A stretch of DNA of 64,000 bases from Candidatus Saccharibacteria bacterium (GCA_016432585.1 CP066696.1:62001-126000), one strand, 5' to 3'. Counted from the stretch's first letter, positions 1 to 64,000 are shown. Notes: generated from the sequence alone by a model not told the origin. Made by a program: numbers and translations.

Positions 1-828
1 CCGCAAGAGCAAGAAATTGCGCAGCTTGTTTCACTTGGGCTAGACGGCGATATTATTAGTGACGCGCTTGACCCGCACGAGGTTCCACGTATAGAAGTTG
101 ATGGCGAATGGACGTATTTTATTACACGTCTACCAGATACCGATGATGATTTTAACGATTTTACGACGCCTATTCTATTTGCGATCGGCCGCGAGCATAT
201 TGTTACGATAAGCCGCGATTCGCTTGGCCGTTTGTGGCAGCCATTTATCGACACGGTTGATACGCCGACCACGCAAAAAATCAAATTCTTTATGGTAATG
301 ATGGACGCGATTATTCGTCAGTATCAAACTCGGGTGGCATCGATCAACCGCCAAATGCGCGCCGCGACAAGCGACGTAACCAACCTGCGCCCGCGTGATA
401 TTGGTATTTTTGTTGAGTACGAACGAAAATTGAACGACTACCTCGATGCGCTTATTCCTACGAACACCGCGCTCGAAAAACTGCTTGGTGGAAAGCTAGT
501 GCCACTCTACGAGGACGACCTTGATCTTGTTGAGGACCTTTCTATCGACCTAGAACAGCTTGGCGCAAGGTGTAAAAGTTTGCTGCGTACAATCACGAAC
601 GTACGTGACTCGTACCGTGCGGTTATGGATACGCGTTTGAACGAAACAATTCGAATCCTTACGGTGATTACGCTTGCCCTAACGATTCCTACGATGATGG
701 CAGGGTTGTACGGCATGAACGTCGACCTGCCTGGCGACGAAAACTCGCCAGTGATGTTTTGGATAATTATTGCAATCAGCGCCACGGCATCGATTAGCCT
801 TAGCTATTATTTTACAAAAAAGCGTTAG
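1..828 (+). CDS. CorA-family divalent cation transporter, 5'-truncated
   Basis: The frame is open from the first base, so the N-terminus lies outside the window. The visible part is the cytoplasmic helical funnel followed by two membrane helices. The first helix ends in YGMNVD, the GMN selectivity motif of CorA Mg/Co channels (near 706-720), and the protein ends in a basic KKR tail, as in the family. A second CorA homologue lies at 29714-30634 and is clearly divergent, so the two are paralogues rather than a duplication of identical sequence. The substrate (Mg, Co, Ni or Zn) cannot be told from the sequence. Confidence 0.9.
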   Translation, partial: PQEQEIAQLVSLGLDGDIISDALDPHEVPRIEVDGEWTYFITRLPDTDDDFNDFTTPILFAIGREHIVTISRDSLGRLWQPFIDTVDTPTTQKIKFFMVMMDAIIRQYQTRVASINRQMRAATSDVTNLRPRDIGIFVEYERKLNDYLDALIPTNTALEKLLGGKLVPLYEDDLDLVEDLSIDLEQLGARCKSLLRTITNVRDSYRAVMDTRLNETIRILTVITLALTIPTMMAGLYGMNVDLPGDENSPVMFWIIIAISATASISLSYYFTKKR

Positions 829-834
829 CGCGTT

Positions 835-843
835 TGATACTAT
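835..843 (+). promoter_or_regulatory. Extended -10 promoter of Nudix gene (leaderless)
   Basis: TGATACTAT fits the TGnTAnnnT extended -10 element. Six bases separate it from ATG at 850, so transcription should start at the A of the start codon. No ribosome binding site is present. Confidence 0.55.
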
Positions 844-849
844 AAATGT

Positions 850-1278
850 ATGAATGATAAAAATGTTGGTGTTGGGATTGCCGTCTTTATTATAAAAGAT
901 GGTAAGTTTCTTATGATGCAGCGGCAGGGTTCTCATGGTGCGGGAACGTGGGCGCCACCGGGTGGCAAGCTGGAATTTGGTGAATCGTTTGAAGATACGG
1001 CAAAGCGTGAAGCCAAAGAGGAAACAGGTCTAGAAATCAAAAATGTGAGGTTTGGCGCAATTACTAACGACCACTTTAAAGAAGAAGGTAAGCACTTTGT
1101 GACTATTTGGGTTCTTAGCGAGTGGGCGAAAGGTATCGAAGAAATATGCGAACCCGAAAAATGTACTGCAATGAAATGGTGTACGTTCGAAGATTTGCCT
1201 GAATCACTGTTTTTTCCGTGGGATCAGCTTTTCGAATCTGAATTTATAGATCAAGTTAAAGCGGCGATGAAGGTGTAA
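850..1278 (+). CDS. Nudix hydrolase, MutT/NUDT15-like
   Basis: A 142-residue Nudix hydrolase. The Nudix box is complete at about residues 37-59: GGKLEFGESFEDTAKREA followed by KEETGL, matching GX5EX7REUXEEXGU. The preceding W-A-P-P-G-G context and the following THDHF-like segment resemble NUDT15/MTH1-type enzymes that hydrolyse oxidised or modified nucleoside triphosphates; this substrate is an inference from family resemblance. It starts without a Shine-Dalgarno sequence directly downstream of an extended -10 box, so it is probably leaderless. It stands alone between CorA and the ADI operon. Confidence 0.88.
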   Translation: MNDKNVGVGIAVFIIKDGKFLMMQRQGSHGAGTWAPPGGKLEFGESFEDTAKREAKEETGLEIKNVRFGAITNDHFKEEGKHFVTIWVLSEWAKGIEEICEPEKCTAMKWCTFEDLPESLFFPWDQLFESEFIDQVKAAMKV

Positions 1279-1308
1279 CATTGCGCACAGTCCGGCTAAC
1301 CATAAACG

Positions 1309-1317
1309 TGATATAAT
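1309..1317 (+). promoter_or_regulatory. Extended -10 promoter of the ADI operon
   Basis: TGATATAAT is a perfect extended -10 element. No good -35 box is seen 16-18 bases upstream. The expected start is near 1324, giving a leader of about 35 bases with an AAAGGAG ribosome binding site before arcA. No ArgR/ArcR operator was recognised. Confidence 0.6.
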
Positions 1318-1358
1318 CCAGGCATACAGACAAAAATCTGAACAGCAAAAGGAGCATC

Positions 1359-2597
1359 ATGAGCGGACCATTGCACATCACCTCGGAAATCGGAACATTA
1401 AAAACGGTGCTCTTGCATCGCCCGGGGGAAGAGCTGGAAAACCTCACGCCCACCTATTTAAAAGATTTGCTGTTCGACGATATTCCTTATTTAAAGCAGG
1501 CGCAGGCCGAGCACGACGCATTTGCGCAGGTGCTAAAAGACCGTGGCGTTGAAGTTCTTTATCTCGATCGCCTGACAGCCGAAGCGCTAGAGTCGCCAGA
1601 TATAAAGGCGGCCTTTATTGCGGAAATGGTCGAAGCCTCAAAGCAGGGCGGTCAGCGCGCTACCGACGCACTTAAAAATTATCTTGCAGCGCTGCCAACG
1701 CACGCGATGGTTCGCAAGGTTATGGCGGGTATCCGAAAAGACGAAATCGACCTGCCGCCCGAGCACCAGCAGCAACTTCATGCAATGGTAGAAAAGAGCA
1801 GTTATCCGTTTTATCTTGACCCTATGCCGAACTTATACTTTACGCGTGATCCCAGTGCTGCAATTGGTGGAGGTCTTACGATTAACCGCATGCACTGGCC
1901 TGCTCGTCGCCGCGAATCGCTGTTTATGCAGTATATTATTGCACACCATCCGCGATTTAAAGACGCGGACATTCCCGTATGGTATGGGCGCGACAATAAA
2001 TTTTCTATCGAGGGTGGTGACGAACTTGTTCTTAGCCGGAACGTAATGGCGATTGGCATAAGTGAGCGCACGACGCCTGAAGCGATTGAAAAGATGGCGA
2101 CAAAACTATTTAAAGAGTCTGAGTTTACGAAGATAATCGCGATAGAGATTCCAAAATCTCATGCGTTCATGCACCTCGATACGGTCTTTACTATGATCGA
2201 TCGGGATACGTTTACAATCCACCCCGAAATCCGCGACAACGGTGGCAAATTAAATATGTATATCCTCGACGAAGATGAAAATTCACCATATCCACGTATT
2301 GCAAAAGAAACTGATTTGGAGCATGTTTTACGAACGGCGTTATCCCTCGAGAGCGTCCGCCTCATCGAATGCGGTGGTGGCGATGATATTGCCGCAGCGC
2401 GAGAACAGTGGAACGACGGATCGAACACGCTTGCAATTGCACCGGGTGTTGTCGTTACGTATGATCGCAATTACGTTACCAACCAAAAATTGCGTGACAG
2501 CGGTATCGAAGTAATAGAAGTCGCAGGCAGTGAGCTGGGGCGTGGCCGCGGCGGCCCTCGCTGTATGAGCATGCCATTAATAAGAGAGGATATCTAA
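1359..2597 (+). CDS. arcA: Arginine deiminase
   Basis: Hydrolyses L-arginine to citrulline and ammonia, the first step of the ADI pathway. At 412 residues it has the usual length. Visible family motifs are [12 protein letters not shown] (about residue 165), the EGGDELVLS segment, [10 protein letters not shown] with the catalytic His, and the C-terminal [13 protein letters not shown] loop with the nucleophilic Cys at residue 402. The start is supported by AAAGGAG ten bases upstream. It is the first gene of a tight operon with arcB, a carrier and arcC. In mammal-associated Saccharibacteria the ADI system is known to supply ATP and to affect the host bacterium; the same role here is inferred. 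Confidence 0.97.
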
Positions 2598-2598
2598 T

Positions 2599-3588
2599 AT
2601 GAATACTAGCTTGAAAGGGCGGTCGCTTCTAACGCTAAACGACTATAGCGGCGAAGAGATCCGTCTGCTACTAGATACGGCGCATGAGTACAAAAAACTC
2701 AAAAAAGCAGGAACGCCACATCGTATTCACGAAGGTAAAAGTATCGCACTGTTGTTCGAAAAAACCTCAACGCGCACCCGAATTGCATTTACGGTCGCCG
2801 CAAATGACCTTGGTGTTGCACCAGAATTCTTAGGAAAAGATGACATTCAACTGGGTAAAAAAGAATCGGTCGAGGATACCGCAAAAGTCTTAGGTCGGGT
2901 GTTCGATGGCATTGAATTCCGGGGGTTCGCGCATTCTACGGTAGAATCGCTTGCTAAATATTCTGGCGTACCGGTATGGAACGGCTTGACCGACGAATAT
3001 CATCCTACGCAGGTGCTTGCCGACTTTATGACACTCGAAGAGCATATCGGTGACCTTAAAGATCTAAAGCTTGTGTTTGTTGGTGATGGTCGCAATAACA
3101 TGGCAAATAGTCTTATGCTTGGCTCCGCTAAAATGGGGCTCGATTTTAGAATTGCCGCACCACAAGAGTTGCAGCCCGACCCAGAACTTATCGCAATGGC
3201 CGAAGAATTTGCCATAAAGTCGGGCGCGAGTATTATGATTACCCACGATATTGAAAAAGCGGTGCAGGGCGCCAATGCAATTTACACCGATGTTTGGGTG
3301 TCTATGGGCGAAGAAGACAAGTTCGAAGAACGTATAAAGCAGCTGAGGCCTTATCAGGTGAACGCAGAGATGCTGCAAAAAACGGGCAATCCTAGCGCGG
3401 TATTCCTGCATTGTCTGCCCGCTTTTCATGATGTAGAAACCGACACGGCCAAAAAGATTAATCAGCAATATGGCCTTGCTGAAATGGAGGTAACCGACGA
3501 GGTATTTCGATCCTCTGCTAGTATCGTTTTTGATCAGGCAGAAAATCGCATGCACACAATCAAAGCTGTTATTGCTTTGACGCTTTAA
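2599..3588 (+). CDS. arcB: Ornithine carbamoyltransferase (catabolic)
   Basis: Converts citrulline and phosphate to ornithine and carbamoyl phosphate in the ADI pathway. It is 329 residues long. The carbamoyl-phosphate loop STRTR follows FEKT near residue 55, the HPTQ motif lies near residue 134, and the ornithine-binding HCLP motif lies near residue 272. It starts one base after the arcA stop, with an AGAGGA ribosome binding site inside the end of arcA. ArgF and ArcB are homologous; the catabolic name rests on the operon context with arcA and arcC and the lack of other arginine-biosynthesis genes nearby. Confidence 0.95.
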
Positions 3589-3610
3589 CCTAAACGAGCA
3601 GGAGGCTCAC

Positions 3611-5158
3611 GTGCAAATGAAAGCAAATCCACAAAAAAAGACACAGAAGAAATGGAGAATGCCCTCGGCGTTCAGTATCCTTTTTGGACTGATCGCGGTT
3701 GTTGCGCTTCTTACTTGGGTAGTGCCGTCGGGGCAGTACTCGCTGACTGAACCAACCGACGGTAGCGACCCTACGCCTATTGCCGGTACCTACGAACAAG
3801 TAGATAAGGTGAAGGATGTAGAAGGTGAAAGCGTTGATGTTCGCCAAGGACCTTGGGAAGTATTGCAAGCTCCTGTACTTGGTACTGCCGAAGCAATCGA
3901 CGTTGTTCTATTTGTATTAATTATTGGTGGTTTCCTGGGTGTTACCATGAAAACCGGTGCGCTCGATGCGTTCCTAGGTCGTATTGTCAAAAACATGAAA
4001 GGTCGCGAAAAGTGGCTGATTCCGGTGTTAATGACACTCTTTGCCCTAGGTGGTACGACGTATGGCATGCAAGAAGAGACGATTGCGTTTTACGCGCTTG
4101 TTGTTCCTGTCATGCTTGCTGCCGGCTACAACGGAATGGTTGCCGCGCTGGTAATTATTTTGGGTGCTGGTGTTGGTGTTTTGGGTTCGACAATCAACCC
4201 ATTCTCGACAGGCATTGCAGCGGGTTTTGCAAACATTTCAATTGGTGACGGTATGATAGAGCGGTTGATCGTTCTGGTGCTGACGCTTCTTGTAGCGATT
4301 TGGTTTGTTATGCGCTACGCAGGCAAGGTAAAGCAGGGTGAATACAAGGAAGATTCGCGACTTCAACCTCGTTCGGTAACGGCGCGCGTAAAAGATGTTC
4401 CCGCCCTTACGGGTAGGCGCAAAGCTGTTATGGCAATCTTTGGTCTTGCATTCGTTATCATGGTGATCGCCGTTATTCCATGGGAATACAAATTCGGCAT
4501 TACGTTCTTTGCCGACATGGCAACCTGGCTTAAAGAACTTCCGGTAATTGGTATATTGTTTGGTGGTATCGTATCACTGGGCGATTGGTGGTTTAACGAA
4601 CTTTCTATGCTGTTCCTTGTTGCCGCTATGATTATTGGCGTTGTGTACTACAGTAAAGTTCCTGCTAAAAAAGATGGTGGTGGATTTGTCGATACGTTTA
4701 TCGATGGTGCGCGTGACCTTTTGGGTGTTGCGCTGATTATCGGTCTTGCGCGTGGTATTTCTGTTATCATGACCAACGGCGAGATTATGGCCACGTTCAT
4801 TAATTACGGCGAGCAACTACTGCAATCCGTTCCGTCGGTATTATTGCCGGCTGTGGCGTTTGTCGTGTATTTGCCGCTTTCGTTCCTTATTCCATCGACC
4901 TCTGGCCTAGCAACGGCATCTATGCCGATTTTGGCGCCGCTTGCCGATTTCGCAAATATCGACCGTCATCTTATTGTGACCGCCTTTGCGACTTCCGAGG
5001 GTGTTATTAACATGATTGCCCCTACAGTTGCTTCGGTTGTTGGTGGTTTGGCGCTAGCTAAGGTATCATATGGAGTATATCTGCGCCGCACATGGAAGCT
5101 TATGTTAGTCTTCTCGGCGATAAGCATTGCAGTGTTAATTATTTCTGCAGTAATTTAG
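3611..5158 (+). CDS. YfcC/DcuC-family membrane carrier, probable arginine-ornithine exchanger
   Basis: A 515-residue polytopic membrane protein with about 12 hydrophobic segments. It resembles the YfcC/DcuC (C4-dicarboxylate anaerobic carrier) superfamily rather than the APC-type ArcD. Typical features are the N-terminal PSAFSILF helix, a GGTTYGMQEET re-entrant-like segment near residue 145 and a PSTSGLATASMPIL segment near residue 430. Members of this family replace ArcD in many ADI operons, so arginine/ornithine exchange is the likely job, inferred from its position between arcB and arcC. The GTG at 3611 lies five bases after GGAGG; the ATG at 3617 is an alternative start. Confidence 0.85.
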   Translation: MQMKANPQKKTQKKWRMPSAFSILFGLIAVVALLTWVVPSGQYSLTEPTDGSDPTPIAGTYEQVDKVKDVEGESVDVRQGPWEVLQAPVLGTAEAIDVVLFVLIIGGFLGVTMKTGALDAFLGRIVKNMKGREKWLIPVLMTLFALGGTTYGMQEETIAFYALVVPVMLAAGYNGMVAALVIILGAGVGVLGSTINPFSTGIAAGFANISIGDGMIERLIVLVLTLLVAIWFVMRYAGKVKQGEYKEDSRLQPRSVTARVKDVPALTGRRKAVMAIFGLAFVIMVIAVIPWEYKFGITFFADMATWLKELPVIGILFGGIVSLGDWWFNELSMLFLVAAMIIGVVYYSKVPAKKDGGGFVDTFIDGARDLLGVALIIGLARGISVIMTNGEIMATFINYGEQLLQSVPSVLLPAVAFVVYLPLSFLIPSTSGLATASMPILAPLADFANIDRHLIVTAFATSEGVINMIAPTVASVVGGLALAKVSYGVYLRRTWKLMLVFSAISIAVLIISAVI

Positions 5159-5167
5159 GAGGAATAT

Positions 5168-6109
5168 ATGTCAACGATCGTCGTCGCCCTTGGGGGCAAT
5201 GCCTTGCAACAAAAAGGTGAGGCAAGTGCTAGCTCGCAGCAAAGGGTGGCGCGATCGACGGCAGCTCAGCTTGTTCCGCTTATTCAGGACGGTCACCGCT
5301 TGGTGATCGTTCATGGCAATGGGCCACAGGTGGGCAATATTGTTTTGCACGAAGAGGCAATTAATACGCCCGAAGTGCCAACACTCCCCCTTGATAGTAA
5401 TGTTGCCATGAGCCAAGGGCTTATTGGCTACTGGCTTCAGCAGGCGCTTGCCGACGAGCTGCAAAAGACTGCAATAAAGCCCGCTGTCGTAACGCTTGTT
5501 ACGCGCATACGGGTTGATGAAAACGATCCAGCATTCACTCATCCGACCAAGCCAATCGGTCCATTTTACGAAACCGAAAACGAGGCAAAGGCCACCGCTA
5601 CTGAACGCGGTTTTGTTGTTCGTGAAGATTCCGGTCGTGGCTGGCGACGTGTTGTTCCATCTCCACTTCCAAAAGAAATTATAGAAATTGATACGGTTCG
5701 CCAACTTATCGACACGGGTACGGTTGTTATAGCAGCCGGTGGCGGTGGGGTTCCTGTCGTTAAAAAATCCGGTGTATACGAAGGTGTCGAGGCGGTTATC
5801 GACAAAGATTTTAGCGCCGCCGTAATGGCCGACGAAATCAATGCAGATTGTCTGCTTATTCTTACGACGGTTGAATCTGCAATGATCAATTACGGTACTG
5901 CCGACCAAGAGGCGCTTGGTGCCATTACCGCCGAAGAAATGCGCCAATATGTTACAGACGGCCAGTTTGCATCGGGGAGTATGTTGCCAAAGGTCATGGC
6001 TGCACTGCAATTTGTTGAAGAAAACGACACGCGCCGTGCAGTGATTGCATCGCTCGATAAGGTAAGCGCTGCTGTAGGCGGTACATCGGGAACAGAAATC
6101 CGTCGTTAG
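5168..6109 (+). CDS. arcC: Carbamate kinase
   Basis: Transfers phosphate from carbamoyl phosphate to ADP, giving ATP, CO2 and ammonia: the energy-yielding last step of the ADI pathway. The 313-residue protein has the amino-acid-kinase fold signatures VALGGNALQ at the N-terminus, HGNGPQVGN near residue 42, and AAGGGGVPV near residue 193. A strong AGGAGG lies five bases before ATG, right after the carrier's stop. With arcA and arcB it makes the pathway complete in this window. Confidence 0.96.
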   Translation: MSTIVVALGGNALQQKGEASASSQQRVARSTAAQLVPLIQDGHRLVIVHGNGPQVGNIVLHEEAINTPEVPTLPLDSNVAMSQGLIGYWLQQALADELQKTAIKPAVVTLVTRIRVDENDPAFTHPTKPIGPFYETENEAKATATERGFVVREDSGRGWRRVVPSPLPKEIIEIDTVRQLIDTGTVVIAAGGGGVPVVKKSGVYEGVEAVIDKDFSAAVMADEINADCLLILTTVESAMINYGTADQEALGAITAEEMRQYVTDGQFASGSMLPKVMAALQFVEENDTRRAVIASLDKVSAAVGGTSGTEIRR

Positions 6110-6112
6110 TTA

Positions 6113-7093
6113 ATGAACACACTCCGAGCTTCAAAATTAGCATTTGAAAGAGTGGCGGTTGTCTATAATCCATCGGGCAGGTCGATGGCAGAGGCGGCAG
6201 TCGATGAACTTCGAGAACACGGTTTTGCTGCCGATATTTTTGGCACCGTTGCTGGCGGTATCGAACCGAATGTCGATATGCTCGCTAGCAATCTAGAGCC
6301 CGGCGACGTTGTAGGGACGGTGTGTGGTGATGGTACGTTCGGCACGATTGTCTCGGCCATGCGCCAGCCAGAGGTGATTGAAGCTACTGGCGGGCCATTG
6401 CCAATTTGTCCACTAGAGGGCGGCAACGCGAATGATGTTCGCCAATCTATGCACGGTCGGGTTCGTCGGGCGCCAAGCTGGGTGTTGCAAAACGGCATCG
6501 TCGTGCCAGCCCACACGCTAGAGCGGACAGTGGTGCATGAAGACGAAGTAGCGGTCGACGAGGCCGTGTCATATTTTGGGTTTGGCAAAACCGGCGAGGC
6601 ATCACGCCGGTTAGCGTCGCCCGAATACAGGCTTGGGACATTTGTGGTGAAAGATTTAAAACTTGGGTTTGCAAGCCTTTTTGGTGATGGTGCGTTTGAC
6701 CTCGTCGATAACGATGGCAGCGAAAAGCGCCTGGGTGATTTAACCGTGGTAAAGGGGCGGGTGATGGCCAAGATTGGCAAATTTGGCGTGCGGCACTTTG
6801 AGAAAGAAATGATTGTCGCAAAGACAAAGCCGAACCCTGTCTCAAGCACGCTTGGCTGGGCGGCCATAATTGGCGGGCTTCCTTATGGTAAACGCACAGC
6901 TCAGTATGGATTTACTGTTCTGAGCCCAGTTTTATCGCACAGAGACGGCGAACCGCCAGATTTATTGCCAGCTGGAAGTACAGTCGATGTCCGGGTTGCA
7001 GATGATCCGTATCTGCTTGTGACGACACGTCGGTCGGGCCGGAGGGTTCTTGACCTGACCCTAGAGGCGAATACCAGTACAGATGTGATCTGA
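6113..7093 (+). CDS. Diacylglycerol/lipid kinase-like protein
   Basis: A 326-residue protein of the DAGK_cat/NAD-kinase-like fold. It opens with VAVVYNPSGRSMAEAA, has CGDGTFGTIVSA in place of the usual GGDGT nucleotide loop (about residues 71-82) and LEGGNANDVRQ in place of PLGTGNDFA (about residue 103). The first Gly of GGDGT is Cys here, so activity should be tested rather than assumed. It starts three bases after the arcC stop without its own clear ribosome binding site, suggesting translational coupling to arcC. A lipid kinase joined to an ADI operon is unusual; a link to lipid recycling or envelope supply is only a guess. Confidence 0.75.
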   Translation: MNTLRASKLAFERVAVVYNPSGRSMAEAAVDELREHGFAADIFGTVAGGIEPNVDMLASNLEPGDVVGTVCGDGTFGTIVSAMRQPEVIEATGGPLPICPLEGGNANDVRQSMHGRVRRAPSWVLQNGIVVPAHTLERTVVHEDEVAVDEAVSYFGFGKTGEASRRLASPEYRLGTFVVKDLKLGFASLFGDGAFDLVDNDGSEKRLGDLTVVKGRVMAKIGKFGVRHFEKEMIVAKTKPNPVSSTLGWAAIIGGLPYGKRTAQYGFTVLSPVLSHRDGEPPDLLPAGSTVDVRVADDPYLLVTTRRSGRRVLDLTLEANTSTDVI

Positions 7094-7128
7094 TCCCATA
7101 TATCACCGTTTCAAAACCGTAAGCAGCA

Positions 7129-7137
7129 TGATATACT
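7129..7137 (+). promoter_or_regulatory. Extended -10 promoter of surface cassette
   Basis: TGATATACT matches the extended -10 consensus. The predicted start near 7144 gives a short leader containing AGGGG seven bases before ATG 7181. It would serve the four genes up to 10230. Confidence 0.5.
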
Positions 7138-7180
7138 TCAAAGTAACAAGTATCCATATATAAAGGATTAACAGGGGTAT

Positions 7181-7792
7181 ATGATAAAACGAATCAACAA
7201 ACAACACTCCGGCGTTATATTTGCTGCTGTATTTATGGTGCTCAGTGTTTTTGTCATGCCCGCCGTTGCTGGTGCCGCAACAACTTCAACGACAATCAAC
7301 TCGGCAATTAGTGGTGTGATAAGCGTCTTTACGAGCAACGGCACCGTAACGGTCAACGTAACACCTACGGGCTCGGGTGCGCAAACGATCGCAAGCGACA
7401 CGCTAACGGTAAGTACTAACAACTCGGCTGGCTATACGCTTCAGATTGCCGACACCGACGCAACAACAACGCTTGTTTCGGGGGGTAATACAATCCCGGC
7501 ATCATCTGGTACGCAGGCTTCGCCGGTTGTTCAAGCGGCTAACACCTGGGGATACCGCGTTGATGGGTTAGCAGGCTTTGGAGCAGGTCCAACATCTGGC
7601 CAAAACAGCGCGGCGATCGGCGCACTGACGTTTGCGGGTATGCCGGCCAACTCGTCGCCTGCAACGCTTAAAACCACGGCAACCACAGCAAGCAACGACA
7701 CGACAACGGTATGGTACGCTGTAGCGGCCAATACGTCACAGCCAACAGGGTCATATACCGATGGCGTTACCTATACTGCCACGACAAACTAA
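7181..7792 (+). CDS. Secreted WxL-like surface protein A
   Basis: A 203-residue exported protein. Residues 1-33 form a signal peptide with a basic start (KRINK), a long hydrophobic core and an AxA-type site (AVAGA). The mature part is Thr/Ser/Ala-rich beta sequence. It has a NNSAGYTLQIAD segment, a NTWGYRVDGLAGFGAGPTS core near residue 125 and a C-terminal GSYTDGVTYTATTN. The last element resembles the end of Gram-positive WxL domains (G-Y-T-x-T-L-T-W-T-L) with altered residues. A paralogue lies at 9607-10230 with the same core. The two flank a DUF916-like gene, which is the partner found next to WxL proteins in Firmicutes. WxL homology is inferred from context and motif; cell-wall or glycan binding is likely but unproven. 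Confidence 0.7.
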   Translation: MIKRINKQHSGVIFAAVFMVLSVFVMPAVAGAATTSTTINSAISGVISVFTSNGTVTVNVTPTGSGAQTIASDTLTVSTNNSAGYTLQIADTDATTTLVSGGNTIPASSGTQASPVVQAANTWGYRVDGLAGFGAGPTSGQNSAAIGALTFAGMPANSSPATLKTTATTASNDTTTVWYAVAANTSQPTGSYTDGVTYTATTN

Positions 7793-7816
7793 CGGGTGCG
7801 GGAAAGACAATTTACT

Positions 7817-8713
7817 ATGAAAAAAATAATCCAGGGTGGCTTAGCTGCGGGAATATTTGCATTTATTATCGCACTTGCTGCGGCCGTACAGCCTGTTAAT
7901 GCGGCATCTGGTGGATTGACTATTTCGCCAACATCGGCAGATGTAACGGTCGCCCCTGGTGGGTCGTACAAAGGCGAAATGCTTGTGGTGAATCAGGGTG
8001 AGCTTGATATTTCGTACAAAGTATACACAACCCCGTATAGTGTTGATGGCGAAGATTACAAGCCATACTTTAGTCCTATCCCTGGCGCGACCGATATTAC
8101 GAAATGGTTTACGCTTGGCAAAAAAGACGGCGACATAAAAGTAGGCAACCAAAATACCGTTCCGTTTACGATAGCCGTTCCAAAAGGAACAGGCGCGGGC
8201 AGTTACTATGCGACCATTTTTGTTGAAACCGAGGATAAAGGAAGTACGGGCGTGGTAACGCGAAAGCGTATTGGTATGATCGTTTATCTTCGCGTGTCGG
8301 GTAATGTTATCGAAAAGGGAAGCGTTGCAGGCTGGAATGTTCCTTGGCTGCAAGAGGCGCCATTTACTGCAAGCGTAAAGGTGGCAAACGAAGGTTCGGT
8401 TCATTATCCTGCAAGAGTAAAGGTTGTCGTGAGTGATTTGTTCGGCTCGCAGAAGTTCTCGTATGAGCGCAATCCTCAAATTATTCCGCAAAAAGTACGT
8501 GATATCCCCGTGGTATGGGAGAACGGCGCGTCATTCGGCTTATTTAAGGTAGACGGCGAAGTTACCTATCCGGGCAAGACCGAGCAACTTCCAACTAAGT
8601 TTGTTTTTATCGCAAATCTGCCAATGCGTCTTGTGACGCTCGGTAGTATCGTAGCTTTTATAGGCCTTGTTGTCTATTTGGGTCGTAAGCGTGCAGTGGC
8701 TCACAAAAAATAA
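7817..8713 (+). CDS. DUF916-like (WxL-partner) membrane-anchored protein
   Basis: A 298-residue protein starting at the ATG that begins a clear signal peptide (MKKIIQGG, hydrophobic core, VNAAS). An upstream in-frame GTG at 7796 would spoil the signal and is not preferred. The N-terminal domain (about 35-150) has the pattern seen in the peptidoglycan-binding DUF916 domain: a LTISPTSADVTVAPGG strand, a stretch with polar YKVYTTPYS, then a TIAVPKGTGAGSYYATI strand. A second Ig-like beta domain follows, then one membrane helix (about 270-290) and a basic tail GRKRAVAHKK. In the Gram-positive WxL system such proteins hold WxL proteins at the surface; the same role is inferred here. Confidence 0.72.
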   Translation: MKKIIQGGLAAGIFAFIIALAAAVQPVNAASGGLTISPTSADVTVAPGGSYKGEMLVVNQGELDISYKVYTTPYSVDGEDYKPYFSPIPGATDITKWFTLGKKDGDIKVGNQNTVPFTIAVPKGTGAGSYYATIFVETEDKGSTGVVTRKRIGMIVYLRVSGNVIEKGSVAGWNVPWLQEAPFTASVKVANEGSVHYPARVKVVVSDLFGSQKFSYERNPQIIPQKVRDIPVVWENGASFGLFKVDGEVTYPGKTEQLPTKFVFIANLPMRLVTLGSIVAFIGLVVYLGRKRAVAHKK

Positions 8714-9602
8714 GCTCATTGTTCTCGCGGCAGCTAGTTTTTGCCTGGTTATTTTTGCCCCTCAGAACACTCTTGCCGCGCAGACTATTCAGTCGAGTAT
8801 ATGCGAACAGTTTATCGCTCCAACGATAGGGCTTCCAGCGGATGGGGCAGAGATCAAGCAGAGCTCGGTTGTTGTTTCGGGTACGGGCGAGCCAGGTATG
8901 ACCGTTACTATTCTTGGCGACGGGCAGGCGATAGGTGCGACAACTATTGTTCCCGACGGCTCGTATGCACTAGAAGTACCCCTTTTAAGTGGGTATACCC
9001 AGCTTGTCGCGCGTGAAGTAAATGACTGTGATACCATACAGGACTCGAATATGGTGACAGTTTACCACCCAGCTCCGCCCGCTCCTGTTCCGCCTGGTAA
9101 CGGCAACCCGTCTGATCCTAATGCTCCTGGTTCACCCACTCCATCGCCGTTACCCTCGCTTGATTATCCTATTGTTGAAAATTACTACCGCGAGAAACGG
9201 AGCGCCGCAGATGGTCACGTAAAGCCGATTATTGTGCGGCCAACAGATGAAGCGGTTGTTTCTGCAGATGTTATTTGGGTGAGCGGAAAGGCCGAGCCCG
9301 GAAGTATAGTCACGATATTCGTTAATGGTCAGCGAATGGCCTATGTCGTTGCGTCGCTCGAAGGTACGTACCGCGCATTTGTGGGATTGCAACTAGGAGA
9401 CAATATTATCCAGGTTCGCTCCGAGTTGGGCGGACAGTCGGCAAATTCCGACAGTATTACGGTGACGTATGTTAAAAAAGAGATAGTTCTTGGTTTTCTT
9501 GAAAAGCATATACTGATTGACGCAATAACACTTTTTGCGCTCGCCATAATAAGCCTTAGTATCGTATGGGCTATTAATGCCCGCCACGGTAAGCTAAAGT
9601 AA
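8691..9602 (+). CDS. Membrane-anchored Ig-like surface protein
   Basis: About 303 residues from the GTG at 8691, which overlaps the end of the preceding gene; TTG codons further upstream are less likely. An N-terminal hydrophobic signal (LIVLAAASFCLVIF) precedes two bacterial Ig-like repeats with the same outline: IGLPADGAEIKQSSVVVSG near residue 40 and IVRPTDEAVVSADVIWVSG near residue 180. Between them is a Pro/Gly/Asn-rich linker of about 35 residues. A C-terminal membrane helix (DAITLFALAIISLSIVW) and short basic tail anchor it. It probably serves as a stalked surface protein co-expressed with the WxL-like pair. No enzymatic motif is visible. Confidence 0.72.
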   Translation: MQWLTKNKLIVLAAASFCLVIFAPQNTLAAQTIQSSICEQFIAPTIGLPADGAEIKQSSVVVSGTGEPGMTVTILGDGQAIGATTIVPDGSYALEVPLLSGYTQLVAREVNDCDTIQDSNMVTVYHPAPPAPVPPGNGNPSDPNAPGSPTPSPLPSLDYPIVENYYREKRSAADGHVKPIIVRPTDEAVVSADVIWVSGKAEPGSIVTIFVNGQRMAYVVASLEGTYRAFVGLQLGDNIIQVRSELGGQSANSDSITVTYVKKEIVLGFLEKHILIDAITLFALAIISLSIVWAINARHGKLK

Positions 9603-9606
9603 TAGT

Positions 9607-10230
9607 ATGAGAAGATTGGGGCTGATCGCGCGAGGGGCTGTAGCGATTTTTATTGTGCTACTGCTTGTCAGTAGCGGCGTTCGTGCAGACACGACCGACA
9701 CTGCAGTGTACGGCGCGGGTGACTACGGTGGATGTAGCTACGGGTCGTGCACCCTCACTCTTACAAGCGATGGCGCTACCAGTGTTGATGTTGTCCCAAC
9801 TCCGGCTGGTAAATGTACTGTTCAAAAAGATGCCGTTTCAGTTCTTACTAACAGCACGACAGGCTATACGCTCACAGCAAAGACAAGCACCGGAAATAAT
9901 GATATGACTGGCGCTAGTGCGAGCATAACTGCGTCGAGCGCCACGCCTGCGTCGCCGACAATTCTGGCTATGAACACATGGGGGTATCGTGTTGATAATC
10001 TTGCCGGCTTTGGCGCCGGCCCAACTTCGGCACAAAACAGTGGAAGCGTTCCTAGTGTTGCCTTTGCTGCGATGCCAGCTAGCGACGAATCACCGACTGC
10101 AATTGCATCGTCGTCAGGCGCGGCGAATCCTGCCGAAATAACAGATGTTTGGTATGGGGTGTGCGCAGATTCGTCATTACCTTCGGATACGTACACGACC
10201 ACGGTCGTTTATACAGCTGTAACGAACTAG
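9607..10230 (+). CDS. Secreted WxL-like surface protein B
   Basis: A 207-residue exported paralogue of the protein at 7181-7792. The signal peptide (MRRLGLIARG, hydrophobic core, GVRA) is followed by a beta-rich mature chain with NSTTGYTLTAK, a NTWGYRVDNLAGFGAGPTS core and C-terminal SDTYTTTVVYTAVTN. Unlike its paralogue the mature chain has four Cys (GGCSYGSC near residues 38-42, GKC near 60, GVC near 182). These are likely disulfide bonded outside the cell, consistent with DsbA-like and VKOR genes in this window. It begins four bases after the preceding stop and ends the cassette. Confidence 0.7.
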   Translation: MRRLGLIARGAVAIFIVLLLVSSGVRADTTDTAVYGAGDYGGCSYGSCTLTLTSDGATSVDVVPTPAGKCTVQKDAVSVLTNSTTGYTLTAKTSTGNNDMTGASASITASSATPASPTILAMNTWGYRVDNLAGFGAGPTSAQNSGSVPSVAFAAMPASDESPTAIASSSGAANPAEITDVWYGVCADSSLPSDTYTTTVVYTAVTN

Positions 10231-10247
10231 TACCGGGGTTGGTTTTA

Positions 10248-10277
10248 TTGACAACGAGGGGTGTGAACGTCTATAGT
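10248..10277 (+). promoter_or_regulatory. Promoter of tail-fibre-like/Kelch operon
   Basis: TTGACA (10248-10253), an 18-base spacer and TATAGT (10272-10277) form a near-consensus housekeeping promoter just upstream of the gene at 10302. This is the best -35/-10 pair in the first 20 kb and suggests strong expression of the large surface-protein operon. Confidence 0.6.
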
Positions 10278-10301
10278 TAAGCGTAAGCGGACGGGGGTAA
10301 A

Positions 10302-10556
10302 ATGAGTGATCTTAAGCGTATGGCGACAGAGATTTCTGAAAAAGAAATGTCGCGTGGGCAATTTTTAGGCGCGGTGGGCGGCAGCTTTTTAGGTATGATT
10401 GGTGTTTTTGGTGTTATTCAGGCACTAAATACGCCCGAATCAGACCTAGCGAATAAAAATGAAAACGTTTTTGGCGAACGCGAGTATGGCCACCCAGATG
10501 GCGGTATTGGAAAAGCAAACGCGCCAAAAAAGTTTGATGAGGATGTGTTCGGTTAA
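10302..10556 (+). CDS. Small single-pass membrane protein heading tail-fibre-like operon
   Basis: An 84-residue protein with a cytoplasmic-looking N-terminus, then MSRGQFLGAVGGSFLGMIGVF, a hydrophobic helix (about 18-42), then a charged Gly/Asn-rich tail of about 40 residues. The SRGQFLG context looks like a Tat signal (S-R-R-x-F-L) with the second Arg replaced by Gly, so Tat export is possible but not shown. A GGGGG ribosome binding site precedes ATG. Its stop overlaps the next start by one base (TAATG), so it is translated together with the tail-fibre-like protein. Function unknown; an anchor or secretion helper for the following proteins is a reasonable guess. Confidence 0.65.
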   Translation: MSDLKRMATEISEKEMSRGQFLGAVGGSFLGMIGVFGVIQALNTPESDLANKNENVFGEREYGHPDGGIGKANAPKKFDEDVFG

Positions 10557-11209
10557 TGGCACGATTACCTATTGTTGGTGGGGACGCGGGAAACTGGGGG
10601 ACAATTCTTAATGAATACCTCCAGGTTTCGCATGCCTCCGACGGCACGATAAGTGCTGGGGCAGTAGGTGCAACACAAACAAATCTTACTTCAGTGGCGG
10701 GCGGCATGCTACTACGGGGCACATTTGCCTCGCGCCCAGCTGCTGCGGCAGGAAATGCCAATCTTTACTATCTTGCCACCGACAACAACGGCGGAACACT
10801 TTATCAGTCAACGGGCAGTGCGTGGGTGCAAGTTGGCGCGGGGGCGGCCCACGGTGCAACACATAGTACCGGTGGTCCCGATGCGCTTAGCGGTAACTTA
10901 GACGCAATTGCACGCCTGGCTATTGCCAAGGCAGGTTCGGCTATAGGATCACGCCGACGTCTTAACTTTATAGACGGAACAAACGTTTCAATTACTCCTG
11001 TAGACGATTCTGGTAACGAAGAGGTCGACGTCACTATCGGACTTACGGGAAGTGTGGCGGTTGCAAATGGTGGTACAGCTGCGACAACTGCGGCTGGGGC
11101 GCGTACGAACCTGGCGGTGCCCGAGGCAGCTGGATTTGCAAAGATATCTGTTGGGACTGTCGCGCCCTCTACACCAGCCGTTGGCGACCTATGGGTGGAC
11201 ATTAACTAA
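10556..11209 (+). CDS. Phage tail-fibre-like protein
   Basis: A 217-residue Gly/Ala/Thr-rich protein without signal peptide. It starts with LPIVGGDAGNWGTILNEYL and carries a VANGGTAATTAAGARTNL segment near residue 170. The latter is the G-G-T-x-A-T-x-A-x-x-A-R-x-N-L motif typical of bacteriophage tail fibres and collar proteins. It ends in a SVGTVAPSTPAVGDLWVDIN tail, again typical of fibre tips. No other phage structural or packaging genes are nearby, so this is a domesticated or convergent fibre-like surface protein rather than part of a prophage. Overlap with the previous stop indicates coupled translation. Confidence 0.7.
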   Translation: MARLPIVGGDAGNWGTILNEYLQVSHASDGTISAGAVGATQTNLTSVAGGMLLRGTFASRPAAAAGNANLYYLATDNNGGTLYQSTGSAWVQVGAGAAHGATHSTGGPDALSGNLDAIARLAIAKAGSAIGSRRRLNFIDGTNVSITPVDDSGNEEVDVTIGLTGSVAVANGGTAATTAAGARTNLAVPEAAGFAKISVGTVAPSTPAVGDLWVDIN

Positions 11210-11220
11210 GGAGAATAATC

Positions 11221-13128
11221 ATGGCGACGAGACTTAAGACTGTAAAATACGCCTTTCCCGCACTGGCATCACTCGTAAACAACACCCTTACGACCCTTAC
11301 TCAAATAACGGTATATCTTCCCGAATCGAGCAAGGTATTCCGCAGCGTTGTTGCGCATGTAACGATGGACGATATCGTGACGGCAACGGGAGGTTCATTA
11401 ACAACCAAGACGCTAGGCTTGCGTGTCGGGGCGGCGGGCTATACGTCGATTGCAAATGCTAACACGCTAACAACCTCGGCTGAGAATGCCTCATTTTGGC
11501 TGTCGGCTGATTTTACGAGCCATTTTACGACCAACTGGTCAGGGTCGAGTATGACCTGCGACTTTCAGCTTCAAATCAATCAATCTTCAGGAACGACACT
11601 AGGGATGGTGAATGTGTGTGTGACGCTGGACATCACGTATGAGTACGACGATACAAGCGCGACTCATGTAAAGACGGTTATGATCCCACTGAACGCGCCG
11701 GTCGGTGCTATTGCCACGACAGCCACAACGTATGATACGATTCCGGCACTCGACACATATTTACCCGAGGCAAGCAAGGCGTATCGAAACATCCACCTGG
11801 TTATGCAGGGTAACGAAGCCCGCAATGCCGCAACGACGTCGCATACTATGACAATACGTGTCGGAGCGGCAAGCGTAACAACGGGTAACTACGAGGGTAC
11901 GCTGGCGTCGGATCGGTTTTTCCGCTACGTCTACAACCTCACTTCCACATACCCGTCTACTGCTGCGACGCAAACATTTCAGCCCACAGCAACGGTAGCG
12001 AGGGTTAATCACTTTCAGGCATATTTAGTAGTGACGTATGAGTTCAACCGAGCTACCACCACGAGCGCTATGAATTCGCTAATGTTGCCGATGGATATCG
12101 CTTCGCCTATGGGTGGTACGACTGCCAGCGATTATCAAAGGGGTACGCGCGAACTTTGGATAGAAGAGCCGGGAACGATTACAACTAACCGCGTGGCCTA
12201 TTATCATTTTTGGCAGCAAATGACTGCTATTAGTACGCTTAACTTTCGGGTAGGTACGGGTTCGTTTGTTGCATATACCGACACTGCATCGGTACTCTGT
12301 GGTGCAAACGGTGCCATGGTTCGTAACGACGCAGCCTTTACGCTTGCTAGAGGTAGAAACACGCTAAACTTCGACGTGTATCGCTCCGACACGACCGACT
12401 TCGGATGGAATGCCTGTGGCTACTGGATAGTTAATTACACGTCATCGGTCGCCACTGCTGGTATTGGCGCGCATAACCATACGGTAGATTGGGGCTTGCT
12501 GCAAAATGGCACGGGTGCTGCCGCGAGCAACTATACCGTTGCAGCAACAGCACCTGTTATACCCGAAACGGATTATTTTATAACAGCGCTTGGTACACAG
12601 TTAATTGTGGCGTCAAGCGGTGTGGTTGCGCCGTCGGGATATGTCGTCATGGCAGAGCGCCTGGTGGCAGAAGGTGGGATGGAGTGGGAGCCTGTTTACA
12701 GCGACAGCTCGCAGACAGACCCCGAGATTGGTACGTTCCTTATGTACTCACAAATGAGAACCCTCTTTAAGAGGTTTCCAGGCGATGCCGACCCTGATCG
12801 CATAGACGTAGAGACGGCCCGGCGATGGCGAGTGCATATCAACGGCTCAACGACGGTCAATGCTTGGGTGAGCCTCGGGGTTATCATGACATACCACACT
12901 ATTACCTATACGGTGGCCGATAACATTACCGGTTTTGCTGGAACAGTGAGTATCGATCTGCATCGCTCCGATGAAAACACCAAGCAACCGGGTGAGCTAG
13001 TGAAGTCGACAACCCGCAGTGGTGACGGTCCTTTCTCGTTCAGCTGGTACGACAACACAGAAGAACTCTATATTTCCGCAAGAAATAGTAGCAACGCAGG
13101 CCGGTCATCCGATAGTCTGGCGAGTTAG
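11221..13128 (+). CDS. Large beta-rich repeat protein, unknown
   Basis: A 635-residue protein with a good AAGGAG ribosome binding site, no signal peptide and no transmembrane helix. It contains three diverged repeats of about 145 residues. Each begins with a YLPE(A/S)SK-F/Y-R-type strand, carries a (L/I)RVG(A/T) strand in the middle and closes with a V-T-Y-E-(Y/F) strand (near residues 140, 280 and 425). A C-terminal section of about 200 residues follows. Thr, Ser, Ala and aromatic residues dominate, as in phage tail and baseplate proteins or secreted adhesins. I do not recognise the family. Position between a fibre-like gene and a Kelch gene suggests a structural role in the same surface object. 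Confidence 0.65.
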   Translation: MATRLKTVKYAFPALASLVNNTLTTLTQITVYLPESSKVFRSVVAHVTMDDIVTATGGSLTTKTLGLRVGAAGYTSIANANTLTTSAENASFWLSADFTSHFTTNWSGSSMTCDFQLQINQSSGTTLGMVNVCVTLDITYEYDDTSATHVKTVMIPLNAPVGAIATTATTYDTIPALDTYLPEASKAYRNIHLVMQGNEARNAATTSHTMTIRVGAASVTTGNYEGTLASDRFFRYVYNLTSTYPSTAATQTFQPTATVARVNHFQAYLVVTYEFNRATTTSAMNSLMLPMDIASPMGGTTASDYQRGTRELWIEEPGTITTNRVAYYHFWQQMTAISTLNFRVGTGSFVAYTDTASVLCGANGAMVRNDAAFTLARGRNTLNFDVYRSDTTDFGWNACGYWIVNYTSSVATAGIGAHNHTVDWGLLQNGTGAAASNYTVAATAPVIPETDYFITALGTQLIVASSGVVAPSGYVVMAERLVAEGGMEWEPVYSDSSQTDPEIGTFLMYSQMRTLFKRFPGDADPDRIDVETARRWRVHINGSTTVNAWVSLGVIMTYHTITYTVADNITGFAGTVSIDLHRSDENTKQPGELVKSTTRSGDGPFSFSWYDNTEELYISARNSSNAGRSSDSLAS

Positions 13129-13136
13129 GCGCGTCA

Positions 13137-16100
13137 ATGGCATTTAACGTTACTTCCAACTCTACAACGGGATTTAGCGTTTTATTAGATGTGCCATTAA
13201 TCGAAACGTTTACCGACGACTTTAACGACAACTCGCTCGATACAACAAAGTGGGATCTTTGGGATGTGGGCCACGCTGTGGAAACTGGCGGCGAACTGCA
13301 GATCGCTTCAGTTACGGCGGCATCGTACCGGGGAATGCAATCCGTAAGAACGGGTAATTTAACCGATTCGGCAGTTCATGTTGAGGTGCCGCATGTTCTT
13401 ACTGGCCTTACCGATGCAAGCACGTGTTTGCAGGTGGCAGTAGATGATCAACATACGATAACGCTCTACGAAAGTGGCGGCTTTTTTGTTGCCGAATACC
13501 AAATAGACGGGGTTTGGACAACGCCAGCAACAATGGCCTATGGCGCCACAACTCACAGATGGTGGCGTATTCGCGAAGCCGGCGGAACGCTTTACTATGA
13601 ATATTCGGCCGACGGTGCAACCTGGTCGGCACTAACATCGGTGCCGACACCATTTGCCGTAACGGCAATGTATACTATGTTATTTATCGGAACGTCGTCA
13701 ACTAACGTTTCAACCGACACGGCAATCTTTGACAACGTCAATACGATGCCGACCATGGCGTCGTCGCGCGCACAGTATCGTAATGATCAATATACACCAA
13801 TTGCTGTTGGGGGTAATACGAGTGGCGACGGTTCAACAAACGATGTATGGCTTGATGCCGATGTCTATAGCGAAACGCCAACTGTTGCGACAACACTTCA
13901 TGCCGAGGTGAAGGCGGTTGGTGTTGGATTTACAAATACGGCCACGGTTTCATCGACTGCGCGAATACTAAAACAGGCTGAACTAATAACCGCCCGACGT
14001 GGTGGAAGTTTGGTCTACGATGCTAAAAATAAGCGTTACATATTATTTGGTGGCTACAACGGAACAACAAGATTTAATGAAGTTTGGCAGCTAACAGCAG
14101 ACAACGGGTATCATAGGTGGAGTAAATTAGCGCCAAGCGGAACGCCGCCGACAGCTAAAAACTTGGCAGCTTCTACCTATGCGCGGGGAACAACGTCCGG
14201 TGCGGTCGACAAAGCCTATATGGTGATTTTTGGTGGTTCGTCGCCCTCGGATCTCAACGAGATGCACTGCCTTGACTTATCGACGCCAGGCTCCGAAGCG
14301 TGGTCAACGATTACACAAACCAATACACCGCTTGTTCGGTCGTATTTAACGCACCATATGGTTGCAAAATCGACAGCCTCGAATACGAACGATATCTATC
14401 TTTTTGGCGGCTGGGGCGCGGCGCGATACAACGACCTGCTGCGATGCACGTTCAATGTGAATACCCCAACTGCAGTTACCTGGACAACAGTAAAAGCAAA
14501 CGGAGCGGTGGGTAACCCGGGTATTCGATCTGGTACAGGAATGATCTACGATTCGGCGAATGATCGCCTTATTATTACATGTGGCTATAACGGAACGACG
14601 TACCTTAGTGACGTATGGCAATTTGCTATCGGAACAAGTACGTTTTCACAGATTACTCCGGGTGGCTCGGCGCCGGCTGGTCGCGAATTGCCGAGTATCG
14701 TTTACGATTCGGTTAATCAGCGTGCGATTGTTATGGCGGGTTGGCAGGGGAATATCAACAATAGCCGTAATGATATTTACGAGCTATCACTAGAATCGGG
14801 TAGCGAAACCTGGACGAGCCTTCATGTAAATGATCTAAGCAATCAAAGTTTCCTCGCTTACTCAAGCGGCGCGGCAACGATTAATACAGATCGCAATGTT
14901 ATGGTTGTTGCGACAATGAACGGCTACGATAGCACGGTTAAATACGTGTACGCTCTTGATCTTGCAGTAACCACAACTTCGGCGACCGTTCACAGCCTAA
15001 ATGTTATAGATCATTTCCGAGCCCGGGACGCGGCGGCGACAACTTACGATTCGGCGCTTGGCGAGGTTGTACAAATTGGTGGCTATGGAACAATGGACGA
15101 CGACACGACAATTACTCGTGGTGATCACATATCCGAGATTTGGGCGTATAATCCAACGACAAATACGCTGCGTTATGCAGCGGGCGGTCCGTTCGTGATG
15201 CCGCAAAGTGAGGGTGGAATTGTTATTTATGATAGTGCCAATGACCGCATTATTCATTTCGGTGGACTGAACGGCGGCAGTAACCGAACAAGCGATGTCT
15301 GGGAGCTAAGGGCAGACGCTTTTGGTATGTATCACGCCACAAAGTTAACCGTCTCGGGAACGCCGCCAAATCCTCGATGGTTAATGGCGGGCTGTTACGA
15401 TTCGGTAAACCAACGTCTTGTTATTTGGGGAGGGCAGGGTGTTGGCGCGACAGTTCTTAGTGACACTTGGGCGCTTAATCTTACCGAAGGGGCTGAGACG
15501 TGGACGCAACTAACGCCAACAGGAACAGGCCCTACGGCGGCCTGGCAGCCTGCTTACAGTTACGACACTGCAAATAAGCGGCTCTATATTCACGGAGGAA
15601 CGACCAATGCTGCGGGTACTACGTTCACCTCGCAGCTATTCTACCTCGACCTTACGACGACGAATGGCGCCTGGACAAATACAGGAGTAACTGGCGGTCT
15701 TGCTGTTCGTGGAGCCTCAATGGTGTACGACAGCACAAATCAGCGCCTCGTTTGTTTTGCTGGATACGATGGATCGGTAGTGAACAATACAATTCGCTAC
15801 ACGAGCACGGCATCGTTTACGTCTTGGACAACACAGGCGACAGCCAATACGCCAAGCGCGCGCCGTAGTGCTGGCTGGATACTTGTAGGAGGAAAGTTTA
15901 TTGTTCTTGCGGGTCGTCCGGTATCGGGAACGTGGTTTAGTGACACGCAGTCGCTCGATATTACAGCGCTACCCGCCGCATGGAGTTGGGTGAATAAATC
16001 ACCTTCTATCTACCAGGTTATGTCGGTTGCAGCCACGGCACTTTCGGTTGGCACAAGCTACCATTGGCAGTCATGGACAACCAGCGGAACCGACTCTAGC

Positions 16101-16961
16101 GTGCCGCAATCATTTGGCGGAAACGCCGAAAGCGCTGCCGACTTTATCGTCAATGGTACTACCGGAGGGTATATCAAAGTTTGGGGCGGGGTTGCGTTCG
16201 CGTCAAAGCCGATTAAGGTATGGGACGGCGCGTCTTGGGTAATGAAACCGTTAAAACGCTGGAATGGTTCAGAGTGGGTGCTTACTCCTGGTGCAGCGTC
16301 GGGGATTGCGCTGCGTGATATCAGTTCGAATACTGGCGTAACGGTTAATACCCTTGGCGTTACTATGCCGAGCTCAATTCAGGTTGGCGATTTGTTAGTG
16401 CTTGTTGTATCTCAAACAACAAACGCAGCGACAGTGTTTAATGCAATAAGCGGCTGGACAAAACAGGGCGAGCAGCGCGCTGGCGGGGCAGGATATACGC
16501 TTGCAGTCTACACGCGCGTCGCGCAGTCGGGCGATGCAGGTGGAACTGTTACCTCTACCTCGGTGAATGCAGCCCATTATACTGGCCATTTGCGCGTCTA
16601 TAGCGGCGTTGATCAAACGACGCCTCTCGATACGTCGGCAGTTTTCTCCGAACTCGACGTCGCTAGTTTTTCGGCATCAGCTCCAGCCGTTACGGTTGCG
16701 ACGACAAATGCAATGCTTGTCGCAATATACGGTATACCAACAGTGGCAGGCACATCACTTAGCGATGCAGACTGGACGGCTCCGGCTGGCGGCTTTAGCA
16801 GCGAGGTTGTTACATGTCCCGCAACGGGTTCGAGTAACCGACCCTGTACCGCGGTGTATGATAGGATTACTTCCGGCACTGGCTCGCAGGGTCCGTTCGA
16901 AGCGACGACTACACAAGATCGTCGATGGTCTCTCGTGACCTTGGCATTACGACCCGCGTAA
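13137..16961 (+). CDS. Giant Kelch-repeat protein with LamG-like and tail-tip-like domains
   Basis: A 1274-residue protein. Residues about 20-205 form a concanavalin/LamG-like domain (TDDFNDNSLDTTKWDLWD start; the TLYYEYSADGATWS strand is typical). Residues about 280-985 hold at least ten Kelch-type blades of the form Y-D-S-x-N-x-R-L-(I/V)-x-x-G-G, e.g. YDAKNKRYILFGGYNG and YDSANDRIIHFGG, enough for more than one beta propeller. Residues about 1000-1050 contain three KVWxGxxWVxKPLK repeats, a pattern of phage tail appendages. The last 225 residues are a beta-rich tip-like domain. No signal peptide or sortase motif is seen. Glycan or protein binding is likely from the domains; a host-attachment role is inference. 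Confidence 0.78.
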   Translation: MAFNVTSNSTTGFSVLLDVPLIETFTDDFNDNSLDTTKWDLWDVGHAVETGGELQIASVTAASYRGMQSVRTGNLTDSAVHVEVPHVLTGLTDASTCLQVAVDDQHTITLYESGGFFVAEYQIDGVWTTPATMAYGATTHRWWRIREAGGTLYYEYSADGATWSALTSVPTPFAVTAMYTMLFIGTSSTNVSTDTAIFDNVNTMPTMASSRAQYRNDQYTPIAVGGNTSGDGSTNDVWLDADVYSETPTVATTLHAEVKAVGVGFTNTATVSSTARILKQAELITARRGGSLVYDAKNKRYILFGGYNGTTRFNEVWQLTADNGYHRWSKLAPSGTPPTAKNLAASTYARGTTSGAVDKAYMVIFGGSSPSDLNEMHCLDLSTPGSEAWSTITQTNTPLVRSYLTHHMVAKSTASNTNDIYLFGGWGAARYNDLLRCTFNVNTPTAVTWTTVKANGAVGNPGIRSGTGMIYDSANDRLIITCGYNGTTYLSDVWQFAIGTSTFSQITPGGSAPAGRELPSIVYDSVNQRAIVMAGWQGNINNSRNDIYELSLESGSETWTSLHVNDLSNQSFLAYSSGAATINTDRNVMVVATMNGYDSTVKYVYALDLAVTTTSATVHSLNVIDHFRARDAAATTYDSALGEVVQIGGYGTMDDDTTITRGDHISEIWAYNPTTNTLRYAAGGPFVMPQSEGGIVIYDSANDRIIHFGGLNGGSNRTSDVWELRADAFGMYHATKLTVSGTPPNPRWLMAGCYDSVNQRLVIWGGQGVGATVLSDTWALNLTEGAETWTQLTPTGTGPTAAWQPAYSYDTANKRLYIHGGTTNAAGTTFTSQLFYLDLTTTNGAWTNTGVTGGLAVRGASMVYDSTNQRLVCFAGYDGSVVNNTIRYTSTASFTSWTTQATANTPSARRSAGWILVGGKFIVLAGRPVSGTWFSDTQSLDITALPAAWSWVNKSPSIYQVMSVAATALSVGTSYHWQSWTTSGTDSSVPQSFGGNAESAADFIVNGTTGGYIKVWGGVAFASKPIKVWDGASWVMKPLKRWNGSEWVLTPGAASGIALRDISSNTGVTVNTLGVTMPSSIQVGDLLVLVVSQTTNAATVFNAISGWTKQGEQRAGGAGYTLAVYTRVAQSGDAGGTVTSTSVNAAHYTGHLRVYSGVDQTTPLDTSAVFSELDVASFSASAPAVTVATTNAMLVAIYGIPTVAGTSLSDADWTAPAGGFSSEVVTCPATGSSNRPCTAVYDRITSGTGSQGPFEATTTQDRRWSLVTLALRPA

Positions 16962-16972
16962 ACCTGATTCTG

Positions 16973-18046
16973 TTATTTTTGTCTTTGTACGGCGGCGTGA
17001 ATGAGTGCTAAAAATTTGTCGTGTGAGCTTTTTGATAGAGCCAGTTTATCAAGGGATTCTTCGGCAATCTTTGCACGCGATTCGATTTCGAGCATGGTTT
17101 TTTCGCGAGCACCTGATCTTTCGATATCGCGCTTTAGTGCCTCGGTATCTTCTGGCGAGGCATTGGTGTTATGAAACGCGGCAGTAAAAGTAGCGCGAGA
17201 TTCTAATGGCGTCAACGCAAGATATTGTTCTATCAAATACGTAAGTTTGCCTTCGCGAATATCGCTGTCGGTAGATTTTCCGGTTATTTTTTCATCGCCA
17301 AACATTCCAAGAAGATCATCGGAAAGCTGAAACGCAACGCCAAGCGATTCGGCAAATAATCGCAAATGGTCAAGTTGCGCCGATGACGCTCCGGCGAGTG
17401 CCGCGCCCGAAAGTAGTGGCGATATAAAAGAATAGCTTGCGGTTTTATAGCGGGCAATCATAATTGCACTGCTACTTTCGGGCGGCATAAATGTCGACTC
17501 GATGTCAACCAGTTCGCCGCCCGCTACTTCAAAAATACCGCGCGAGAAAAACCGCATAGCTGTTGTTTTTTGCCGAGGATTAAGCGAACTTTCTATTACC
17601 AACTGGTGCGCTGCGGCAAGGAGTAAATCACCGGCAAGAATAGCTGCACTGTACGAATAGTGTACCCTATCTTTTTGATCAAGGTGGTAGGGTTGGTAAA
17701 AGGCTTCATAAAGTCCGTTTATGTTTTTGCGGCCACGTCTCGACGTGTCACGGTCGATAATATCATCATGAATAAGCAGGCTCGTGTGCAGTAGTTCGTG
17801 CGCCGCGGCAACTGGCGCAAGTGTTTGTGGCTGCCGCCCGCCTAAAGCCTCGTAGGCAAGAAGCACCATGCGTGGCCGTAGCCGCTTACCACCAGAAGAT
17901 ACGATGTCGGCTATACTTTGCCATAATCGTTCATAGCGAGAATCAATCTCTGTAGCGTCTTGAATCCCTTTTGTTAAAACTGTCCGAAGTGATGCCTCGA
18001 CGAGCATCATTGTTGGGTCACCCGTAAGGTTTGAAGGAGCGGTCAT
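16973..18046 (-). CDS. Polyprenyl diphosphate synthase
   Basis: A trans-prenyltransferase of 357 residues that builds isoprenoid diphosphates, needed for lipid carriers or membrane isoprenoids. The first aspartate-rich motif is LIHDDIIDRD with the basic RRG just after, the GGKRLRP substrate motif is present near the N-terminus, and the second aspartate motif is QLSDDLLGMFGD. The start was set at the ATG at 18046 because upstream in-frame codons run into the divergent flippase gene at 18099. No clear ribosome binding site is visible. It lies between the surface operon and the glycan operon, which would use undecaprenyl-type carriers. Chain length cannot be told. Confidence 0.85.
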   Translation of the reverse strand: MTAPSNLTGDPTMMLVEASLRTVLTKGIQDATEIDSRYERLWQSIADIVSSGGKRLRPRMVLLAYEALGGRQPQTLAPVAAAHELLHTSLLIHDDIIDRDTSRRGRKNINGLYEAFYQPYHLDQKDRVHYSYSAAILAGDLLLAAAHQLVIESSLNPRQKTTAMRFFSRGIFEVAGGELVDIESTFMPPESSSAIMIARYKTASYSFISPLLSGAALAGASSAQLDHLRLFAESLGVAFQLSDDLLGMFGDEKITGKSTDSDIREGKLTYLIEQYLALTPLESRATFTAAFHNTNASPEDTEALKRDIERSGAREKTMLEIESRAKIAEESLDKLALSKSSHDKFLALIHAAVQRQK

Positions 18047-18098
18047 AAGTGTTTTTATTGTAGCAGGTGTGAGAAAATAATGTACTGGAGGTAGTTTT

Positions 18099-19409
18099 AT
18101 GAAGCTTGCTAAGGCGTTAACACAAGGCAGTTTTCTCCGGCACAATGTCGTGTTCTTCTTTGGCTCTGTCGTTGTTGGAGTTGTAAACTACGCATACTAC
18201 CCGGTGTTGGGGCGAATGATGGACCCGGCCTCATTTGGCGAGATTCAGGTTCTCGTTTCATTCTTCTTGCAGTTCACGATCTTCCTGAGTGTACTCGGTA
18301 TGATAACTGTAAATATTACTACGAATTATGTTGATACCAAAAAAGCACATCGCATCATATTTGAACTAGAAAAGCTAGCTGTGTACGGTGCGCTAGCGAT
18401 GTTGGCGGTGACAATTTTCGCAAGCGAATTTCTACGCGAGCAGTTACGGTTTGATTCGGGCTTGCCATTTATCGCACTAGCCCTCGCATTACTTGTAAGT
18501 ATCCCGCAAACGTTTAGAAGCGCGTTTGCGCGCGGGCAAAAAGCGTTCGGCGTTGCATCTATCTCGCAGCTTATCGGTGCTTCGGTAAAGATTATTTTCT
18601 CAGCTGGGCTAGTTGTCTTGGGTCTTGGGGTAACGGGTGCGATATTTGGCATCGTTGCCGCTCAACTTGCTGCATTCTTTTATGCTGCAAGATGGGCGGC
18701 TCGGCTGGGATTTTCGAGGCCAAGTGATACGCATTACGGAACACTTCCTGATATTCGCGCAGTACTTCCTGAAATCAAATACGCAGGCTCTGTTTTTGTT
18801 GGCCTGCTTTCCATAACGCTACTCATGAGTATCGACGTTATTGTGGTAAAGTACTACTTCGATGCACATACAGCAGGTCTGTATGCGGGCATTGCCACGG
18901 TTGCTCGTACGGTCTTCTTTCTGGCAGCTCCAATCTCACAGGTGCTTATGCCGCTGGTTAAAATAGATCAACCGGATCAAAAGAATCTCTTGCTTTTGAT
19001 AAAGTCAATTGCACTGACGATCTTCATCTGTGGGCCGGTGGTAGTTGTCTGTGCGATCTTTCCAGAATTGCTCACAAAGCTCCTCATGGGCTCTGCCTAT
19101 TTAGAATATTCAAGTCTTCTGCCGATTCTTGCGCTTGTTGTTTTTATTATATCACTCGTCAATCTGGTGTTTATGTACTATTTAACACTCCGTCAAAAAA
19201 CGGTCACGCTTATTGGTATAATTGGATTTGTTGTGTCACTAAGTATCATGATTATGTGGCACGACACACTGCAATCCGTTGTTTACGGTTTGCTCTTCAC
19301 TAGCTGTTTCACACTGTTTGTCACCGGAGTATACGTATTAGTAAATCTAAAACGAGGAGGCCGAAATGCACAACAAAACGATCTCAATCGTCATACCGAT
19401 ATACAATGA
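18099..19409 (+). CDS. Polysaccharide flippase (Wzx/MATE-like)
   Basis: A 436-residue protein with about 12 to 14 hydrophobic helices, resembling the oligosaccharide flippase (Wzx/RfbX) branch of the MOP superfamily. The N-terminus reads GSFLRHNVVFFFGSVVVGVVNY, then YPVLGRMMDPASFGE, a common opening of this family. It likely moves lipid-linked glycans across the membrane. TGGAGG nine bases before ATG sets the start. It is the first of seven genes that all overlap, and its 3' end overlaps the next gene by 44 bases. Confidence 0.85.
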   Translation: MKLAKALTQGSFLRHNVVFFFGSVVVGVVNYAYYPVLGRMMDPASFGEIQVLVSFFLQFTIFLSVLGMITVNITTNYVDTKKAHRIIFELEKLAVYGALAMLAVTIFASEFLREQLRFDSGLPFIALALALLVSIPQTFRSAFARGQKAFGVASISQLIGASVKIIFSAGLVVLGLGVTGAIFGIVAAQLAAFFYAARWAARLGFSRPSDTHYGTLPDIRAVLPEIKYAGSVFVGLLSITLLMSIDVIVVKYYFDAHTAGLYAGIATVARTVFFLAAPISQVLMPLVKIDQPDQKNLLLLIKSIALTIFICGPVVVVCAIFPELLTKLLMGSAYLEYSSLLPILALVVFIISLVNLVFMYYLTLRQKTVTLIGIIGFVVSLSIMIMWHDTLQSVVYGLLFTSCFTLFVTGVYVLVNLKRGGRNAQQNDLNRHTDIQ

Positions 19410-20319
19410 GTCGCCGAATGTCGCGCTTCTCTATAAAACAATAAAATCAACTGTAAAAAAACTACCGCAAAAGTTTGAACTGATATTCGTCGACGATGGC
19501 AGCAGCGACGATTCGGTTAAAAAACTGCGTGGACTTGCTAAAAAGGACAGAGGAGCGAGAGTCGTAGAACTTGCTCGTAATTTTGGCAAAGAAATAGCCG
19601 TTACGGCAGGGCTGCATACCGCCCGGGGTGATGCCGCTATCATTATGGATGCCGATCTACAGCACCCGCCAGAGCTTCTCCCGGCCTTTGTAAAAGAATG
19701 GGAAAACGGAGCGGATGTTGTCGTTGGCGTAAAGCGTTATAGCAAGGACGAAAGCTGGTTTAAAAAGCTGACATCGAATGGCTTTTACGCACTGCTTCGC
19801 CGTGTTTCTTCGTCGAATATTACGCCGCATGCCAGCGATTTTCGACTTATTGATAGACCGGTTATCGATACGTTTAAAACGTTTACTGAACGCAACCGAA
19901 TAACACGAGGAATTATCGACTGGTCTGGCTTTGAGCGCCGTTATATCTATTTCGAGGCTCCGCCACGAAGGTTTGGTGAGGCAGGATACAGCTACCGTAA
20001 ATTATTCGCGCTTGCCATGAACAGCTTTGCCGCGTATAGCATGCTCCCGTTAAAATTTGCCAGTTGGCTAGGGTGGTTTATTCTTTTTGTGTCATCGGGT
20101 CTTGGCCTATTCACAATTATAGAAAAGTACGTCCTTGGGGATCCTATGAATCTCGAAATTAGAGGAACGGCAATGCTTGCAATCATGCTCTTGTTTTTGA
20201 TCGGAGTGGTACTGATATGTCTTGGGTTTGTCGCAATGTATATCGCTCGCATCCACGAGGAGGTGATTAACCGGCCGCTGTATATTGTCAAAAACGAGGA
20301 AAACGGAGACGAAGCATGA
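19366..20319 (+). CDS. Family 2 glycosyltransferase, GtrB/DPM-like
   Basis: A 317-residue GT2 enzyme. SIVIPIYNES opens the GT-A fold, FVDDGSSDDS binds the nucleotide sugar, and MDADLQHPPE carries the DxD metal motif (about residues 90-100). Two C-terminal membrane helices (about 230-300) match the GtrB/ArnC/dolichol-phosphate-mannose-synthase-like branch, which loads a sugar onto a polyprenyl phosphate. GAGG precedes the ATG, which lies inside the end of the flippase gene. Likely provides an activated lipid-linked sugar for the GT-C-like proteins downstream. Confidence 0.88.
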   Translation: MHNKTISIVIPIYNESPNVALLYKTIKSTVKKLPQKFELIFVDDGSSDDSVKKLRGLAKKDRGARVVELARNFGKEIAVTAGLHTARGDAAIIMDADLQHPPELLPAFVKEWENGADVVVGVKRYSKDESWFKKLTSNGFYALLRRVSSSNITPHASDFRLIDRPVIDTFKTFTERNRITRGIIDWSGFERRYIYFEAPPRRFGEAGYSYRKLFALAMNSFAAYSMLPLKFASWLGWFILFVSSGLGLFTIIEKYVLGDPMNLEIRGTAMLAIMLLFLIGVVLICLGFVAMYIARIHEEVINRPLYIVKNEENGDEA

Positions 20320-21524
20320 AAGTAGCGCACGTCACGTTGTATCCTCCAAAAAACAGCAAGCACACAAGCGGAAGCGGCGTTGCTTCATACAGCAAAAATC
20401 TTATTACGAGCATTCAGGCCAGCGCGCATACTCAATCGGTGGTGTGTAATGTTATCGATAGTCCTGAACAATACGCTGAAGATTCGTTAGATGTCCGGCG
20501 CGTGTTTGTAAAAAAACCAAGCTTTATTATTGCCGTCCATAAAGAGCTGAAAAAGCTTGACGCCGATGTTGTTCATATTCAGCAAGAGTTGGCATTGTAC
20601 GGCGGGATTGTGACAGCATTTCTACTGCAGTGGCTTGTATTTTTATGGCGTAAAAAAGTTGTCATAACGCTTCATGGCGTCGTTGATCCTAGCAAGATCG
20701 ATGCGAAATTTGTAAACGAAAATAATTCTCGTTTGCCAGTATGGATCGTGAAACTAGCCTTTCGAATTATCTATACACCGCTTGTTAAATGGTCTCAAAA
20801 AGTTATCGTTCATGAGCATTATTTCAAGTCGATACTTATAAAAAGTTATGGGGTTGATGCCAAGAAAATTATTGTCGTGCCACATGGCGTAGAATCTCTT
20901 GTGGCATTTGAAAAACAAAATGCTCGCGAGAAATTACAGTTATCCAAAAACGCGGATGTCGTTTTGTTTATGGGGTATGCAACAGGCTATAAAGGAATCG
21001 ATTTATTGATAGAAGGTTTTGGCGAATACGCAAAAATAAATCGCAACGCGGTGCTTGTTATTGGCGCAGGAAAACATCCGAAACTGCACGACAACGAGGC
21101 ATATTTGAAAGAGTATCAACGACTTCAAGATAAGGCAGCAAAAATAATCCCGGCAGGGCAATACCGCTGGGAGGGCTTTATCGACGAGACCGAAATCGGA
21201 CTATACTACAGCGCAAGTGATGTTTCGCTGTATCCTTACACAACCGCAATCTCTAGTTCGGGCCCTATGTCGTTTGCTATTGGCTACGAAAAACCATTTC
21301 TCGTGAGCACTGCGTTTGCTGATATTTTTGCCCAGTACCCACACTTGCTATTTGAACGAAGTCCAGAAGCAATGGCGACACGGCTTGACTATTTTTTTAG
21401 TCACCGTAATGAATACAGTGAAACTTCGTCGCTCATGAAGTCCGAGCGAACTTGGTCTAATGTTGGTCAGCGGACTGTTCGAGCGTACGAAACAATTACA
21501 GGATTGGAGTCGGGAAGTGAATAA
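20316..21524 (+). CDS. Family 4 glycosyltransferase
   Basis: A 402-residue GT-B fold enzyme. The N-terminus MKVAHVTLYPPKN with GSGVASYSKNL is the acceptor-side loop typical of GT4, and HGV followed by residues near 185, plus the FMGYATGYKGIDLLI segment near 218 and the ISSSGPMSFAIGYEKPFL motif near 310, are donor-side signatures (the usual EGFGLP-type Glu region is replaced by this SSGPMSFAIGYEKP segment). Overlaps the previous gene by four bases (ATGA). Probable role: adding sugars to the surface glycan made by this operon. Donor and acceptor are unknown. Confidence 0.85.
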   Translation: MKVAHVTLYPPKNSKHTSGSGVASYSKNLITSIQASAHTQSVVCNVIDSPEQYAEDSLDVRRVFVKKPSFIIAVHKELKKLDADVVHIQQELALYGGIVTAFLLQWLVFLWRKKVVITLHGVVDPSKIDAKFVNENNSRLPVWIVKLAFRIIYTPLVKWSQKVIVHEHYFKSILIKSYGVDAKKIIVVPHGVESLVAFEKQNAREKLQLSKNADVVLFMGYATGYKGIDLLIEGFGEYAKINRNAVLVIGAGKHPKLHDNEAYLKEYQRLQDKAAKIIPAGQYRWEGFIDETEIGLYYSASDVSLYPYTTAISSSGPMSFAIGYEKPFLVSTAFADIFAQYPHLLFERSPEAMATRLDYFFSHRNEYSETSSLMKSERTWSNVGQRTVRAYETITGLESGSE

Positions 21525-22662
21525 AAGCGTTTTGCTACTTGGAAGTTATGGCCAAAGTAATCTTGGCGACGATCTTCTAATGTGGAATTACCTGGAGTTA
21601 TTGAAAAAACGTGGCTACACAGAGATTTATGTTAATGCCAATACGACCGACCACTTGCCACGGCCGGTACGACAAGCATATCCGGAGCTTCAGGTAGTTG
21701 ATACGTACAGCACCTCGATTCTTCAGTATGTTCGGCTTATAAAAAAAGTGGATTGTATCGTTTACGGCGGAGGGACGTTATATAAAGAACTATACGCTTC
21801 GACTGGCAGGTCAAAATACAGCGTGATCGTGCGGATGATGGCGTTTAATATCCTTGCTAAATTATTAGGTACAAAGTTATACCATTTAAATATTGGAATC
21901 GGTGTTCTTCGCACTGGGTTGGGTCGCTTTATATCAAAAATGGCAATTGGTGCGGCAACAGAATCGATATTCCGCGATAAAAAATCGTATGATTATGCAA
22001 AAGATATTCTTCATATTCCAGCTGCCAAAATCAAGCTTTCGACCGACGGCTTATTTATCGATCACGTCTGGGAAAAACCCTGGAAAACGCAAAGCCTAAA
22101 AATTGATCGCAAAAAATACAAAAACGTTATTGGTATTAATATTCTGTCGGACATACCCGATTGGATAGACCGAGACAAGTATATTCAAACCATGCAACAG
22201 TTCGTTTTGCAGAGGCTAAAAAGCGGCGACTATATTATCTTCGTTCCGTTTCAGCACGCGTTTAATCCTCGCAACGACCTGACGTTTATGCAAGAGGTTT
22301 TTGGCGATCTTTTAAAAAAGAAAACCGGCTATACAATGCTCGACAAAGTTCCCATCGATCTTGCAAGTTCTTATCTTCGTCAGTGCGATGTTTTTATTGG
22401 CATGAGGTTTCATTCGTTACTGCTTGCAACGGTCAATGCAGTTCCATTTGTCGCGATCGCTTACGACACAAAGTGCTGGCGATTTGTTACCGAAACAAAT
22501 TACCCGCACGCTATAGAGTTAGAAGAACTTGAACTTGCAGAGCTAAATCGCCAGTACGAAACGATAGTATCAATGAAAAAGGAATCAAAAGAAAAGCTCC
22601 GACTTATCACGCGGCAAACATATGCTCAGGCAGAGGAGGACATACGAGCGCTGAGTTTATGA
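21517..22662 (+). CDS. Polysaccharide pyruvyltransferase-family protein
   Basis: A 381-residue protein of the PS_pyruv_trans (CsaB/WcaK-like) family. Evidence is the SYGQSNLGDDLLMWNYLELL opening, the YGGGTLYKE loop near residue 85, and the C-terminal GMRFHSLLLATVNAVPFVAI segment with the conserved R-F-H. CsaB-type enzymes add ketal pyruvate to wall polymers, which can serve as docking sites for surface proteins. The GTG at 21517 was chosen because it follows GGAG and starts just before the conserved N-terminal strand; it overlaps the previous gene by eight bases. Confidence 0.82.
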   Translation: MNKSVLLLGSYGQSNLGDDLLMWNYLELLKKRGYTEIYVNANTTDHLPRPVRQAYPELQVVDTYSTSILQYVRLIKKVDCIVYGGGTLYKELYASTGRSKYSVIVRMMAFNILAKLLGTKLYHLNIGIGVLRTGLGRFISKMAIGAATESIFRDKKSYDYAKDILHIPAAKIKLSTDGLFIDHVWEKPWKTQSLKIDRKKYKNVIGINILSDIPDWIDRDKYIQTMQQFVLQRLKSGDYIIFVPFQHAFNPRNDLTFMQEVFGDLLKKKTGYTMLDKVPIDLASSYLRQCDVFIGMRFHSLLLATVNAVPFVAIAYDTKCWRFVTETNYPHAIELEELELAELNRQYETIVSMKKESKEKLRLITRQTYAQAEEDIRALSL

Positions 22663-25313
22663 GTCGGCGCAAGCAGGCTGTCGACAAAGAGCCCAAAGCG
22701 GTCCATGAAAGGTCCTGGGTTTTGTGGTTGCGGGCAAATCCGCTTCGCCTCTACATCTTGATTTTTCTAGGGCTATTTCTACTACACGCATTTATTTTTC
22801 GTGATGTCATTGTGGCAATTCCATCAATTCTTGCGGGCGATGCATCTATCGTTCGCGAAGAACTTGTCCCTTTTTTTAACTTTGGTTCGCAGTTTTGGGG
22901 AGACGGAGCCTCGGCCTTAACGTCATCAGAAGAAGTGCGTGTAAGCTATTCTTTTTGGACGGCGTGGGTACGCTATTACCAGGTGTTACCATTTGCGCTT
23001 ATTATTTTAAACGCCATATCAGCCTTTCTATTGTTCTTTTCGTTTCATAAGCTTGGAAAATATTTTTATAAAAAATCACTGTTTGGTGTAGCCGCCGCGC
23101 TTCTTGCGGCGTTGTTGATTCATGTTATTTTACTCTATGCTAAGATTGCGCATTTTTACGTTCTTATTATCGGCTTCAGTATGTTCGCGCTTTCTTTGTC
23201 GCTGTTTCTTGAACAGTTGTTTTACAAACAAAAACTCGAAAAAAAGAATATCATTGCGATTTCACTTCTCACTCTTCTTAATCCCGCTATTCATTATCAT
23301 GTGATCTTTTATGTTGTTGCTGTTCTTATTGTTGTTATTCATATGATCTTTACTTTTATAATGAACCGTCGGTTTTTTTGGAAGTACTTTCGGCGAAATG
23401 TTCTGTACTTTGTTGTCATTACGCTACTTAGTCTTGTTCCATATGTTATTTATATTATGCTCACGACATCAAGTAGTATGGGCGATGTCTCAACCCAAAT
23501 ACCCGTGAACTATTGGATGATATACTATGCTTCGCTGGCATTGCCGTTTATTTTTTCGCTCGATACAGCAGGGCATCTCGACCTTATGCGACATGGCAAT
23601 TACCTCGCGCCAATTCCACGGTTCGGCACAATGATTGTTATGTTTTTAATTGGCGGATTGTTTATATTTAAAAGTTGGAAGCGGCTTCATATCGTAAGTA
23701 ATGTCATGATAATGACGTTGTTTATCGTTATGATTTTTGCCATGTGGATGACGATAGGCTACAGCGACAATAGCCCGTATTCATTCCATAAAGTATTCGG
23801 TGATACTGCGGTATTTTTTGCAAGCATGGGCAACGCCATAGGGGATAGTATTGCGAGCCTCATGAAGACCTTCATAAATATTCTTCGGTTCCCGCACAGG
23901 TTTCAGTTTATTTATTTCTATGCGGCTGGAGTACTATTTATGATTGCACTTGTGTGGCTGCGCGATGTCTTGTCGCAAAAAATGCGAGCTAGATCTGCAA
24001 TACTCGTTGTCGTCTTTATGGCTCTTTTTCCAATCCTCGGAAATAACGACTATAGAACCGCGATCTTTTCCGGAGACCTTGCGTCGTTTGTCGCGCCATA
24101 TCGTGTGCCAGATGATTTAAAAACGATTAAGTCGACGCTTGCCAGCGAGAAACACGACAAATTGTTTATACTACCAACGCTCGAAAGCGGCCGTGAGCTA
24201 CTACAAGATAACGAACGGTATAGTTTTTTGGATAAATATCTCATCTACTATTTAAACGAGCCGACATTGTATTACGGGGTTGGAGCAAAAACCGAAAACA
24301 AGCTCGTGTCATATCTGGTCTACCGGGCAATCTCTTATAACGAAACGTGGTGGGAGGATATTCTTGCGAATAATTTAGGAATCACCGACATACTAGTACC
24401 GCAGCATCTTCAGCCCCGCGAAAAAGGAATAGCCTATCTCGCGGATATCGATGCCAAAGTAATAAAAAGCCTCGATAAATCATCGAAGTACGAAAAAACT
24501 TTTGATGGCAGCGACTACAAGCTCTACAGTCTAAAGCGCGCTCCAGATACGTCGGTTTCGACCCTTATGAATATGAACTGGGAAAACAGCGTTCGTTATC
24601 TCAATGGCTCAAAAAAGACGAACAACCTAATGCGTTTTCCATTGCAAATTAAAGACTATGCAAAAGAGAATGTTAAAAAACAGCTACTGACGGATAGTGT
24701 TGAACGTAGCTATTACGACTTTTATGCGATGTGGGCGGGAAAGAATATCTTTGTACCAAACCCAATTTCACTACCGTTTAATTCAGAGTACGTTGCGAGC
24801 TCTAATTTCACAAACAACGCACTGTCACTAGGCACACTTTATTCAAAAACCGATACCTACAATTATCTGCACGAGAATATGCCAAGTCTTGTGGGGCTCC
24901 AGCGGCCAGCATTTGTAGGGCTTGCAAAGGGCGCAGTAACGCTCGACATGAAACTTGTCGTTCCCGAATCTGGTAAGTATCGTTTACTGCTTCATGGTGG
25001 TTCGCGGGCAAATGAAATAAAGGCGACTATTGCTGGGCGCGATATTGTTTTGCAAAAAATAAAAGACGACCGCGCTACTAAAAATGACTACCTCGATGTA
25101 ACGTACTTTTATGTTGATATCGATCTAGAAAAAGGCACGGCGCCGATCGAACTTAAAAACGAAACACAGAACGCAATCATCGTCGACTCGCTCATGCTGG
25201 CACCCGCTCAACACATACCGCAATCATTTACAGAAATCCGATCGCCTCAATTGCAGATTCTGCCGACCGACACAAAAATGACCTACAATGTCACAATAGG
25301 AGCGGGTGAGTGA
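22659..25313 (+). CDS. Large GT-C-like membrane protein
   Basis: An 884-residue membrane protein. Residues about 30-490 contain roughly a dozen hydrophobic helices; an early loop GDASIVREELVPFF carries acidic residues as in GT-C lipid-linked-sugar transferases. The C-terminal 390 residues are soluble and probably outside the cell, with a final beta-sandwich-like part (SGKYRLLLHGGSRANEIK). Its layout resembles YfhO-like and arabinofuranosyltransferase-like proteins, but I cannot assign a subfamily. Overlaps both neighbours by four bases. Probable role: transferring sugars from a polyprenyl carrier outside the membrane. Confidence 0.72.
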   Translation: MSRRKQAVDKEPKAVHERSWVLWLRANPLRLYILIFLGLFLLHAFIFRDVIVAIPSILAGDASIVREELVPFFNFGSQFWGDGASALTSSEEVRVSYSFWTAWVRYYQVLPFALIILNAISAFLLFFSFHKLGKYFYKKSLFGVAAALLAALLIHVILLYAKIAHFYVLIIGFSMFALSLSLFLEQLFYKQKLEKKNIIAISLLTLLNPAIHYHVIFYVVAVLIVVIHMIFTFIMNRRFFWKYFRRNVLYFVVITLLSLVPYVIYIMLTTSSSMGDVSTQIPVNYWMIYYASLALPFIFSLDTAGHLDLMRHGNYLAPIPRFGTMIVMFLIGGLFIFKSWKRLHIVSNVMIMTLFIVMIFAMWMTIGYSDNSPYSFHKVFGDTAVFFASMGNAIGDSIASLMKTFINILRFPHRFQFIYFYAAGVLFMIALVWLRDVLSQKMRARSAILVVVFMALFPILGNNDYRTAIFSGDLASFVAPYRVPDDLKTIKSTLASEKHDKLFILPTLESGRELLQDNERYSFLDKYLIYYLNEPTLYYGVGAKTENKLVSYLVYRAISYNETWWEDILANNLGITDILVPQHLQPREKGIAYLADIDAKVIKSLDKSSKYEKTFDGSDYKLYSLKRAPDTSVSTLMNMNWENSVRYLNGSKKTNNLMRFPLQIKDYAKENVKKQLLTDSVERSYYDFYAMWAGKNIFVPNPISLPFNSEYVASSNFTNNALSLGTLYSKTDTYNYLHENMPSLVGLQRPAFVGLAKGAVTLDMKLVVPESGKYRLLLHGGSRANEIKATIAGRDIVLQKIKDDRATKNDYLDVTYFYVDIDLEKGTAPIELKNETQNAIIVDSLMLAPAQHIPQSFTEIRSPQLQILPTDTKMTYNVTIGAGE

Positions 25314-26962
25314 AAAAGATAAAAGCATGGTTACGTCAGCCAAATAGAGTCCTTTGGTTCGAGTATGGCGCACTGGCTTGTATTATTATTTTGCCACTTC
25401 TTTTGCCTGGGTATATTCTGACGCTCGACCTGGTATTTACGCCACACAGTCCGTTTCCAAGCGAAATAACAAATACATATTTTTTGCAGATTTTACTATG
25501 GGCGCTTAACGCAGTATTACCCGGCGACGTTATTGAAAAAATAATACTCCTCGCGGTATTGCTTTGTTCTGGTGTCGGCATGCATTTGTTAATAGTAAAA
25601 ATAAATAAAGATAGCCTGGATTTTTGGGCTGTCGCTGCGTATTTTGCTGGCTTGCTCTATATGATTAATCCGTTTGTTTATTCGCGGTTTATGGCAGGGC
25701 AGTGGATGGTGCTTTTAGGATATGCTTTTGTGCCGTTTTTTGTTCGGGCGCTTTACGATTTCTACAAAACCAACTCACTGCGGTCGGCTATCGTCGCTAG
25801 CTTGTGGGCGGTGGCTATAATTACCGTGTCGTTACACCACATTGGTATTATTACGCTACTTGGTCTATTTTTTGCAATTGCTGGTTATATAAAATACCGA
25901 CGCACGCCAGATCTTCGGCGCTTTATTAAACGTAGTGGGCTGGCTGTATTGCTGTTGGTTGCTGCAACGAGTTTTTGGCTGGCGCCAGTAATAATGGGAT
26001 ATGGCGCTGTGGCCCAATCAGTAGCCGGCATGGATGCAAATCATTTCGCCGCGTTTGCGACAGGCGGTGCTGGAGTACTTGGCCCTATTGGAGAAGTTGT
26101 ACGATTGCAAGGGTTCTGGGCAGAGGCGCAAAACCTTTTTGTAAAACCGCAGGCTATCGTGCCAGGTTGGGGGATTATTGTCGTTCTTTTGTGGATACTC
26201 GTGGTAGCGGGCGCTGTACGTGCCTGGCGCACGCACCGAGCAATTGCCGCCTTTGGTATGTTTTGTGTTGTTACGGGAATTGTTCTATCGGCTACGCCAC
26301 TTATCGAGTGGGCCAGTGGTGTTTTGCCGCTTTTGGGTGGCTACCGCGAGCCGCACAAGTTCGCTAGCCTTATTGCACTTGGCTACGCTGTTTTGGGCGC
26401 GTTTGGCGTGGTAGCCTTTGCAAAATGGGCAACTGTAAAATGGGGGCAAGCAGGCAATAAAATGGCAATGGTTGGTGTTTTGCTTTTGCCGATCATTATT
26501 ACACCAGTGATGTTTTGGGGGTTTGGTGGTCAGCTAGCTCCTCGGTCGTATCCTACAGAATGGTACGAATTAAACGCTGATCTCAAGACGGAGCAATCGA
26601 AAACAGTACTATTCCTGCCGTGGCACCAATATAGCGCATATAGTTTTAGTGGTGATCGAATTATCGCCAATCCTGCCGCAAAGTTTTTTGAAAATCCAAC
26701 AATTATTAGTGATGATCCCGAATTCAAAGCAATCTCGCCAACGCGACCAGACCAAATAAAACGCCAGCTCTCGGATCTTCTTGGTGCGCGAGACGCTAGT
26801 GGCCTTCGAGACTTTATGAACGACCAAAAAATAAGTTACATCGTCCTCGCAAAAGAACAAGACTGGCAATCTTATGGTTATATAAAAGATATCCCGAATC
26901 TGCGGCTTGTAAAAGAAAACGACAAACTATTGCTATATAAGATGGAGAACGTAAATGACTAG
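25310..26962 (+). CDS. GT-C-like multi-spanning membrane protein
   Basis: A 550-residue protein with about 12 membrane helices and a C-terminal soluble domain of about 130 residues. The LDLVFTPHSPFP loop after the first helix and the YMINPFVYSRFMAGQWMVLL segment near residue 120 are typical of large membrane glycosyltransferase-like proteins found beside polysaccharide genes. The GTG start overlaps the previous stop (GTGA). It probably works with the preceding gene in glycan assembly; no substrate can be named. Confidence 0.7.
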   Translation: MKKIKAWLRQPNRVLWFEYGALACIIILPLLLPGYILTLDLVFTPHSPFPSEITNTYFLQILLWALNAVLPGDVIEKIILLAVLLCSGVGMHLLIVKINKDSLDFWAVAAYFAGLLYMINPFVYSRFMAGQWMVLLGYAFVPFFVRALYDFYKTNSLRSAIVASLWAVAIITVSLHHIGIITLLGLFFAIAGYIKYRRTPDLRRFIKRSGLAVLLLVAATSFWLAPVIMGYGAVAQSVAGMDANHFAAFATGGAGVLGPIGEVVRLQGFWAEAQNLFVKPQAIVPGWGIIVVLLWILVVAGAVRAWRTHRAIAAFGMFCVVTGIVLSATPLIEWASGVLPLLGGYREPHKFASLIALGYAVLGAFGVVAFAKWATVKWGQAGNKMAMVGVLLLPIIITPVMFWGFGGQLAPRSYPTEWYELNADLKTEQSKTVLFLPWHQYSAYSFSGDRIIANPAAKFFENPTIISDDPEFKAISPTRPDQIKRQLSDLLGARDASGLRDFMNDQKISYIVLAKEQDWQSYGYIKDIPNLRLVKENDKLLLYKMENVND

Positions 26963-27296
26963 CGCACACCAATCTACCAAGCATTCACTACTTGAAACCA
27001 GAGGCGGCTTTATCCTTTTTTTGTGCGCCATGGTGCTCCTTGGATTCCTTTCGCAGTTTCAGTGGATAGGACATGTCGTTATCGCTGGGTACGCGGTTAT
27101 TGCTCTTTGGAGGCGTGTGCCCGCCAGGCGTACGTTTATGTATGCCCTATGGTCACTCGGTATGGTACCTGCGGCTATTATTTTAGGAAACTGGGTGATT
27201 GCCCAAAACTTCGCCGCATACACATTTATTCTTTTTGCGGTAGGTGTTATTCATATGGTTGTTGATTTACAGAGAGAGATTTTAGTACGAAAGTAA
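26955..27296 (+). CDS. Small multi-spanning membrane protein of glycan operon
   Basis: A 113-residue protein with three or four hydrophobic helices (about 18-36, 38-52, 62-80, 84-103) and a basic end (REILVRK). It starts eight bases before the stop of the previous gene and closes the seven-gene operon. I do not recognise a family. Size and location suggest an accessory subunit of the GT-C-like proteins. Confidence 0.6.
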   Translation: MTSAHQSTKHSLLETRGGFILFLCAMVLLGFLSQFQWIGHVVIAGYAVIALWRRVPARRTFMYALWSLGMVPAAIILGNWVIAQNFAAYTFILFAVGVIHMVVDLQREILVRK

Positions 27297-27392
27297 TAAT
27301 AACAACGCAGCAGGGGTCGGCGTTTGACCATGAGTGTATACTGCTGATAGCATTGAATATGTGATATTAAACGTAAGGGAAAAGGAAAGCAA

Positions 27393-27629
27393 ATGAGCAA
27401 AACAATACCCCAGCCGTTATCACAGAAAAAGGCAATGCCGACCAAACTCGTTATGGGTGTTATGGTTGCGGCTGTCAGTGTACTTGTTGGTACGGCTGGC
27501 ATCGCAGGTGCAACATCGGGTAACGGCGGGAATGGTTACGGCGGCGGTGGGATCAATATCGATCTCGGTGGAATAGTGGGCGATAACAACGTGATTGTTA
27601 TCATCATCAACTACTTCGTCGGACGATAG
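27393..27629 (+). CDS. Small secreted Gly-rich peptide precursor
   Basis: A 78-residue protein with an AAGGA ribosome binding site nine bases upstream. Residues 1-40 are a signal peptide: basic QKKAMPTK, hydrophobic core VMGVMVAAVSVLVGTAG, cleavage site probably AGA. The released part of about 37 residues is Gly/Asn-rich (GNGGNGYGGGG) followed by an amphiphilic IDLGGIVGDNN and a hydrophobic VIVIIINYFVG end. Composition resembles Gly-rich bacteriocin-like or amyloid-like peptides, but no homologue is recognised and no immunity or export gene is adjacent. A terminator follows, so it is a separate transcription unit. Confidence 0.6.
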   Translation: MSKTIPQPLSQKKAMPTKLVMGVMVAAVSVLVGTAGIAGATSGNGGNGYGGGGINIDLGGIVGDNNVIVIIINYFVGR

Positions 27630-27653
27630 ATCACGAGCATCGTATATTCTGGG

Positions 27654-27681
27654 GAGGCTGCCGTAAAAGGCAGTCTCTTTT
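27654..27681 (+). terminator. Rho-independent terminator
   Basis: GAGGCTGCC, loop GTAAAA, GGCAGTCTC form a nine-pair stem with one G-T pair, followed by TTTT. It ends the small secreted peptide gene. Confidence 0.75.
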
Positions 27682-27692
27682 ATAATTCATAC

Positions 27693-27722
27693 TTGACATA
27701 CTTTTCATACCAGGCGTACACT
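27693..27722 (+). promoter_or_regulatory. Promoter of AbrB-like gene (leaderless)
   Basis: TTGACA (27693-27698), an 18-base spacer and TACACT (27717-27722). Transcription should begin about 27728-27729, at the ATG itself. A TATAAT also overlaps the ATG but would start transcription inside the gene. Confidence 0.5.
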
Positions 27723-27728
27723 TATATA

Positions 27729-27983
27729 ATGAACGGAAAAAATGGCATTCACGGCAAAAAACTGTACGGTACAGCAACGGTTGGCACAAAAGGGCAAATT
27801 GTTATCCCGGCCAACGCCCGCGTGGAGCTATCTATCGAAAGCGGCGATCGCCTTTATGTGGTAGGCTCGCCCGAAAGTGGTTTTCTGGGGCTTATCAAAG
27901 AAGAATCGCTCGAACAAATTATCGAACACCTCAGCGAGCAAGTTCAGAACTTCCGCTCTCTCAAACAAGATAATAAGGAGTAG
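27729..27983 (+). CDS. AbrB/SpoVT-like transcription regulator
   Basis: An 84-residue protein with an N-terminal swapped-hairpin AbrB domain: [23 protein letters not shown] (given in part) with the central GTKGQIVIP motif and a [15 protein letters not shown] strand pair. The C-terminal 30 residues are a helix ([15 protein letters not shown]). Such proteins bind DNA as dimers. The start is the ATG at 27729; an upstream extension would cross the promoter. The MFS exporter starts nine bases after its stop, so the protein probably regulates its own operon and the exporter. Confidence 0.85.
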
Positions 27984-27991
27984 ATACTTAC

Positions 27992-29686
27992 ATGCATCAC
28001 CATCTCGACTTGCGTAGCAAGTTAATAATCATGATCTCGGTTATGGCCAGCCTATTCTTAGTTGCGCTCGACCAAACAATTATTTCTACGGCACTTGGCC
28101 GAATCGTCGAGGAATTCGACGCCTACTCGTCGCTAACCTGGGTGGTGACGGCATATCTTATTACCACCACAGTAACAACGCCAATAGCAGGTAAGCTCTC
28201 CGATCTTTTTGGGCGCCGCCTTGTTCTTCTTACTGGTGTCGCAATCTTTACGCTTGGCTCGCTTCTTAGCGGGATGAGTGCTAATATTGATCAGCTTATT
28301 TTATTTAGGGCACTCCAAGGTATTGGTGGTGGTATTATTACCGCGAACGCCTTTACGATTGTTGGCGATCTGTTTGCGGCGCGTGAGCGTGGCAAATGGC
28401 AGGGGCTTATTGGCGCGACGTTTGGTATCGCTTCTATTATTGGCCCGCTTCTTGGGGGCTTTCTTACCGAATCGCATGGCGTATTTGGCCTTACGACCGA
28501 CTGGCGTTGGACATTCTTTATTAATATCCCAATAGGTATTCTTGCATTTACGGTTATTCGAATCATTTGCCCGCCGCTTAAGCATGCAAACAAGCCTCAC
28601 ATCGACTACGCGGGTGCAGCTTTGCTAACTGTCGCGCTTGCAACGCTTGTTCTGGCGGTCGATAACACCGATGTTATATTTGCCGATCTTCTTAGTAGTA
28701 CTGGCATGAGCCTTACAACACTACGCCTTATTATGGCGGCGATTGTTGCTGCGGCAACAGCCGGCTTTGTACTGGTAGAACGTCGTGCAAAAGAGCCAAT
28801 CTTGCGTCTCGATTTCTTTAAAAACCGTAACTTCCTTATTCTTACTGCTATGGCAATGTCGGTTGGTGCGGGTATGATTGGCTCAATCTTGTACCTCACG
28901 CAGTTTAACCAGCAGGTTTTTGGTGCGAGCCCTACCGAATCCGGGTTGATGCTTCTTCCTATGATTGCGGGCCTTATGGTCTCAAGTATTACGCTTGGGC
29001 AGTTGGTTTCAAAATACGGTAAATACAAGCGCTTTATTATCGGTGGCCTCGTTGTCGCAACCCTTTCCATGGCATCGCTTACAACGCTAACGCCAGACAG
29101 CTCGTTCCTTCACGAAGCAATCATAATGGTGTTTGTGGGTGCCGGTATTGGTGCGGGAATGCCACTCCTAAACGTTGCGATTCAAAACGAATTCGAGCAA
29201 AAAGATCTTGGTATGGCAACAAGCTCGAACCAGCTTTTTCGCGGTCTTGGCTCAACGATTGGCGTGGCGGTTTTCGGAAGTATGCTAACAGCAGGAATCA
29301 CTAGCTCTATCGGTGATATGAGCAGCGATCCTTATATACAAACGCTCAAGCAATCTCCGGCCTCAAGCCAGATGCTAACGAATGTTAACGATCCAAATAC
29401 GCTACTTACGCTCAATATGCCAACAACCAAAGACGCAGTGACCGATGGCTTTAATGAAAGTCTTACAAATCTAGCCCTTCCCGTAGCGGTTAAGGATACG
29501 CTTCGTCAGGACTTTACGGCAAAGCAAGACGCATATTCCGATAAGGTTGTCGATGCGTTTAGTGATAGCCTGCACGCGATTTTTATCACCGCAGCTAGTG
29601 TTATGGGCGTGGGGATGGCGCTTAGTCTTCTGCTGAAAGAGCGCATACTCCGTACAGCAAAGACGAACGAAACTCCTGGAGAATAA
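27992..29686 (+). CDS. MFS multidrug exporter, DHA2 (EmrB/QacA) family
   Basis: A 564-residue transporter with 14 predicted helices. Family signatures include [13 protein letters not shown] in helix 1 (motif D1), the [10 protein letters not shown] loop (motif A) after helix 2, and a [14 protein letters not shown] helix 5 (motif C of antiporters). These drug/H+ antiporters export toxic organic compounds. AAGGAG lies 12 bases upstream of ATG, within the end of the AbrB-like gene, so the two form an operon in which the AbrB-like protein is the likely regulator. Substrate unknown. Confidence 0.92.
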
Positions 29687-29699
29687 TACAAAAACGCGA

Positions 29700-29705
29700 T
29701 ATACT
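29700..29705 (+). promoter_or_regulatory. -10 box of second CorA gene (near-leaderless)
   Basis: TATACT ends eight bases before ATG 29714; no Shine-Dalgarno sequence lies between. The upstream bases are not an extended -10 motif, so confidence is modest. Confidence 0.35.
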
Positions 29706-29713
29706 GCTTATGT

Positions 29714-30634
29714 ATGCTTAAGTTCTATGTGAGGCGAAGCAGTGGAGAGCCCTACCAAAAAGTAGCAACGCCACCTGTGGATAACGTGTGGATACATGGA
29801 GACACGATAACATCGGAGGATCTTCATCTTCTTGCGCGTACGTATGGCATGGACTACAACATCTTGCGTGACGTTCTCGACAAAAACGAATTGCCTCGCG
29901 TTGAAACCAAGCACGACTCCCTGTATGTATTCGTGCGGACGGTTCAGCGGGCTAAACACGGAAAAATCCTTACAACGCCACTGCTTCTAGTAATGCATGG
30001 CAACGTTTTTGCGAATGTATCAACAACCCAGACATCTGACTACAAGCTAGTCGCCCCTAACTCAAGTGATGTATCCTTAGATACAGTAGGGATGTTCCTC
30101 GGCGTGTTTGCCGCTGTAGTGGCCGAGTATGAAGAGCTAATGCAGCGTACGTCGCGATACATTCACGACACCGGCCAGCGTCTTAGGTCGCACGAAGTCA
30201 CAAACGACGATTTTATTCACTTTGTCACAATAGAAGACAATCTTAACGAGTACCGAATGAACCTGAACAGTATGCTGGTGGTTGCCGAGCGTCTGCGCGA
30301 AACGCTAAAAGACAGTAATGACACCGAAGCGCTAGAAGATATCTTGCTGTACATTCGCCAACTAATCGTTTCCATAGACAGTCTCAATCAATCGATTACT
30401 AGTATTCGCAACGCGTACGGTACGATCGCCAATAATGTTTTAAACCAACGCATGAAAACTCTTACGGCCCTCACGCTGCTTATTACATTGCCGAACGTTT
30501 TTTATGGAATGTATGGCATGAATATTGGTTTGCCATTCCAGGATGAACCTTGGTCGTACGCAGCGCTCATTGCCTTTACGCTTATTCTGGTTGTTTCTGT
30601 CTTTGCGATTGGTCGCAAAAAAGGCATATTCTAG
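29714..30634 (+). CDS. CorA-family divalent cation transporter
   Basis: A 306-residue full-length CorA protein: N-terminal alpha/beta cytoplasmic domain, a long helix (about 150-250) and two C-terminal membrane helices. The GMN motif is present in YGMYGMNIGLP near residue 275, and the chain ends with a basic GRKKGIF tail. It should transport Mg or a related ion as a pentamer. It is a distinct paralogue of the protein at the left window edge. Monocistronic; the next gene in this direction is not close. Confidence 0.93.
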   Translation: MLKFYVRRSSGEPYQKVATPPVDNVWIHGDTITSEDLHLLARTYGMDYNILRDVLDKNELPRVETKHDSLYVFVRTVQRAKHGKILTTPLLLVMHGNVFANVSTTQTSDYKLVAPNSSDVSLDTVGMFLGVFAAVVAEYEELMQRTSRYIHDTGQRLRSHEVTNDDFIHFVTIEDNLNEYRMNLNSMLVVAERLRETLKDSNDTEALEDILLYIRQLIVSIDSLNQSITSIRNAYGTIANNVLNQRMKTLTALTLLITLPNVFYGMYGMNIGLPFQDEPWSYAALIAFTLILVVSVFAIGRKKGIF

Positions 30635-30729
30635 TAATTCATTGTAAATTTGCCTACGTTATTGCACTTGCGCTGTATCCGTTATTCCCATATAGTTAAA
30701 TCATAAGCGCCATCTTTATGGCTATGTGC

Positions 30730-30759
30730 TTGACGTGTGTATATCACGTTTGTTACTAT
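30730..30759 (+). promoter_or_regulatory. Strong promoter in gene-poor region
   Basis: TTGACG (30730-30735), an 18-base spacer ending in TGT, and TACTAT (30754-30759) combine a good -35 with an extended -10. Transcription should start near 30766 and run to the terminator at 31017-31044, giving an RNA of about 280 bases with no recognised gene. Confidence 0.55.
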
Positions 30760-30851
30760 TCTATGTGCGTCCCAACGTCAAAACGTGGAAAATTTAATTT
30801 TAAAGGTCGAAGTACGTCGGGACTGTACATAGTACAAGGAGTACAAGTCAC

Positions 30852-30944
30852 ATGCCAATAGCTGTCGAATTTGTGTCTACAAGGCGCAAAAAGATCGCAG
30901 TGGATGTGGTGCCTGCCGAATGGCAACTGTATATAGCACACTAG
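30852..30944 (+). CDS. Possible 30-residue peptide
   Basis: A short frame beginning MPIAVEFVSTRRKK and ending WQLYIAH, with AAGGAG twelve bases upstream of ATG. It lies in the middle of the promoter-terminator unit at 30730-31044. The basic RRKK patch and amphipathic end are plausible for a real peptide, but the length gives little coding signal and it may be chance within a structured RNA. Confidence 0.3.
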   Translation: MPIAVEFVSTRRKKIAVDVVPAEWQLYIAH

Positions 30945-31016
30945 AACTATACGTTCAAATCCATGAACTCTCGCGTCCGAGTTATACCTCCGAGAGTTCA
31001 CCCCTTAAACAAAAGT

Positions 31017-31044
31017 AAAACACCCCAAGGCACCGGGGTGTTTT
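31017..31044. terminator. Bidirectional rho-independent terminator
   Basis: AAAACACCCC, loop AAGGCACC, GGGGTGTTTT: a perfect ten-pair stem with A-run and T-run on either side. It ends both the orphan transcript on the plus strand and the DsbA-like gene on the minus strand. Confidence 0.85.
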
Positions 31045-31062
31045 ATTGTTTAGATACGGTAA

Positions 31063-31764
31063 CTATTCTTTGTCTGCAGGAACAGTTATACCGTTTTCGT
31101 TCATAGCGGCTACAAGTGCTTCTTCAAACTTTGTCGCGTCACCCCAAGTATCTTGTTCGACGGCTTTGCCGTTAATAAAGAACGACGGGGTAGAGTTTAT
31201 ACCAATCTTTTTACCGATTGCTTGGTCGTAAGTGATTTTCTGGTTAACTGTTGTGCTGGCGAGGTCTGTTTTAAACTGGTCTTCGTTAAGGTTCAGCTCG
31301 CGCGCATAGCCCGTAAAGAAGTCAAGACGTTCGGTTGATCCTAAATCCTTCCAAGAGCTTTGTCCGGTAAAGATCATATCGTTCATTTCCCAGTATTTTC
31401 CCTGCAACCCGGCAGCTTCGGCAGCTGCGGCGGCAGCCCGTGCGTTCGGGTGAATCGATGCTAAGGGGAAGTTGCGGAACACAAAGCCAATTTGATCCTT
31501 ATATTTCTCGGTAATACGCTTTACGTCAGGGTGTGTCGAGGCACATCCGGGGCATTGAAAATCCTCGTAGGCAACAAGTAATACCTTGCTGTCGGCTTTT
31601 CCAAAGACGTGGTCGCCAATATTGCCTGATTGTACCGAGGCCGCCTGTATAGTGTTGGCATCTACGCCGCTAACATCAACTTTATCTTTGCTAGAAAGGT
31701 AAACAAGGCCGGCCAGAAGCACGACACAAACAGCGGCAAAAATAATCCATGTTTTTTTACTCAC
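31063..31764 (-). CDS. DsbA-like thiol:disulfide oxidoreductase, membrane-anchored
   Basis: A 233-residue protein. Start is the GTG at 31764, preceded by AAGGAG at seven bases on the minus strand; longer readings lack coding character. One N-terminal helix (TWIIFAAVCVVLLAGLVYL) anchors a thioredoxin-fold domain of the DsbA/BdbD type with YEDFQCPGCASTHP (active site CPGC, near residue 75), the FRNFPL strand, and the cis-Pro loop INSTPSFFINGK near residue 200. It should introduce disulfides into exported proteins. The VKOR-family gene at 50522-51091 is a good candidate for its re-oxidising partner. Confidence 0.92.
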   Translation of the reverse strand: MSKKTWIIFAAVCVVLLAGLVYLSSKDKVDVSGVDANTIQAASVQSGNIGDHVFGKADSKVLLVAYEDFQCPGCASTHPDVKRITEKYKDQIGFVFRNFPLASIHPNARAAAAAAEAAGLQGKYWEMNDMIFTGQSSWKDLGSTERLDFFTGYARELNLNEDQFKTDLASTTVNQKITYDQAIGKKIGINSTPSFFINGKAVEQDTWGDATKFEEALVAAMNENGITVPADKE

Positions 31765-31837
31765 AAAAGAACTCCTTATGGTTAGTATACTTAGTGTAGT
31801 ATAAATACGGTGTGTCGGCAAGGCGACATGAGGTACA

Positions 31838-32866
31838 ATGGGAGGTAACATGATAGTATTTATGGTTATTTTATGTATCGCGCTGCTGATTGTTCTTATT
31901 ATGCTTGAGGGTGTTATGCCACTGCGTTCATCGCTGAGTACTTTCGAGCTAGAGCGGCGCGCTAAAGAGGGTGATAAGGGCGCTATAGCAACAGCCCGCC
32001 GCGAGGCGTTACTGGGCGATGTTCTGTCGCTTCGCCGTGGTTTGTCGGCGCTATTTCTTGTTCTGTTTGTTATTACAAGCGTCGCGACGTTTGGCTGGCT
32101 ACTTGGCGTGCTCATTGCGGTATTTGTTGCGCTAGAAATAGGGGCAATTGCACGCATATCACTATGGCAACAACATGTGCAAAAACTTTACGAAACACAC
32201 GAAGCTGCAATTTTGAATTTTGTCGAAAAGTTTTCTGGCGTTATCAAGTTTTTGCGCAGCGCGATTCCAGATGTTCCGGCGCGAGATCGCCTCGACTCAC
32301 GCGAAGAATTACACTATCTCGTTCAGCACTCGGGTGGCCTTATAACCGAAGACGAAAAAAAGCTTATCACTCACGGCCTTTCATTTGATACGCGAACAGT
32401 AAGTGAAATCCTGACACCTCGAAGCGTTATCGATACGATTGACAAAAAAGAGCTGCTAGGTCCGCTTGTGCTCGACGATCTACATAAAACAGGACACAGT
32501 CGTTTTCCGGTCATCGATGGCGACACCGACCATATTATTGGCATTCTTCATATTCACGATTTGCTCACCCTCGATAGCAAGCGTTCGACAACCGCCGAAA
32601 AAGCCATGGAGGCTCGTGTATTTTATATCCGTGAGGACCAAACCTTAGCTCATGCACTCGCTGCCTTTCTGCGTACGCGGCATCACTTGTTTATTGTAGT
32701 GAACGAGTTTCGCGAAACGGTGGGCGTGCTAAGTCTCGAAGATGTAATGGAAGCACTGCTAGGCCGCAAAATTATCGACGAATTCGACGCTCACGAAGAT
32801 CTTCGTGCAGTTGCCGCCCGCAATATCCGTGCAAACAATCATCCTGTAAAGCGCGAGGATGTCTAG
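31838..32866 (+). CDS. CorC/HlyC-like membrane protein with CBS pair
   Basis: A 342-residue protein. Hydrophobic segments at about 5-22 and 70-100 are followed by a linker and two CBS domains (about 185-310), seen as VSEILTPRSVIDTID, HSRFPVIDGDTDHIIGILHIHDLL, VFYIREDQTLAHAL and FIVVNEFRETVGVLSLEDVMEALLG (each within a longer stretch). This is the CorC/HlyC (UPF0053) plan, but the N-terminal membrane domain is shorter than the usual DUF21. ATG codons at 31838 and 31850 both follow GAGG-type sites at four bases; which is used is open. Likely nucleotide-sensing role in ion transport. Confidence 0.82.
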   Translation: MGGNMIVFMVILCIALLIVLIMLEGVMPLRSSLSTFELERRAKEGDKGAIATARREALLGDVLSLRRGLSALFLVLFVITSVATFGWLLGVLIAVFVALEIGAIARISLWQQHVQKLYETHEAAILNFVEKFSGVIKFLRSAIPDVPARDRLDSREELHYLVQHSGGLITEDEKKLITHGLSFDTRTVSEILTPRSVIDTIDKKELLGPLVLDDLHKTGHSRFPVIDGDTDHIIGILHIHDLLTLDSKRSTTAEKAMEARVFYIREDQTLAHALAAFLRTRHHLFIVVNEFRETVGVLSLEDVMEALLGRKIIDEFDAHEDLRAVAARNIRANNHPVKREDV

Positions 32867-32892
32867 CGCCAGTAGTAATACGGGCCAGAAAG

Positions 32893-32901
32893 TGGTAAAA
32901 T
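32893..32901 (+). promoter_or_regulatory. Extended -10 promoter of aspS leader
   Basis: TGGTAAAAT matches TGnTAnnnT. Transcription would start about 32908-32911, at or next to the ATG of the short leader peptide at 32911, about 120 bases before aspS. Confidence 0.5.
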
Positions 32902-32910
32902 AACCCTACT

Positions 32911-32961
32911 ATGATTATTTGGCGAGGCGATAACAACAATAATCCACGGGTCGGCAACTAG
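32911..32961 (+). CDS. Asp/Asn-rich leader peptide of aspS
   Basis: A 16-residue frame, MIIWRGDNNNNPRVGN, directly downstream of an extended -10 box and 69 bases before aspS. One Asp codon followed by four Asn codons in a row, and Asn again as last residue, is just what a translation-attenuation leader would need if the downstream AspRS charges both tRNA-Asp and tRNA-Asn. Alternative RNA stems overlap its 3' end (see the regulatory feature). The peptide and its role are inferred from sequence only. Confidence 0.5.
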   Translation: MIIWRGDNNNNPRVGN

Positions 32962-32990
32962 CCGAGGCGTGCTTTTTGCAATCGACCCGT
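32946..32990 (+). promoter_or_regulatory. Candidate attenuator stems upstream of aspS
   Basis: ACGGGTCG (32946-32953) pairs perfectly with CGACCCGT (32983-32990), and GCAA (32954-32957) with TTGC (32976-32979) extends the stem across a three-base bulge. It excludes a smaller hairpin, TCGGC-AACTA-GCCGA (32951-32965), that precedes a TTTTT run at 32973-32977. The first arm lies in the last codons of the leader peptide, so ribosome position could select between them. Confidence 0.45.
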
Positions 32991-33030
32991 TCCAGCCGCG
33001 TTACATCTACTACCTAACAAGGAAAATTTT

Positions 33031-34779
33031 ATGACACGAACATTAGTACGCGATCTCCATCAACAACTTGGCAAAAAAGTGACTATCAGCGGGTGGGTAA
33101 ACAAACGCCGCGACCATGGCGGACTTATCTTTATCGATATCCGCGATCACTCTGGAATTGCCCAGATTGTCGTTCAACCAGAAAACGCCGAGGCATTTAA
33201 ACTTGCCGAGGATGTCCGCGACGAATATGTTGTTTCGGCAACAGGCACCGTAAAAGAGCGTGAAGATTCGCTAAAAAACCCAAACATTCCAACGGGTGAT
33301 ATCGAAATCGTCACCGAAGGGATTCGCCTCCTTAACCGTTCCGAGGCGTTGCCGATTCCCGTGCAAGACGACGCGCCACAGGCAAACGAGGATCACCGCC
33401 TTAAGTACCGCTACCTCGACCTTCGCCGCACTAAAATGCAGACAACGCTTAAAAAACGTGCTGAAATGTACCAGATTATGCGTACCTACATGGACGGCCA
33501 CGAGTTCACCGAGGTAACAACCCCAATTATCGCCAACTCAAGCCCTGAAGGCGCGCGCGACTTCCTTATTCCGTCTCGTATGCACCCCGGCAAATTCTAT
33601 GCCTTGCCACAGGCACCACAGCAGTTCAAGCAGCTTCTTATGGTTGGTGGCGTTTCACGCTACTACCAGATTGCCGCGTGTTTCCGCGACGAAGACCCTC
33701 GTGCCGATAGGCTTTATGGCGAGTTCTACCAGCTCGACCTTGAAATGTCATTTGTCGAGGATGGCGAGGATGTCCGCACGCTCACAGAACCTCTTATTAA
33801 AAAGCTCGTCACCGAATTTGCTGGTAAAACCCTTGTCAGCAAAACCATCCCGCGTATTCCGTATCAAGAGGCGATGGATCGCTACGGTTCAGACAAGCCC
33901 GATCTTCGTTACGGTATGGAGCTTACCGATCTTTCTGATATTTTGAGCGAAACCGGCTTTAGCGTCTTTGCAAACACCATCAAGAACGGTGGTGTGGTTA
34001 AGGCGATTCGCGTCGAAGGCGGCGCAAGTCTTTCACGCTCACAAATCGACCAATTTACCGAAGTCGCCAAAAACGAAGGCGCTGGTGGCCTGGCGTATCT
34101 TACCTATGCCGATGGCAACGTAAAATCACCAATCGCCAAGTTCCTATCTGAACACGAACTAAAGGCAATCGAAGAGCGCATGGGTGCCAAAGATGGTGAC
34201 GCCGTATTCTTTGGTGCGGATTCCCGAGCTGTCGTAAACAAAGTTCTAGGGCGACTCCGTATCGATTTTGCTAAGCATTTCAACCTTCGTGATCCAAACA
34301 AGGTAGCGCTTGCTTGGGTTGTCGATTTTCCATTCTACGAGTGGGACGAAAAGAACAAGCGTATCGACTTTGGTCACAACCCATTCTCTATGCCAAAAGG
34401 TGGTCTCGAAGCTCTCGAAAACGAAGACAAACTATCAATTGTTGCCGATCAATACGACATGGTAATGAACGGCTACGAAATCTGTTCGGGCGCAGTGCGA
34501 AACCACAACCCCGAGGTTATGTACAAAGCCTTCGGCGCTCTTGGCTACGGCGAAGACTATGTCGACAGTCGCTTCGGCGCGCTTATTGGCGCGTTTAAAT
34601 ACGGCGCTCCGCCACACGCGGGCTGTGCCTTTGGCGTCGACCGTATCCTTATGGAGCTCGTTAGCGAAGACAACGTCCGTGAAGTCGTAGCGTTCCCAAA
34701 GAACGGCTCTGGCCTCGATGTCATGATGAACTCACCCAGCACGGTTGAGCCATCGCAGCTTAAAGAACTTTCACTGTAG
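33031..34779 (+). CDS. aspS: Aspartyl-tRNA synthetase
   Basis: A class II aminoacyl-tRNA synthetase of 582 residues, the usual bacterial-type length including the GAD insertion (about 280-410). Visible parts are the N-terminal OB anticodon-binding fold (KVTISGWVNKRRDHGGLIFID in part), motif 2 as CFRDEDPRADRLYGEFYQLD (near 215), and motif 3 as AFGVDRILM near residue 535. Motif 2 has the RADRLYGEF form instead of RADRQPEF. AAGGA lies eight bases before ATG. Whether it also charges tRNA-Asn cannot be told here; the Asn-rich leader peptide makes it plausible. Confidence 0.95.
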   Translation: MTRTLVRDLHQQLGKKVTISGWVNKRRDHGGLIFIDIRDHSGIAQIVVQPENAEAFKLAEDVRDEYVVSATGTVKEREDSLKNPNIPTGDIEIVTEGIRLLNRSEALPIPVQDDAPQANEDHRLKYRYLDLRRTKMQTTLKKRAEMYQIMRTYMDGHEFTEVTTPIIANSSPEGARDFLIPSRMHPGKFYALPQAPQQFKQLLMVGGVSRYYQIAACFRDEDPRADRLYGEFYQLDLEMSFVEDGEDVRTLTEPLIKKLVTEFAGKTLVSKTIPRIPYQEAMDRYGSDKPDLRYGMELTDLSDILSETGFSVFANTIKNGGVVKAIRVEGGASLSRSQIDQFTEVAKNEGAGGLAYLTYADGNVKSPIAKFLSEHELKAIEERMGAKDGDAVFFGADSRAVVNKVLGRLRIDFAKHFNLRDPNKVALAWVVDFPFYEWDEKNKRIDFGHNPFSMPKGGLEALENEDKLSIVADQYDMVMNGYEICSGAVRNHNPEVMYKAFGALGYGEDYVDSRFGALIGAFKYGAPPHAGCAFGVDRILMELVSEDNVREVVAFPKNGSGLDVMMNSPSTVEPSQLKELSL

Positions 34780-34799
34780 TCACCAGTCATTGACGAAAC

Positions 34800-34829
34800 C
34801 ATTACCGCTATGCCATGATAGCGGTAATG
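34800..34829. repeat. Perfect 12-bp inverted repeat overlapping a gene start
   Basis: CATTACCGCTAT, six-base loop GCCATG, ATAGCGGTAATG. It may act as a weak terminator of aspS, but no T-run follows, and the right arm contains the ATG at 34827 while the loop contains the ATG at 34815. It could instead fold over the start site of the next gene or be an operator. Confidence 0.6.
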
Positions 34830-35183
34830 AGTGATTTTCAATCTTTTACACAGTATGCAGGCGAACTTCTCGATGCTTTTGGTGTCGTGGTTATATTGGC
34901 GGGCATTGTATTTTCAACAGCGTTTATTATTGTTACCGCACTGCGTCAACGCAATTTGCATCGTATCTACAAAACTTACCGCCAAAATCTTGCGCGCAGT
35001 ATTCTTATTGGACTAGAGTTTCTGATTGCAGGGGACATTTTGCGATCAGTCGCTGGCGACCTCAACCTCGACAGTATTATCATATTGGCGCTTATTGTTC
35101 TTGTTCGCTCGTTCCTTGGAATCGAATTCGAAATGGAAATCGAAGGCCGCTGGCCGTGGCAGCGTAGCAAAAAACAGGGGTAG
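34815..35183 (+). CDS. DUF1622 family membrane protein
   Basis: A 122-residue membrane protein with three hydrophobic helices (about 20-42, 60-78, 85-102). The IGLEFLIAGDILRSVA segment and the VLVRSFLGIEFEMEIEGRWPW C-terminal part are diagnostic of DUF1622, a widespread family of unknown function. The start is either ATG 34815 or ATG 34827; both lie in an inverted repeat. It follows aspS by 35 bases. Confidence 0.82.
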   Translation: MIAVMSDFQSFTQYAGELLDAFGVVVILAGIVFSTAFIIVTALRQRNLHRIYKTYRQNLARSILIGLEFLIAGDILRSVAGDLNLDSIIILALIVLVRSFLGIEFEMEIEGRWPWQRSKKQG

Positions 35184-35340
35184 CTAGCAGCTACTTTTAT
35201 ACTGCTATTGCTTTTTATTCAAATACATGCTAATGTATAGAAGTTGTATAAACCAACACAAAAACATCAATAAAAAGACAAGCAGCTTACGAATCGCTTA
35301 TAATAGATAAGTAACGTAATCGCAGTGAAAGGAAAGACCA

Positions 35341-35556
35341 ATGGATATAAATGTCCTGGTGACGCTCTTAACGATCACAGTTGTATTACTGTCGGTTGTT
35401 ATTATCGCGATGCTAGCAGCTATTGTTATAGTGCTTGCCAAGGTAAACAAGATAATGTCGCAAATTGACGCCATTACCGACAACCTTGCATCTGCAACAG
35501 ACTGGTTATCACCCGTTAAGGTGTTGAATCATGTTGCACGATTGTTCCGTAAATAA
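35341..35556 (+). CDS. Small single-pass membrane protein, DUF948-like
   Basis: A 71-residue protein: one long hydrophobic segment (about 5-33) then an amphipathic helix (VNKIMSQIDAITDNLASATDWL). The pattern resembles DUF948 proteins, which often sit beside YtxH genes, as here. AAAGGA lies seven bases upstream of ATG, and a TATAAT box lies at about 35299. Co-transcribed with the next gene. Confidence 0.7.
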   Translation: MDINVLVTLLTITVVLLSVVIIAMLAAIVIVLAKVNKIMSQIDAITDNLASATDWLSPVKVLNHVARLFRK

Positions 35557-35584
35557 TAATCATTTTACAAAAGGAGAATAGATT

Positions 35585-35974
35585 ATGAGTCGAACAATAA
35601 ATGTTATCGCAGCCGCAGCAGTTGGATTTGTCGCCGGAGTTCTGATGGCGCCAAAAAGCGGAAAAGAAACGCGTAAAGATATCAAGGTTAAAACCCTCGA
35701 GGCAAAAAAATACGCGACCGAAAAAGCTAAAGACGCAAAACTTGCAGCAAAAGAGGCAAGTGTCACTCTGAAAAAGAGTGCTAAAACTGTCGAAGCCGAA
35801 GCAACAAGCATGGTTAACAGCGCACGAAGTTCTGCTGAACGAGTATCTCGCGAAGCGTCAACCGAAGCAGCGAAATTAACCGACGAAGCGAAAGCTCGCG
35901 CAGCACGTGTTGCGCAGGATTCTAAGCGAGCGCTTGGAACTGTCGCCAAAGATGCTGAAAAACGTCTGAAGTAA
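35585..35974 (+). CDS. YtxH-like protein
   Basis: A 129-residue protein with a short N-terminal membrane helix (VIAAAAVGFVAGVLMAPKSGKETR), the GxxxGxxxAPxSGxETR pattern of the YtxH/Gas-vesicle-like family. A long Ala/Lys/Glu coiled-coil helix makes up the rest. These are envelope-stress related in Gram-positives. Strong AAAAGGAG ribosome binding site. It ends at a strong terminator and forms an operon with the preceding DUF948-like gene. Confidence 0.82.
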   Translation: MSRTINVIAAAAVGFVAGVLMAPKSGKETRKDIKVKTLEAKKYATEKAKDAKLAAKEASVTLKKSAKTVEAEATSMVNSARSSAERVSREASTEAAKLTDEAKARAARVAQDSKRALGTVAKDAEKRLK

Positions 35975-35998
35975 AATTTAGCGTAATAAACTAGTTGA

Positions 35999-36026
35999 AA
36001 AACCGCCCTTATAACAGGGCGGTTTT
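35999..36026. terminator. Bidirectional rho-independent terminator
   Basis: AAAACCGCCC, loop TTATAACA, GGGCGGTTTT. It separates the convergent YtxH-like operon and the AlkA-like operon. Confidence 0.85.
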
Positions 36027-36027
36027 G

Positions 36028-36657
36028 TTATGAAACGGCAATTTCGGGAGCGTTATCGAGTGATTGCCAAACATACCAGCTTGCAACCGATTGGTAGGGG
36101 TGCCAGCTGTTTTTTGTGGCAATGTCGGCAACCTCTTGCGGAGTGGGGACGTGATCAAGCCCGTAGAGCTTTTGTACGCCATTGCGAATGCCTAAATCGC
36201 CTATAGGTAGCACGTCAAGGCGTGCCATGCAGAACATAAGGAACATATGTACCGTCCATTCACCGATACCCTTCACGGTGGTGAGCTGGGCGATAATCTC
36301 TTCGTTTGTCATTGTGTCGATTGCGTCAAAACGAACAGTACCGTCGAGTATGTGCTGTGCTAAATCTTGAACGTAGCGTGCTTTTGGGCGTGACAAACCG
36401 ACGCTTCGAAGCTCCTCGATATCTTTTTGAAGGATTTGCTGCGGCGATGGAAAGCTGCCATCGAACAAATCTTTAAACCGCTTTTCGATTGAGGCTGCGG
36501 CCTTGACGCTAAGCTGCTGGCTAATAATACTATCAACGAGCGTTTCGTAGTAGTCGGTGTGCTTTTTAAAACTAGGAAGCGGTGAACGCGCAATAACGGG
36601 CGCTAGGGTTTTGTCGTGCGTGCGCAAATAATCGGCCGCTTGCTGAAGTTGGTTCAT
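36028..36657 (-). CDS. DNA-3-methyladenine glycosylase, AlkA-like
   Basis: A 209-residue HhH-GPD DNA glycosylase. The helix-hairpin-helix appears as TVKGIGEWTVHMF near residue 125, followed by the catalytic Asp in DVLPIGDLGIRNG, typical of the AlkA/MAG family that removes alkylated purines. The N-terminal TBP-like domain of E. coli AlkA is missing, as in many short bacterial members. Its start is four bases after the preceding stop with a GAGGA site; third gene of the msrA operon. Confidence 0.9.
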   Translation of the reverse strand: MNQLQQAADYLRTHDKTLAPVIARSPLPSFKKHTDYYETLVDSIISQQLSVKAAASIEKRFKDLFDGSFPSPQQILQKDIEELRSVGLSRPKARYVQDLAQHILDGTVRFDAIDTMTNEEIIAQLTTVKGIGEWTVHMFLMFCMARLDVLPIGDLGIRNGVQKLYGLDHVPTPQEVADIATKNSWHPYQSVASWYVWQSLDNAPEIAVS

Positions 36658-36660
36658 GTA

Positions 36661-37290
36661 CTATATTTCCTCGGTAGATTCTATACGGTGATAGTCAACG
36701 CCACATTCTTTTGCCATCCAGTTAATATGATCGTCGGTGACTTCTTTTCCTTCGGCCGATAGGATTGCATCGTGCGTAGGGAACGCGAATCGAGGCCGTA
36801 CCTCTGCCAAATAATCCATTGCTTCGCCAACCTTTAGCCAAGGAGCGCTTGCTGGAAGCGCCAATGTATCAACCGAAAAAGGCGGAACGGTAAATGAATC
36901 GCCTGGATAAAAGAGAAGGTCGTTTATGAGGACTGAAAGGTTGTCCGTAACCGGGATGCTTGGGTGGAGTAGTGAATGTTTGCCGGCCAGGAACCGCATC
37001 GTAAATGGCCCGACGTTTTCGGTGGTGTCTTCGGTGATAGACACTGCTTGGAATGTTTCTATCTTTGCAGTAACAGTGGCGGGCGCGTAAATAATAGCAT
37101 CTGGATTCTCGTTTATAATCGAGGCAACTAGTTCTGGGTCGAAGTGATCAAAGTGATCATGTGTAACAATGATCGCCACGACATGTTCGGGCGCGATAAA
37201 ATCCGTGGCAAACGCACCGGGATCAACGACAATAACTTGATTGTCTTTCTCTAGGGTAAAACAGGCGTGTTCGTATTTGGTAAGTTTCAT
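36661..37290 (-). CDS. Metallo-beta-lactamase-fold hydrolase (UlaG/YtkL-like)
   Basis: A 209-residue protein of the metal-dependent hydrolase superfamily. Metal ligands are seen in VTHDHFDHFD (HxHxDH motif) near residue 50, GKHS near 103, PGDSF near 132 and the late PTHDA near 178. The family is widespread and mostly of unknown substrate (YtkL/UlaG-like). Start at 37290 is backed by AAAGGAGG five bases upstream and overlaps the msrA stop by one base. Confidence 0.85.
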   Translation of the reverse strand: MKLTKYEHACFTLEKDNQVIVVDPGAFATDFIAPEHVVAIIVTHDHFDHFDPELVASIINENPDAIIYAPATVTAKIETFQAVSITEDTTENVGPFTMRFLAGKHSLLHPSIPVTDNLSVLINDLLFYPGDSFTVPPFSVDTLALPASAPWLKVGEAMDYLAEVRPRFAFPTHDAILSAEGKEVTDDHINWMAKECGVDYHRIESTEEI

Positions 37291-37814
37291 TATTCCTCCT
37301 TTAGCCACTGCGAGAACGCGGCGCGGGCCTTGGCTATTTTTGGCTCGATAATAATTGAGCAGTAGCCGGCCGCCGGGTTTTTATTAAAGTAATCTTGGTG
37401 CTCATCCTCGGCGATGAAAAATGTTTCTAAAGGTTCTATTTGAGTGACAATCGTGCCTTCCCAGATCTTTTCCCCGCGCTTGAACGCTGCGTGAAATTCT
37501 TTCATTTGAGCATCGCTGTCGTAGAACATTACCGAGCGGTACTGCGTGCCGACGTCGTTGCCCTGACGGTTGAGGGTGGTAGGGTTGTGTATCAGAAAGT
37601 AAATATCAAGGATTGTTTTTGCCGGAATAATTGTTTCATCAAAGGTAACTCTTACTACTTCGGCGTAACCTGTTTCGCCAGTTGCTACCCTGTAGTAGTT
37701 GGCCGGTCCTTCGCCACCAGCATAGCCAGCCTCTACTTTTGTTACGCCCTTAACTCTGCGATACACCGCGTCGAGGCACCAAAAGCATCCGCCGCCAAGT
37801 ACGTAACTCGTCAT
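37290..37814 (-). CDS. msrA: Peptide methionine sulfoxide reductase A
   Basis: A 174-residue MsrA. The active-site GGGCFWCLDAVYRRVKGV (reduced to GCFWC) is at the N-terminus and the GYAGG and AEVVRVTFDE segments follow. It repairs methionine S-sulfoxides in proteins. The ATG at 37814 lies six bases after TATACT and has no ribosome binding site, so the mRNA is probably leaderless. It heads an operon with the hydrolase and the AlkA-like gene, a repair and stress-defence set, and is divergent from the MutY-like gene. Confidence 0.95.
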   Translation of the reverse strand: MTSYVLGGGCFWCLDAVYRRVKGVTKVEAGYAGGEGPANYYRVATGETGYAEVVRVTFDETIIPAKTILDIYFLIHNPTTLNRQGNDVGTQYRSVMFYDSDAQMKEFHAAFKRGEKIWEGTIVTQIEPLETFFIAEDEHQDYFNKNPAAGYCSIIIEPKIAKARAAFSQWLKEE

Positions 37815-37820
37815 GCTTCT

Positions 37821-37830
37821 AGTATACAAT
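37821..37830. promoter_or_regulatory. Overlapping divergent -10 boxes of msrA and mutY-like gene
   Basis: TACAAT (37825-37830, plus) and TATACT (37826-37821, minus) share two bases. Each lies exactly six bases from a start codon, GTG 37837 and ATG 37814. One 24-base gap thus holds both promoters, and both mRNAs should be leaderless. Confidence 0.55.
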
Positions 37831-37836
37831 ATATAG

Positions 37837-38637
37837 GTGAATACGAACGATTTTCAGGAGCTATTGTGGCAGCAAGGGCGCGATTTATACCGAACAATGC
37901 CATGGCGTGAAGATACGCGACCATATTACATTCTTGTCAGCGAACTCATGTTGCAGCAAACGCAGGTAGATAGAGTAATTCCTAAATTCGAAGCGTTTAT
38001 AAAGGCATTTCCAAGCGAGCAAGAGCTAGCAGGTGCCTCGCTGGCTGATGTTTTGAAGTTATGGAGTGGACTTGGCTATAATCGGCGCGCAAAATATCTG
38101 CACGATGCAGCAAAAAAGATTGTGAATGAGCTTGGTGGGGAGTTTCCTAATACGAAAGAGGGGCTATTGGCGCTGCCCGGCGTCGGTCCGGGAACCGCTG
38201 GGGCGATTGCGGTTTATGCGTATAACCTGCCAGTGGCATTTATCGAGACAAACGTTCGAACCGTTTATTTTCATCATTTTTTTAAAGAAGGCGAGCTCGT
38301 GACAGATAAAGAACTGTCTAAGGTGGTTGAGGCAACTCTCGACCGCGAGCACCCGCGTGAGTTTTACTGGGCAATTATGGATTACGGTACATGGCTAAAA
38401 AAGAACGGCACAGGGCGTATTGCGCAGAGCCACCATTATAAAAAACAGTCGCCGTTAAAAGGGAGTGTGCGCGAGGTTCGCGGGCAAATAATCAAGGTGC
38501 TGACAGAGGGTGACAAGACGCGAACTCAACTGGAAGATTACTTTAAGAGCGACAGCCGGCTTGAGTCGGCGCTTGCCGGGCTTTTACGTGAGGGCCTGGT
38601 TATGGAAAATGAGGGCGTTTTGCATTTGACCAAATAG
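37837..38637 (+). CDS. MutY-like DNA glycosylase lacking the iron-sulfur cluster
   Basis: A 266-residue HhH-GPD glycosylase resembling MutY, which excises adenine opposite 8-oxoguanine. MPWREDTRPYYILVSELMLQQT (shortened) gives the QQTQV catalytic region with Glu, and LPGVGPGTAGAIAVYAY is the HhH. The catalytic Asp position of MutY (LDGNV) reads IETNV, with Glu instead. The C-x6-C-x2-C-x5-C cluster after the MDYG segment is absent, as is the C-terminal Nudix-like domain; a short winged-helix-like tail follows. Clusterless MutY proteins are known in other bacteria. GTG start, probably leaderless. Confidence 0.78.
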   Translation: MNTNDFQELLWQQGRDLYRTMPWREDTRPYYILVSELMLQQTQVDRVIPKFEAFIKAFPSEQELAGASLADVLKLWSGLGYNRRAKYLHDAAKKIVNELGGEFPNTKEGLLALPGVGPGTAGAIAVYAYNLPVAFIETNVRTVYFHHFFKEGELVTDKELSKVVEATLDREHPREFYWAIMDYGTWLKKNGTGRIAQSHHYKKQSPLKGSVREVRGQIIKVLTEGDKTRTQLEDYFKSDSRLESALAGLLREGLVMENEGVLHLTK

Positions 38638-38649
38638 GTGCATCCGTTG

Positions 38650-38655
38650 GATAAT
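38650..38655 (+). promoter_or_regulatory. -10 box of secreted-protein gene (near-leaderless)
   Basis: GATAAT preceded directly by TG ends eight bases before ATG 38664. No ribosome binding site intervenes. Confidence 0.35.
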
Positions 38656-38663
38656 AGAAGAAC

Positions 38664-39200
38664 ATGAAACGTTTTCTCATTATTATTGCTGCATTCGCCG
38701 TTACTGTAGCGGGAAGTTTTGCTGCTATGCAGTCGACGGCAAGTGCTGAAGATGTGCTCATGACTGAAGCGCATATTGCTCGAATTCGCGCTAACTGTGT
38801 CGATGCGCAATCGTCGCTTCGGCAGCTGCACGCCAGTGACGCTCTGCTGCGTGTTAACCGCGGTCAGGTTTACGAGTCGATGTCGACAAAGCTAATGGCG
38901 ACATTTAATAGCCGTGTGGCGTTGAACCGTTTGGATGGCTTAAAGCTCGTATCGATTGCCGCGCAGTACGAAACGCAGCTTATGAACTTTCGTCAGAATT
39001 ATCAAAGCTACGAAGAATCTATGTCCGGGCTTTTGAAACTCAATTGTATCAATCAGCCCGTTGCGTTTTACGATAGTGTGGCAGCAACCCGCGCGATGCG
39101 CAAAAAAGTTCACGATTCGACGCTGTCGCTACATAAGACGATCCGTGACTACAAAAATGAATTTGAACTTTTTGCAAAGCAGTTTGAGGGAGTGAAGTGA
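38664..39200 (+). CDS. Secreted helical protein, unknown
   Basis: A 178-residue exported protein. Signal peptide residues 1-29 (MKRFLIIIAAFAVTVAGSFA, then TASAE). The mature part is largely helical and contains two Cys (RANCVDAQ near 43 and LKLNCINQP near 127) that could form a disulfide. I recognise no family. Its stop overlaps the next gene's start, so the pair act together; both carry exported domains. Confidence 0.65.
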   Translation: MKRFLIIIAAFAVTVAGSFAAMQSTASAEDVLMTEAHIARIRANCVDAQSSLRQLHASDALLRVNRGQVYESMSTKLMATFNSRVALNRLDGLKLVSIAAQYETQLMNFRQNYQSYEESMSGLLKLNCINQPVAFYDSVAATRAMRKKVHDSTLSLHKTIRDYKNEFELFAKQFEGVK

Positions 39201-39553
39201 TGAGTGAAGAGCAGCCTGAAAACCATGGTATTATTTCGCAGCATCGCTTTATGCTTTTGATCGGCCTAACGATTATGATTTCGGTATTTTTGGTGGGCGT
39301 TGCATTGGCGCTATATGCAAGCAGTGGCGCAGCTCAGCTAGATTTGAGTCGCCCGGGCTATGTGTCGGTGCGCGACCAAGCTCAGCGTTCGAATAGCTTT
39401 GATGGCTTCTCTGCTAGTGGGACGCTTGATAAAGCGGCTATCGACGAATTTCGAACCATGTATACTCAGCAGCAAGAAAACGCTACGAATGTCGATAGTT
39501 TCGCAGGTGATGTCATGAGCGACAAGTCGCTATCGATCGACGCGCCTAAATAG
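39200..39553 (+). CDS. Single-pass membrane protein, unknown
   Basis: A 117-residue protein with one membrane helix (about 18-40, FMLLIGLTIMISVFLVGVALAL) and an acidic, Ser-rich outer part. ATG at 39200 overlaps the previous TGA and follows GGGAG. It has no recognised domain. Convergent with mscS with no spare bases and no terminator between them. Confidence 0.6.
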   Translation: MSEEQPENHGIISQHRFMLLIGLTIMISVFLVGVALALYASSGAAQLDLSRPGYVSVRDQAQRSNSFDGFSASGTLDKAAIDEFRTMYTQQQENATNVDSFAGDVMSDKSLSIDAPK

Positions 39554-40408
39554 CTACTTTCGGCGAGCTGCGGCTGGTCCTGGCATTGCTGGATATGCTG
39601 TACCAAGTTCGATTTTGCGGTCTTCAAATTCGGCCAATAGGCGACGACGCATTTCAGCCGTAACGGCCCATTGATCCGAGGGCTGTGTTTTTCCTGCAAT
39701 AAGTAGAGTAACGCCGCCAGAGGTAAACTCTGTAATAGAGACAAATGCTGGCGCTTCGATGATTTTCTTGGCCCATTTTTTCTCTGCTGTTAGCTTTTCG
39801 CCAATCTCGTTGATAAGGATCGAAACATCATCGACATCGGTTGCCGGATGAAGCGTAATAAAGAAGCGCGCCATGCTGTAGCCCATGGTCTTATTAATAA
39901 CGTGTTGAATCATGCCGTTTGGAAAATAATGAACGTTTCCATCGGCGTCACGAATAACTGTCGAGCGTGCGCCGATGCGTTCCACGGTGCCACTAAACCC
40001 TTCGATATCAACGATATCACCAACCCGGTATTGGTTTTCGGAAATAATAAACAAGCCCGAGATAAAATCTTGAACAAGCGACTGCGCGCCAAAACCAAGT
40101 GCGACACCTATAATACCAGCGCTTGCAAAGAGCGGCGCAAGGCTGACATCCGGAAAAAGCTGCCACATGATTATCAGTGCGGCAATGGTAATAATAAGCA
40201 CGCGCCACATCGTCTTAAAAAGTCCGGTGAGTGTGTTGTGTCGTTTTTCGATATCCTTTGCGTTCCAGCTATGCCGGGTGGCGGTGAGTGTGCGCTTAAC
40301 AACGCTTCCCATGAACATTGCGCCAACGTAATAGAATATGCCTGCAACGAGAATAGTGAGGGCGGCTTTGCCTCCGTAAATTGACAGCCAGTTTAGTACA
40401 GAATCCAT
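39554..40408 (-). CDS. mscS: Small-conductance mechanosensitive channel
   Basis: A 284-residue MscS-family channel protecting against osmotic downshock. Two or three N-terminal helices lead to the pore helix region ASAGIIGVALGFGAQSLVQDF, the Gly/Ala-rich TM3 signature. The VEGFSGTVERIGARSTVIRD-type beta domain follows (IEGFSGTVERIG here). The start at 40408 lies seven bases after TATACT in an extended -10 box, without a ribosome binding site, so it is likely leaderless. Confidence 0.93.
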   Translation of the reverse strand: MDSVLNWLSIYGGKAALTILVAGIFYYVGAMFMGSVVKRTLTATRHSWNAKDIEKRHNTLTGLFKTMWRVLIITIAALIIMWQLFPDVSLAPLFASAGIIGVALGFGAQSLVQDFISGLFIISENQYRVGDIVDIEGFSGTVERIGARSTVIRDADGNVHYFPNGMIQHVINKTMGYSMARFFITLHPATDVDDVSILINEIGEKLTAEKKWAKKIIEAPAFVSITEFTSGGVTLLIAGKTQPSDQWAVTAEMRRRLLAEFEDRKIELGTAYPAMPGPAAARRK

Positions 40409-40411
40409 ATG

Positions 40412-40424
40412 TGGTAGTATATCA
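40412..40424. promoter_or_regulatory. Overlapping divergent extended -10 boxes of mscS and trmB
   Basis: TGGTAGTAT (40412-40420, plus) and TGATATACT (40424-40416, minus) are both extended -10 elements and overlap by five bases. The whole intergenic region is 23 bases. Leader lengths would be about 0-1 base for mscS and about 5 for trmB. Confidence 0.55.
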
Positions 40425-40431
40425 TGTTGAC

Positions 40432-41103
40432 ATGACCCAATCGACCGCACCCCTGAATCCAGACGATTATATTATTACGAGAAAACGCAAAAAATATAAA
40501 TTTGCCAAGTTTTTTAATAATCCTTTTTGTTATGAAGTTGACGAGTGGCTGCCGCAAAAAGTAGATGTCCTTGAGATGGGGGCGGGCACGGGGCTATTTA
40601 GTGTTGCTATGGCGCAGGCAAGGGTTGCAAAGAAGTTTCTGGCGGTTGATGTAAAGGCCGATCGCTTGCAGGTGGGCGCGATAGCGGCAGAGGCGGCTGG
40701 TAGCAATAATCTTTATTTTTTGCGAGCACGCGCCGACCAATTGCCGGGTCTTATTGCGCTCGCGTCGCTTGAGGCGATATGGGTAACGTTTCCCGATCCT
40801 TTTCCAAAGCCTCGCCATGCCAAAAACCGCCTGACGTATCCTAAAGCACTTAAGATATATCAGTCGCTTCTCGCTCCGGGCGGTGCGCTCTACTTTAAGA
40901 CTGACGCCAAAAATCTATTCGACTGGAGCCTGGAACAATTAGTCGCGGAAGGGTGGCATATTACCGAGTTGAGTTTTGATCTTCATGATTCGAATCTTTC
41001 CGCCGAATACAAAATAAAAACAACATACGAAACACGCTACACTAGCGAAGGACTTGCAATCAACTTTGTGAAAGCGACGCCGCCTACTATAGTAGAAGCA
41101 TGA
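40432..41103 (+). CDS. trmB: tRNA (guanine-N7)-methyltransferase
   Basis: A 223-residue SAM-dependent enzyme that makes m7G46 in tRNA. LEMGAGTGLFSVAMA is the SAM-binding motif I, and TFPDPFPKPRHAKNRL is the TrmB signature (usually FPDPWPKKRHxKRR). The start is the ATG at 40432; the upstream TTG frame crosses the promoter. No Shine-Dalgarno sequence is present. Overlaps the MazG-like gene by four bases. Confidence 0.93.
   Translation: MTQSTAPLNPDDYIITRKRKKYKFAKFFNNPFCYEVDEWLPQKVDVLEMGAGTGLFSVAMAQARVAKKFLAVDVKADRLQVGAIAAEAAGSNNLYFLRARADQLPGLIALASLEAIWVTFPDPFPKPRHAKNRLTYPKALKIYQSLLAPGGALYFKTDAKNLFDWSLEQLVAEGWHITELSFDLHDSNLSAEYKIKTTYETRYTSEGLAINFVKATPPTIVEA
41088..41093 (+). promoter_or_regulatory. 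-10 box of MazG-like gene (leaderless, inside trmB)
   Basis: TATAGT ends six bases before ATG 41100, inside the 3' end of trmB. It would allow separate leaderless expression of the MazG-like gene. Confidence 0.35.
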
Positions 41104-41429
41104 ACTTAAACGATTACCAAACAGCGGCGCTTCGCACGGCTGCGCCAAAAGACAAAAACAACGAGATATTTCATTTGCTCCTTGGGCTTTGCGGCGAGGC
41201 GGGTGAAATCGCCGAAAAAGCCAAAAAGATCGTTCGTGACAAAGATAGCGATTTCTCGGCGTTAGACAAAGGCGATCTAACAAAAGAACTTGGGGACGTT
41301 CTTTGGTACGTTGCTGTTATTGCGGACCATTTTGATATTCCACTGGGCGAAGTCGGCGAGGCGAATATAGCAAAACTAGCAAGCCGTCAGCAGCGCAATC
41401 TTATTGGCGGTAGCGGCGATAACCGCTAG
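41100..41429 (+). CDS. MazG-like nucleotide pyrophosphohydrolase
   Basis: A 109-residue all-helical protein of the MazG/NTP-PPase superfamily. The GEAGEIAEKAKK segment near residue 38 supplies the EExxE-like metal site with the later ELGDVLWYVAVIAD near residue 63. Such enzymes hydrolyse non-canonical nucleoside triphosphates, a house-cleaning role shared with the Nudix hydrolase at 850. The stop overlaps the end of the convergent murC by four bases. Confidence 0.9.
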   Translation: MNLNDYQTAALRTAAPKDKNNEIFHLLLGLCGEAGEIAEKAKKIVRDKDSDFSALDKGDLTKELGDVLWYVAVIADHFDIPLGEVGEANIAKLASRQQRNLIGGSGDNR

Positions 41430-42679
41430 TTTTTGATATGGCTCCGTAGCCAGGCGTCGATACTACCGGCGCCCATTGCAAGCACCAAGTTCCCCTTGGC
41501 GCGGGCGTCTTCGATATGTTCCCATAGCGCATCGTCGAGCTCGGCTATCGTAATGACATCTTTGTTTGCTATGTCACGAATGAGATCGTCTGGCGTAAGA
41601 ATAGGAAGAGCGGGATCTTCGCGCGAAAGATACGTCGGGAGCCAAAACACTTCTTCGGCCAACATAAAGCAATCGGTATAGTGTGCCTTTATTTCGTGTT
41701 GGCGGACATTCTGGTGAGGTTGGTAAACAAGCGTGACATGCTCTGACAACTCGCGGGCCATTTGCAGGGTTGCGGCAATTTCGGAAGGATGATGACCGTA
41801 ATCGCTGTAGACGTTATCGGCAAGTTTTTCAAAGCGGCGGTCGGTTCCTGGAAACCTGCTAAGAATGTCGAGAGCGTTTTCGTTTGTTGTAAGGTGCAGG
41901 AATTCAAGGGCTTTCATGACAAGCGTTGCGTTGCGGCGGTTGTGCGCGCCTGCAAGGGGTATGTGTACTGCTTCGTTATCCTGCAGTGTCCAGCTGCGCA
42001 GCGGGGGGTTGCGGAATGCATTGCTGTCGTACTGCCACATTATCGTTTGGGTGGACTGCGTAATAAACTGCATGAACGCCTCCCGGTAGGCGCCCTCGGT
42101 AGGGTAGGTGTCCGGGTGATCATAACCTAACGATGTAATAAGAGCAACGTTTGGCGAAAAATGAAGAAAGTTTCGATCAAACTCGTCACATTCATACACA
42201 AAATATTCGCTGTCCGGGTTGTATTTGCCGCTGGGACCAAAGCTAAGGGTTGTTCCAACAGAGTAACTAACAGGAATCCCAAGCTCTTGGAGGGTCCATA
42301 TCATCATGCCGGTTGTGGTGGTTTTGCCGTGGGTGCCCGCAACGGCAATGAGCTTAAGATTCTTGTCGGCGATGATGTAAGTTAGTAGTTCGTCGCGCTT
42401 GGCGGTTTTTATGCCAAGCTGGCGTGCCAGAACAAGCTCTGGGTGATCTTTAGGAAGCGCCGATGTATACACGAACCAGTCAATCGGCTGTGATTCGTGG
42501 CACGATTGTAGAAACTCGCCGTCTTGCCCTATGTTCACAGGTATTCCACGGCTGCGTAGTTCGCGCGTGGTAAGGCTTTCGGTTCTATCGGATCCCTGAA
42601 CGCCATAGCCAGCGTCTTGGGCGATCTCGGCCAAGGGGCCAACACCGACTCCGCCAACGCCAGAAAAGTAAATATTCAT
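41426..42679 (-). CDS. murC: UDP-N-acetylmuramate-L-alanine ligase
   Basis: Adds L-alanine to UDP-MurNAc in peptidoglycan precursor synthesis. 417 residues, slightly shorter than typical MurC. GVGGVGVGPLAEIA is the N-terminal UDP-binding loop, AVAGTHGKTTTTGMM the ATP loop near residue 115, YECDEFDRNFL and AGAHNRRNATLV the Mur-ligase motifs. Mpl is homologous, but length and N-terminus fit MurC. The start follows an extended -10 box by six bases and has no ribosome binding site. Confidence 0.9.
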   Translation of the reverse strand: MNIYFSGVGGVGVGPLAEIAQDAGYGVQGSDRTESLTTRELRSRGIPVNIGQDGEFLQSCHESQPIDWFVYTSALPKDHPELVLARQLGIKTAKRDELLTYIIADKNLKLIAVAGTHGKTTTTGMMIWTLQELGIPVSYSVGTTLSFGPSGKYNPDSEYFVYECDEFDRNFLHFSPNVALITSLGYDHPDTYPTEGAYREAFMQFITQSTQTIMWQYDSNAFRNPPLRSWTLQDNEAVHIPLAGAHNRRNATLVMKALEFLHLTTNENALDILSRFPGTDRRFEKLADNVYSDYGHHPSEIAATLQMARELSEHVTLVYQPHQNVRQHEIKAHYTDCFMLAEEVFWLPTYLSREDPALPILTPDDLIRDIANKDVITIAELDDALWEHIEDARAKGNLVLAMGAGSIDAWLRSHIKN

Positions 42680-42685
42680 ACTGGT

Positions 42686-42694
42686 AGTATAGCA
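42686..42694 (-). promoter_or_regulatory. Extended -10 promoter of murC (leaderless)
   Basis: On the minus strand TGCTATACT ends six bases before the murC ATG at 42679. Confidence 0.55.
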
Positions 42695-42758
42695 CTTTAT
42701 TTTGGCTGTTAAATTGCGTCAAATGTGCGAGATATCTCCTTCAAACAAATACTGCTCA

Positions 42759-42767
42759 TGCTACAAT
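42759..42767 (+). promoter_or_regulatory. Extended -10 promoter
   Basis: TGCTACAAT. Predicted start near 42774, giving a short leader with GAGGTGGG before the GTG at 42800. Confidence 0.5.
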
Positions 42768-42799
42768 AATAGAAGTATCACGAGGTGGGATATTTTTCA

Positions 42800-43429
42800 G
42801 TGGCAGATAAAAGGCGAGTAAAACAGGGCATACGACAATTGCAGCGTATAAAAACGTGGCAATTACTTGTGTTGCTCGTGCTTTTTGGGTTCGTTACTGC
42901 GACCTTCCTTCGGCTCAATAATATCGGCATGGTGCAGCGACGCGATGCCGTGCTTGCGGCAGATAAAACGGGTGACGTGCAGGTTATGCAAAGCAGATTG
43001 TATGATTTACAACGATACGTCGCCGAGCACATGAACACCGACACGGGTGCATTTTACCTAGAGCAGCAATATCGCCGTGACGCACAAAAAGCGGTCGATG
43101 CAGCAAAGGATGATTCTAATCCCAACGGAAATATCAATGCCAAAGCCGAGGCTGTTTGTAAGCCACAATACACCGTGTGGTCGCCCGCCTACGTACAGTG
43201 TTTTACAGATGAGCTAGCGAAGTATCCGCCATCACCCGATCCCGCTCAGAATGTAACGCTTCCTAGCACTAATCTTTATCGCCACGATTTTGCTGGACCC
43301 CTTTGGTCGCCAGACTTTGCAGGCTGGTCGACGCTCCTATGTTTACTCATTCTTATCATGATTCTCTCGAGGTTAATCAGCTTGGGAATTCTTCATTTAC
43401 TTCTTAAACGACAGTACAGGGGTATTTAA
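42800..43429 (+). CDS. Membrane protein with large external domain, unknown
   Basis: About 209 residues from GTG 42800 (GTG 42785 is inside the ribosome binding site and unlikely). Two helices: about 18-36 (WQLLVLLVLFGFVTATFL) and 175-198, with an outer domain of about 140 residues between them. That domain has two Cys (AEAVCKPQ and AYVQCFTDE), placed to form a disulfide. I recognise no family. Possibly an envelope protein dependent on the DsbA/VKOR system. Confidence 0.65.
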   Translation: MADKRRVKQGIRQLQRIKTWQLLVLLVLFGFVTATFLRLNNIGMVQRRDAVLAADKTGDVQVMQSRLYDLQRYVAEHMNTDTGAFYLEQQYRRDAQKAVDAAKDDSNPNGNINAKAEAVCKPQYTVWSPAYVQCFTDELAKYPPSPDPAQNVTLPSTNLYRHDFAGPLWSPDFAGWSTLLCLLILIMILSRLISLGILHLLLKRQYRGI

Positions 43430-43432
43430 ATG

Positions 43433-43461
43433 TTGACAGCGCTACACGCACCAGGTACGCT
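43433..43461 (+). promoter_or_regulatory. Promoter of small conserved protein
   Basis: TTGACA (43433-43438), 17-base spacer, TACGCT (43456-43461), upstream of an AGGAGG ribosome binding site. Confidence 0.5.
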
Positions 43462-43497
43462 ATCAGAGTAAGACGCTAATAGGAGGTATAAGAACTT

Positions 43498-43704
43498 ATG
43501 GCTTACAAGCACACTAACTCGAAGGGTATTACTTACTACTTGCACAAGACTGAAGTCACACTGCGCGGTGGTAAGCCACAGACAATCTACTTCTTCGCAA
43601 AGGTAGAAAAGAACGCAAAGGGTGAACCTACCGATCTTCCAGAAGACCGCGAAGTCAAAGAAAACCCACGCAACGGTTTCCTTACTATCAGTAAGAAAAA
43701 ATAA
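43498..43704 (+). CDS. Small conserved basic protein, unknown
   Basis: A 68-residue basic protein: an early YYLHKTEVTLRGGKPQTIYFF strand pair (abridged), then LPEDREVKENPRNGFLTI and a KKK end. Short proteins with the pattern Y-Y-L-x-K-x-x-V-T-L-R-G-G-x-x-Q-x-I-Y-Y-F are common in Patescibacteria and Actinobacteria but have no known function. The strong AGGAGG site, promoter and terminator suggest a well expressed single gene. Confidence 0.78.
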   Translation: MAYKHTNSKGITYYLHKTEVTLRGGKPQTIYFFAKVEKNAKGEPTDLPEDREVKENPRNGFLTISKKK

Positions 43705-43760
43705 CTTGAAACACAAGCACGTTTGGTGATACAGTAGAATCAAACAAACAGGTGCCAACT

Positions 43761-43803
43761 GAGCCTCTGCGGGAACGAGCAATCGCCCCGAGGGGCTCTT
43801 TTG
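43761..43803 (+). terminator. Probable terminator
   Basis: GAGCC...GCGGG at the left pairs imperfectly with CCCCG...GGGGCTC at the right, followed by TTTT. It ends the 68-residue gene. Confidence 0.55.
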
Positions 43804-43825
43804 ATTGGCTTTTTAATGACGATTA

Positions 43826-43834
43826 TGCTATAAT
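43826..43834 (+). promoter_or_regulatory. Perfect extended -10 promoter (leaderless)
   Basis: TGCTATAAT followed by six bases (ATTTGT) and ATG 43841. The clearest example in the window of the leaderless layout. Confidence 0.65.
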
Positions 43835-43840
43835 ATTTGT

Positions 43841-44386
43841 ATGATGATACGCGAACGACTGCCAGCCTACGGATACGGACGCCAAGATGGTGTTGATGAA
43901 AATGGCGATGTCGTTTGCCTTCCGGCTGATGAGCTATGCGAGCCGGACGAAAGTGTTTTTCTCGATGAAGCCGCTGCCGAGGCTGACCACAGCGAGGTCG
44001 AAGATGGCGTTTCCGTTTCGCTGGTGGAACGCAAGCTGGCGCTAACGGCTTTAGCGGGCTTATATGCGCGCAAGGCACGAGCAAATGGACTGAGTAAGGC
44101 GGCAAGCCTTCCAGAGACACGTAGGGCGCTCGATGCTCGATTTCCGGATGTCGACGATGTAACGCGCCGTACCGACGATAAAGCAACGGCTGATCTTTCG
44201 GCCGAGGAAGCGCGTTATTTGGCGATGCTCACAAAAAGCGATGAACTTATTGCTGCCGGGTTTGACCCAGTAGACGTTGAAACCGCGGAGCTGCTGACTC
44301 ATATCGAGGTGCGTCGCGCAATCGGCGTTACAGCCGGCGCTGCAGCTCGAAAGGCTGTCTTGCGACGGCTTCATGATCCTAAGTAA
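43841..44386 (+). CDS. Acidic helical protein, unknown
   Basis: A 181-residue soluble protein, strongly acidic in the first 60 residues and Ala-rich and helical afterwards (LALTALAGLYARKARANG). No signal peptide, membrane helix or known motif is seen. Start at ATG 43841 agrees with the extended -10 box six bases away; the second ATG follows directly. Single transcription unit ending near a 14-bp palindrome. Confidence 0.6.
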   Translation: MMIRERLPAYGYGRQDGVDENGDVVCLPADELCEPDESVFLDEAAAEADHSEVEDGVSVSLVERKLALTALAGLYARKARANGLSKAASLPETRRALDARFPDVDDVTRRTDDKATADLSAEEARYLAMLTKSDELIAAGFDPVDVETAELLTHIEVRRAIGVTAGAAARKAVLRRLHDPK

Positions 44387-44408
44387 TAGGGTGACATTGC
44401 AGCAATAA

Positions 44409-44436
44409 AAAATCATCCACACGTGTGGATGATTTT
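44409..44436. terminator. Bidirectional terminator, 14-bp perfect palindrome
   Basis: AAAATCATCCACAC and its exact reverse complement lie back to back with T-runs on both sides. It can end the plus-strand gene at 43841 and the minus-strand tRNA at 44445. Confidence 0.8.
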
Positions 44437-44444
44437 GATAATTC

Positions 44445-44520
44445 TGGTGGGGGCGGATGGAATCGAACCATCTACCAAGTGGTTATGAGCCGCCTGCTCT
44501 AACCGATGAGCTACGCCCCC
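44445..44520 (-). tRNA. tRNA with CAU anticodon, probably tRNA-Ile2
   Basis: A complete cloverleaf on the minus strand: acceptor GGGGGCG/CGCCCCC, D stem GCTC/GAGC, anticodon loop CTCATAA, T loop TTCGATT, discriminator A, encoded CCA (44445-44447). The AGGCG...CTCATAA...CTTGGT layout is close to known tRNA-Ile(CAU), read as AUA-specific after lysidine modification. Elongator Met cannot be excluded, but a better Met candidate lies at 61359. The anticodon stem GGCGG/CCACT has a C29-A41 mismatch. A TATAAT box lies upstream at 44530-44535 on the minus strand. Confidence 0.85.
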
Positions 44521-44556
44521 GGCTTTGTCATTATAGCGTATTCTTATCTGTTGGGC

Positions 44557-44562
44557 TATAAT
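44557..44562 (+). promoter_or_regulatory. -10 box of DivIC-like gene
   Basis: TATAAT ends 11 bases before ATG 44574. The leader would be about five bases with no ribosome binding site. Confidence 0.4.
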
Positions 44563-44573
44563 GAAAGTAAATC

Positions 44574-45011
44574 ATGAAAAAAATAAACATTCATAAACTT
44601 TACTACCATATTCGGTTTCAGTACTTCACGCTGAACAATCTTGTTATTGGCGTGGCACTGATTATTGGCGCCGGGTGGACATGGGGTTCGGTTGAAATGA
44701 TGCAGCGCAATTTTGACCTGCAAAAAGAGGTAGACGCCAAGGCGCGCCAGCAAACCTTGCTAGAGCTTCAAACGCAGAATCTTTCTTACGAACAGCGTTA
44801 TTACAAAAGCATCGAATATCAAGAATTTGCCCTGCGCGACCGTATGGGGCTAGCCAGAAAAGGCGAGAAGGCGCTTGTATTGCCGCCAAACAGTAAAGAG
44901 GCAAAAGCAGCTGATGCTCGCCTTACGAACAAAACAACAGCTCCAGTCGAGCCGGTAGGGAACGTGGAACAATGGGTGAACTTTTTGTTCGGTGGTAACC
45001 GACGAAAGTAA
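44574..45011 (+). CDS. Septum formation initiator (DivIC/FtsB-like)
   Basis: A 145-residue bitopic protein: short cytoplasmic part, one membrane helix (about 24-42), a coiled coil (LQKEVDAKARQQTLLELQTQN), then a QEFALRDRMGLARKGEKALVLPP element. The last matches the A-R-E-x-L-G-x-x-x-P-G-E signature at the C-terminal end of DivIC/FtsB/FtsL coiled coils. Likely a divisome subunit that activates septal wall synthesis. It ends in a longer Lys/Thr-rich tail than usual. Confidence 0.8.
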   Translation: MKKINIHKLYYHIRFQYFTLNNLVIGVALIIGAGWTWGSVEMMQRNFDLQKEVDAKARQQTLLELQTQNLSYEQRYYKSIEYQEFALRDRMGLARKGEKALVLPPNSKEAKAADARLTNKTTAPVEPVGNVEQWVNFLFGGNRRK

Positions 45012-45030
45012 TTAATGAATCTCGCAAAAC

Positions 45031-45061
45031 AAAAAGAACTAGCCAACGGTTAGTTCTTTTT
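45031..45061. terminator. Bidirectional terminator
   Basis: AAAAAGAACTA and TAGTTCTTTTT with short inner pairs GCC/GGT around an AAC loop. It ends the DivIC-like gene and, on the other strand, tRNA-fMet. Confidence 0.8.
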
Positions 45062-45070
45062 AAATAAACT

Positions 45071-45148
45071 TGGTTGCGGGGGTAGGATTTGAACCTACGA
45101 CCTTGTGGTTATGAGCCACACGAGCTGACCAGACTGCTCCACCCCGCG
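45071..45148 (-). tRNA. Initiator tRNA-fMet (CAU)
   Basis: A 78-base tRNA on the minus strand with encoded CCA. Initiator hallmarks are the unpaired C1-A72 end (CGCGGGG/CCCCGCA) and the A11-T24 pair in the D stem. The anticodon loop is CTCATAA. The anticodon stem is TGTGG/CCACA, so only two of the usual three consecutive G-C pairs next to the loop are kept, the third being T29-A41. Confidence 0.93.
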
Positions 45149-45159
45149 ATACGCCTTTA

Positions 45160-45188
45160 ATAATAACAGATACGGCAAATTATTACAA
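45160..45188 (-). promoter_or_regulatory. Promoter of tRNA-fMet
   Basis: On the minus strand TTGTAA, a 17-base spacer and TATTAT preceded by TGT (extended -10), about 11 bases before the tRNA 5' end. Confidence 0.55.
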
Positions 45189-45206
45189 GCGTATGGGGGA
45201 TGTATA

Positions 45207-46583
45207 TTAACTTAGCTTTGCCGCGGCAACACGGATTGCTTCGCTCCAGCTAAGGAACGCATGGGGGGTCTCGGCGACATCGCTAGCGGTAAGTTTGTGC
45301 TTTATCGCCAGTGCTAGCTCGTGAATAATCTCGGCCGCATGCGGTGCCACAACAGTTGCGCCAATAACGACACCTTTTTTATCGGTGATAATCTTTACAA
45401 AACCGTCGCGGAAGTCGGATGTATTACTGCGCGTGATGATATTCAGCGGCGCAACAGCCTTGTTTATTCGTAGGTCGCGTTTCAGGCAATCATCTTCAGA
45501 TAAACCGACTGAAGCAATGCCAGGATAGGTAAAGGTGAGGCGTGGTGTTGCGGTGTAATCTGGCGAGATACGCGAACGTGGGTGAAGAATGTTATTTGCA
45601 GCAACGCGGCTTTCAAGAAGTGCGGTATGCGTTGGGCTGCTGTGGCCTAGTACGTCGCCGGCGGCATAGATATGGCGGGCGCTTGTTTGCAAATAATCAT
45701 CTACCTCGATACCTTTTGGCGTGTAGGCGACGCTGGCGTTTTCGAGGCCCAAATCAACAGTAGGAACGCGGCCTGTGGCGATAAGTACTTCGTCGACATG
45801 GACGGATTTTTCGACACCACCACGGTTAAAGGTGATACGCTTGCCGACGCCATCTTTTACGATAGAGAGGATTCGGGTTTGCGTAAGGGAAGTAATACCC
45901 TTTTGTTCTTTAAGAATCCGCTCGATAAGCGTCCCGACTTCTTCGTCTTCGTGCGGCAAGAGGCGGCTGGCGATCTCGGCAATATACACCTTGGTGCCAA
46001 AAATAGCCATCAGCTGGGCGAGTTCAACCCCTACAGTACTGCCGCCGATAACGAACAAGCTTTTGGGAAGTCGAGCAGCCTCAAGAATTGTGCGTGGGGT
46101 AAGGTATTTAACGCTATCAAGGCCAGGAATATCGGGCACTTCAATATGCGATCCTGTAGCGATAATGAAGTTTTCTGCCGAAATGTGACGCCTGTTGACG
46201 CTGATTTCGTTTGGGCTTAAAAAGTGAGCGATACCACTAAAAGCGCTAATGCCTTCGTTTTCGTAATATTTTTTGTTGCCCCCGGCGCCAGTTCGTTTAA
46301 TAGTAAGGTCTTTCCAGGCATGGAGTGAGGGGTAGTTGTAGCCCATCATAGAAGATCGGATACCAAAGCGTGCGCCATGCTTTGCTTCGTCGTAAAGTTG
46401 AGCCGCGTGCAACAGTGCTTTTGTGGGAACATCGCCCCAGTTTGGCGACTCGCCGCCAAATACGCCACCTTCTATAATAGCGACGCGCTTACCCTCGCGT
46501 GCGGCAATAGTTGCGGCCGCACTTCCACCGGCGCCGCTTCCGATGACAATGAGATCGTAATCAAATTCTATTCTTTTTGCCAT
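45207..46583 (-). CDS. FAD/NAD(P)-dependent oxidoreductase of lipoamide-dehydrogenase fold lacking redox cysteines
   Basis: A 458-residue flavoprotein with the glutathione-reductase-family plan: DYDLIVIGSGAGGSAAA binds FAD, FVIGGSTVGVELAQ binds NAD(P), and YAAGDVLG is the second FAD motif. The C-terminal dimer domain keeps a His and Glu (TPHAFLSWSEAI). The usual GGTCVNVGCVPTK active site reads GGESPNWGDVPTK, with both redox Cys replaced. It cannot work as a normal disulfide reductase; a hydride-transfer role such as NAD(P)H oxidation is possible. AAGGAG precedes the ATG. Last gene of a three-gene minus-strand operon. Confidence 0.85.
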   Translation of the reverse strand: MAKRIEFDYDLIVIGSGAGGSAAATIAAREGKRVAIIEGGVFGGESPNWGDVPTKALLHAAQLYDEAKHGARFGIRSSMMGYNYPSLHAWKDLTIKRTGAGGNKKYYENEGISAFSGIAHFLSPNEISVNRRHISAENFIIATGSHIEVPDIPGLDSVKYLTPRTILEAARLPKSLFVIGGSTVGVELAQLMAIFGTKVYIAEIASRLLPHEDEEVGTLIERILKEQKGITSLTQTRILSIVKDGVGKRITFNRGGVEKSVHVDEVLIATGRVPTVDLGLENASVAYTPKGIEVDDYLQTSARHIYAAGDVLGHSSPTHTALLESRVAANNILHPRSRISPDYTATPRLTFTYPGIASVGLSEDDCLKRDLRINKAVAPLNIITRSNTSDFRDGFVKIITDKKGVVIGATVVAPHAAEIIHELALAIKHKLTASDVAETPHAFLSWSEAIRVAAAKLS

Positions 46584-46595
46584 GTTTGTTTCTCC

Positions 46596-46880
46596 TTACA
46601 TTACCAGTCGGTGATGTTTGTATAAATATGCAGCTTCGGGGTGGTGCCGGTGAAGTGTCTCGGTTGCTTTGCGGCGTAGGTCGCTACTGGTTACTTCGGG
46701 CCGGGTGGCGAGCCACTTCTCTAGCGCGTTGCACACGGCATCGGCTATCATTTCGGCCTCACCCTCTGGACATCGCACGCTCAGGCAGGCGGCGCGGACG
46801 CTGGCGTGGAGCTTTTTCCGGTCGAAATGTTCGGTAGGGCGCTCGCCGCCGCGTTTGATAATGTCGATAGCCTTTTGCAT
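46596..46880 (-). CDS. Stand-alone ATP-cone domain protein
   Basis: A 94-residue protein almost entirely made of one ATP-cone domain: IIKRGGERPTEHFDRKKLHAS, with the I-K-R-x-G-x-x-x-x-F-x-x-x-K-L pattern, then helices ending in HHPEAAYLYKHHRLVM. In NrdR and ribonucleotide reductases this domain senses ATP/dATP, but here the zinc ribbon and catalytic parts are absent. ATG overlaps the stop of the upstream membrane-protein gene (TAATG). Confidence 0.75.
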   Translation of the reverse strand: MQKAIDIIKRGGERPTEHFDRKKLHASVRAACLSVRCPEGEAEMIADAVCNALEKWLATRPEVTSSDLRRKATETLHRHHPEAAYLYKHHRLVM

Positions 46881-47584
46881 TACATGCCCCCACTTACGGT
46901 AATAACACGATCGACGTAGATATAAAAACCAAGAATAAGCAGGCCGCTTCCGGCGGTAAATTGAAGAAACTGTTTGTTGTTTTCGCGCCATTGTTGAATT
47001 CGGCTGAGTTTGTGGCCGCTGCCAATAAGTGCATACACTACCAAAAGCGAAAGGGAAGAGACGATCGTGTAAATACCTATGCCGGCAAGCTGCCAAACTG
47101 GCTCTAGCTGAATAAGCGCGAGCGCGCTAATGACGATTGGCGCCAGGATAAAGATAATTTCGCCTGCAACGCTGCTAAGCCCCAGTCCAAATGCTTCGCT
47201 ACTGTGTTTTGTTGCTTTGGTGCGGTCGCTAAGGTACCGAGCCATTCCACGGGGCAGCCATAGGCTTGTGCCGGGTTCGCGACGATAGTAAAACGCCCAC
47301 ACGGCAATACCAAGACCAAGGAGTAGGCCAGCGCTAGCGGCCCAGACGACGGGTGGGATGTTTTGCCCGAACGAGCGTTCAAATACGAAAGCGGCAAAGG
47401 TGAGAAGCAACATGGTCATAACGCCGCTCCCTAGTAAAAAGCTGAATGTCAGGCGAAGCAGTTTAGCGTGCTTTATTTTAGAGCCGATCGCGTGGCCGCT
47501 AAGGAGCGTCAGCATACTCACGCTCAGTTGAAAACTGGCGTGGATAAGTGCTGCGAATGCGACGATAACGAGGGAATCTATCAT
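46880..47584 (-). CDS. Six-helix membrane protein, unknown
   Basis: A 234-residue protein with about six helices grouped as 3+3 (about 5-28, 45-70, 78-98; 130-155, 165-190, 208-228). The layout resembles LysE/DsbD-like transporters, but no motif settles it. AGAGG lies upstream on the minus strand and TGGTATAAG forms an extended -10 box further up. First gene of the operon with the ATP-cone protein and the flavoprotein. Confidence 0.65.
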   Translation of the reverse strand: MIDSLVIVAFAALIHASFQLSVSMLTLLSGHAIGSKIKHAKLLRLTFSFLLGSGVMTMLLLTFAAFVFERSFGQNIPPVVWAASAGLLLGLGIAVWAFYYRREPGTSLWLPRGMARYLSDRTKATKHSSEAFGLGLSSVAGEIIFILAPIVISALALIQLEPVWQLAGIGIYTIVSSLSLLVVYALIGSGHKLSRIQQWRENNKQFLQFTAGSGLLILGFYIYVDRVITVSGGM

Positions 47585-47645
47585 TATGTTTATTTTTGTC
47601 TACCTCTGTAATACTTATACCATAAGCGGTGTTGTTTGGTCAAAG

Positions 47646-48665
47646 TTAATCCCGCTCGGCAAGGAACTGCTGGCGGTTGCGCTGAATAAGCAAAATAAGG
47701 TCTCGTTCCTGCGTAAGACGCGTGTGGCGCTGAATATCAAGCAGTAGGCGGTTGCGTTTTGTGTTATCAAGATCAAAGATTTCAAGGAGTAAATCGTAGA
47801 TATCTTCGTTGATTTTGCGCAGTGCTTTTAGACTTTGGGTTTTGTGGGCGCCAATCAGCTTTTCGGCCTCGCGGTCACGAAAACTCTGCGTAACGCGCTC
47901 GAACAGCTTAAGCCGCTTGTTTGGGTTTTTCAAATCTTCTTTAGACAGCGCGTCGACATGTTTTTGGTACTTAGCCCGAAGATCAAGCACCGTAATAAAG
48001 TTCCATTCTTTGCTGACAATTTGTCCTACAAGACTTTCGGGGTCTTTAAGTAGCTTTTCGAGCTGCTGCTCGATTTCCTCAAGTCGCTCGTCTTCGTCTT
48101 GCTCGGTACGTTGACGCTCTTTGTTGATTTGGATCGCCGTGCGTTGGCGTTCTAGCCACGAGGCATGCGGATCACACAAAATAACATTGTATTTTACGGA
48201 CGCCTGAACTGCGCGGATATAATCTATGTAGCGCGAAAAATAACTCTCGATATCTGTATCGGCCTGCGAGAGGAACGTTGCGGCGTAGTCACGTTGCGGC
48301 GGAAACTCGCCGTTTTCTTTAGGGTAGAGGTTGGAAAGCACTTCGTTTAGTAGCGAACGTTTGCGCTCGTCGATAAGGTAATCGGCAGCTTTGTCGGCGT
48401 CACTGTCGCCAAAGCCAAGGGTACGGATAAGTGTTTTTTTGAACTTGGTATCGGTTCGGGTCTGCTCTAGGTCGCTGTGGATTGGCTGGATTTGCTCGGT
48501 CCAGGCCCGAAGAACGTCGTCGGTTGTGGTGTGTTCGGTCTCAAGATTTGCCGCTTTTTCACGATCTTCTGGCGTAAACTGCCGCAGTGCGCTGGTGGCC
48601 TCGGCCCTAAACGTCTCGCGCTCGGTTTTTATAAACTCTTCAGATACATGATTAGCAATGCCCAT
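47646..48665 (-). CDS. Soluble coiled-coil protein, unknown
   Basis: A 339-residue charged, almost wholly helical protein without signal peptide or membrane helix. Coiled-coil stretches are obvious (INKERQRTEQDEDERLEEIE and the following residues). The N-terminal IANHVSEEFIK is not a known motif. Start at 48665 lies six bases after an extended -10 box with no ribosome binding site. Possibly structural; function unknown. Confidence 0.65.
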   Translation of the reverse strand: MGIANHVSEEFIKTERETFRAEATSALRQFTPEDREKAANLETEHTTTDDVLRAWTEQIQPIHSDLEQTRTDTKFKKTLIRTLGFGDSDADKAADYLIDERKRSLLNEVLSNLYPKENGEFPPQRDYAATFLSQADTDIESYFSRYIDYIRAVQASVKYNVILCDPHASWLERQRTAIQINKERQRTEQDEDERLEEIEQQLEKLLKDPESLVGQIVSKEWNFITVLDLRAKYQKHVDALSKEDLKNPNKRLKLFERVTQSFRDREAEKLIGAHKTQSLKALRKINEDIYDLLLEIFDLDNTKRNRLLLDIQRHTRLTQERDLILLIQRNRQQFLAERD

Positions 48666-48671
48666 ATGCCT

Positions 48672-48680
48672 AGTTTAGCA
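48672..48680 (-). promoter_or_regulatory. Extended -10 promoter (leaderless)
   Basis: TGCTAAACT on the minus strand, six bases before ATG 48665. Confidence 0.5.
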
Positions 48681-48772
48681 TAAGAATCTTGCGGCCGACG
48701 GGGTAAAAAGCCGGGGATTTAAAATGATGTGCAAATTGTTGAAAAATCAGTGTGAAAATGATCAAAATACTA

Positions 48773-48801
48773 TTGCTTTTTTATACCATTTATGCTTAAA
48801 T
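48773..48801 (+). promoter_or_regulatory. Promoter of 48-residue gene
   Basis: TTGCTT (48773-48778), 17-base spacer ending TGC, TTAAAT (48796-48801). The AT-rich stretch 48720-48840 otherwise holds nothing recognisable. Confidence 0.45.
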
Positions 48802-48840
48802 AAGTACATAAAACAATAAAACAAAAAAGGACGCAAACAC

Positions 48841-48987
48841 ATGGAAATCCTATCGGCATTCTTCGGCGGAAACGCTTCAGATAGCACAGACCTCGCTACC
48901 TGGAACCGACCACGAAGCACTGAGGAACTTCAGCAGTTCATCAATAGCCACCACGACATGTTACCCGACAATATCGAAATAGAATAA
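48841..48987 (+). CDS. 48-residue protein, unknown
   Basis: A short acidic protein starting MEILSAFFGGNAS and containing WNRPRSTEELQQFINSHHDM before an acidic end. AAGGA lies nine bases upstream of ATG, and a promoter is present. Codon use is like the neighbouring genes. The sequence looks like a helical, possibly regulatory or partner peptide; no family is recognised. It ends 29 bases before the NadD-like gene. Confidence 0.6.
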   Translation: MEILSAFFGGNASDSTDLATWNRPRSTEELQQFINSHHDMLPDNIEIE

Positions 48988-49002
48988 CAGATACTTTTTC
49001 TG

Positions 49003-49008
49003 TATAAT
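49003..49008 (+). promoter_or_regulatory. -10 box of NadD-like gene (near-leaderless)
   Basis: TATAAT preceded directly by TG ends eight bases before ATG 49017; no ribosome binding site follows. Confidence 0.4.
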
Positions 49009-49016
49009 AAGCAACA

Positions 49017-49553
49017 ATGACGCGCCGCATAGGAATTTACCCGGGCACGTTTGACCCGGTCCACGATGGACATATTGCATTTTGTCTGGAAGCCCGCAAG
49101 GTATGCGGCTTAGATACCGTGTACTTATTGCCCGAAGCCAACCCGAGAGGGAAGCGGGATGTAACAGATCAGCAGGAACGAATCCGGCTGCTCGGGGAAG
49201 TGGTTGAAAAGCACTCCCCTCTTCAGCTTGTTACCGTCAGCTCGCCGCAATTTACTGTCGCCGAAACGCTGCCCGAACTGGAAAGGGAATTCGCGGGCGA
49301 CGAACTGACATTTCTTATTGGATCGGACGTGGCGCGGTCGCTGTATCTGTGGACCGATCTAAAGAGCCTCTTGTCGAAGAGCTCGTTGATTGTAGGGCTT
49401 CGCGGGCTGGATACACAGCAAGAAGTTCACCGAATGATACGCGAAGCTGAACGGGCGCATGGAATATTTGCGAACTACGAAATTATTGTAACGAAACATC
49501 CGTTCGTGTCATCATCGCAGATAAGGGCGCTGAAGGCGTCGTCGACCTTTTAG
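49017..49553 (+). CDS. nadD: Nicotinate-nucleotide adenylyltransferase-like protein
   Basis: A 178-residue nucleotidyltransferase. GIYPGTFDPVHDGHIAF carries the HxGH-type motif, FLIGSDVARSLYLWTDLKSLL matches the NadD central part, and SSSQIR near the C-terminus is the ISSTxIR motif. The likely reaction is NaMN + ATP to NaAD in NAD synthesis. Related phosphopantetheine adenylyltransferases are shorter and lack the SDV...W segment. The product name is a family-level call. Confidence 0.8.
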   Translation: MTRRIGIYPGTFDPVHDGHIAFCLEARKVCGLDTVYLLPEANPRGKRDVTDQQERIRLLGEVVEKHSPLQLVTVSSPQFTVAETLPELEREFAGDELTFLIGSDVARSLYLWTDLKSLLSKSSLIVGLRGLDTQQEVHRMIREAERAHGIFANYEIIVTKHPFVSSSQIRALKASSTF

Positions 49554-49736
49554 CTGTTTGTTATTGGGGGACTGCTGAAAGTGATTTTAATGGGGAAGTA
49601 AGAACGGGCAAGAGGCGAGGCGGAATTTTTTGTATTACTCCCCTGCTCTGCTTTTGTGATCTGTGTGGTAGCTGCTAAATTGCTAGTGGTATATACTAGA
49701 GGCGAAAGTTCGTAGGAATAAATCTTTGGAGGAATC
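49554..49736 (+). other. Intergenic region before SDR gene
   Basis: Contains a GC-poor stretch and a TGGTATATACT box near 49687-49697 that could be the promoter of the SDR/VKOR operon, followed by GGAGGA before ATG. Nothing else was recognised. Confidence 0.4.
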
Positions 49737-50525
49737 ATGAATGAACTAACCCCTGTCGAGACACTTCTCAGCCTCGCTGGAAAGGCGGCTATTGTAACGG
49801 GTGGCGCCAAGGGAATAGGCTATAGTATCGCGTATCGTTTAGCCGAGGCAGGCGCGAAAGTGCTTGTTGCGGACACCGATGAGGTGGCAGTGAACGAGGC
49901 GGTGAAAGTATTTGGCGAAAAAGGCTGGGTGACGAAGGCGATTGTTGCGGATGTTTCTAGTGAAGAAGCAGTGCAGCAAATGATTTCGACATGCCAAGAG
50001 GCGTTTGGATCGGTGGATATTTTGGTGAACAACGCGGGAATTTACCCCCCTGCCCTTGTGTCGGCTATGACCCTCGACGATTTTGAGCGGGTGATTCATG
50101 TCAACCTACGAAGCGTGTTTTTAACGACCAAGTACGCGGCAGAAGTTATGAAATCTCAGGGCGGCGGCAAAATAATCAACGTTACTTCTATCGACGCGGT
50201 TCATCCGTCTATGGTAGGGTTGGCACACTACGATGCATCAAAACATGGCGAATGGGGCTTTACGAAAAATGCAGCGTTAGAGCTCGCGCCATATAATATT
50301 ACGGTAAATGCAATTGCGCCTGGTGGCGTTGCAACGCCTGGTGTTGCGGCTATGCAACAAGGCGGATCTGAGGAGATGCTAAAGGCGGTGCTTGCGACAA
50401 TTCCTATGAAGCGAATGGGCGAGCCAGATGAAATAGGGAAGGTTGCACTGTTTTTGGCGTCAAGCATGGCGAGCTATATGACTGGCGAGCAAATAGTAGT
50501 CGATGGAGGGAAGTTACTATCATGA
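49737..50525 (+). CDS. Short-chain dehydrogenase/reductase
   Basis: A 262-residue classical SDR. TGGAKGIGYSIAYRL is the TGxxxGxG cofactor loop, LVNNAG the NNAG motif, Ser in NVTSIDAVHPS and YDASKHG the catalytic Tyr-Lys. The ADTDE segment after beta-2 has Asp, suggesting NAD rather than NADP. It ends in the family's VDGGKLLS. Substrate unknown (glucose dehydrogenase and FabG-type enzymes look alike). TGGAGGA site; overlaps VKOR by four bases. Confidence 0.9.
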   Translation: MNELTPVETLLSLAGKAAIVTGGAKGIGYSIAYRLAEAGAKVLVADTDEVAVNEAVKVFGEKGWVTKAIVADVSSEEAVQQMISTCQEAFGSVDILVNNAGIYPPALVSAMTLDDFERVIHVNLRSVFLTTKYAAEVMKSQGGGKIINVTSIDAVHPSMVGLAHYDASKHGEWGFTKNAALELAPYNITVNAIAPGGVATPGVAAMQQGGSEEMLKAVLATIPMKRMGEPDEIGKVALFLASSMASYMTGEQIVVDGGKLLS

Positions 50526-51091
50526 CAACCGATACAAAACGTTACGCGGCAATAGTAATCGGCGCAGCAATTGGGCTTGTGGCATCGTTTTTGCAGATGA
50601 TAGAAAAGCTGATTTTGGTGGGCAACAAAGACGCGGTTCTTAGCTGTAATATCGACAGTGTCTTTAGCTGTAGCAGCGTGCTGAATGCGTGGCAAAGCAG
50701 CGTGTTTGGGTTTCCGAATTCGCTGATGTGCGTTGCGGTGTTTGCATTGTTTTTGGGTGTTGGTTTGGTAGGACTTACGGGCGGGCGTATTTCGAAAGGT
50801 ATGCGAATTGCAACGCAGGGAATTGCGCTATTCTTTTTGGCTTTTGGGTTGTGGTTTTTGTATCAAAGTACCTATGTTATAGAGGCGATTTGCATTTTCT
50901 GCGTGTTCTGTATGGGCGGGCTTTTAATGGTAAACGCGGCGCTATGGCGGCTTAACTTTTCGAAGGGCAGTAACGACAATAAGCTCGAGAAGTTCATGCG
51001 CAAAATGAGCGCCCAAGGCCTAGACACGCTTTTATGGGTAACAATTGCCATGAGTATTACGCTGACAATTATCTTTAAGTTTTACGTGTAG
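50522..51091 (+). CDS. VKOR-family disulfide-generating membrane protein
   Basis: A 189-residue protein with five helices of the vitamin K epoxide reductase family. SCNIDSVFSCSSVLNAW supplies the outer loop Cys pair, and EAICIFCVFCMGG the CxxC active site in the membrane. Bacterial VKOR oxidises DsbA-like proteins using quinone, replacing DsbB. The DsbA-like gene at 31063-31764 is the probable partner, though not adjacent. It overlaps the SDR stop, so both are co-translated. Confidence 0.92.
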   Translation: MTTDTKRYAAIVIGAAIGLVASFLQMIEKLILVGNKDAVLSCNIDSVFSCSSVLNAWQSSVFGFPNSLMCVAVFALFLGVGLVGLTGGRISKGMRIATQGIALFFLAFGLWFLYQSTYVIEAICIFCVFCMGGLLMVNAALWRLNFSKGSNDNKLEKFMRKMSAQGLDTLLWVTIAMSITLTIIFKFYV

Positions 51092-51133
51092 AAATAACTT
51101 ACGCAGGTCACATTTATATAGCGCGAGTTACGC

Positions 51134-51139
51134 TATACT
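51134..51139 (+). promoter_or_regulatory. -10 box of MMPL gene (leaderless)
   Basis: TATACT ends six bases before ATG 51146; no ribosome binding site. Confidence 0.45.
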
Positions 51140-51145
51140 ATAACC

Positions 51146-53461
51146 ATGCATAAACGTTTTCAAAAACTTACTTCTTCAAAATGGCTTCGAAGGTTGTTGC
51201 CAGCTGTCCTTATTATCGTTTGGATAACTCTTGCGGGTATTGGTGGGCCATATTTTGGCAAGATCGACGAAGTGTCGAGTAATGACCTGACTGCCTTCTT
51301 GCCAAGCAATGCCGAATCAACAAAGGTAAACGATGAGCTTGCGAAGTTCCGCGATAGTAATACGCTGCCGCTTTTGGTGGTGTTTGATAAGGGCGGCGAA
51401 AAACTAAGCGAGGCAGACAAGACGGCGCTAAAAGATGCGGCCGCAAAAATTCAGGATATTGATGGGGTAGTCGATGACGTGTCGCCGCCGCTGATATCCG
51501 AGGACGGCAAGGCGGCATTTATTGCCGTTCCGCTAGAAGTGGGCGGGGAATTTAAAGAGATTTTTGCCGAGATAAAAGGTGATTTAGACGGCACAAACCT
51601 GGCAACCGATTATAAGTTTACCGGTCCGGCATCGTTTGCCGAGGATATTCAAGGGGCATTTGCGGGAATAGACGGCACGCTACTGCTAGTGGCGCTTGCG
51701 GTGGTATTTGTGATTTTGCTTGTCGTATATCGCTCACCTCTTTTGCCGGTTATTGTTTTAGTGGGTGCCATGAGCGCGCTGGCGACGGCAATTTTGCTGG
51801 TGTGGCACTTGGCGAAGGCAGATGTTTTGCAATTAAACGGCCAAGTGCAGGGGATTTTGTTTATCTTGGTTATTGGTGCAACGACCGATTACGCGCTGCT
51901 ATATATTGCAAGGTACAAAGAGGAATTAACACGACACAAAACGGCGTGGCAGGCGACAGTTGCGGCGCTTAGGGCGTCGTTTGAACCAATACTTGCGGCT
52001 GGTGGAACGGTGGCTGCTGGGCTTTTGTGTTTGCTACTTTCAGACCTCGAATCGAACAAGGCCTTAGGACCAGTTGGGGGAATAGGGATCGGACTTGCGG
52101 TTATCACTTCCCTCACCTTCCTTCCCTCTTTGCTTTTGGTATTTGGGCGTTCGGTATTTTGGCCGCGCCGACCAAAATACGAACCGGAACTGCGCAATGA
52201 TTACGAACACCGCCACTCACTTTGGGTAAAAGTTGGTTCGCTCGTTCACCGCCACCCGCGCCGAATATGGGCGGGAACGGCAGGGTTACTGTTGCTTGCT
52301 TGTGTTGGAATCTTTCAATTAAAGGCCGATGGCGTGCCGCAGAACCAACTGATACTCGGATATTCAGAGGCACGTGAAGGTCAAAAGGTGCTCGATGCTC
52401 ACTTTGCGAGTGGCTCGGGATCACCGGTATATGTGCTGGTAAACGAGGGCGAGCTTAAAAAGACAGCGTACAAGCTGGATATGAATAAAGGAATTGATTC
52501 TGTCAGTGTTACGGCGACAGATACGCCGTCGGGTTCTGCGCCGGTGGGCGTTACCGAACGCGAGCTAAAGGCGACAATCAAAAAGCAAGTGACAGCAGAA
52601 CGCGCAAAGCAGGTGGCTGCAGTAAAGGCGCAGATCACCAAGCAAATGGCAGGGCTACCTCAACCGGTTATTGACCAGGCAGTGAAAGCTGCTATGACCA
52701 AGATACCATCTGTCGATACGATTGCGGCTAGTGCGTATCCATTTAAAAATGCAAAAAACAAGGTGATTGACGGCAAGGTGCTTTTGCAGGCAACCCTCGT
52801 TGATCAGGCAGATTCGCTTGCTGCACGCGAAACGGTAAAGCAACTGCGTGCTGATTTTAAAGAAGTGGGATCGAGCGCTTTAGTAGGTGGGGTGAGTGCC
52901 GTGCAGTACGATACGAACCAGGCGTCGCTTCGAGATAGGGCTCTTTTGATACCAGTTATATTGGTGGTTATTACGATTATTCTTATGCTGCTGCTTAGAG
53001 CGATTATTGCACCGTTAGTGTTGTTGCTAACAACGGTTGTGTCGTTTGCGGCAACGCTTGGTATTGCTGCCCTGCTGTTTAATAATGTCCTTGGTTTTCC
53101 GGGCGCCGACCCATCGGTGGTGATATTTGGGTTTGTGTTCTTGGTGGCGCTTGGTATCGACTACAATATCTTCCTTATGACGCGAGTGCGCGAAGAGACA
53201 ATAAAGTGGGGCGTCAGCAAGGGAACGATAAAAGGCCTTGTGGTAACGGGCGGGGTAATAACATCGGCGGGGATCGTGCTGGCAGCAACATTTGCAGCAC
53301 TTGGCGTTATCCCAATTTTGTTCCTGGCGCAACTGGCGTTTATTGTAGCGTTCGGCGTGTTACTTGATACGATTGTCGTGCGTTCGCTATTGGTGCCGGC
53401 GCTCACGCTAGAAATTGGCAAGTGGATGTGGTGGCCGTCGAAGGCGGGCAAGAAAAAGTAA
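51146..53461 (+). CDS. MMPL/RND-family exporter
   Basis: A 771-residue protein with the RND layout: one N-terminal helix, an external domain (about 40-180), a bundle of helices (about 185-400), a second external domain (about 400-600) and a final bundle. The GQVQGILFILVIGATTDYALL helix carries the proton-relay Asp-Tyr, repeated as FGFVFLVALGIDYNIFLMTR in the second half. MMPL members export lipids or lipoconjugates in Actinobacteria. Substrate unknown. It ends at a strong terminator. Confidence 0.92.
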   Translation: MHKRFQKLTSSKWLRRLLPAVLIIVWITLAGIGGPYFGKIDEVSSNDLTAFLPSNAESTKVNDELAKFRDSNTLPLLVVFDKGGEKLSEADKTALKDAAAKIQDIDGVVDDVSPPLISEDGKAAFIAVPLEVGGEFKEIFAEIKGDLDGTNLATDYKFTGPASFAEDIQGAFAGIDGTLLLVALAVVFVILLVVYRSPLLPVIVLVGAMSALATAILLVWHLAKADVLQLNGQVQGILFILVIGATTDYALLYIARYKEELTRHKTAWQATVAALRASFEPILAAGGTVAAGLLCLLLSDLESNKALGPVGGIGIGLAVITSLTFLPSLLLVFGRSVFWPRRPKYEPELRNDYEHRHSLWVKVGSLVHRHPRRIWAGTAGLLLLACVGIFQLKADGVPQNQLILGYSEAREGQKVLDAHFASGSGSPVYVLVNEGELKKTAYKLDMNKGIDSVSVTATDTPSGSAPVGVTERELKATIKKQVTAERAKQVAAVKAQITKQMAGLPQPVIDQAVKAAMTKIPSVDTIAASAYPFKNAKNKVIDGKVLLQATLVDQADSLAARETVKQLRADFKEVGSSALVGGVSAVQYDTNQASLRDRALLIPVILVVITIILMLLLRAIIAPLVLLLTTVVSFAATLGIAALLFNNVLGFPGADPSVVIFGFVFLVALGIDYNIFLMTRVREETIKWGVSKGTIKGLVVTGGVITSAGIVLAATFAALGVIPILFLAQLAFIVAFGVLLDTIVVRSLLVPALTLEIGKWMWWPSKAGKKK

Positions 53462-53464
53462 ATA

Positions 53465-53494
53465 AAAAAGCCGCTCGGTAAAGAGCGGCTTTTT
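53465..53494. terminator. Bidirectional rho-independent terminator
   Basis: AAAAAGCCGCTC, loop GGTAAA, GAGCGGCTTTTT. It serves the MMPL gene and the convergent secreted-protein gene. Confidence 0.88.
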
Positions 53495-53507
53495 GTATGT
53501 TTAGGCT

Positions 53508-54125
53508 TTAGCGCCAGTGCTTGTCGTCGTGGTCATGGTGGTCGTGGTGACCGTAGCCGTGGCCGTAGTATGGGCTAAAGTAGCCTTTGCCTATCATCAA
53601 GTATTTAACATTGATGTTGTTGTCGGCTGCCCATTGCTTAAGCTCGGTGCGCATTGCGTCGCGCTTGTCTTTTAGCTCTTCGCGTTTAGCTTCGATTTTT
53701 ACTTTTTGCTCGGCAGTAATCTTACCCTCGTCTACGAGTTTTTGAAGGTCATATTTAAAGACGTATTCAACGTCGATTCCTTCAGTCTCGGCCCAAACTT
53801 CCAACGCGTCGTGCTCGGCTTTCATTTCAGCACGAACCTCTGTTAGTTTGGTTTCGATGGCAGTTTTCTGCTCGGCGGTTATCTTGCCCTTGTCTACTAA
53901 TGTTTGTAGGTAGGCAGAGACCTTAGCTTCTTCTTGGTCCGATTTGTAATCGTCGAACACTGCTTGAACCTCGGCTTCGCTAAGGTTGAATTCTTGTGCA
54001 ATTCGAGCGACTAAATCGTCGTTTTTGTTATCGTGAAAGGCAAATGCTGCGTTCGCGCCCACCGTTCCTGCAATTCCTATAGTGGCGGCGACTCCCGCGA
54101 TGAGTAGTGATTTTTTGGTTAGCAT
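53508..54125 (-). CDS. Secreted helical protein with His-rich tail
   Basis: A 205-residue exported protein. Signal peptide residues 1-29 (KKSLLIAGVAATIGIAG, NAAFA). The mature chain has two copies of a helical repeat with LV-D-(K/E)-GKITAEQK-(T/V)-x-IE (near residues 80 and 135). It ends in a His/Asp-rich tail (GHHDHHDHDDKH). Repeats of this kind occur in many Gram-positive and CPR surface proteins of unknown function. The tail suggests binding of Zn, Ni or Cu. A GGGAG site precedes ATG. It lies beside the Cys-rich gene at 54422. Confidence 0.72.
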   Translation of the reverse strand: MLTKKSLLIAGVAATIGIAGTVGANAAFAFHDNKNDDLVARIAQEFNLSEAEVQAVFDDYKSDQEEAKVSAYLQTLVDKGKITAEQKTAIETKLTEVRAEMKAEHDALEVWAETEGIDVEYVFKYDLQKLVDEGKITAEQKVKIEAKREELKDKRDAMRTELKQWAADNNINVKYLMIGKGYFSPYYGHGYGHHDHHDHDDKHWR

Positions 54126-54359
54126 GAGTAATGCTCCCTCTGTTAGCTACTTATATTGCGCAGTCTGCTATTTTGCTTGTCGTACACCTTTTAAAAAACT
54201 TCGTAACGCCGCTGCGTTATAGGTGCATCATCTCGACGCGTCTATTCAGCTGCCTTTCAATAATACGAAGGCAATATGAGAGAATGCTGAAAGCGAAAGG
54301 TTTTTATCAGCAAAATAGAAAATGACGAAACGAAATCACTCTAGTGACAGCCATATTTT
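54126..54359. other. Intergenic region without recognised gene
   Basis: About 235 bases between the divergent His-rich and Cys-rich genes. Open frames here have no ribosome binding site and no coding character. TATAAG near 54148-54153 on the minus strand may be the -10 box of the His-rich protein gene. Confidence 0.4.
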
Positions 54360-54368
54360 TGATAGTAT
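54360..54368 (+). promoter_or_regulatory. Extended -10 promoter of Cys-rich gene
   Basis: TGATAGTAT. The start would be near 54375, just before an 8-bp inverted repeat at 54378-54396. Confidence 0.5.
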
Positions 54369-54377
54369 ATTTTATGT

Positions 54378-54396
54378 GCCCAAAATAGTTTTGGGC
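54378..54396. promoter_or_regulatory. Inverted repeat in leader of Cys-rich gene
   Basis: GCCCAAAA, spacer TAG, TTTTGGGC: a perfect 8-bp inverted repeat at the predicted transcription start. It may be an operator for a metal-responsive repressor or an RNA hairpin. No repressor gene is adjacent. Confidence 0.5.
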
Positions 54397-54421
54397 GCCG
54401 ACGAGCAATGGGGGTGGCGAG

Positions 54422-54556
54422 ATGTTTCGCGTAGTGTATGGCCTTGTCGTTCGAATGGTCGACAAGGCAAACAAGTGCTGTAACCACGACGAATCGACCG
54501 CGTGTCGATGTCAGGCTGGCTGCACCTGCAAGTGCGATGGTTGTGCGTGTTCGTAA
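54422..54556 (+). CDS. Metallothionein-like Cys-rich small protein
   Basis: A 44-residue protein. The first 18 residues are ordinary (MFRVVYGLVVRMVDKANK); the rest is packed with Cys as CC, CRC, CTCKC and CAC: nine Cys plus one His in 26 residues (CCNH...CRCQAGCTCKCDGCACS). This density and the CxC spacing are typical of metallothioneins, which bind Cu(I), Zn or Cd. It has a GGGGG ribosome binding site eight bases upstream, an extended -10 promoter and an inverted repeat in the leader. It does not match SmtA or MymT closely by eye, so it could be a new family. Confidence 0.65.
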   Translation: MFRVVYGLVVRMVDKANKCCNHDESTACRCQAGCTCKCDGCACS

Positions 54557-54563
54557 ATGAGCG

Positions 54564-54622
54564 CGCGATGTCGACGAGTAGGTTGGTAGCCCATTGCCTT
54601 CCTGCTGCTCGTCGCACATCCA
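54564..54622. repeat. Inverted repeat after Cys-rich gene
   Basis: GATGTCGACGAG at the left pairs with CTCGTCGCACATC at the right with one bulged base, around a loop of about 30 bases. It lies between the convergent Cys-rich and quinone-reductase genes and may help end transcription, but lacks a T-run. Confidence 0.4.
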
Positions 54623-54625
54623 AAA

Positions 54626-55561
54626 TTATTTAATCCTAATCGCGACTTTTCCAAGAACTTCGCCGCTTTCGCGTGCGCGCTGTGCCTCGGCGATTTGATC
54701 GAGGGGGAATGTTGCGCCAATTCGCGGCGTTATGACACCTTGTTCTACAAGGTCGCGGAGCGTATCGAGATACCCAGTAGTGACATGTGTCATTTGGTGG
54801 ATTGCCGTTACCTCTAGCTTGGCGGCGAGGGCGCTGTCGGCGTCGGCCGCCATAGATACCGCGATACCGCCTTTCTTAAGAATAGCGAGGGATTTGTCGA
54901 AGGTGTCGCCGCCAACCGTATCGAATACTGCGTCGTAGTCTTTTAATAGGGCAGAGAAGTCATTTGTTTTGTAGTCGATCACTTCATCGGCGCCAAGTTG
55001 TTTTGCTAGCTCGATACCTTCTCTGGTAGCAGCAGTGGCAACGTATGCGCCAATATTCTTCGCAAGCTGAATCGCAATCGAGCCGATTGCGCCCGCGCCA
55101 CCGTTGATAAAGATTTTTTGGTTGACAGCCAGTTTAATATGCTCGGTAAGCGCCTGAATCGCGCTTACTCCCGCAAGAGGGAGTGATGCTGCCTCGGTAA
55201 AGCCGAGGTTTTCTGGCATTTTGGCGATTTGCGTGGCACTAGTAGCGGCAAATTCGGCGAACGCACCGCTGTTACCTGCGACTATATTTGCCTGGCCATA
55301 TACTTTGTCGCCAACGGTAAAATCAGTAACATCTTCGCCGGCCTCGGTTACAACGCCCGCAATATCCCCGCCAAGCGTTGCCGGGAGCTGAAGGGGCACG
55401 TTTTGCTGCAAGTAGCCTTCGCGAACAATCGTATCAAACGGGTTAAGGCTAGCGGCGTGAACCTCTACGACAACCTGACCAGGCTTTGCTACGGGCATAT
55501 CCGTATCGTTGATTTTTACAACCGACGCGTCACCATATTCGGTAATTTGTGCTGCTTTCAT
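54626..55561 (-). CDS. Quinone oxidoreductase-like MDR dehydrogenase
   Basis: A 311-residue medium-chain dehydrogenase of the zeta-crystallin/QOR type. It begins MKAAQITEYGDASVVKI, has the LGGDIAGVVTEAG domain and the cofactor loop INGGAGAIGSIAIQLAKN (AxxGxxG). No catalytic zinc ligands are seen. It probably reduces quinones or unsaturated carbonyls with NADPH. A GGAGGG site precedes ATG. Confidence 0.9.
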   Translation of the reverse strand: MKAAQITEYGDASVVKINDTDMPVAKPGQVVVEVHAASLNPFDTIVREGYLQQNVPLQLPATLGGDIAGVVTEAGEDVTDFTVGDKVYGQANIVAGNSGAFAEFAATSATQIAKMPENLGFTEAASLPLAGVSAIQALTEHIKLAVNQKIFINGGAGAIGSIAIQLAKNIGAYVATAATREGIELAKQLGADEVIDYKTNDFSALLKDYDAVFDTVGGDTFDKSLAILKKGGIAVSMAADADSALAAKLEVTAIHQMTHVTTGYLDTLRDLVEQGVITPRIGATFPLDQIAEAQRARESGEVLGKVAIRIK

Positions 55562-55676
55562 TTTATCCCTCCAAGATTTTAGTGCTACTTTAATGATAGG
55601 TTACTATATTAAATATAGCAACTTTCAAAAAGTCAGAGTTGTCTTTGGTGGCTTGAAGCTATAAAGTTAAGGCAGT

Positions 55677-56204
55677 ATGACTAAATCACTAGCCAAGAGG
55701 CATTCGGCGGCGAAGGGTATTAAATTCGTTTTTCGTTCTTCGGACTGGGCTATTATCCCTATGGCTATTCTAGTGGCCTATGCTTGGTATCTTGTTTTTA
55801 CTAGTCGCATTGTGCTGCATGTAGATATGTTTACTACATGGTATCACAACATAATCTTCCACCCAGCCGTCTCCGCTTTAGCTATCGCCATATTTGGGTC
55901 ATTATATATTTATCGGGACATTTTACGCAAAGATGTTGGAAAGTATGGTCGAGCAGTCGCCTATCTATTCGCAATTCTCGTCGTATGGTTTCTTTTCCTT
56001 CTGTTGGGTGGTTTGATGATAAACGAATCAAGTCCGATGTGCACGGGCTTAATGGGTGGAAGGACGCCATGTATCGAGGTGGATCAGCTTAAATTCTATC
56101 TGCTTTTTCTTAATCCATATTCACTTGTGCTTTGGGCTGTTCTCAGTATCATCGGCTCTGTTCTTACTGTGCTGAAAATCAGGCGTGAGTCCAAGCTAGA
56201 GTAA
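55677..56204 (+). CDS. Membrane protein, unknown
   Basis: A 175-residue protein with four hydrophobic segments (about 25-45, 60-78, 90-112, 140-165) and a loop with two Cys (SSPMCTGLMGGRTPCIE) placed outside for a disulfide. A TATAAA box lies 11 bases before ATG and AAGG about six bases before it. No family recognised. It ends at a terminator that also marks the left side of the low-GC island. Confidence 0.62.
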   Translation: MTKSLAKRHSAAKGIKFVFRSSDWAIIPMAILVAYAWYLVFTSRIVLHVDMFTTWYHNIIFHPAVSALAIAIFGSLYIYRDILRKDVGKYGRAVAYLFAILVVWFLFLLLGGLMINESSPMCTGLMGGRTPCIEVDQLKFYLLFLNPYSLVLWAVLSIIGSVLTVLKIRRESKLE

Positions 56205-56208
56205 TAAA

Positions 56209-56232
56209 AAGAATCGCTTGGAGGCGATTCTT
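56209..56232 (+). terminator. Rho-independent terminator
   Basis: AAGAATCGC, loop TTGGAG, GCGATTCTT. Confidence 0.7.
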
Positions 56233-56252
56233 CAAATAATTTCCTGGTAGGA

Positions 56253-56354
56253 GTGGCCAACTCGAAGTGGAACTCTATCCGTCGAGAACTGATCGAAATG
56301 AGTCGCATCGTAGAGTACGCCAGAGAACAGAATATTCAGATAATTAAGCAATAA
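56253..56354 (+). CDS. Possible 33-residue frame or gene remnant
   Basis: GTG at 56253 opens a frame beginning VANSKWNSIRRELIEMSRIV and ending IIKQ before TAA. The sequence looks like real helical protein, but there is no ribosome binding site at a proper distance and the frame may continue a lost gene. It sits at the left edge of the accessory island. The region 56205-56472 holds nothing else recognisable. Confidence 0.25.
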   Translation: MANSKWNSIRRELIEMSRIVEYAREQNIQIIKQ

Positions 56355-56472
56355 GGATAGAACAGGACACTCCTGCGTTGCGCTTATGTTATATCACGAC
56401 TATAATAGGGGTATAACCAAAATGCTATCGGTTTGAATGTTTAAATAAAAATGCTATAAATGAAATATATAT

Positions 56473-56715
56473 ATGCCTGGTGAAATTTTAGAGAGAGTTA
56501 ATTTTTGGGAAGTTTTTAGACGTGGTCAAAACGACTCCTTGATCACGATAGTTCCTATTATTGTTAGTACCGCGCGTTTTGAGGCGGATACTATAGTAAA
56601 TAAGGGTTCTACGTTGGGTGGCATCGATTTTCATACGTATATTGACCGTGATATAGCTATAACAAAAACGGATTCAGGTACTTACATTATTAAGGGCTTT
56701 TACCTTCCAGAGTAA
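56473..56715 (+). CDS. 80-residue protein of accessory island, unknown
   Basis: A small protein starting MPGEILERVNFWEVF, with beta-strand-rich middle (SLITIVPIIVSTARF) and a YIIKGFYLPE end. The upstream sequence is AT-rich without a clear ribosome binding site. Codon use (ATA, AGA) differs from housekeeping genes to the left. No family is recognised. Seven bases before the next gene, so likely one unit. Confidence 0.55.
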   Translation: MPGEILERVNFWEVFRRGQNDSLITIVPIIVSTARFEADTIVNKGSTLGGIDFHTYIDRDIAITKTDSGTYIIKGFYLPE

Positions 56716-56722
56716 GAAAATT

Positions 56723-57169
56723 ATGTTTATCAAACTGCGCAACTGGTTGATAAAAATTCTGGGCGGCACGACTTCTAGCCCTGTGCAGCAGCCATCGGCA
56801 TCAGTGTCTCGGCGTAGTCAAAGAAGGGGAAATGCTAATAGTGGGAGCGTTATCATTGCGCCCACAACGGATATTCGAATCGACAACCTTGAGAAACAGA
56901 TCAAGGCTTTAGAGAAAACTACAGACAAACACCACGGAGAGCAGCGCAACATAATTATAGGCGCCGTATTTGCCACCGTGCTAATCGTTGCGTCTGTTGC
57001 TGCGGAAGTAATAATGTTTAATGCTACTTTTAACCAAAATCTCGATTCCGCTCAAAAACAGCAACGTGAAGATTATAAGTCACTGCAAGAAGAAATCAAC
57101 AGGACGAAAGACGCCCTGCATCAAGAGATAATTACTCAAATACGACCAACACCACCACAGCAACAGTAA
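56723..57169 (+). CDS. Membrane-anchored coiled-coil protein of accessory island
   Basis: A 148-residue protein: basic Ser-rich N-terminus (SRRSQRRGN), a helix (IRIDNLEKQIKALEKTTDKH), one membrane segment (about 77-98, IIIGAVFATVLIVASVAAEVI), then a coiled coil and Pro/Gln end. No catalytic motif. It may be a membrane partner in the same system as the KAP NTPase, which also has N-terminal helices; this is inferred from location only. Confidence 0.55.
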   Translation: MFIKLRNWLIKILGGTTSSPVQQPSASVSRRSQRRGNANSGSVIIAPTTDIRIDNLEKQIKALEKTTDKHHGEQRNIIIGAVFATVLIVASVAAEVIMFNATFNQNLDSAQKQQREDYKSLQEEINRTKDALHQEIITQIRPTPPQQQ

Positions 57170-57514
57170 CTCGCAGGTTCAATAGTCCGAACTGCCTTTT
57201 AGTTTTAAGGATGAACTCCCGATGTCCTCTAGCATAAGTATATTAAAAGTATATTCTTATTGCATTGCAAGAGTTACACTAGTGGCATAGGATTGATACA
57301 AGTGACATAAGTGGTGGTGACACTTGAGCGAGTAACAAACACCATAGGTCTAAGAGAATAGTAACGATAAAGGCAAATGGCAAAAAAGTCATTGAGATTG
57401 ACGAACAGTCCATTGAAAAAAATCTTGACTATTTATCCAGATGACTGAGCTTCGACAAGACAACTTTACATCAAGCTAAGAAGTGATGTATTTGTTCCCT
57501 AGCGTCCCTTCATG
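57170..57514. other. Gene-poor stretch in accessory island
   Basis: 345 bases with no convincing gene. A coding-looking but start-less frame on the plus strand around 57355-57440 reads IVTIKANGKKVIEIDEQSIE and ends DYLSR; it may be a gene remnant. A 10-base repeat AAGTATAT occurs twice near 57236-57256. Confidence 0.4.
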
Positions 57515-58279
57515 CTATTTTTTACGCTCCTCGGAGACAAGAAGATGCTGATAATTTTCTGCTAGCTCAAAACTACCGTTTACAAGCTGAATGGCAAGTA
57601 AAATGGCTGTTCCGATATTAAATATACTCTTAGCGATATCTTGTTTTTTAGACGACTGTCGGATACTAGGATATTGGCGAAGTAGGCTACCGAATATCTC
57701 ATCGACCTTTCGCAGAACCTCGTGGGGGCCGAGAGTGTCATAGTGGTTTAAGGCGTAGTGAAGCTCGTCAAGTCGGTGGAGGAAGAAGTCTGTAAACTTA
57801 TTATCCAGATCGGCGGATTTGATATCTTCCATCAATTGAGATACTGATCCTAAGAGATCTTTGAGGTTATCTTTGGAGGGTAGCGCTTCGGGGCAGTGTA
57901 TGTCGAGATAGGCACTAATCATTTCAAGAGAAGATTCTAGAGAATGTGGTATGCTATTCGCAACACTTACAGCGTCACTATCCAGGATTAATCCTGACAA
58001 GACCTTTTCGAGGTCAGTGACCACGCGATTAAATGGGGTGGGGTTAAGGCTTTCGATCTTTCCAAGATCCATGCGAATTTGCCCAGGAACTCTCCAGAGC
58101 TCGCCTATAATTTGCATAAGCATACTAGTGTCGTCGATGTCGTATCCATACATTCTTGCAAGGGCATGACGAACTGTTCTTTGATTACGTTTGTCTGATG
58201 GAGGCGGGGCGGATTGACGGAATTTGTGAAGAAGTATTACTGCACGATTCGCAGAGTTTGTTTGTAGCGCATCACTCAT
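57515..58279 (-). CDS. Unknown helical protein divergent to KAP NTPase
   Basis: A 254-residue protein, mostly helical, with one hydrophobic stretch near the C-terminus (IFNIGTAILLAIQLV, about 220-236). No known motif. A TATACT box lies 10 bases upstream of its ATG on the minus strand. It is divergent from the KAP NTPase with 117 bases between starts, and shares the island's AT-rich codon use (ATA, AGA), so the two may belong to one defence-like module. Confidence 0.6.
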   Translation of the reverse strand: MSDALQTNSANRAVILLHKFRQSAPPPSDKRNQRTVRHALARMYGYDIDDTSMLMQIIGELWRVPGQIRMDLGKIESLNPTPFNRVVTDLEKVLSGLILDSDAVSVANSIPHSLESSLEMISAYLDIHCPEALPSKDNLKDLLGSVSQLMEDIKSADLDNKFTDFFLHRLDELHYALNHYDTLGPHEVLRKVDEIFGSLLRQYPSIRQSSKKQDIAKSIFNIGTAILLAIQLVNGSFELAENYQHLLVSEERKK

Positions 58280-58381
58280 ATTATTGACAAGTATACTCTA
58301 AATGTACTAGTTAAGTAAAACTGAGTAACCGAAAAAGAATAAGCGTTATAAACTATAAATGCATAAATAACAACTATAGTT

Positions 58382-58390
58382 TGGTATAGT
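58382..58390 (+). promoter_or_regulatory. Extended -10 promoter of KAP NTPase (leaderless)
   Basis: TGGTATAGT, then six bases (GTATAT) and ATG 58397. Confidence 0.55.
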
Positions 58391-58396
58391 GTATAT

Positions 58397-61024
58397 ATGA
58401 TTTGGCAGTATCTGAGACGAATTGTCGTAGGCGTAATATCAGGTATGATAGCGGCTGGTATTACGATTTTTTTATTGAATGAGAATTTCCTGGATTCTTC
58501 TGCAAAACCCGATGAACTAATTGGTAATCTGTCGTGGGTTGAGCTCGGCTTCTTTACTTTAGTCGCGATTATACTGATAGGCGTGTCCAGTCGTATAGGG
58601 CTACCTTTGCTTAGATCGTGGTTTGTAGGCTCAAATTGGAGCAAGACACTGGAGAATTACTTAAAGTTTATCATTCCACTAGGGCTTTTAATACTAAATC
58701 CTTATAATATTAGCCTGTATCCGCACTTCTCTCTTTTTATAGCTTTTATTATGGCTCTAATTCTTGGCGCCGCTGCAATTGCTCATGTGCAGCCATGGAT
58801 CGCGAGTAGAAAAAACGCTTCAGGACGAAAAGCTACAAAGTTTATAGAGGATAAGCCCATCAGCAATCTCCAAGAGCTCTCGGAGTCTCAGCGTAAGTAT
58901 GTTGAGGAGCTCAGGCAAGTTCTAGAGATCGGTCAGCCAAGATCGGTAGGGTTAACGGGGCCGTGGGGAGCTGGCAAAACCATGGTTTATCAGAAGGTAC
59001 GCTCTAGTTTAGAGACAAATAAACGTTTAATCTGGGTGGACTTTGAGTCGTGGCGTTACGCATCTGAGGAGGCGCTAGTTAAAGGTTTTTATGATTCAAT
59101 CGCGAAAGCTTTAGAGTCTCAGTCGCCTAGTTATCAAAATATAGTGAAGGTAATGACCAGAGCCGTTAATCAGTTTGTTAGTGTTGCGAATAATAAGCTT
59201 CTTTCCTCTACCTTCGATATTCTCAACACTATAGACGCACAAAGTAAGCCCGATAATATAATAAAGGAAGTTCTCGATAGGGAGAAAAAGAGGCTCATAG
59301 TTGTAGTTGACGACATAGAGCGGCATTATAGCGAAGATCGTATATATAGAACTTTGCAGCTTGTTCATCATGCCAAATCGATACACGAGCAAAATATCCA
59401 AATACTCTGTATTTATGAAAAGGATGCAATTATAAGAGCGGCTCCGCCACATGCACCCGATCCGTCTGCTTTTTTGGAAAAATTCACCGAGATGGAAATC
59501 TCCATTTTGCCACCTAGCAATGCAGAGCTTCAGAGTCTACTAGGGGAATATATTGAAAAGTATAGAGATCTGTTAAAAATAGGTGAAAGCTTTTCGCTCT
59601 CCACGTACGAGGGAGACGTTGGGGAAATGGGCTCTTACAGAAGTGTTATAAGAATTTTTAATGACTTGATTCTCACCGCCTATACGAATAAAGGGCGGCA
59701 GTATTCCTACGAGGAATATGTATGTTTTGAAGATAGGTTCGCAATGGCTCATATAAAATTGGCCTATCCAATACTATACAGAGATATTTATAAGAATCGG
59801 GACTATTATGTCGAGAGAGATACTCTAGATACTATAGACTGGCATTTTATGGATAAAGAGCAGAAGAAGTCGCTATTCGAAAGACATATGACCGTAATAA
59901 TGCAAAAGAGCAATCTCCAGAATGAACGGAGGGAGGCTGTAATTCAAATGTTATGTAACCTGTTCCCTGCTTTGGCGGTTGGATTAGGACAAGCTTCTAA
60001 AAGATCGAATATTAGTTTTGCAGACCTAAAGGGTGCTAAGCAAGTTGCTCACCCTGACGTGCTCGATGCGTACTTTAGTGCTACGGCTCGCGTGGACGAA
60101 TACAATGCAAGTGAACACCTCGTTAACCAGATACTTACTCGGATTGATAGTGTTAGGTTTGAGGATGAAACGCTTATGAAAATTATGAGTGATTTTATGG
60201 TGGAGGCAGAAAGTCAGAAAGTGGAGAATGTAGCATTCTTCCTTATGCAACAGGCGATTGGCCGTCGCGAAGAAAGTCTGCAGACGTTTAAGCTGCCCCT
60301 CTTGAGGGCGTGGCTAAGGGCTACCCTAAGGGAAGGAGCTGGTGAAGGTGGCGACTCAGCTTTGGCTAGAATTCTTTCTAAGGCCGATGAGCTTATACGG
60401 CATGAGACGCTCGTTGATTCTGCAGATGCAGACAAGCTCACCTCCATATTATTCGCAAATGTTGTACAGTTTATCGCCGATCCGAAGAATGCGTTGACGA
60501 TGCTTCTTTACCTTGTTCCAGACCGAGGCAATGGTTTTTTTGCGCAGTATGTGCAACAGGAAGTCGGTAAGCGTAACGGCTTGTTTGTTCGTGTTTTATC
60601 GAGGGTTACAAAGCTAATAATCGAACAACCGTTAAATATCTATGAAATGTATGATTACGGAGATTGGTCTTTTGTGGCCTATCAATGGGCATATAGTATT
60701 TCTGCAGGAGGAGGCATCAATGCTTCCGTGCCAGGATGGAAGAAGCGCTACAAAATAGCTACAGAGTATCTCGCAGGGTTATTAAAGAAAGATGATCTGC
60801 TTGCTTACAAAGTGGTGACGCGGCGGTTTAAGGATAAAGCCCTAGACAATGCATTTGAAAGCGAGAGAATGAAGATTAATGCCAATACATTCATTCCTCA
60901 CGACGTCAGTACTATGATCAAGCTAACAGATAAACTTCGAAAATCCCCTCGTCTTACGAGTGATCAGAAAGGAGAAGTTGGTCAGATTTATAAGAAGTTA
61001 GCAATCTTTCATAAGTCTGACTAG
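58397..61024 (+). CDS. KAP-family P-loop NTPase, membrane-anchored
   Basis: An 875-residue protein. Four hydrophobic segments in the first 140 residues are followed by a P-loop NTPase: GLTGPWGAGKTMVY (Walker A, about 190-200), WVDFESWRY typical of KAP, and LIVVVDDIERH (Walker B, about 300-310). The remainder is a long helical region of unknown fold. KAP NTPases with membrane helices inserted or attached include the F-plasmid phage-exclusion protein PifA and many defence-linked genes. Lower GC, frequent ATA/AGA codons and position next to a tRNA suggest recent acquisition. Antiphage function is inferred, not shown. Confidence 0.85.
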   Translation: MIWQYLRRIVVGVISGMIAAGITIFLLNENFLDSSAKPDELIGNLSWVELGFFTLVAIILIGVSSRIGLPLLRSWFVGSNWSKTLENYLKFIIPLGLLILNPYNISLYPHFSLFIAFIMALILGAAAIAHVQPWIASRKNASGRKATKFIEDKPISNLQELSESQRKYVEELRQVLEIGQPRSVGLTGPWGAGKTMVYQKVRSSLETNKRLIWVDFESWRYASEEALVKGFYDSIAKALESQSPSYQNIVKVMTRAVNQFVSVANNKLLSSTFDILNTIDAQSKPDNIIKEVLDREKKRLIVVVDDIERHYSEDRIYRTLQLVHHAKSIHEQNIQILCIYEKDAIIRAAPPHAPDPSAFLEKFTEMEISILPPSNAELQSLLGEYIEKYRDLLKIGESFSLSTYEGDVGEMGSYRSVIRIFNDLILTAYTNKGRQYSYEEYVCFEDRFAMAHIKLAYPILYRDIYKNRDYYVERDTLDTIDWHFMDKEQKKSLFERHMTVIMQKSNLQNERREAVIQMLCNLFPALAVGLGQASKRSNISFADLKGAKQVAHPDVLDAYFSATARVDEYNASEHLVNQILTRIDSVRFEDETLMKIMSDFMVEAESQKVENVAFFLMQQAIGRREESLQTFKLPLLRAWLRATLREGAGEGGDSALARILSKADELIRHETLVDSADADKLTSILFANVVQFIADPKNALTMLLYLVPDRGNGFFAQYVQQEVGKRNGLFVRVLSRVTKLIIEQPLNIYEMYDYGDWSFVAYQWAYSISAGGGINASVPGWKKRYKIATEYLAGLLKKDDLLAYKVVTRRFKDKALDNAFESERMKINANTFIPHDVSTMIKLTDKLRKSPRLTSDQKGEVGQIYKKLAIFHKSD

Positions 61025-61054
61025 TTTGCGAAGACTCAAGCGCAAGAATAGCCG

Positions 61055-61297
61055 TTACAGGAGTTTGTGTTTTGATGACTGGACAAACTTCGCCTGTGCT
61101 GTGCGTCGAGCAGATTCAGGGCTCTTAATGTGTCTAAAAGTAATTTCATCTTGCTGCTCTTTCATATGTATTGTGATGGTGCCGTAGTTATACTTGCGTC
61201 CGAATGCAGACTGATCAACACTAACCTTCATAATGTCTTCATAGGGTATCTCCTTGCTGGTAGTAATGATTGCGACAAGGGTTTTAGAACCGCTAAA
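61055..61297 (-). pseudogene. Remnant of a bacterial PH-domain protein
   Basis: On the minus strand an open frame without proper start reads KEIPYEDIMKVSVDQSAFG, then GTITIHM and IKSPESARRTAQAKF. This is the second half of a bPH_2 domain (I-P-Y-x-D-I-x-x-V followed by a G-T-I/V-x-I strand and a final helix). The first half is missing: the frame is closed by TAA at 61298-61300, just before the terminator of tRNA-Met. The only internal ATG (61231) would give 58 residues and half a domain. Probably a gene cut when the island inserted at the tRNA. Confidence 0.55.
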
Positions 61298-61320
61298 TTA
61301 GCCAGTTCTTATCTGTTAAT

Positions 61321-61344
61321 ACAAGAAATCGCCCTTTCGGGCGA
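61321..61344 (-). terminator. Terminator of tRNA-Met
   Basis: On the minus strand TCGCCC, loop GAAA, GGGCGA, then TTTCTTGT. Confidence 0.75.
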
Positions 61345-61358
61345 CTCAAATTCAACTC

Positions 61359-61435
61359 TGGTAGCAGCGACAGGGATCGAACCTGTGACCTTAGGCTTAT
61401 GAGTCCTACGCTCTAACCAACTGAGCTACGCTGCC
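61359..61435 (-). tRNA. Elongator tRNA-Met (CAU)
   Basis: Minus strand cloverleaf: acceptor GGCAGCG/CGCTGCT with a G1-U72 pair as in many Gram-positive elongator tRNA-Met, D stem GCTC/GAGC, anticodon loop CTCATAA, T arm ACAGG/CCTGT with loop TTCGATC, discriminator A, encoded CCA. The anticodon stem TAGGA/GCCTA has an A31-G39 mismatch next to the loop. An extended -10 box TGATACAAT lies upstream (61451-61459, minus). It borders the accessory island. Confidence 0.9.
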
Positions 61436-61450
61436 ACATTTACTTGGTTG

Positions 61451-61459
61451 ATTGTATCA
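61451..61459 (-). promoter_or_regulatory. Extended -10 promoter of tRNA-Met
   Basis: TGATACAAT on the minus strand, about 15 bases before the tRNA 5' end. Confidence 0.5.
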
Positions 61460-61480
61460 AATAGTCGCCAACTTTTCCAG

Positions 61481-61489
61481 TGTTATACT
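61481..61489 (+). promoter_or_regulatory. Extended -10 promoter of pentapeptide-repeat gene (leaderless)
   Basis: TGTTATACT, then seven bases (GAGGGGA) and ATG 61497. The spacer looks like a ribosome binding site but would hardly be transcribed. Confidence 0.5.
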
Positions 61490-61496
61490 GAGGGGA

Positions 61497-62135
61497 ATGA
61501 AGATAAGTGCGCCGCAGCTTAACCCGCAGCTCGATGAAATAACGCTCGATGCGTTTTTAGAGGGGGATATTGAAGATGCCGCGCTGCGAAACCGCGACGC
61601 TACGAACGCCCACATTACATCGCTAGATATGAGCGGCGTGGTGCTAGAAAAGGTGATTTTAACGGCGGCGCAGTTTGAGAGGATAAACGCGCGCGATTTA
61701 AAAGTGGGGCAGTGCGACCTTTCGGCGGCTATGCTGGGCGGCGGGGCTATTAACCGCGCGGCGTTTACAAACTGCCGCATGGCTGGCGTGGATATGAGCA
61801 AGACCGCTCTACACGACGCCACGTTTAGTGGCTGCAAACTAGATATGGCCAACTTTCGTTTTGCTGATATCCGCAGGGTGAAATTTACGGATTGCACGTT
61901 TACTGATACTGATTTTTTGGGTGCGGTGCTGCACGACGTAACGTTCGAATCGTGCACGCTGGAGCGCACGGTGTTTACGCAGGCAAAATGCAAGCTGGTT
62001 GATCTTCGCAGTTCGGATTTATTTGAGCTGGTTGGCTGGAGTTCGTTAAAAGGCGTGATAATCGACGGCGTGCAGCTGGCGGCCGTATCGCCATACCTTG
62101 CGCACGAACTTGGGATTACGGTTCGCAGCCAATAA
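61497..62135 (+). CDS. Pentapeptide-repeat protein
   Basis: A 212-residue protein with a run of A(D/N)LxX-type pentapeptides from about residue 40 to 185, for example AAMLGGGAINRAAFTNCRMA and FRFADIRRVKFTDCTF, giving a right-handed quadrilateral helix. Members include DNA-mimicking gyrase inhibitors (MfpA/Qnr) and many unknowns. The start at 61497 fits the promoter; the extension upstream would cross it. Function is not assignable. Confidence 0.85.
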   Translation: MKISAPQLNPQLDEITLDAFLEGDIEDAALRNRDATNAHITSLDMSGVVLEKVILTAAQFERINARDLKVGQCDLSAAMLGGGAINRAAFTNCRMAGVDMSKTALHDATFSGCKLDMANFRFADIRRVKFTDCTFTDTDFLGAVLHDVTFESCTLERTVFTQAKCKLVDLRSSDLFELVGWSSLKGVIIDGVQLAAVSPYLAHELGITVRSQ

Positions 62136-62322
62136 TTATTTATCTATGGGGCGAAAAGGGGTATACTAAGGGTACTTCCCCGCGATACTCACTGGCGTAA
62201 CGCTAAGCGTCCCTCGCGATTGGATCATTCATTGTCTTCGGAATTTTGCTAAGAAACGGGCAAAAGAACGGGCAATACAATCAAAAAGCGTTTCTCAAAC
62301 TATAATTTTGAGGATTTTTGAT
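62136..62322. other. Intergenic region before dinB operon
   Basis: Contains possible hairpins (CGCGA...TCGCG around 62192-62219; GGCGT...AGCGTCC) but no gene. TATAAT at 62301-62306 precedes TGAGGA and ATG 62323 and is the likely promoter. No LexA-type operator was recognised. Confidence 0.4.
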
Positions 62323-62589
62323 ATGAATGATGAAACTTTTTTGAACGAGCGAATAGAGGTGGTAACGGTATTTGGCGAGGGCTTAAACCCGTGCCGGCCA
62401 GTGCGATTTAGACGACCCAACGGCCGCGATGTAGAGGTGAGTGAGATTGGTCTGCGCCACCCAGACAACAAGGGTTTAAAGACGATTCATATGTTCGATG
62501 TGACCGATGGCGGCACCGATTACCGGCTAGAGTTTGATAGCGAGCGGCTGACATGGCACCTTACGCAGGAGATGGATCACTATGAATGA
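62323..62589 (+). CDS. Small protein upstream of Y-family polymerase
   Basis: An 88-residue soluble protein (MNDETFLNERIEVVTVFGEG start, ADDED-like acidic end). It contains beta strands (CRPVRFRRPNGRDVEVSEIG; TDYRLEFDSERLTWHL). A GAGGA site lies ten bases before ATG 62323; a TTG at 62308 is an unlikely alternative. It overlaps the polymerase gene by eight bases. In Gram-positive bacteria a YolD-like protein often precedes a Y-family polymerase, and this gene may be the functional counterpart, but sequence similarity is not evident. Confidence 0.7.
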   Translation: MNDETFLNERIEVVTVFGEGLNPCRPVRFRRPNGRDVEVSEIGLRHPDNKGLKTIHMFDVTDGGTDYRLEFDSERLTWHLTQEMDHYE

Positions 62590-63814
62590 TAGTTACAATC
62601 CCGAGCGCCCAATGGTGCTGCATATCGATTTGAACTCGTGCTTTGCCACGGTAGAGCAGCAGGCACGGCCAATGCTGCGCGGCAGACCAGTGGCGGTGGT
62701 AAACCGACGTACCGAAAATACGATGATAGTGACTGCCAGCTACGAGGCAAAGCGCCTTGGTGTAACGCTAGGCATGCGCGTGCGGGATGCAAAGCGGCTG
62801 GCACCCGATTTGGTGGCGCTAGAAAGCGACCCGCCAAAATATCGTTTTGTGTATCACAAACTTATGGATATTATGAAACGCTATTCGGCACATATCACCA
62901 TGAAAAGTATCGATGAGGGGGTGATTGATTTTCATTTTGCGACTGATGCCATGAAATCGCGTGATTTGGTAGAGATCGGCTACGAGCTGAAAAAGGCGCT
63001 AAAAGACGAAATTGGCGTGTGGATGCGCTGCAATGTGGGGATTGGTCCGAACCGGTTTTTGGCAAAAACGGCGGCTGGCCTGCACAAGCCCGATGGTCTG
63101 GATGTGATTGATTATACGAACCTTCGACAGACGTTTGCGACATTAAAGCTAACGGATCTTACCGGGATTGCTGGGCGGAACGAAGCGCGACTGAATAGGG
63201 TGGGGATTTACACGCCGCTAGAGTTTTTAGACGCCGACGTAGAGACCTTGCAAAAGATTGTATTTAAAAGCGTGAACGGTGTGTATTGGCACCAGCGTTT
63301 GCGCGGCTGGGAGGTCGACGACGTTTCGCACGACGTAAAAACGGTGGGGCGGGAATACGTACTGGAATCGTTTGATTTGTCGCGGACAGAGATTTTGCAG
63401 CGGCTACATCATTTGTGTGAATCGGTAGGACACCGCATGCGTTCGCAAAACAAGGCGGCTCGCGGCGTGCTAGTGGGCGTTCGCTCGCGCTCGCAGGGGC
63501 ACTGGCATGCGCGGCGTATGTGTCCCCTGCCCTTTTTTAGCAACCAGGCAATTTACGCGCAGGCGGCCATGCTATTTGCACAGGCGCCCGACGATGTGGT
63601 GAAAATCAGTATCACCTGCTACGAACTAGAGAGCGGCATAAGTAATCAGCTTAGCCTCTTTGGCGATCAATTGGCGCGCGAACAACATGTGACCGACGCG
63701 ATAGACGAGATAAACAAGCGCTTTGGCGATCGCACGGTTCATTCTGCAAATACGCTTGGTACCGGCTTTTATGTAAAACAAAAAGTGCCGTTTGGAAGCA
63801 CAAGGTTTTTATAG
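62582..63814 (+). CDS. Y-family DNA polymerase (DinB/ImuB-like)
   Basis: A 410-residue translesion polymerase. LHIDLNSCFATVEQQ is the first catalytic motif (D of HxD), TASYEAKRLGV the fingers motif, SIDEGVIDF the second metal motif with Asp-Glu, and GIGPNRFLAKTAAGLHKPDGL the helix-hairpin region. A little-finger domain and a C-terminal SLFGDQL segment, which resembles a clamp-binding QxxLF-type site, complete it. The SIDEG form differs from the usual SIDEA/C of DinB. Role: bypass of damaged DNA. Confidence 0.92.
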   Translation: MNDSYNPERPMVLHIDLNSCFATVEQQARPMLRGRPVAVVNRRTENTMIVTASYEAKRLGVTLGMRVRDAKRLAPDLVALESDPPKYRFVYHKLMDIMKRYSAHITMKSIDEGVIDFHFATDAMKSRDLVEIGYELKKALKDEIGVWMRCNVGIGPNRFLAKTAAGLHKPDGLDVIDYTNLRQTFATLKLTDLTGIAGRNEARLNRVGIYTPLEFLDADVETLQKIVFKSVNGVYWHQRLRGWEVDDVSHDVKTVGREYVLESFDLSRTEILQRLHHLCESVGHRMRSQNKAARGVLVGVRSRSQGHWHARRMCPLPFFSNQAIYAQAAMLFAQAPDDVVKISITCYELESGISNQLSLFGDQLAREQHVTDAIDEINKRFGDRTVHSANTLGTGFYVKQKVPFGSTRFL

Positions 63815-63832
63815 TCGAGGCGTACTTAAAAA

Positions 63833-63841
63833 TGGTACTAT
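63833..63841 (+). promoter_or_regulatory. Extended -10 promoter of prepilin gene (near-leaderless)
   Basis: TGGTACTAT, eight bases before ATG 63850. Confidence 0.5.
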
Positions 63842-63849
63842 AAAGCTAT

Positions 63850-64000
63850 ATGAAAAGTCGTGGGCGAACCAAGGGATTTACGATTGTAGAGCTGTTGATT
63901 GTGATTGTAGTCATTGCAATTCTCGCTGCTATTACAATCGTTGCGTATAACGGCATTCAGGGAAGAGCGCGCGACAGCCAGCGAGTGCAAGACATGAACA
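63850..64000 (+). CDS. Type IV prepilin-like protein, 3'-truncated
   Basis: The window ends inside this gene. The first 50 residues show a class III signal: basic MKSRGRTKG then FTIVELLIVIVVIAILAAI, with cleavage after Gly and Glu5 of the mature chain, followed by the AYNGIQGRARDSQR start of the pilin stalk. Type IV pili are widespread in Saccharibacteria and are linked to motility and host contact. Leaderless-type promoter at 63833. Confidence 0.92.
   Translation, partial: MKSRGRTKGFTIVELLIVIVVIAILAAITIVAYNGIQGRARDSQRVQDMN

Follow-up and report, generated by a model that had tools for sequence, protein, structure and literature searches.

How do ultrasmall epibiotic bacteria recognize and grip their hosts? 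This question is raised by a four-gene operon in a Candidatus Saccharibacteria bacterium (GCA_016432585.1), which lies in a 64,000-nucleotide stretch of DNA analyzed here as a whole (CP066696.1:62001-126000; hereafter, the window). The genome is a single contig of 952,504 bases with a completeness of ~97%. An earlier note, made from the sequence of the window, had read the operon as a phage-derived adhesin complex that is exported by an unknown route. The analysis reported here suggests, from gene content, that Saccharibacteria show borrowed phage fibers on their surface; domain content and lifestyle indicate that these fibers are perhaps used to grip other bacteria. In place of the unknown route, co-inheritance and gene adjacency allow a specific candidate to be named, namely the Tat pathway with P1, the first product of the operon, as the partner.

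Architecture and setting of the operon

The promoter is followed by the genes for P1 (84 aa), P2 (217 aa), P3 (635 aa), and P4 (1274 aa), all four of which were found where the earlier note had placed them (Table 1). The near-consensus promoter that it described is also present, and is the top scorer among ten promoter-like sites in 9500-17400, as many as chance alone would give in that region. The stop codon of P1 and the start codon of P2 overlap by 1 bp (TAATG at 10556). The expected small membrane protein with a Tat-like SRGQFLG motif is P1, whereas the larger proteins lack signal peptides, as had been noted: the N-terminus is not hydrophobic in P2 and P3 nor, as judged by eye, in P4. An arginine deiminase cluster, named by eye, lies close to the operon.

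Table 1. Features of the operon and its upstream region; positions are counted from the first nucleotide of the window.
Feature	Position	Strand	Remarks
Cassette of four secreted/membrane proteins, 5' of P1	7181..10230	+	Same order in G036
Sigma-70-like promoter TTGACA-18-TATAGT, 5' of P1	10248..10277	+	11/12 matches
P1, membrane protein, 84 aa, SRGQFLG, single hydrophobic segment	10302..10556	+	
P2, fiber-like adaptor, 217 aa, without signal peptide, C-terminal end PAVGDLWVDIN	10556..11209	+	
RLP domain at P2 N-terminus (MARLPIVGGDAGNWGTILNEYLQVSHASDGT...)	10556..10684	+	Profile A2
P3, 635 aa, all-beta predicted at low confidence	11221..13128	+	Relatives on phage contigs and in Moraniibacteriota
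P4, tip-like, 1274 aa	13137..16961	+	
Phage-type domain at P4 N-terminus	13179..13988	+	phrog_14065; Streptomyces phage minor tail proteins
Kelch-repeat region of P4, limits approximate	14004..15926	+	
KVWxGxxWV repeats of P4, also in Rhodobacter phages	16164..16286	+	
C-terminal domain of P4	16314..16958	+	Also in 268-aa G115 protein

The description of the locus as free of a prophage held. By inspection, window ORFs of at least 150 aa include no obvious gene for a capsid, terminase, portal, or integrase, no holin or lysin gene is found at the locus, and ORF lists contain no head, packaging, sheath, tube, or integrase gene near the operon in the window or in G036, a genome of another genus in the same family. 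Inspection of ORFs likewise found no prophage at the sister loci, where the G036 and Moraniibacteriota genes lie amid ordinary cellular genes.

Purifying selection acts on all four genes of the operon. Comparison of P3 with its Moraniibacteriota copy gave a pN of 0.12 and a pS of 0.79, and comparison of P1, P2, and P4 with their G036 counterparts gave pN values of 0.17-0.29 and pS values of 0.67-0.81. In G036, four upstream secreted genes precede P1', P2', a 269-aa protein, and P4'. The upstream four-gene cassette thus appears to be associated with the operon.

Phage relatives of P3 and P4

The phage derivation of P3 is evident from its relatives (57-70% identity), which neighbor terminase, portal, or tail genes on viral contigs. 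Homologs are carried by the IMG/VR contigs L004, with terminase, portal, and major head protein (69% in the best segment), and L005, with tail proteins (62% in the best segment), and by the 735-kb huge phage LR756501 (32%); in all three, homology spans nearly the full length of P3. A Rhizorhabdus MAG contig with terminase, portal, and tail-fiber genes carries a further relative. The nearest one is found on a Candidatus Moraniibacteriota contig (84% identity over 396 compared residues), and a search of 150 saccharibacterial relatives found no P3. Whereas the L004 and L005 homologs lie among virion genes, P3 of the window shares a cellular operon with the genes for P1 and P2.

Single-protein structure prediction, which had been proposed as a check, yielded poor models for both P2 (pLDDT 37, single sequence) and P3 (pLDDT 47, four sequences). 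The P3 model is all-beta and, poor as it is, gave TM-scores of ~0.1-0.2 in a Foldseek comparison with viral structures, too low to be informative; the P3 profile matched no solved structure of note. The length of 635 residues given earlier for P3 was correct; of the triple repeat ascribed to it, internal repeats are visible by eye.

The phage-like parts of P4 are also supported as phage-derived by their sequence matches. Residues 15-284 match phrog_14065 (E 1e-21), the start of the protein is similar to Streptomyces phage minor tail proteins, and the KVWxGxxWV repeats, present as described, resemble Rhodobacter phage proteins. The Kelch blades were recovered by PF24681 (E 3e-59, four stretches) and by Kelch_3 (six stretches). 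A viral-contig search with P4 returned a single match, on phage contig L006, where terminase and portal genes are also present. The phage derivation claimed for the complex as a whole is upheld in part: for P3, through its virus-contig relatives, and likewise for those portions of P4 that are phage-like. Pfam finds no enzyme domain in P3 or P4 of the window.

The comparison with G036 bears on how these genes are combined. P2' is 74% and P4' 57% identical to the window proteins, and the position of P3 is held by the unlike 269-aa protein. The latter matches a protein of L006 (30%; E 6e-18 from one pairwise comparison), and on L006 a gene resembling the P4 start comes directly after this relative. 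Together, the exchange in G036 and the likeness to L006 suggest that P1 and P2 are constant and that the space between P2 and P4 is filled by exchangeable phage-like modules.

P2 and the RLP domain

P2 contains GGTAATTAAGARTNL, as the earlier note had it, and its fiber-like character finds weak matches among tail-fiber PHROGs (best E 1e-4). The start of P2 is represented by profile A2 and is here named the RLP domain (RLPxxGxDxGxWGxxLN). This domain forms the exact protein start in 48 of 71 RLP proteins and lies within a few residues of it in most others; by hydropathy, none of the 71 has a hydrophobic N-terminal stretch. RLP genes occur in eight copies in the window genome, 20 in G046, and seven in G008, and the domain was not found in plasmid records.

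An ORF of at least 100 aa lies directly 3' of the RLP gene, on the same strand, in 30 of the 42 genes with complete context; the arrangement of P2 ahead of P3 and P4 therefore matches a general adaptor-plus-tip scheme. P4 relatives come after RLP genes in G036, G115, and G048, and after the end of an RLP-type gene in G138; in G115, the RLP gene is directly followed by the 268-aa protein with the P4 C-terminal domain. Elsewhere, both in the window genome and beyond it, RLP units include partners with beta-helix, pectate-lyase-like, and GDPD domains. Domains of these three kinds occur in phage depolymerases. A one-base overlap joins the P1 and RLP genes in the window, G036, and L028, a few bases separate them elsewhere, and this tight spacing suggests that their products are made together.

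The RLP domain was also considered as a phage baseplate adaptor, an assignment weakened by the gene setting in the Streptomyces phages BRock and GiJojo. There, the RLP gene lies inside a tRNA array, with no annotated tail gene within 6 kb on either side.

The P1 family

P1 of the window is no oddity of this operon; it belongs to a widespread family, linked to Tat and half-recognized by the NCBIfam model NF038009 (TatB_1, twin-arginine translocation system-associated protein). The family, defined by profile A1, which was built from P1 relatives, consists of small membrane proteins, mostly of 56-90 aa, with a [SDT]-R-[KR]-x-F-L motif and one hydrophobic stretch, usually adjoined by tatC. Among 46 distinct P1 proteins, the R and F of R-x-x-F are invariant, the residue after the motif arginine is K in 33, R in seven, and G in three, a hydrophobic segment follows the motif in every case, and a C-terminal [FY]G...[YF]G is present in 45. 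The window protein ends in VFGEREYG...FDEDVFG; its SRGQFLG lacks the second arginine, and the G036 ortholog has SRRQFLK. Of 52 P1 genes, 34 have tatC within 2 kb and 18 have an RLP gene within 1 kb.

NF038009 matches all 23 P1 proteins tested. The window P1 gives no match at E 0.01, and a TatC-linked P1 paralog scores 79 bits, below the curated cut-off of 100; moreover, the model is silent on cargo. Generic Tat-signal models match few P1 proteins, and weakly (TIGR01409, 6/23, best E 0.019; PF10518, 3/23). Because motif, hydrophobic stretch, and tail follow one another in this order, P1 has the look of a signal-anchor that stays uncleaved and leaves its C-terminus outside.

Co-inheritance with the Tat system

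TatC, P1, and RLP are co-inherited. Among 121 relatives, TatC (called above the Pfam cut-off) is carried by 40, P1 by 43, and RLP by 43, which shows that TatC is common in the order. TatC and P1 occur together in 40 genomes, TatC alone in none, P1 alone in three, and neither in 78 (Fisher p=7e-29); for TatC and RLP the corresponding numbers are 39, one, four, and 77 (Fisher p=6e-26), with the provision that both tests count related genomes as independent and that kinship inflates co-occurrence. TatC genomes are spread over 15 families, and the family of the window includes genomes with all three genes and others with none. The window genome itself encodes TatC at G000:C1:136029-136649 (E 2e-49), along with a TatA-like ORF (L051 5752-5985).

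The exceptions are few. One P1 exception, G127, is probably a false match, being weak and lying in a frame of 628 residues; in G069, a contig end adjoins P1, with residues that by eye resemble the end of TatC. Four genomes have RLP without a TatC match, of which G044 and G118 speak against the linkage; the others are an assembly broken next to P1 and G064, which lacks TatC and P1 and retains one frameshifted RLP gene, while its congener G008 carries TatC, P1, and RLP.

The association extends across the phylum. In 240 phylum-wide genomes, RLP was found in 12 and P1 (E < 1e-7) in exactly those 12, with weaker P1 matches in four further genomes; TatC is present in each of the five, among these 12, that do not belong to the order. 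In the distant genome G351, tatA-tatC-P1-RLP-P1-RLP are consecutive on one strand. In Moraniibacteriota (L013), tatC (6890-7765) is followed by the gene for an RRRAFLK membrane protein (8810-9325), a 222-aa phage-like protein, and the P3 relative, which lies 2.2 kb 3' of tatC. The P1 profile gives no match to this RRRAFLK protein, which is thus an analog or a distant relative of P1.

Proposed mechanism and alternative explanations

Taken together, the fiber proteins are very probably exported by the Tat pathway. On balance, we consider it probable that P1-P2-P3-P4 form one unit of a Tat-coupled surface-display system with P1 as carrier and anchor. In this mechanism, P1 would be a small signal-anchor whose R-x-x-F-L motif engages TatC. 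Folded P2 would dock on P1 via its N-terminal RLP domain, and P3 and P4 would bind or stack onto P2. The P2-P3-P4 complex would then cross via TatAC, hitch-hiking on P1, whose membrane segment would keep it attached on the outer side. Phage receptor-binding and depolymerase proteins would be the source of the displayed parts, and these would bind polymers on the surface of other bacteria. The steps that we infer are docking, Tat transport, tethering, and host binding. The broader proposition, that Patescibacteria own a dedicated TatAC and P1 display machine whose main cargo is exchangeable phage-derived fibers docked via RLP, is tentative, and we give it slightly less than an even chance.

The main rival to the carrier reading holds that P1 is a translocase component, TatB-like or regulatory, that neither carries nor anchors, and that RLP is an unconventional targeting element. 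It has this rank because the motif is atypical, generic Tat models match few members, and the NCBIfam name is TatB_1, for a model that recovers every P1 tested; in addition, tatC adjoins most P1 copies. The R-K motif is unlike a classical Tat signal, and the chief weakness of the carrier reading is indeed that K or G often replaces the second arginine. In TatB, however, the membrane helix is N-terminal and the tail cytoplasmic, whereas the order of elements in P1 is that of a signal-anchor. Additional P1 copies are paired with individual RLP genes, and the clusters include a TatA of their own, both of which argue against a translocase subunit. We regard this rival as unlikely. It is improbable, and clearly more so, that the fibers are adhesins or depolymerases leaving by lysis, vesicles, or another secretion route, with the Tat link reflecting shared ancestry or lifestyle. 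Kinship among the genomes would favor such a reading, as would the phage-encoded surface adhesins PblA and PblB of Streptococcus mitis. The latter belong to a prophage, whose lysis genes release them. Against it stand the contiguous operons in distant lineages (G351 and Moraniibacteriota), the 12-for-12 agreement of P1 and RLP, the joint loss in G064, and a locus without holin or lysin on inspection.

Other alternatives concern function rather than export. The displayed proteins might serve polymer degradation for food, act as phage decoys, or mediate self-aggregation instead of host attachment, a somewhat unlikely proposition that overlaps the display part of the preferred explanation. It draws on the GDPD, pectate-lyase-like, and beta-helix partners in RLP units and on the phage origin of P3; the lack of Pfam enzyme domains in P3 and P4 of the window weighs against it. 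That the operon is a functionless, decaying phage remnant is disfavored and highly improbable: although P3 is of phage origin and absent from 150 relatives, the frames are long, intact, and under purifying selection, a syntenic operon exists in another genus (G036), and the locus holds no other phage genes.

If the Tat-coupled display mechanism is correct, the TatAC and P1 machine would be a Tat pathway turned host-recognition organelle, exporting large fiber-like assemblies instead of cofactor enzymes. TatC, P1, and RLP genes would then mark species that use borrowed phage fibers, the RLP partners would form a list of candidate host receptors, and a main cargo would be known for the saccharibacterial Tat pathway, beyond the four motifs predicted so far (PMC6031116).

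Relation to known systems

The Tat pathway exports folded proteins, and subunits without signals can ride on a signal-bearing partner, with PaoABC as a three-part case (PMC4273604). The mechanism proposed here resembles Escherichia coli PaoABC and HybO-HybC in that signal-less subunits would cross with a Tat-signal partner (PMC4273604). Those systems are cofactor enzymes, whereas here the presumed carrier is a small membrane protein and the presumed cargo is fiber-like. A complete Tat system was reported in 2018 in one Saccharibacterium, then thought unique, along with four predicted Tat-motif genes (PMC6031116). A literature search, mostly without subscription papers, found no report of a combination of Tat and phage fibers in Saccharibacteria or Patescibacteria.

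Phage-encoded surface adhesins are known by title from S. mitis PblA/PblB (Mitchell et al., 2007, cited in PMC7606975), from which the present operon differs in having no prophage and in its Tat link. In Bdellovibrio bacteriovorus, mosaic adhesive trimer (MAT) proteins begin with a signal peptide, after which comes a conserved ~130-aa domain (PMC10769870). By description, the RLP-unit proteins are set apart from MAT fibers, as they have no signal peptide and are co-inherited with TatAC and P1. Host attachment would fit the lifestyle of Saccharibacteria, for which the MAT fibers of Bdellovibrio offer a parallel.

RLP gene decay and repertoire size

The sole RLP gene left in genome G064 (RLP being the N-terminal domain of P2 and its relatives) is disrupted by frameshifts, and TatC and the small membrane protein P1 are both absent from this genome, whereas its congener G008 possesses TatC and P1 along with seven RLP genes. 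Large sets occur in G046 (20 genes) and G112 (13), and RLP gene number per genome could conceivably gauge host range. In each of the Streptomyces phages BRock and GiJojo, a tRNA array encloses an RLP-domain gene, near which no annotated tail gene was found.

A motif shared with P1

In small secreted or membrane proteins, encoded in most cases next to tatA, a YGxGxYG-like motif lies soon after the mature part begins and resembles the [FY]G..[YF]G sequence at the C-terminus of P1. A number of these proteins terminate in an LPxTG-like NTG or DTG with a membrane segment. This common motif, which would lie on the outside, may signal an interaction. Separately, an arginine deiminase cluster lies a short distance upstream of the P1-P4 operon.

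Locations of the features discussed
Feature	Location	Strand	Remark
YGxGxYG-like-motif protein	L051 5436-6095	-	
YGxGxYG-like-motif protein	L025 2139-2612		
YGxGxYG-like-motif protein	L049 925-1185		
YGxGxYG-like-motif protein	L163 8104-8541		
YGxGxYG-like-motif protein	window 9607-10230		
RLP-domain genes, phages BRock and GiJojo	L168 5791-6738; L169 5956-7398		
Frameshifted RLP gene, G064	L158 3242-4315	-	
arcA, arcB, arcD-like carrier, carbamate kinase	window 1359-6109		named by eye
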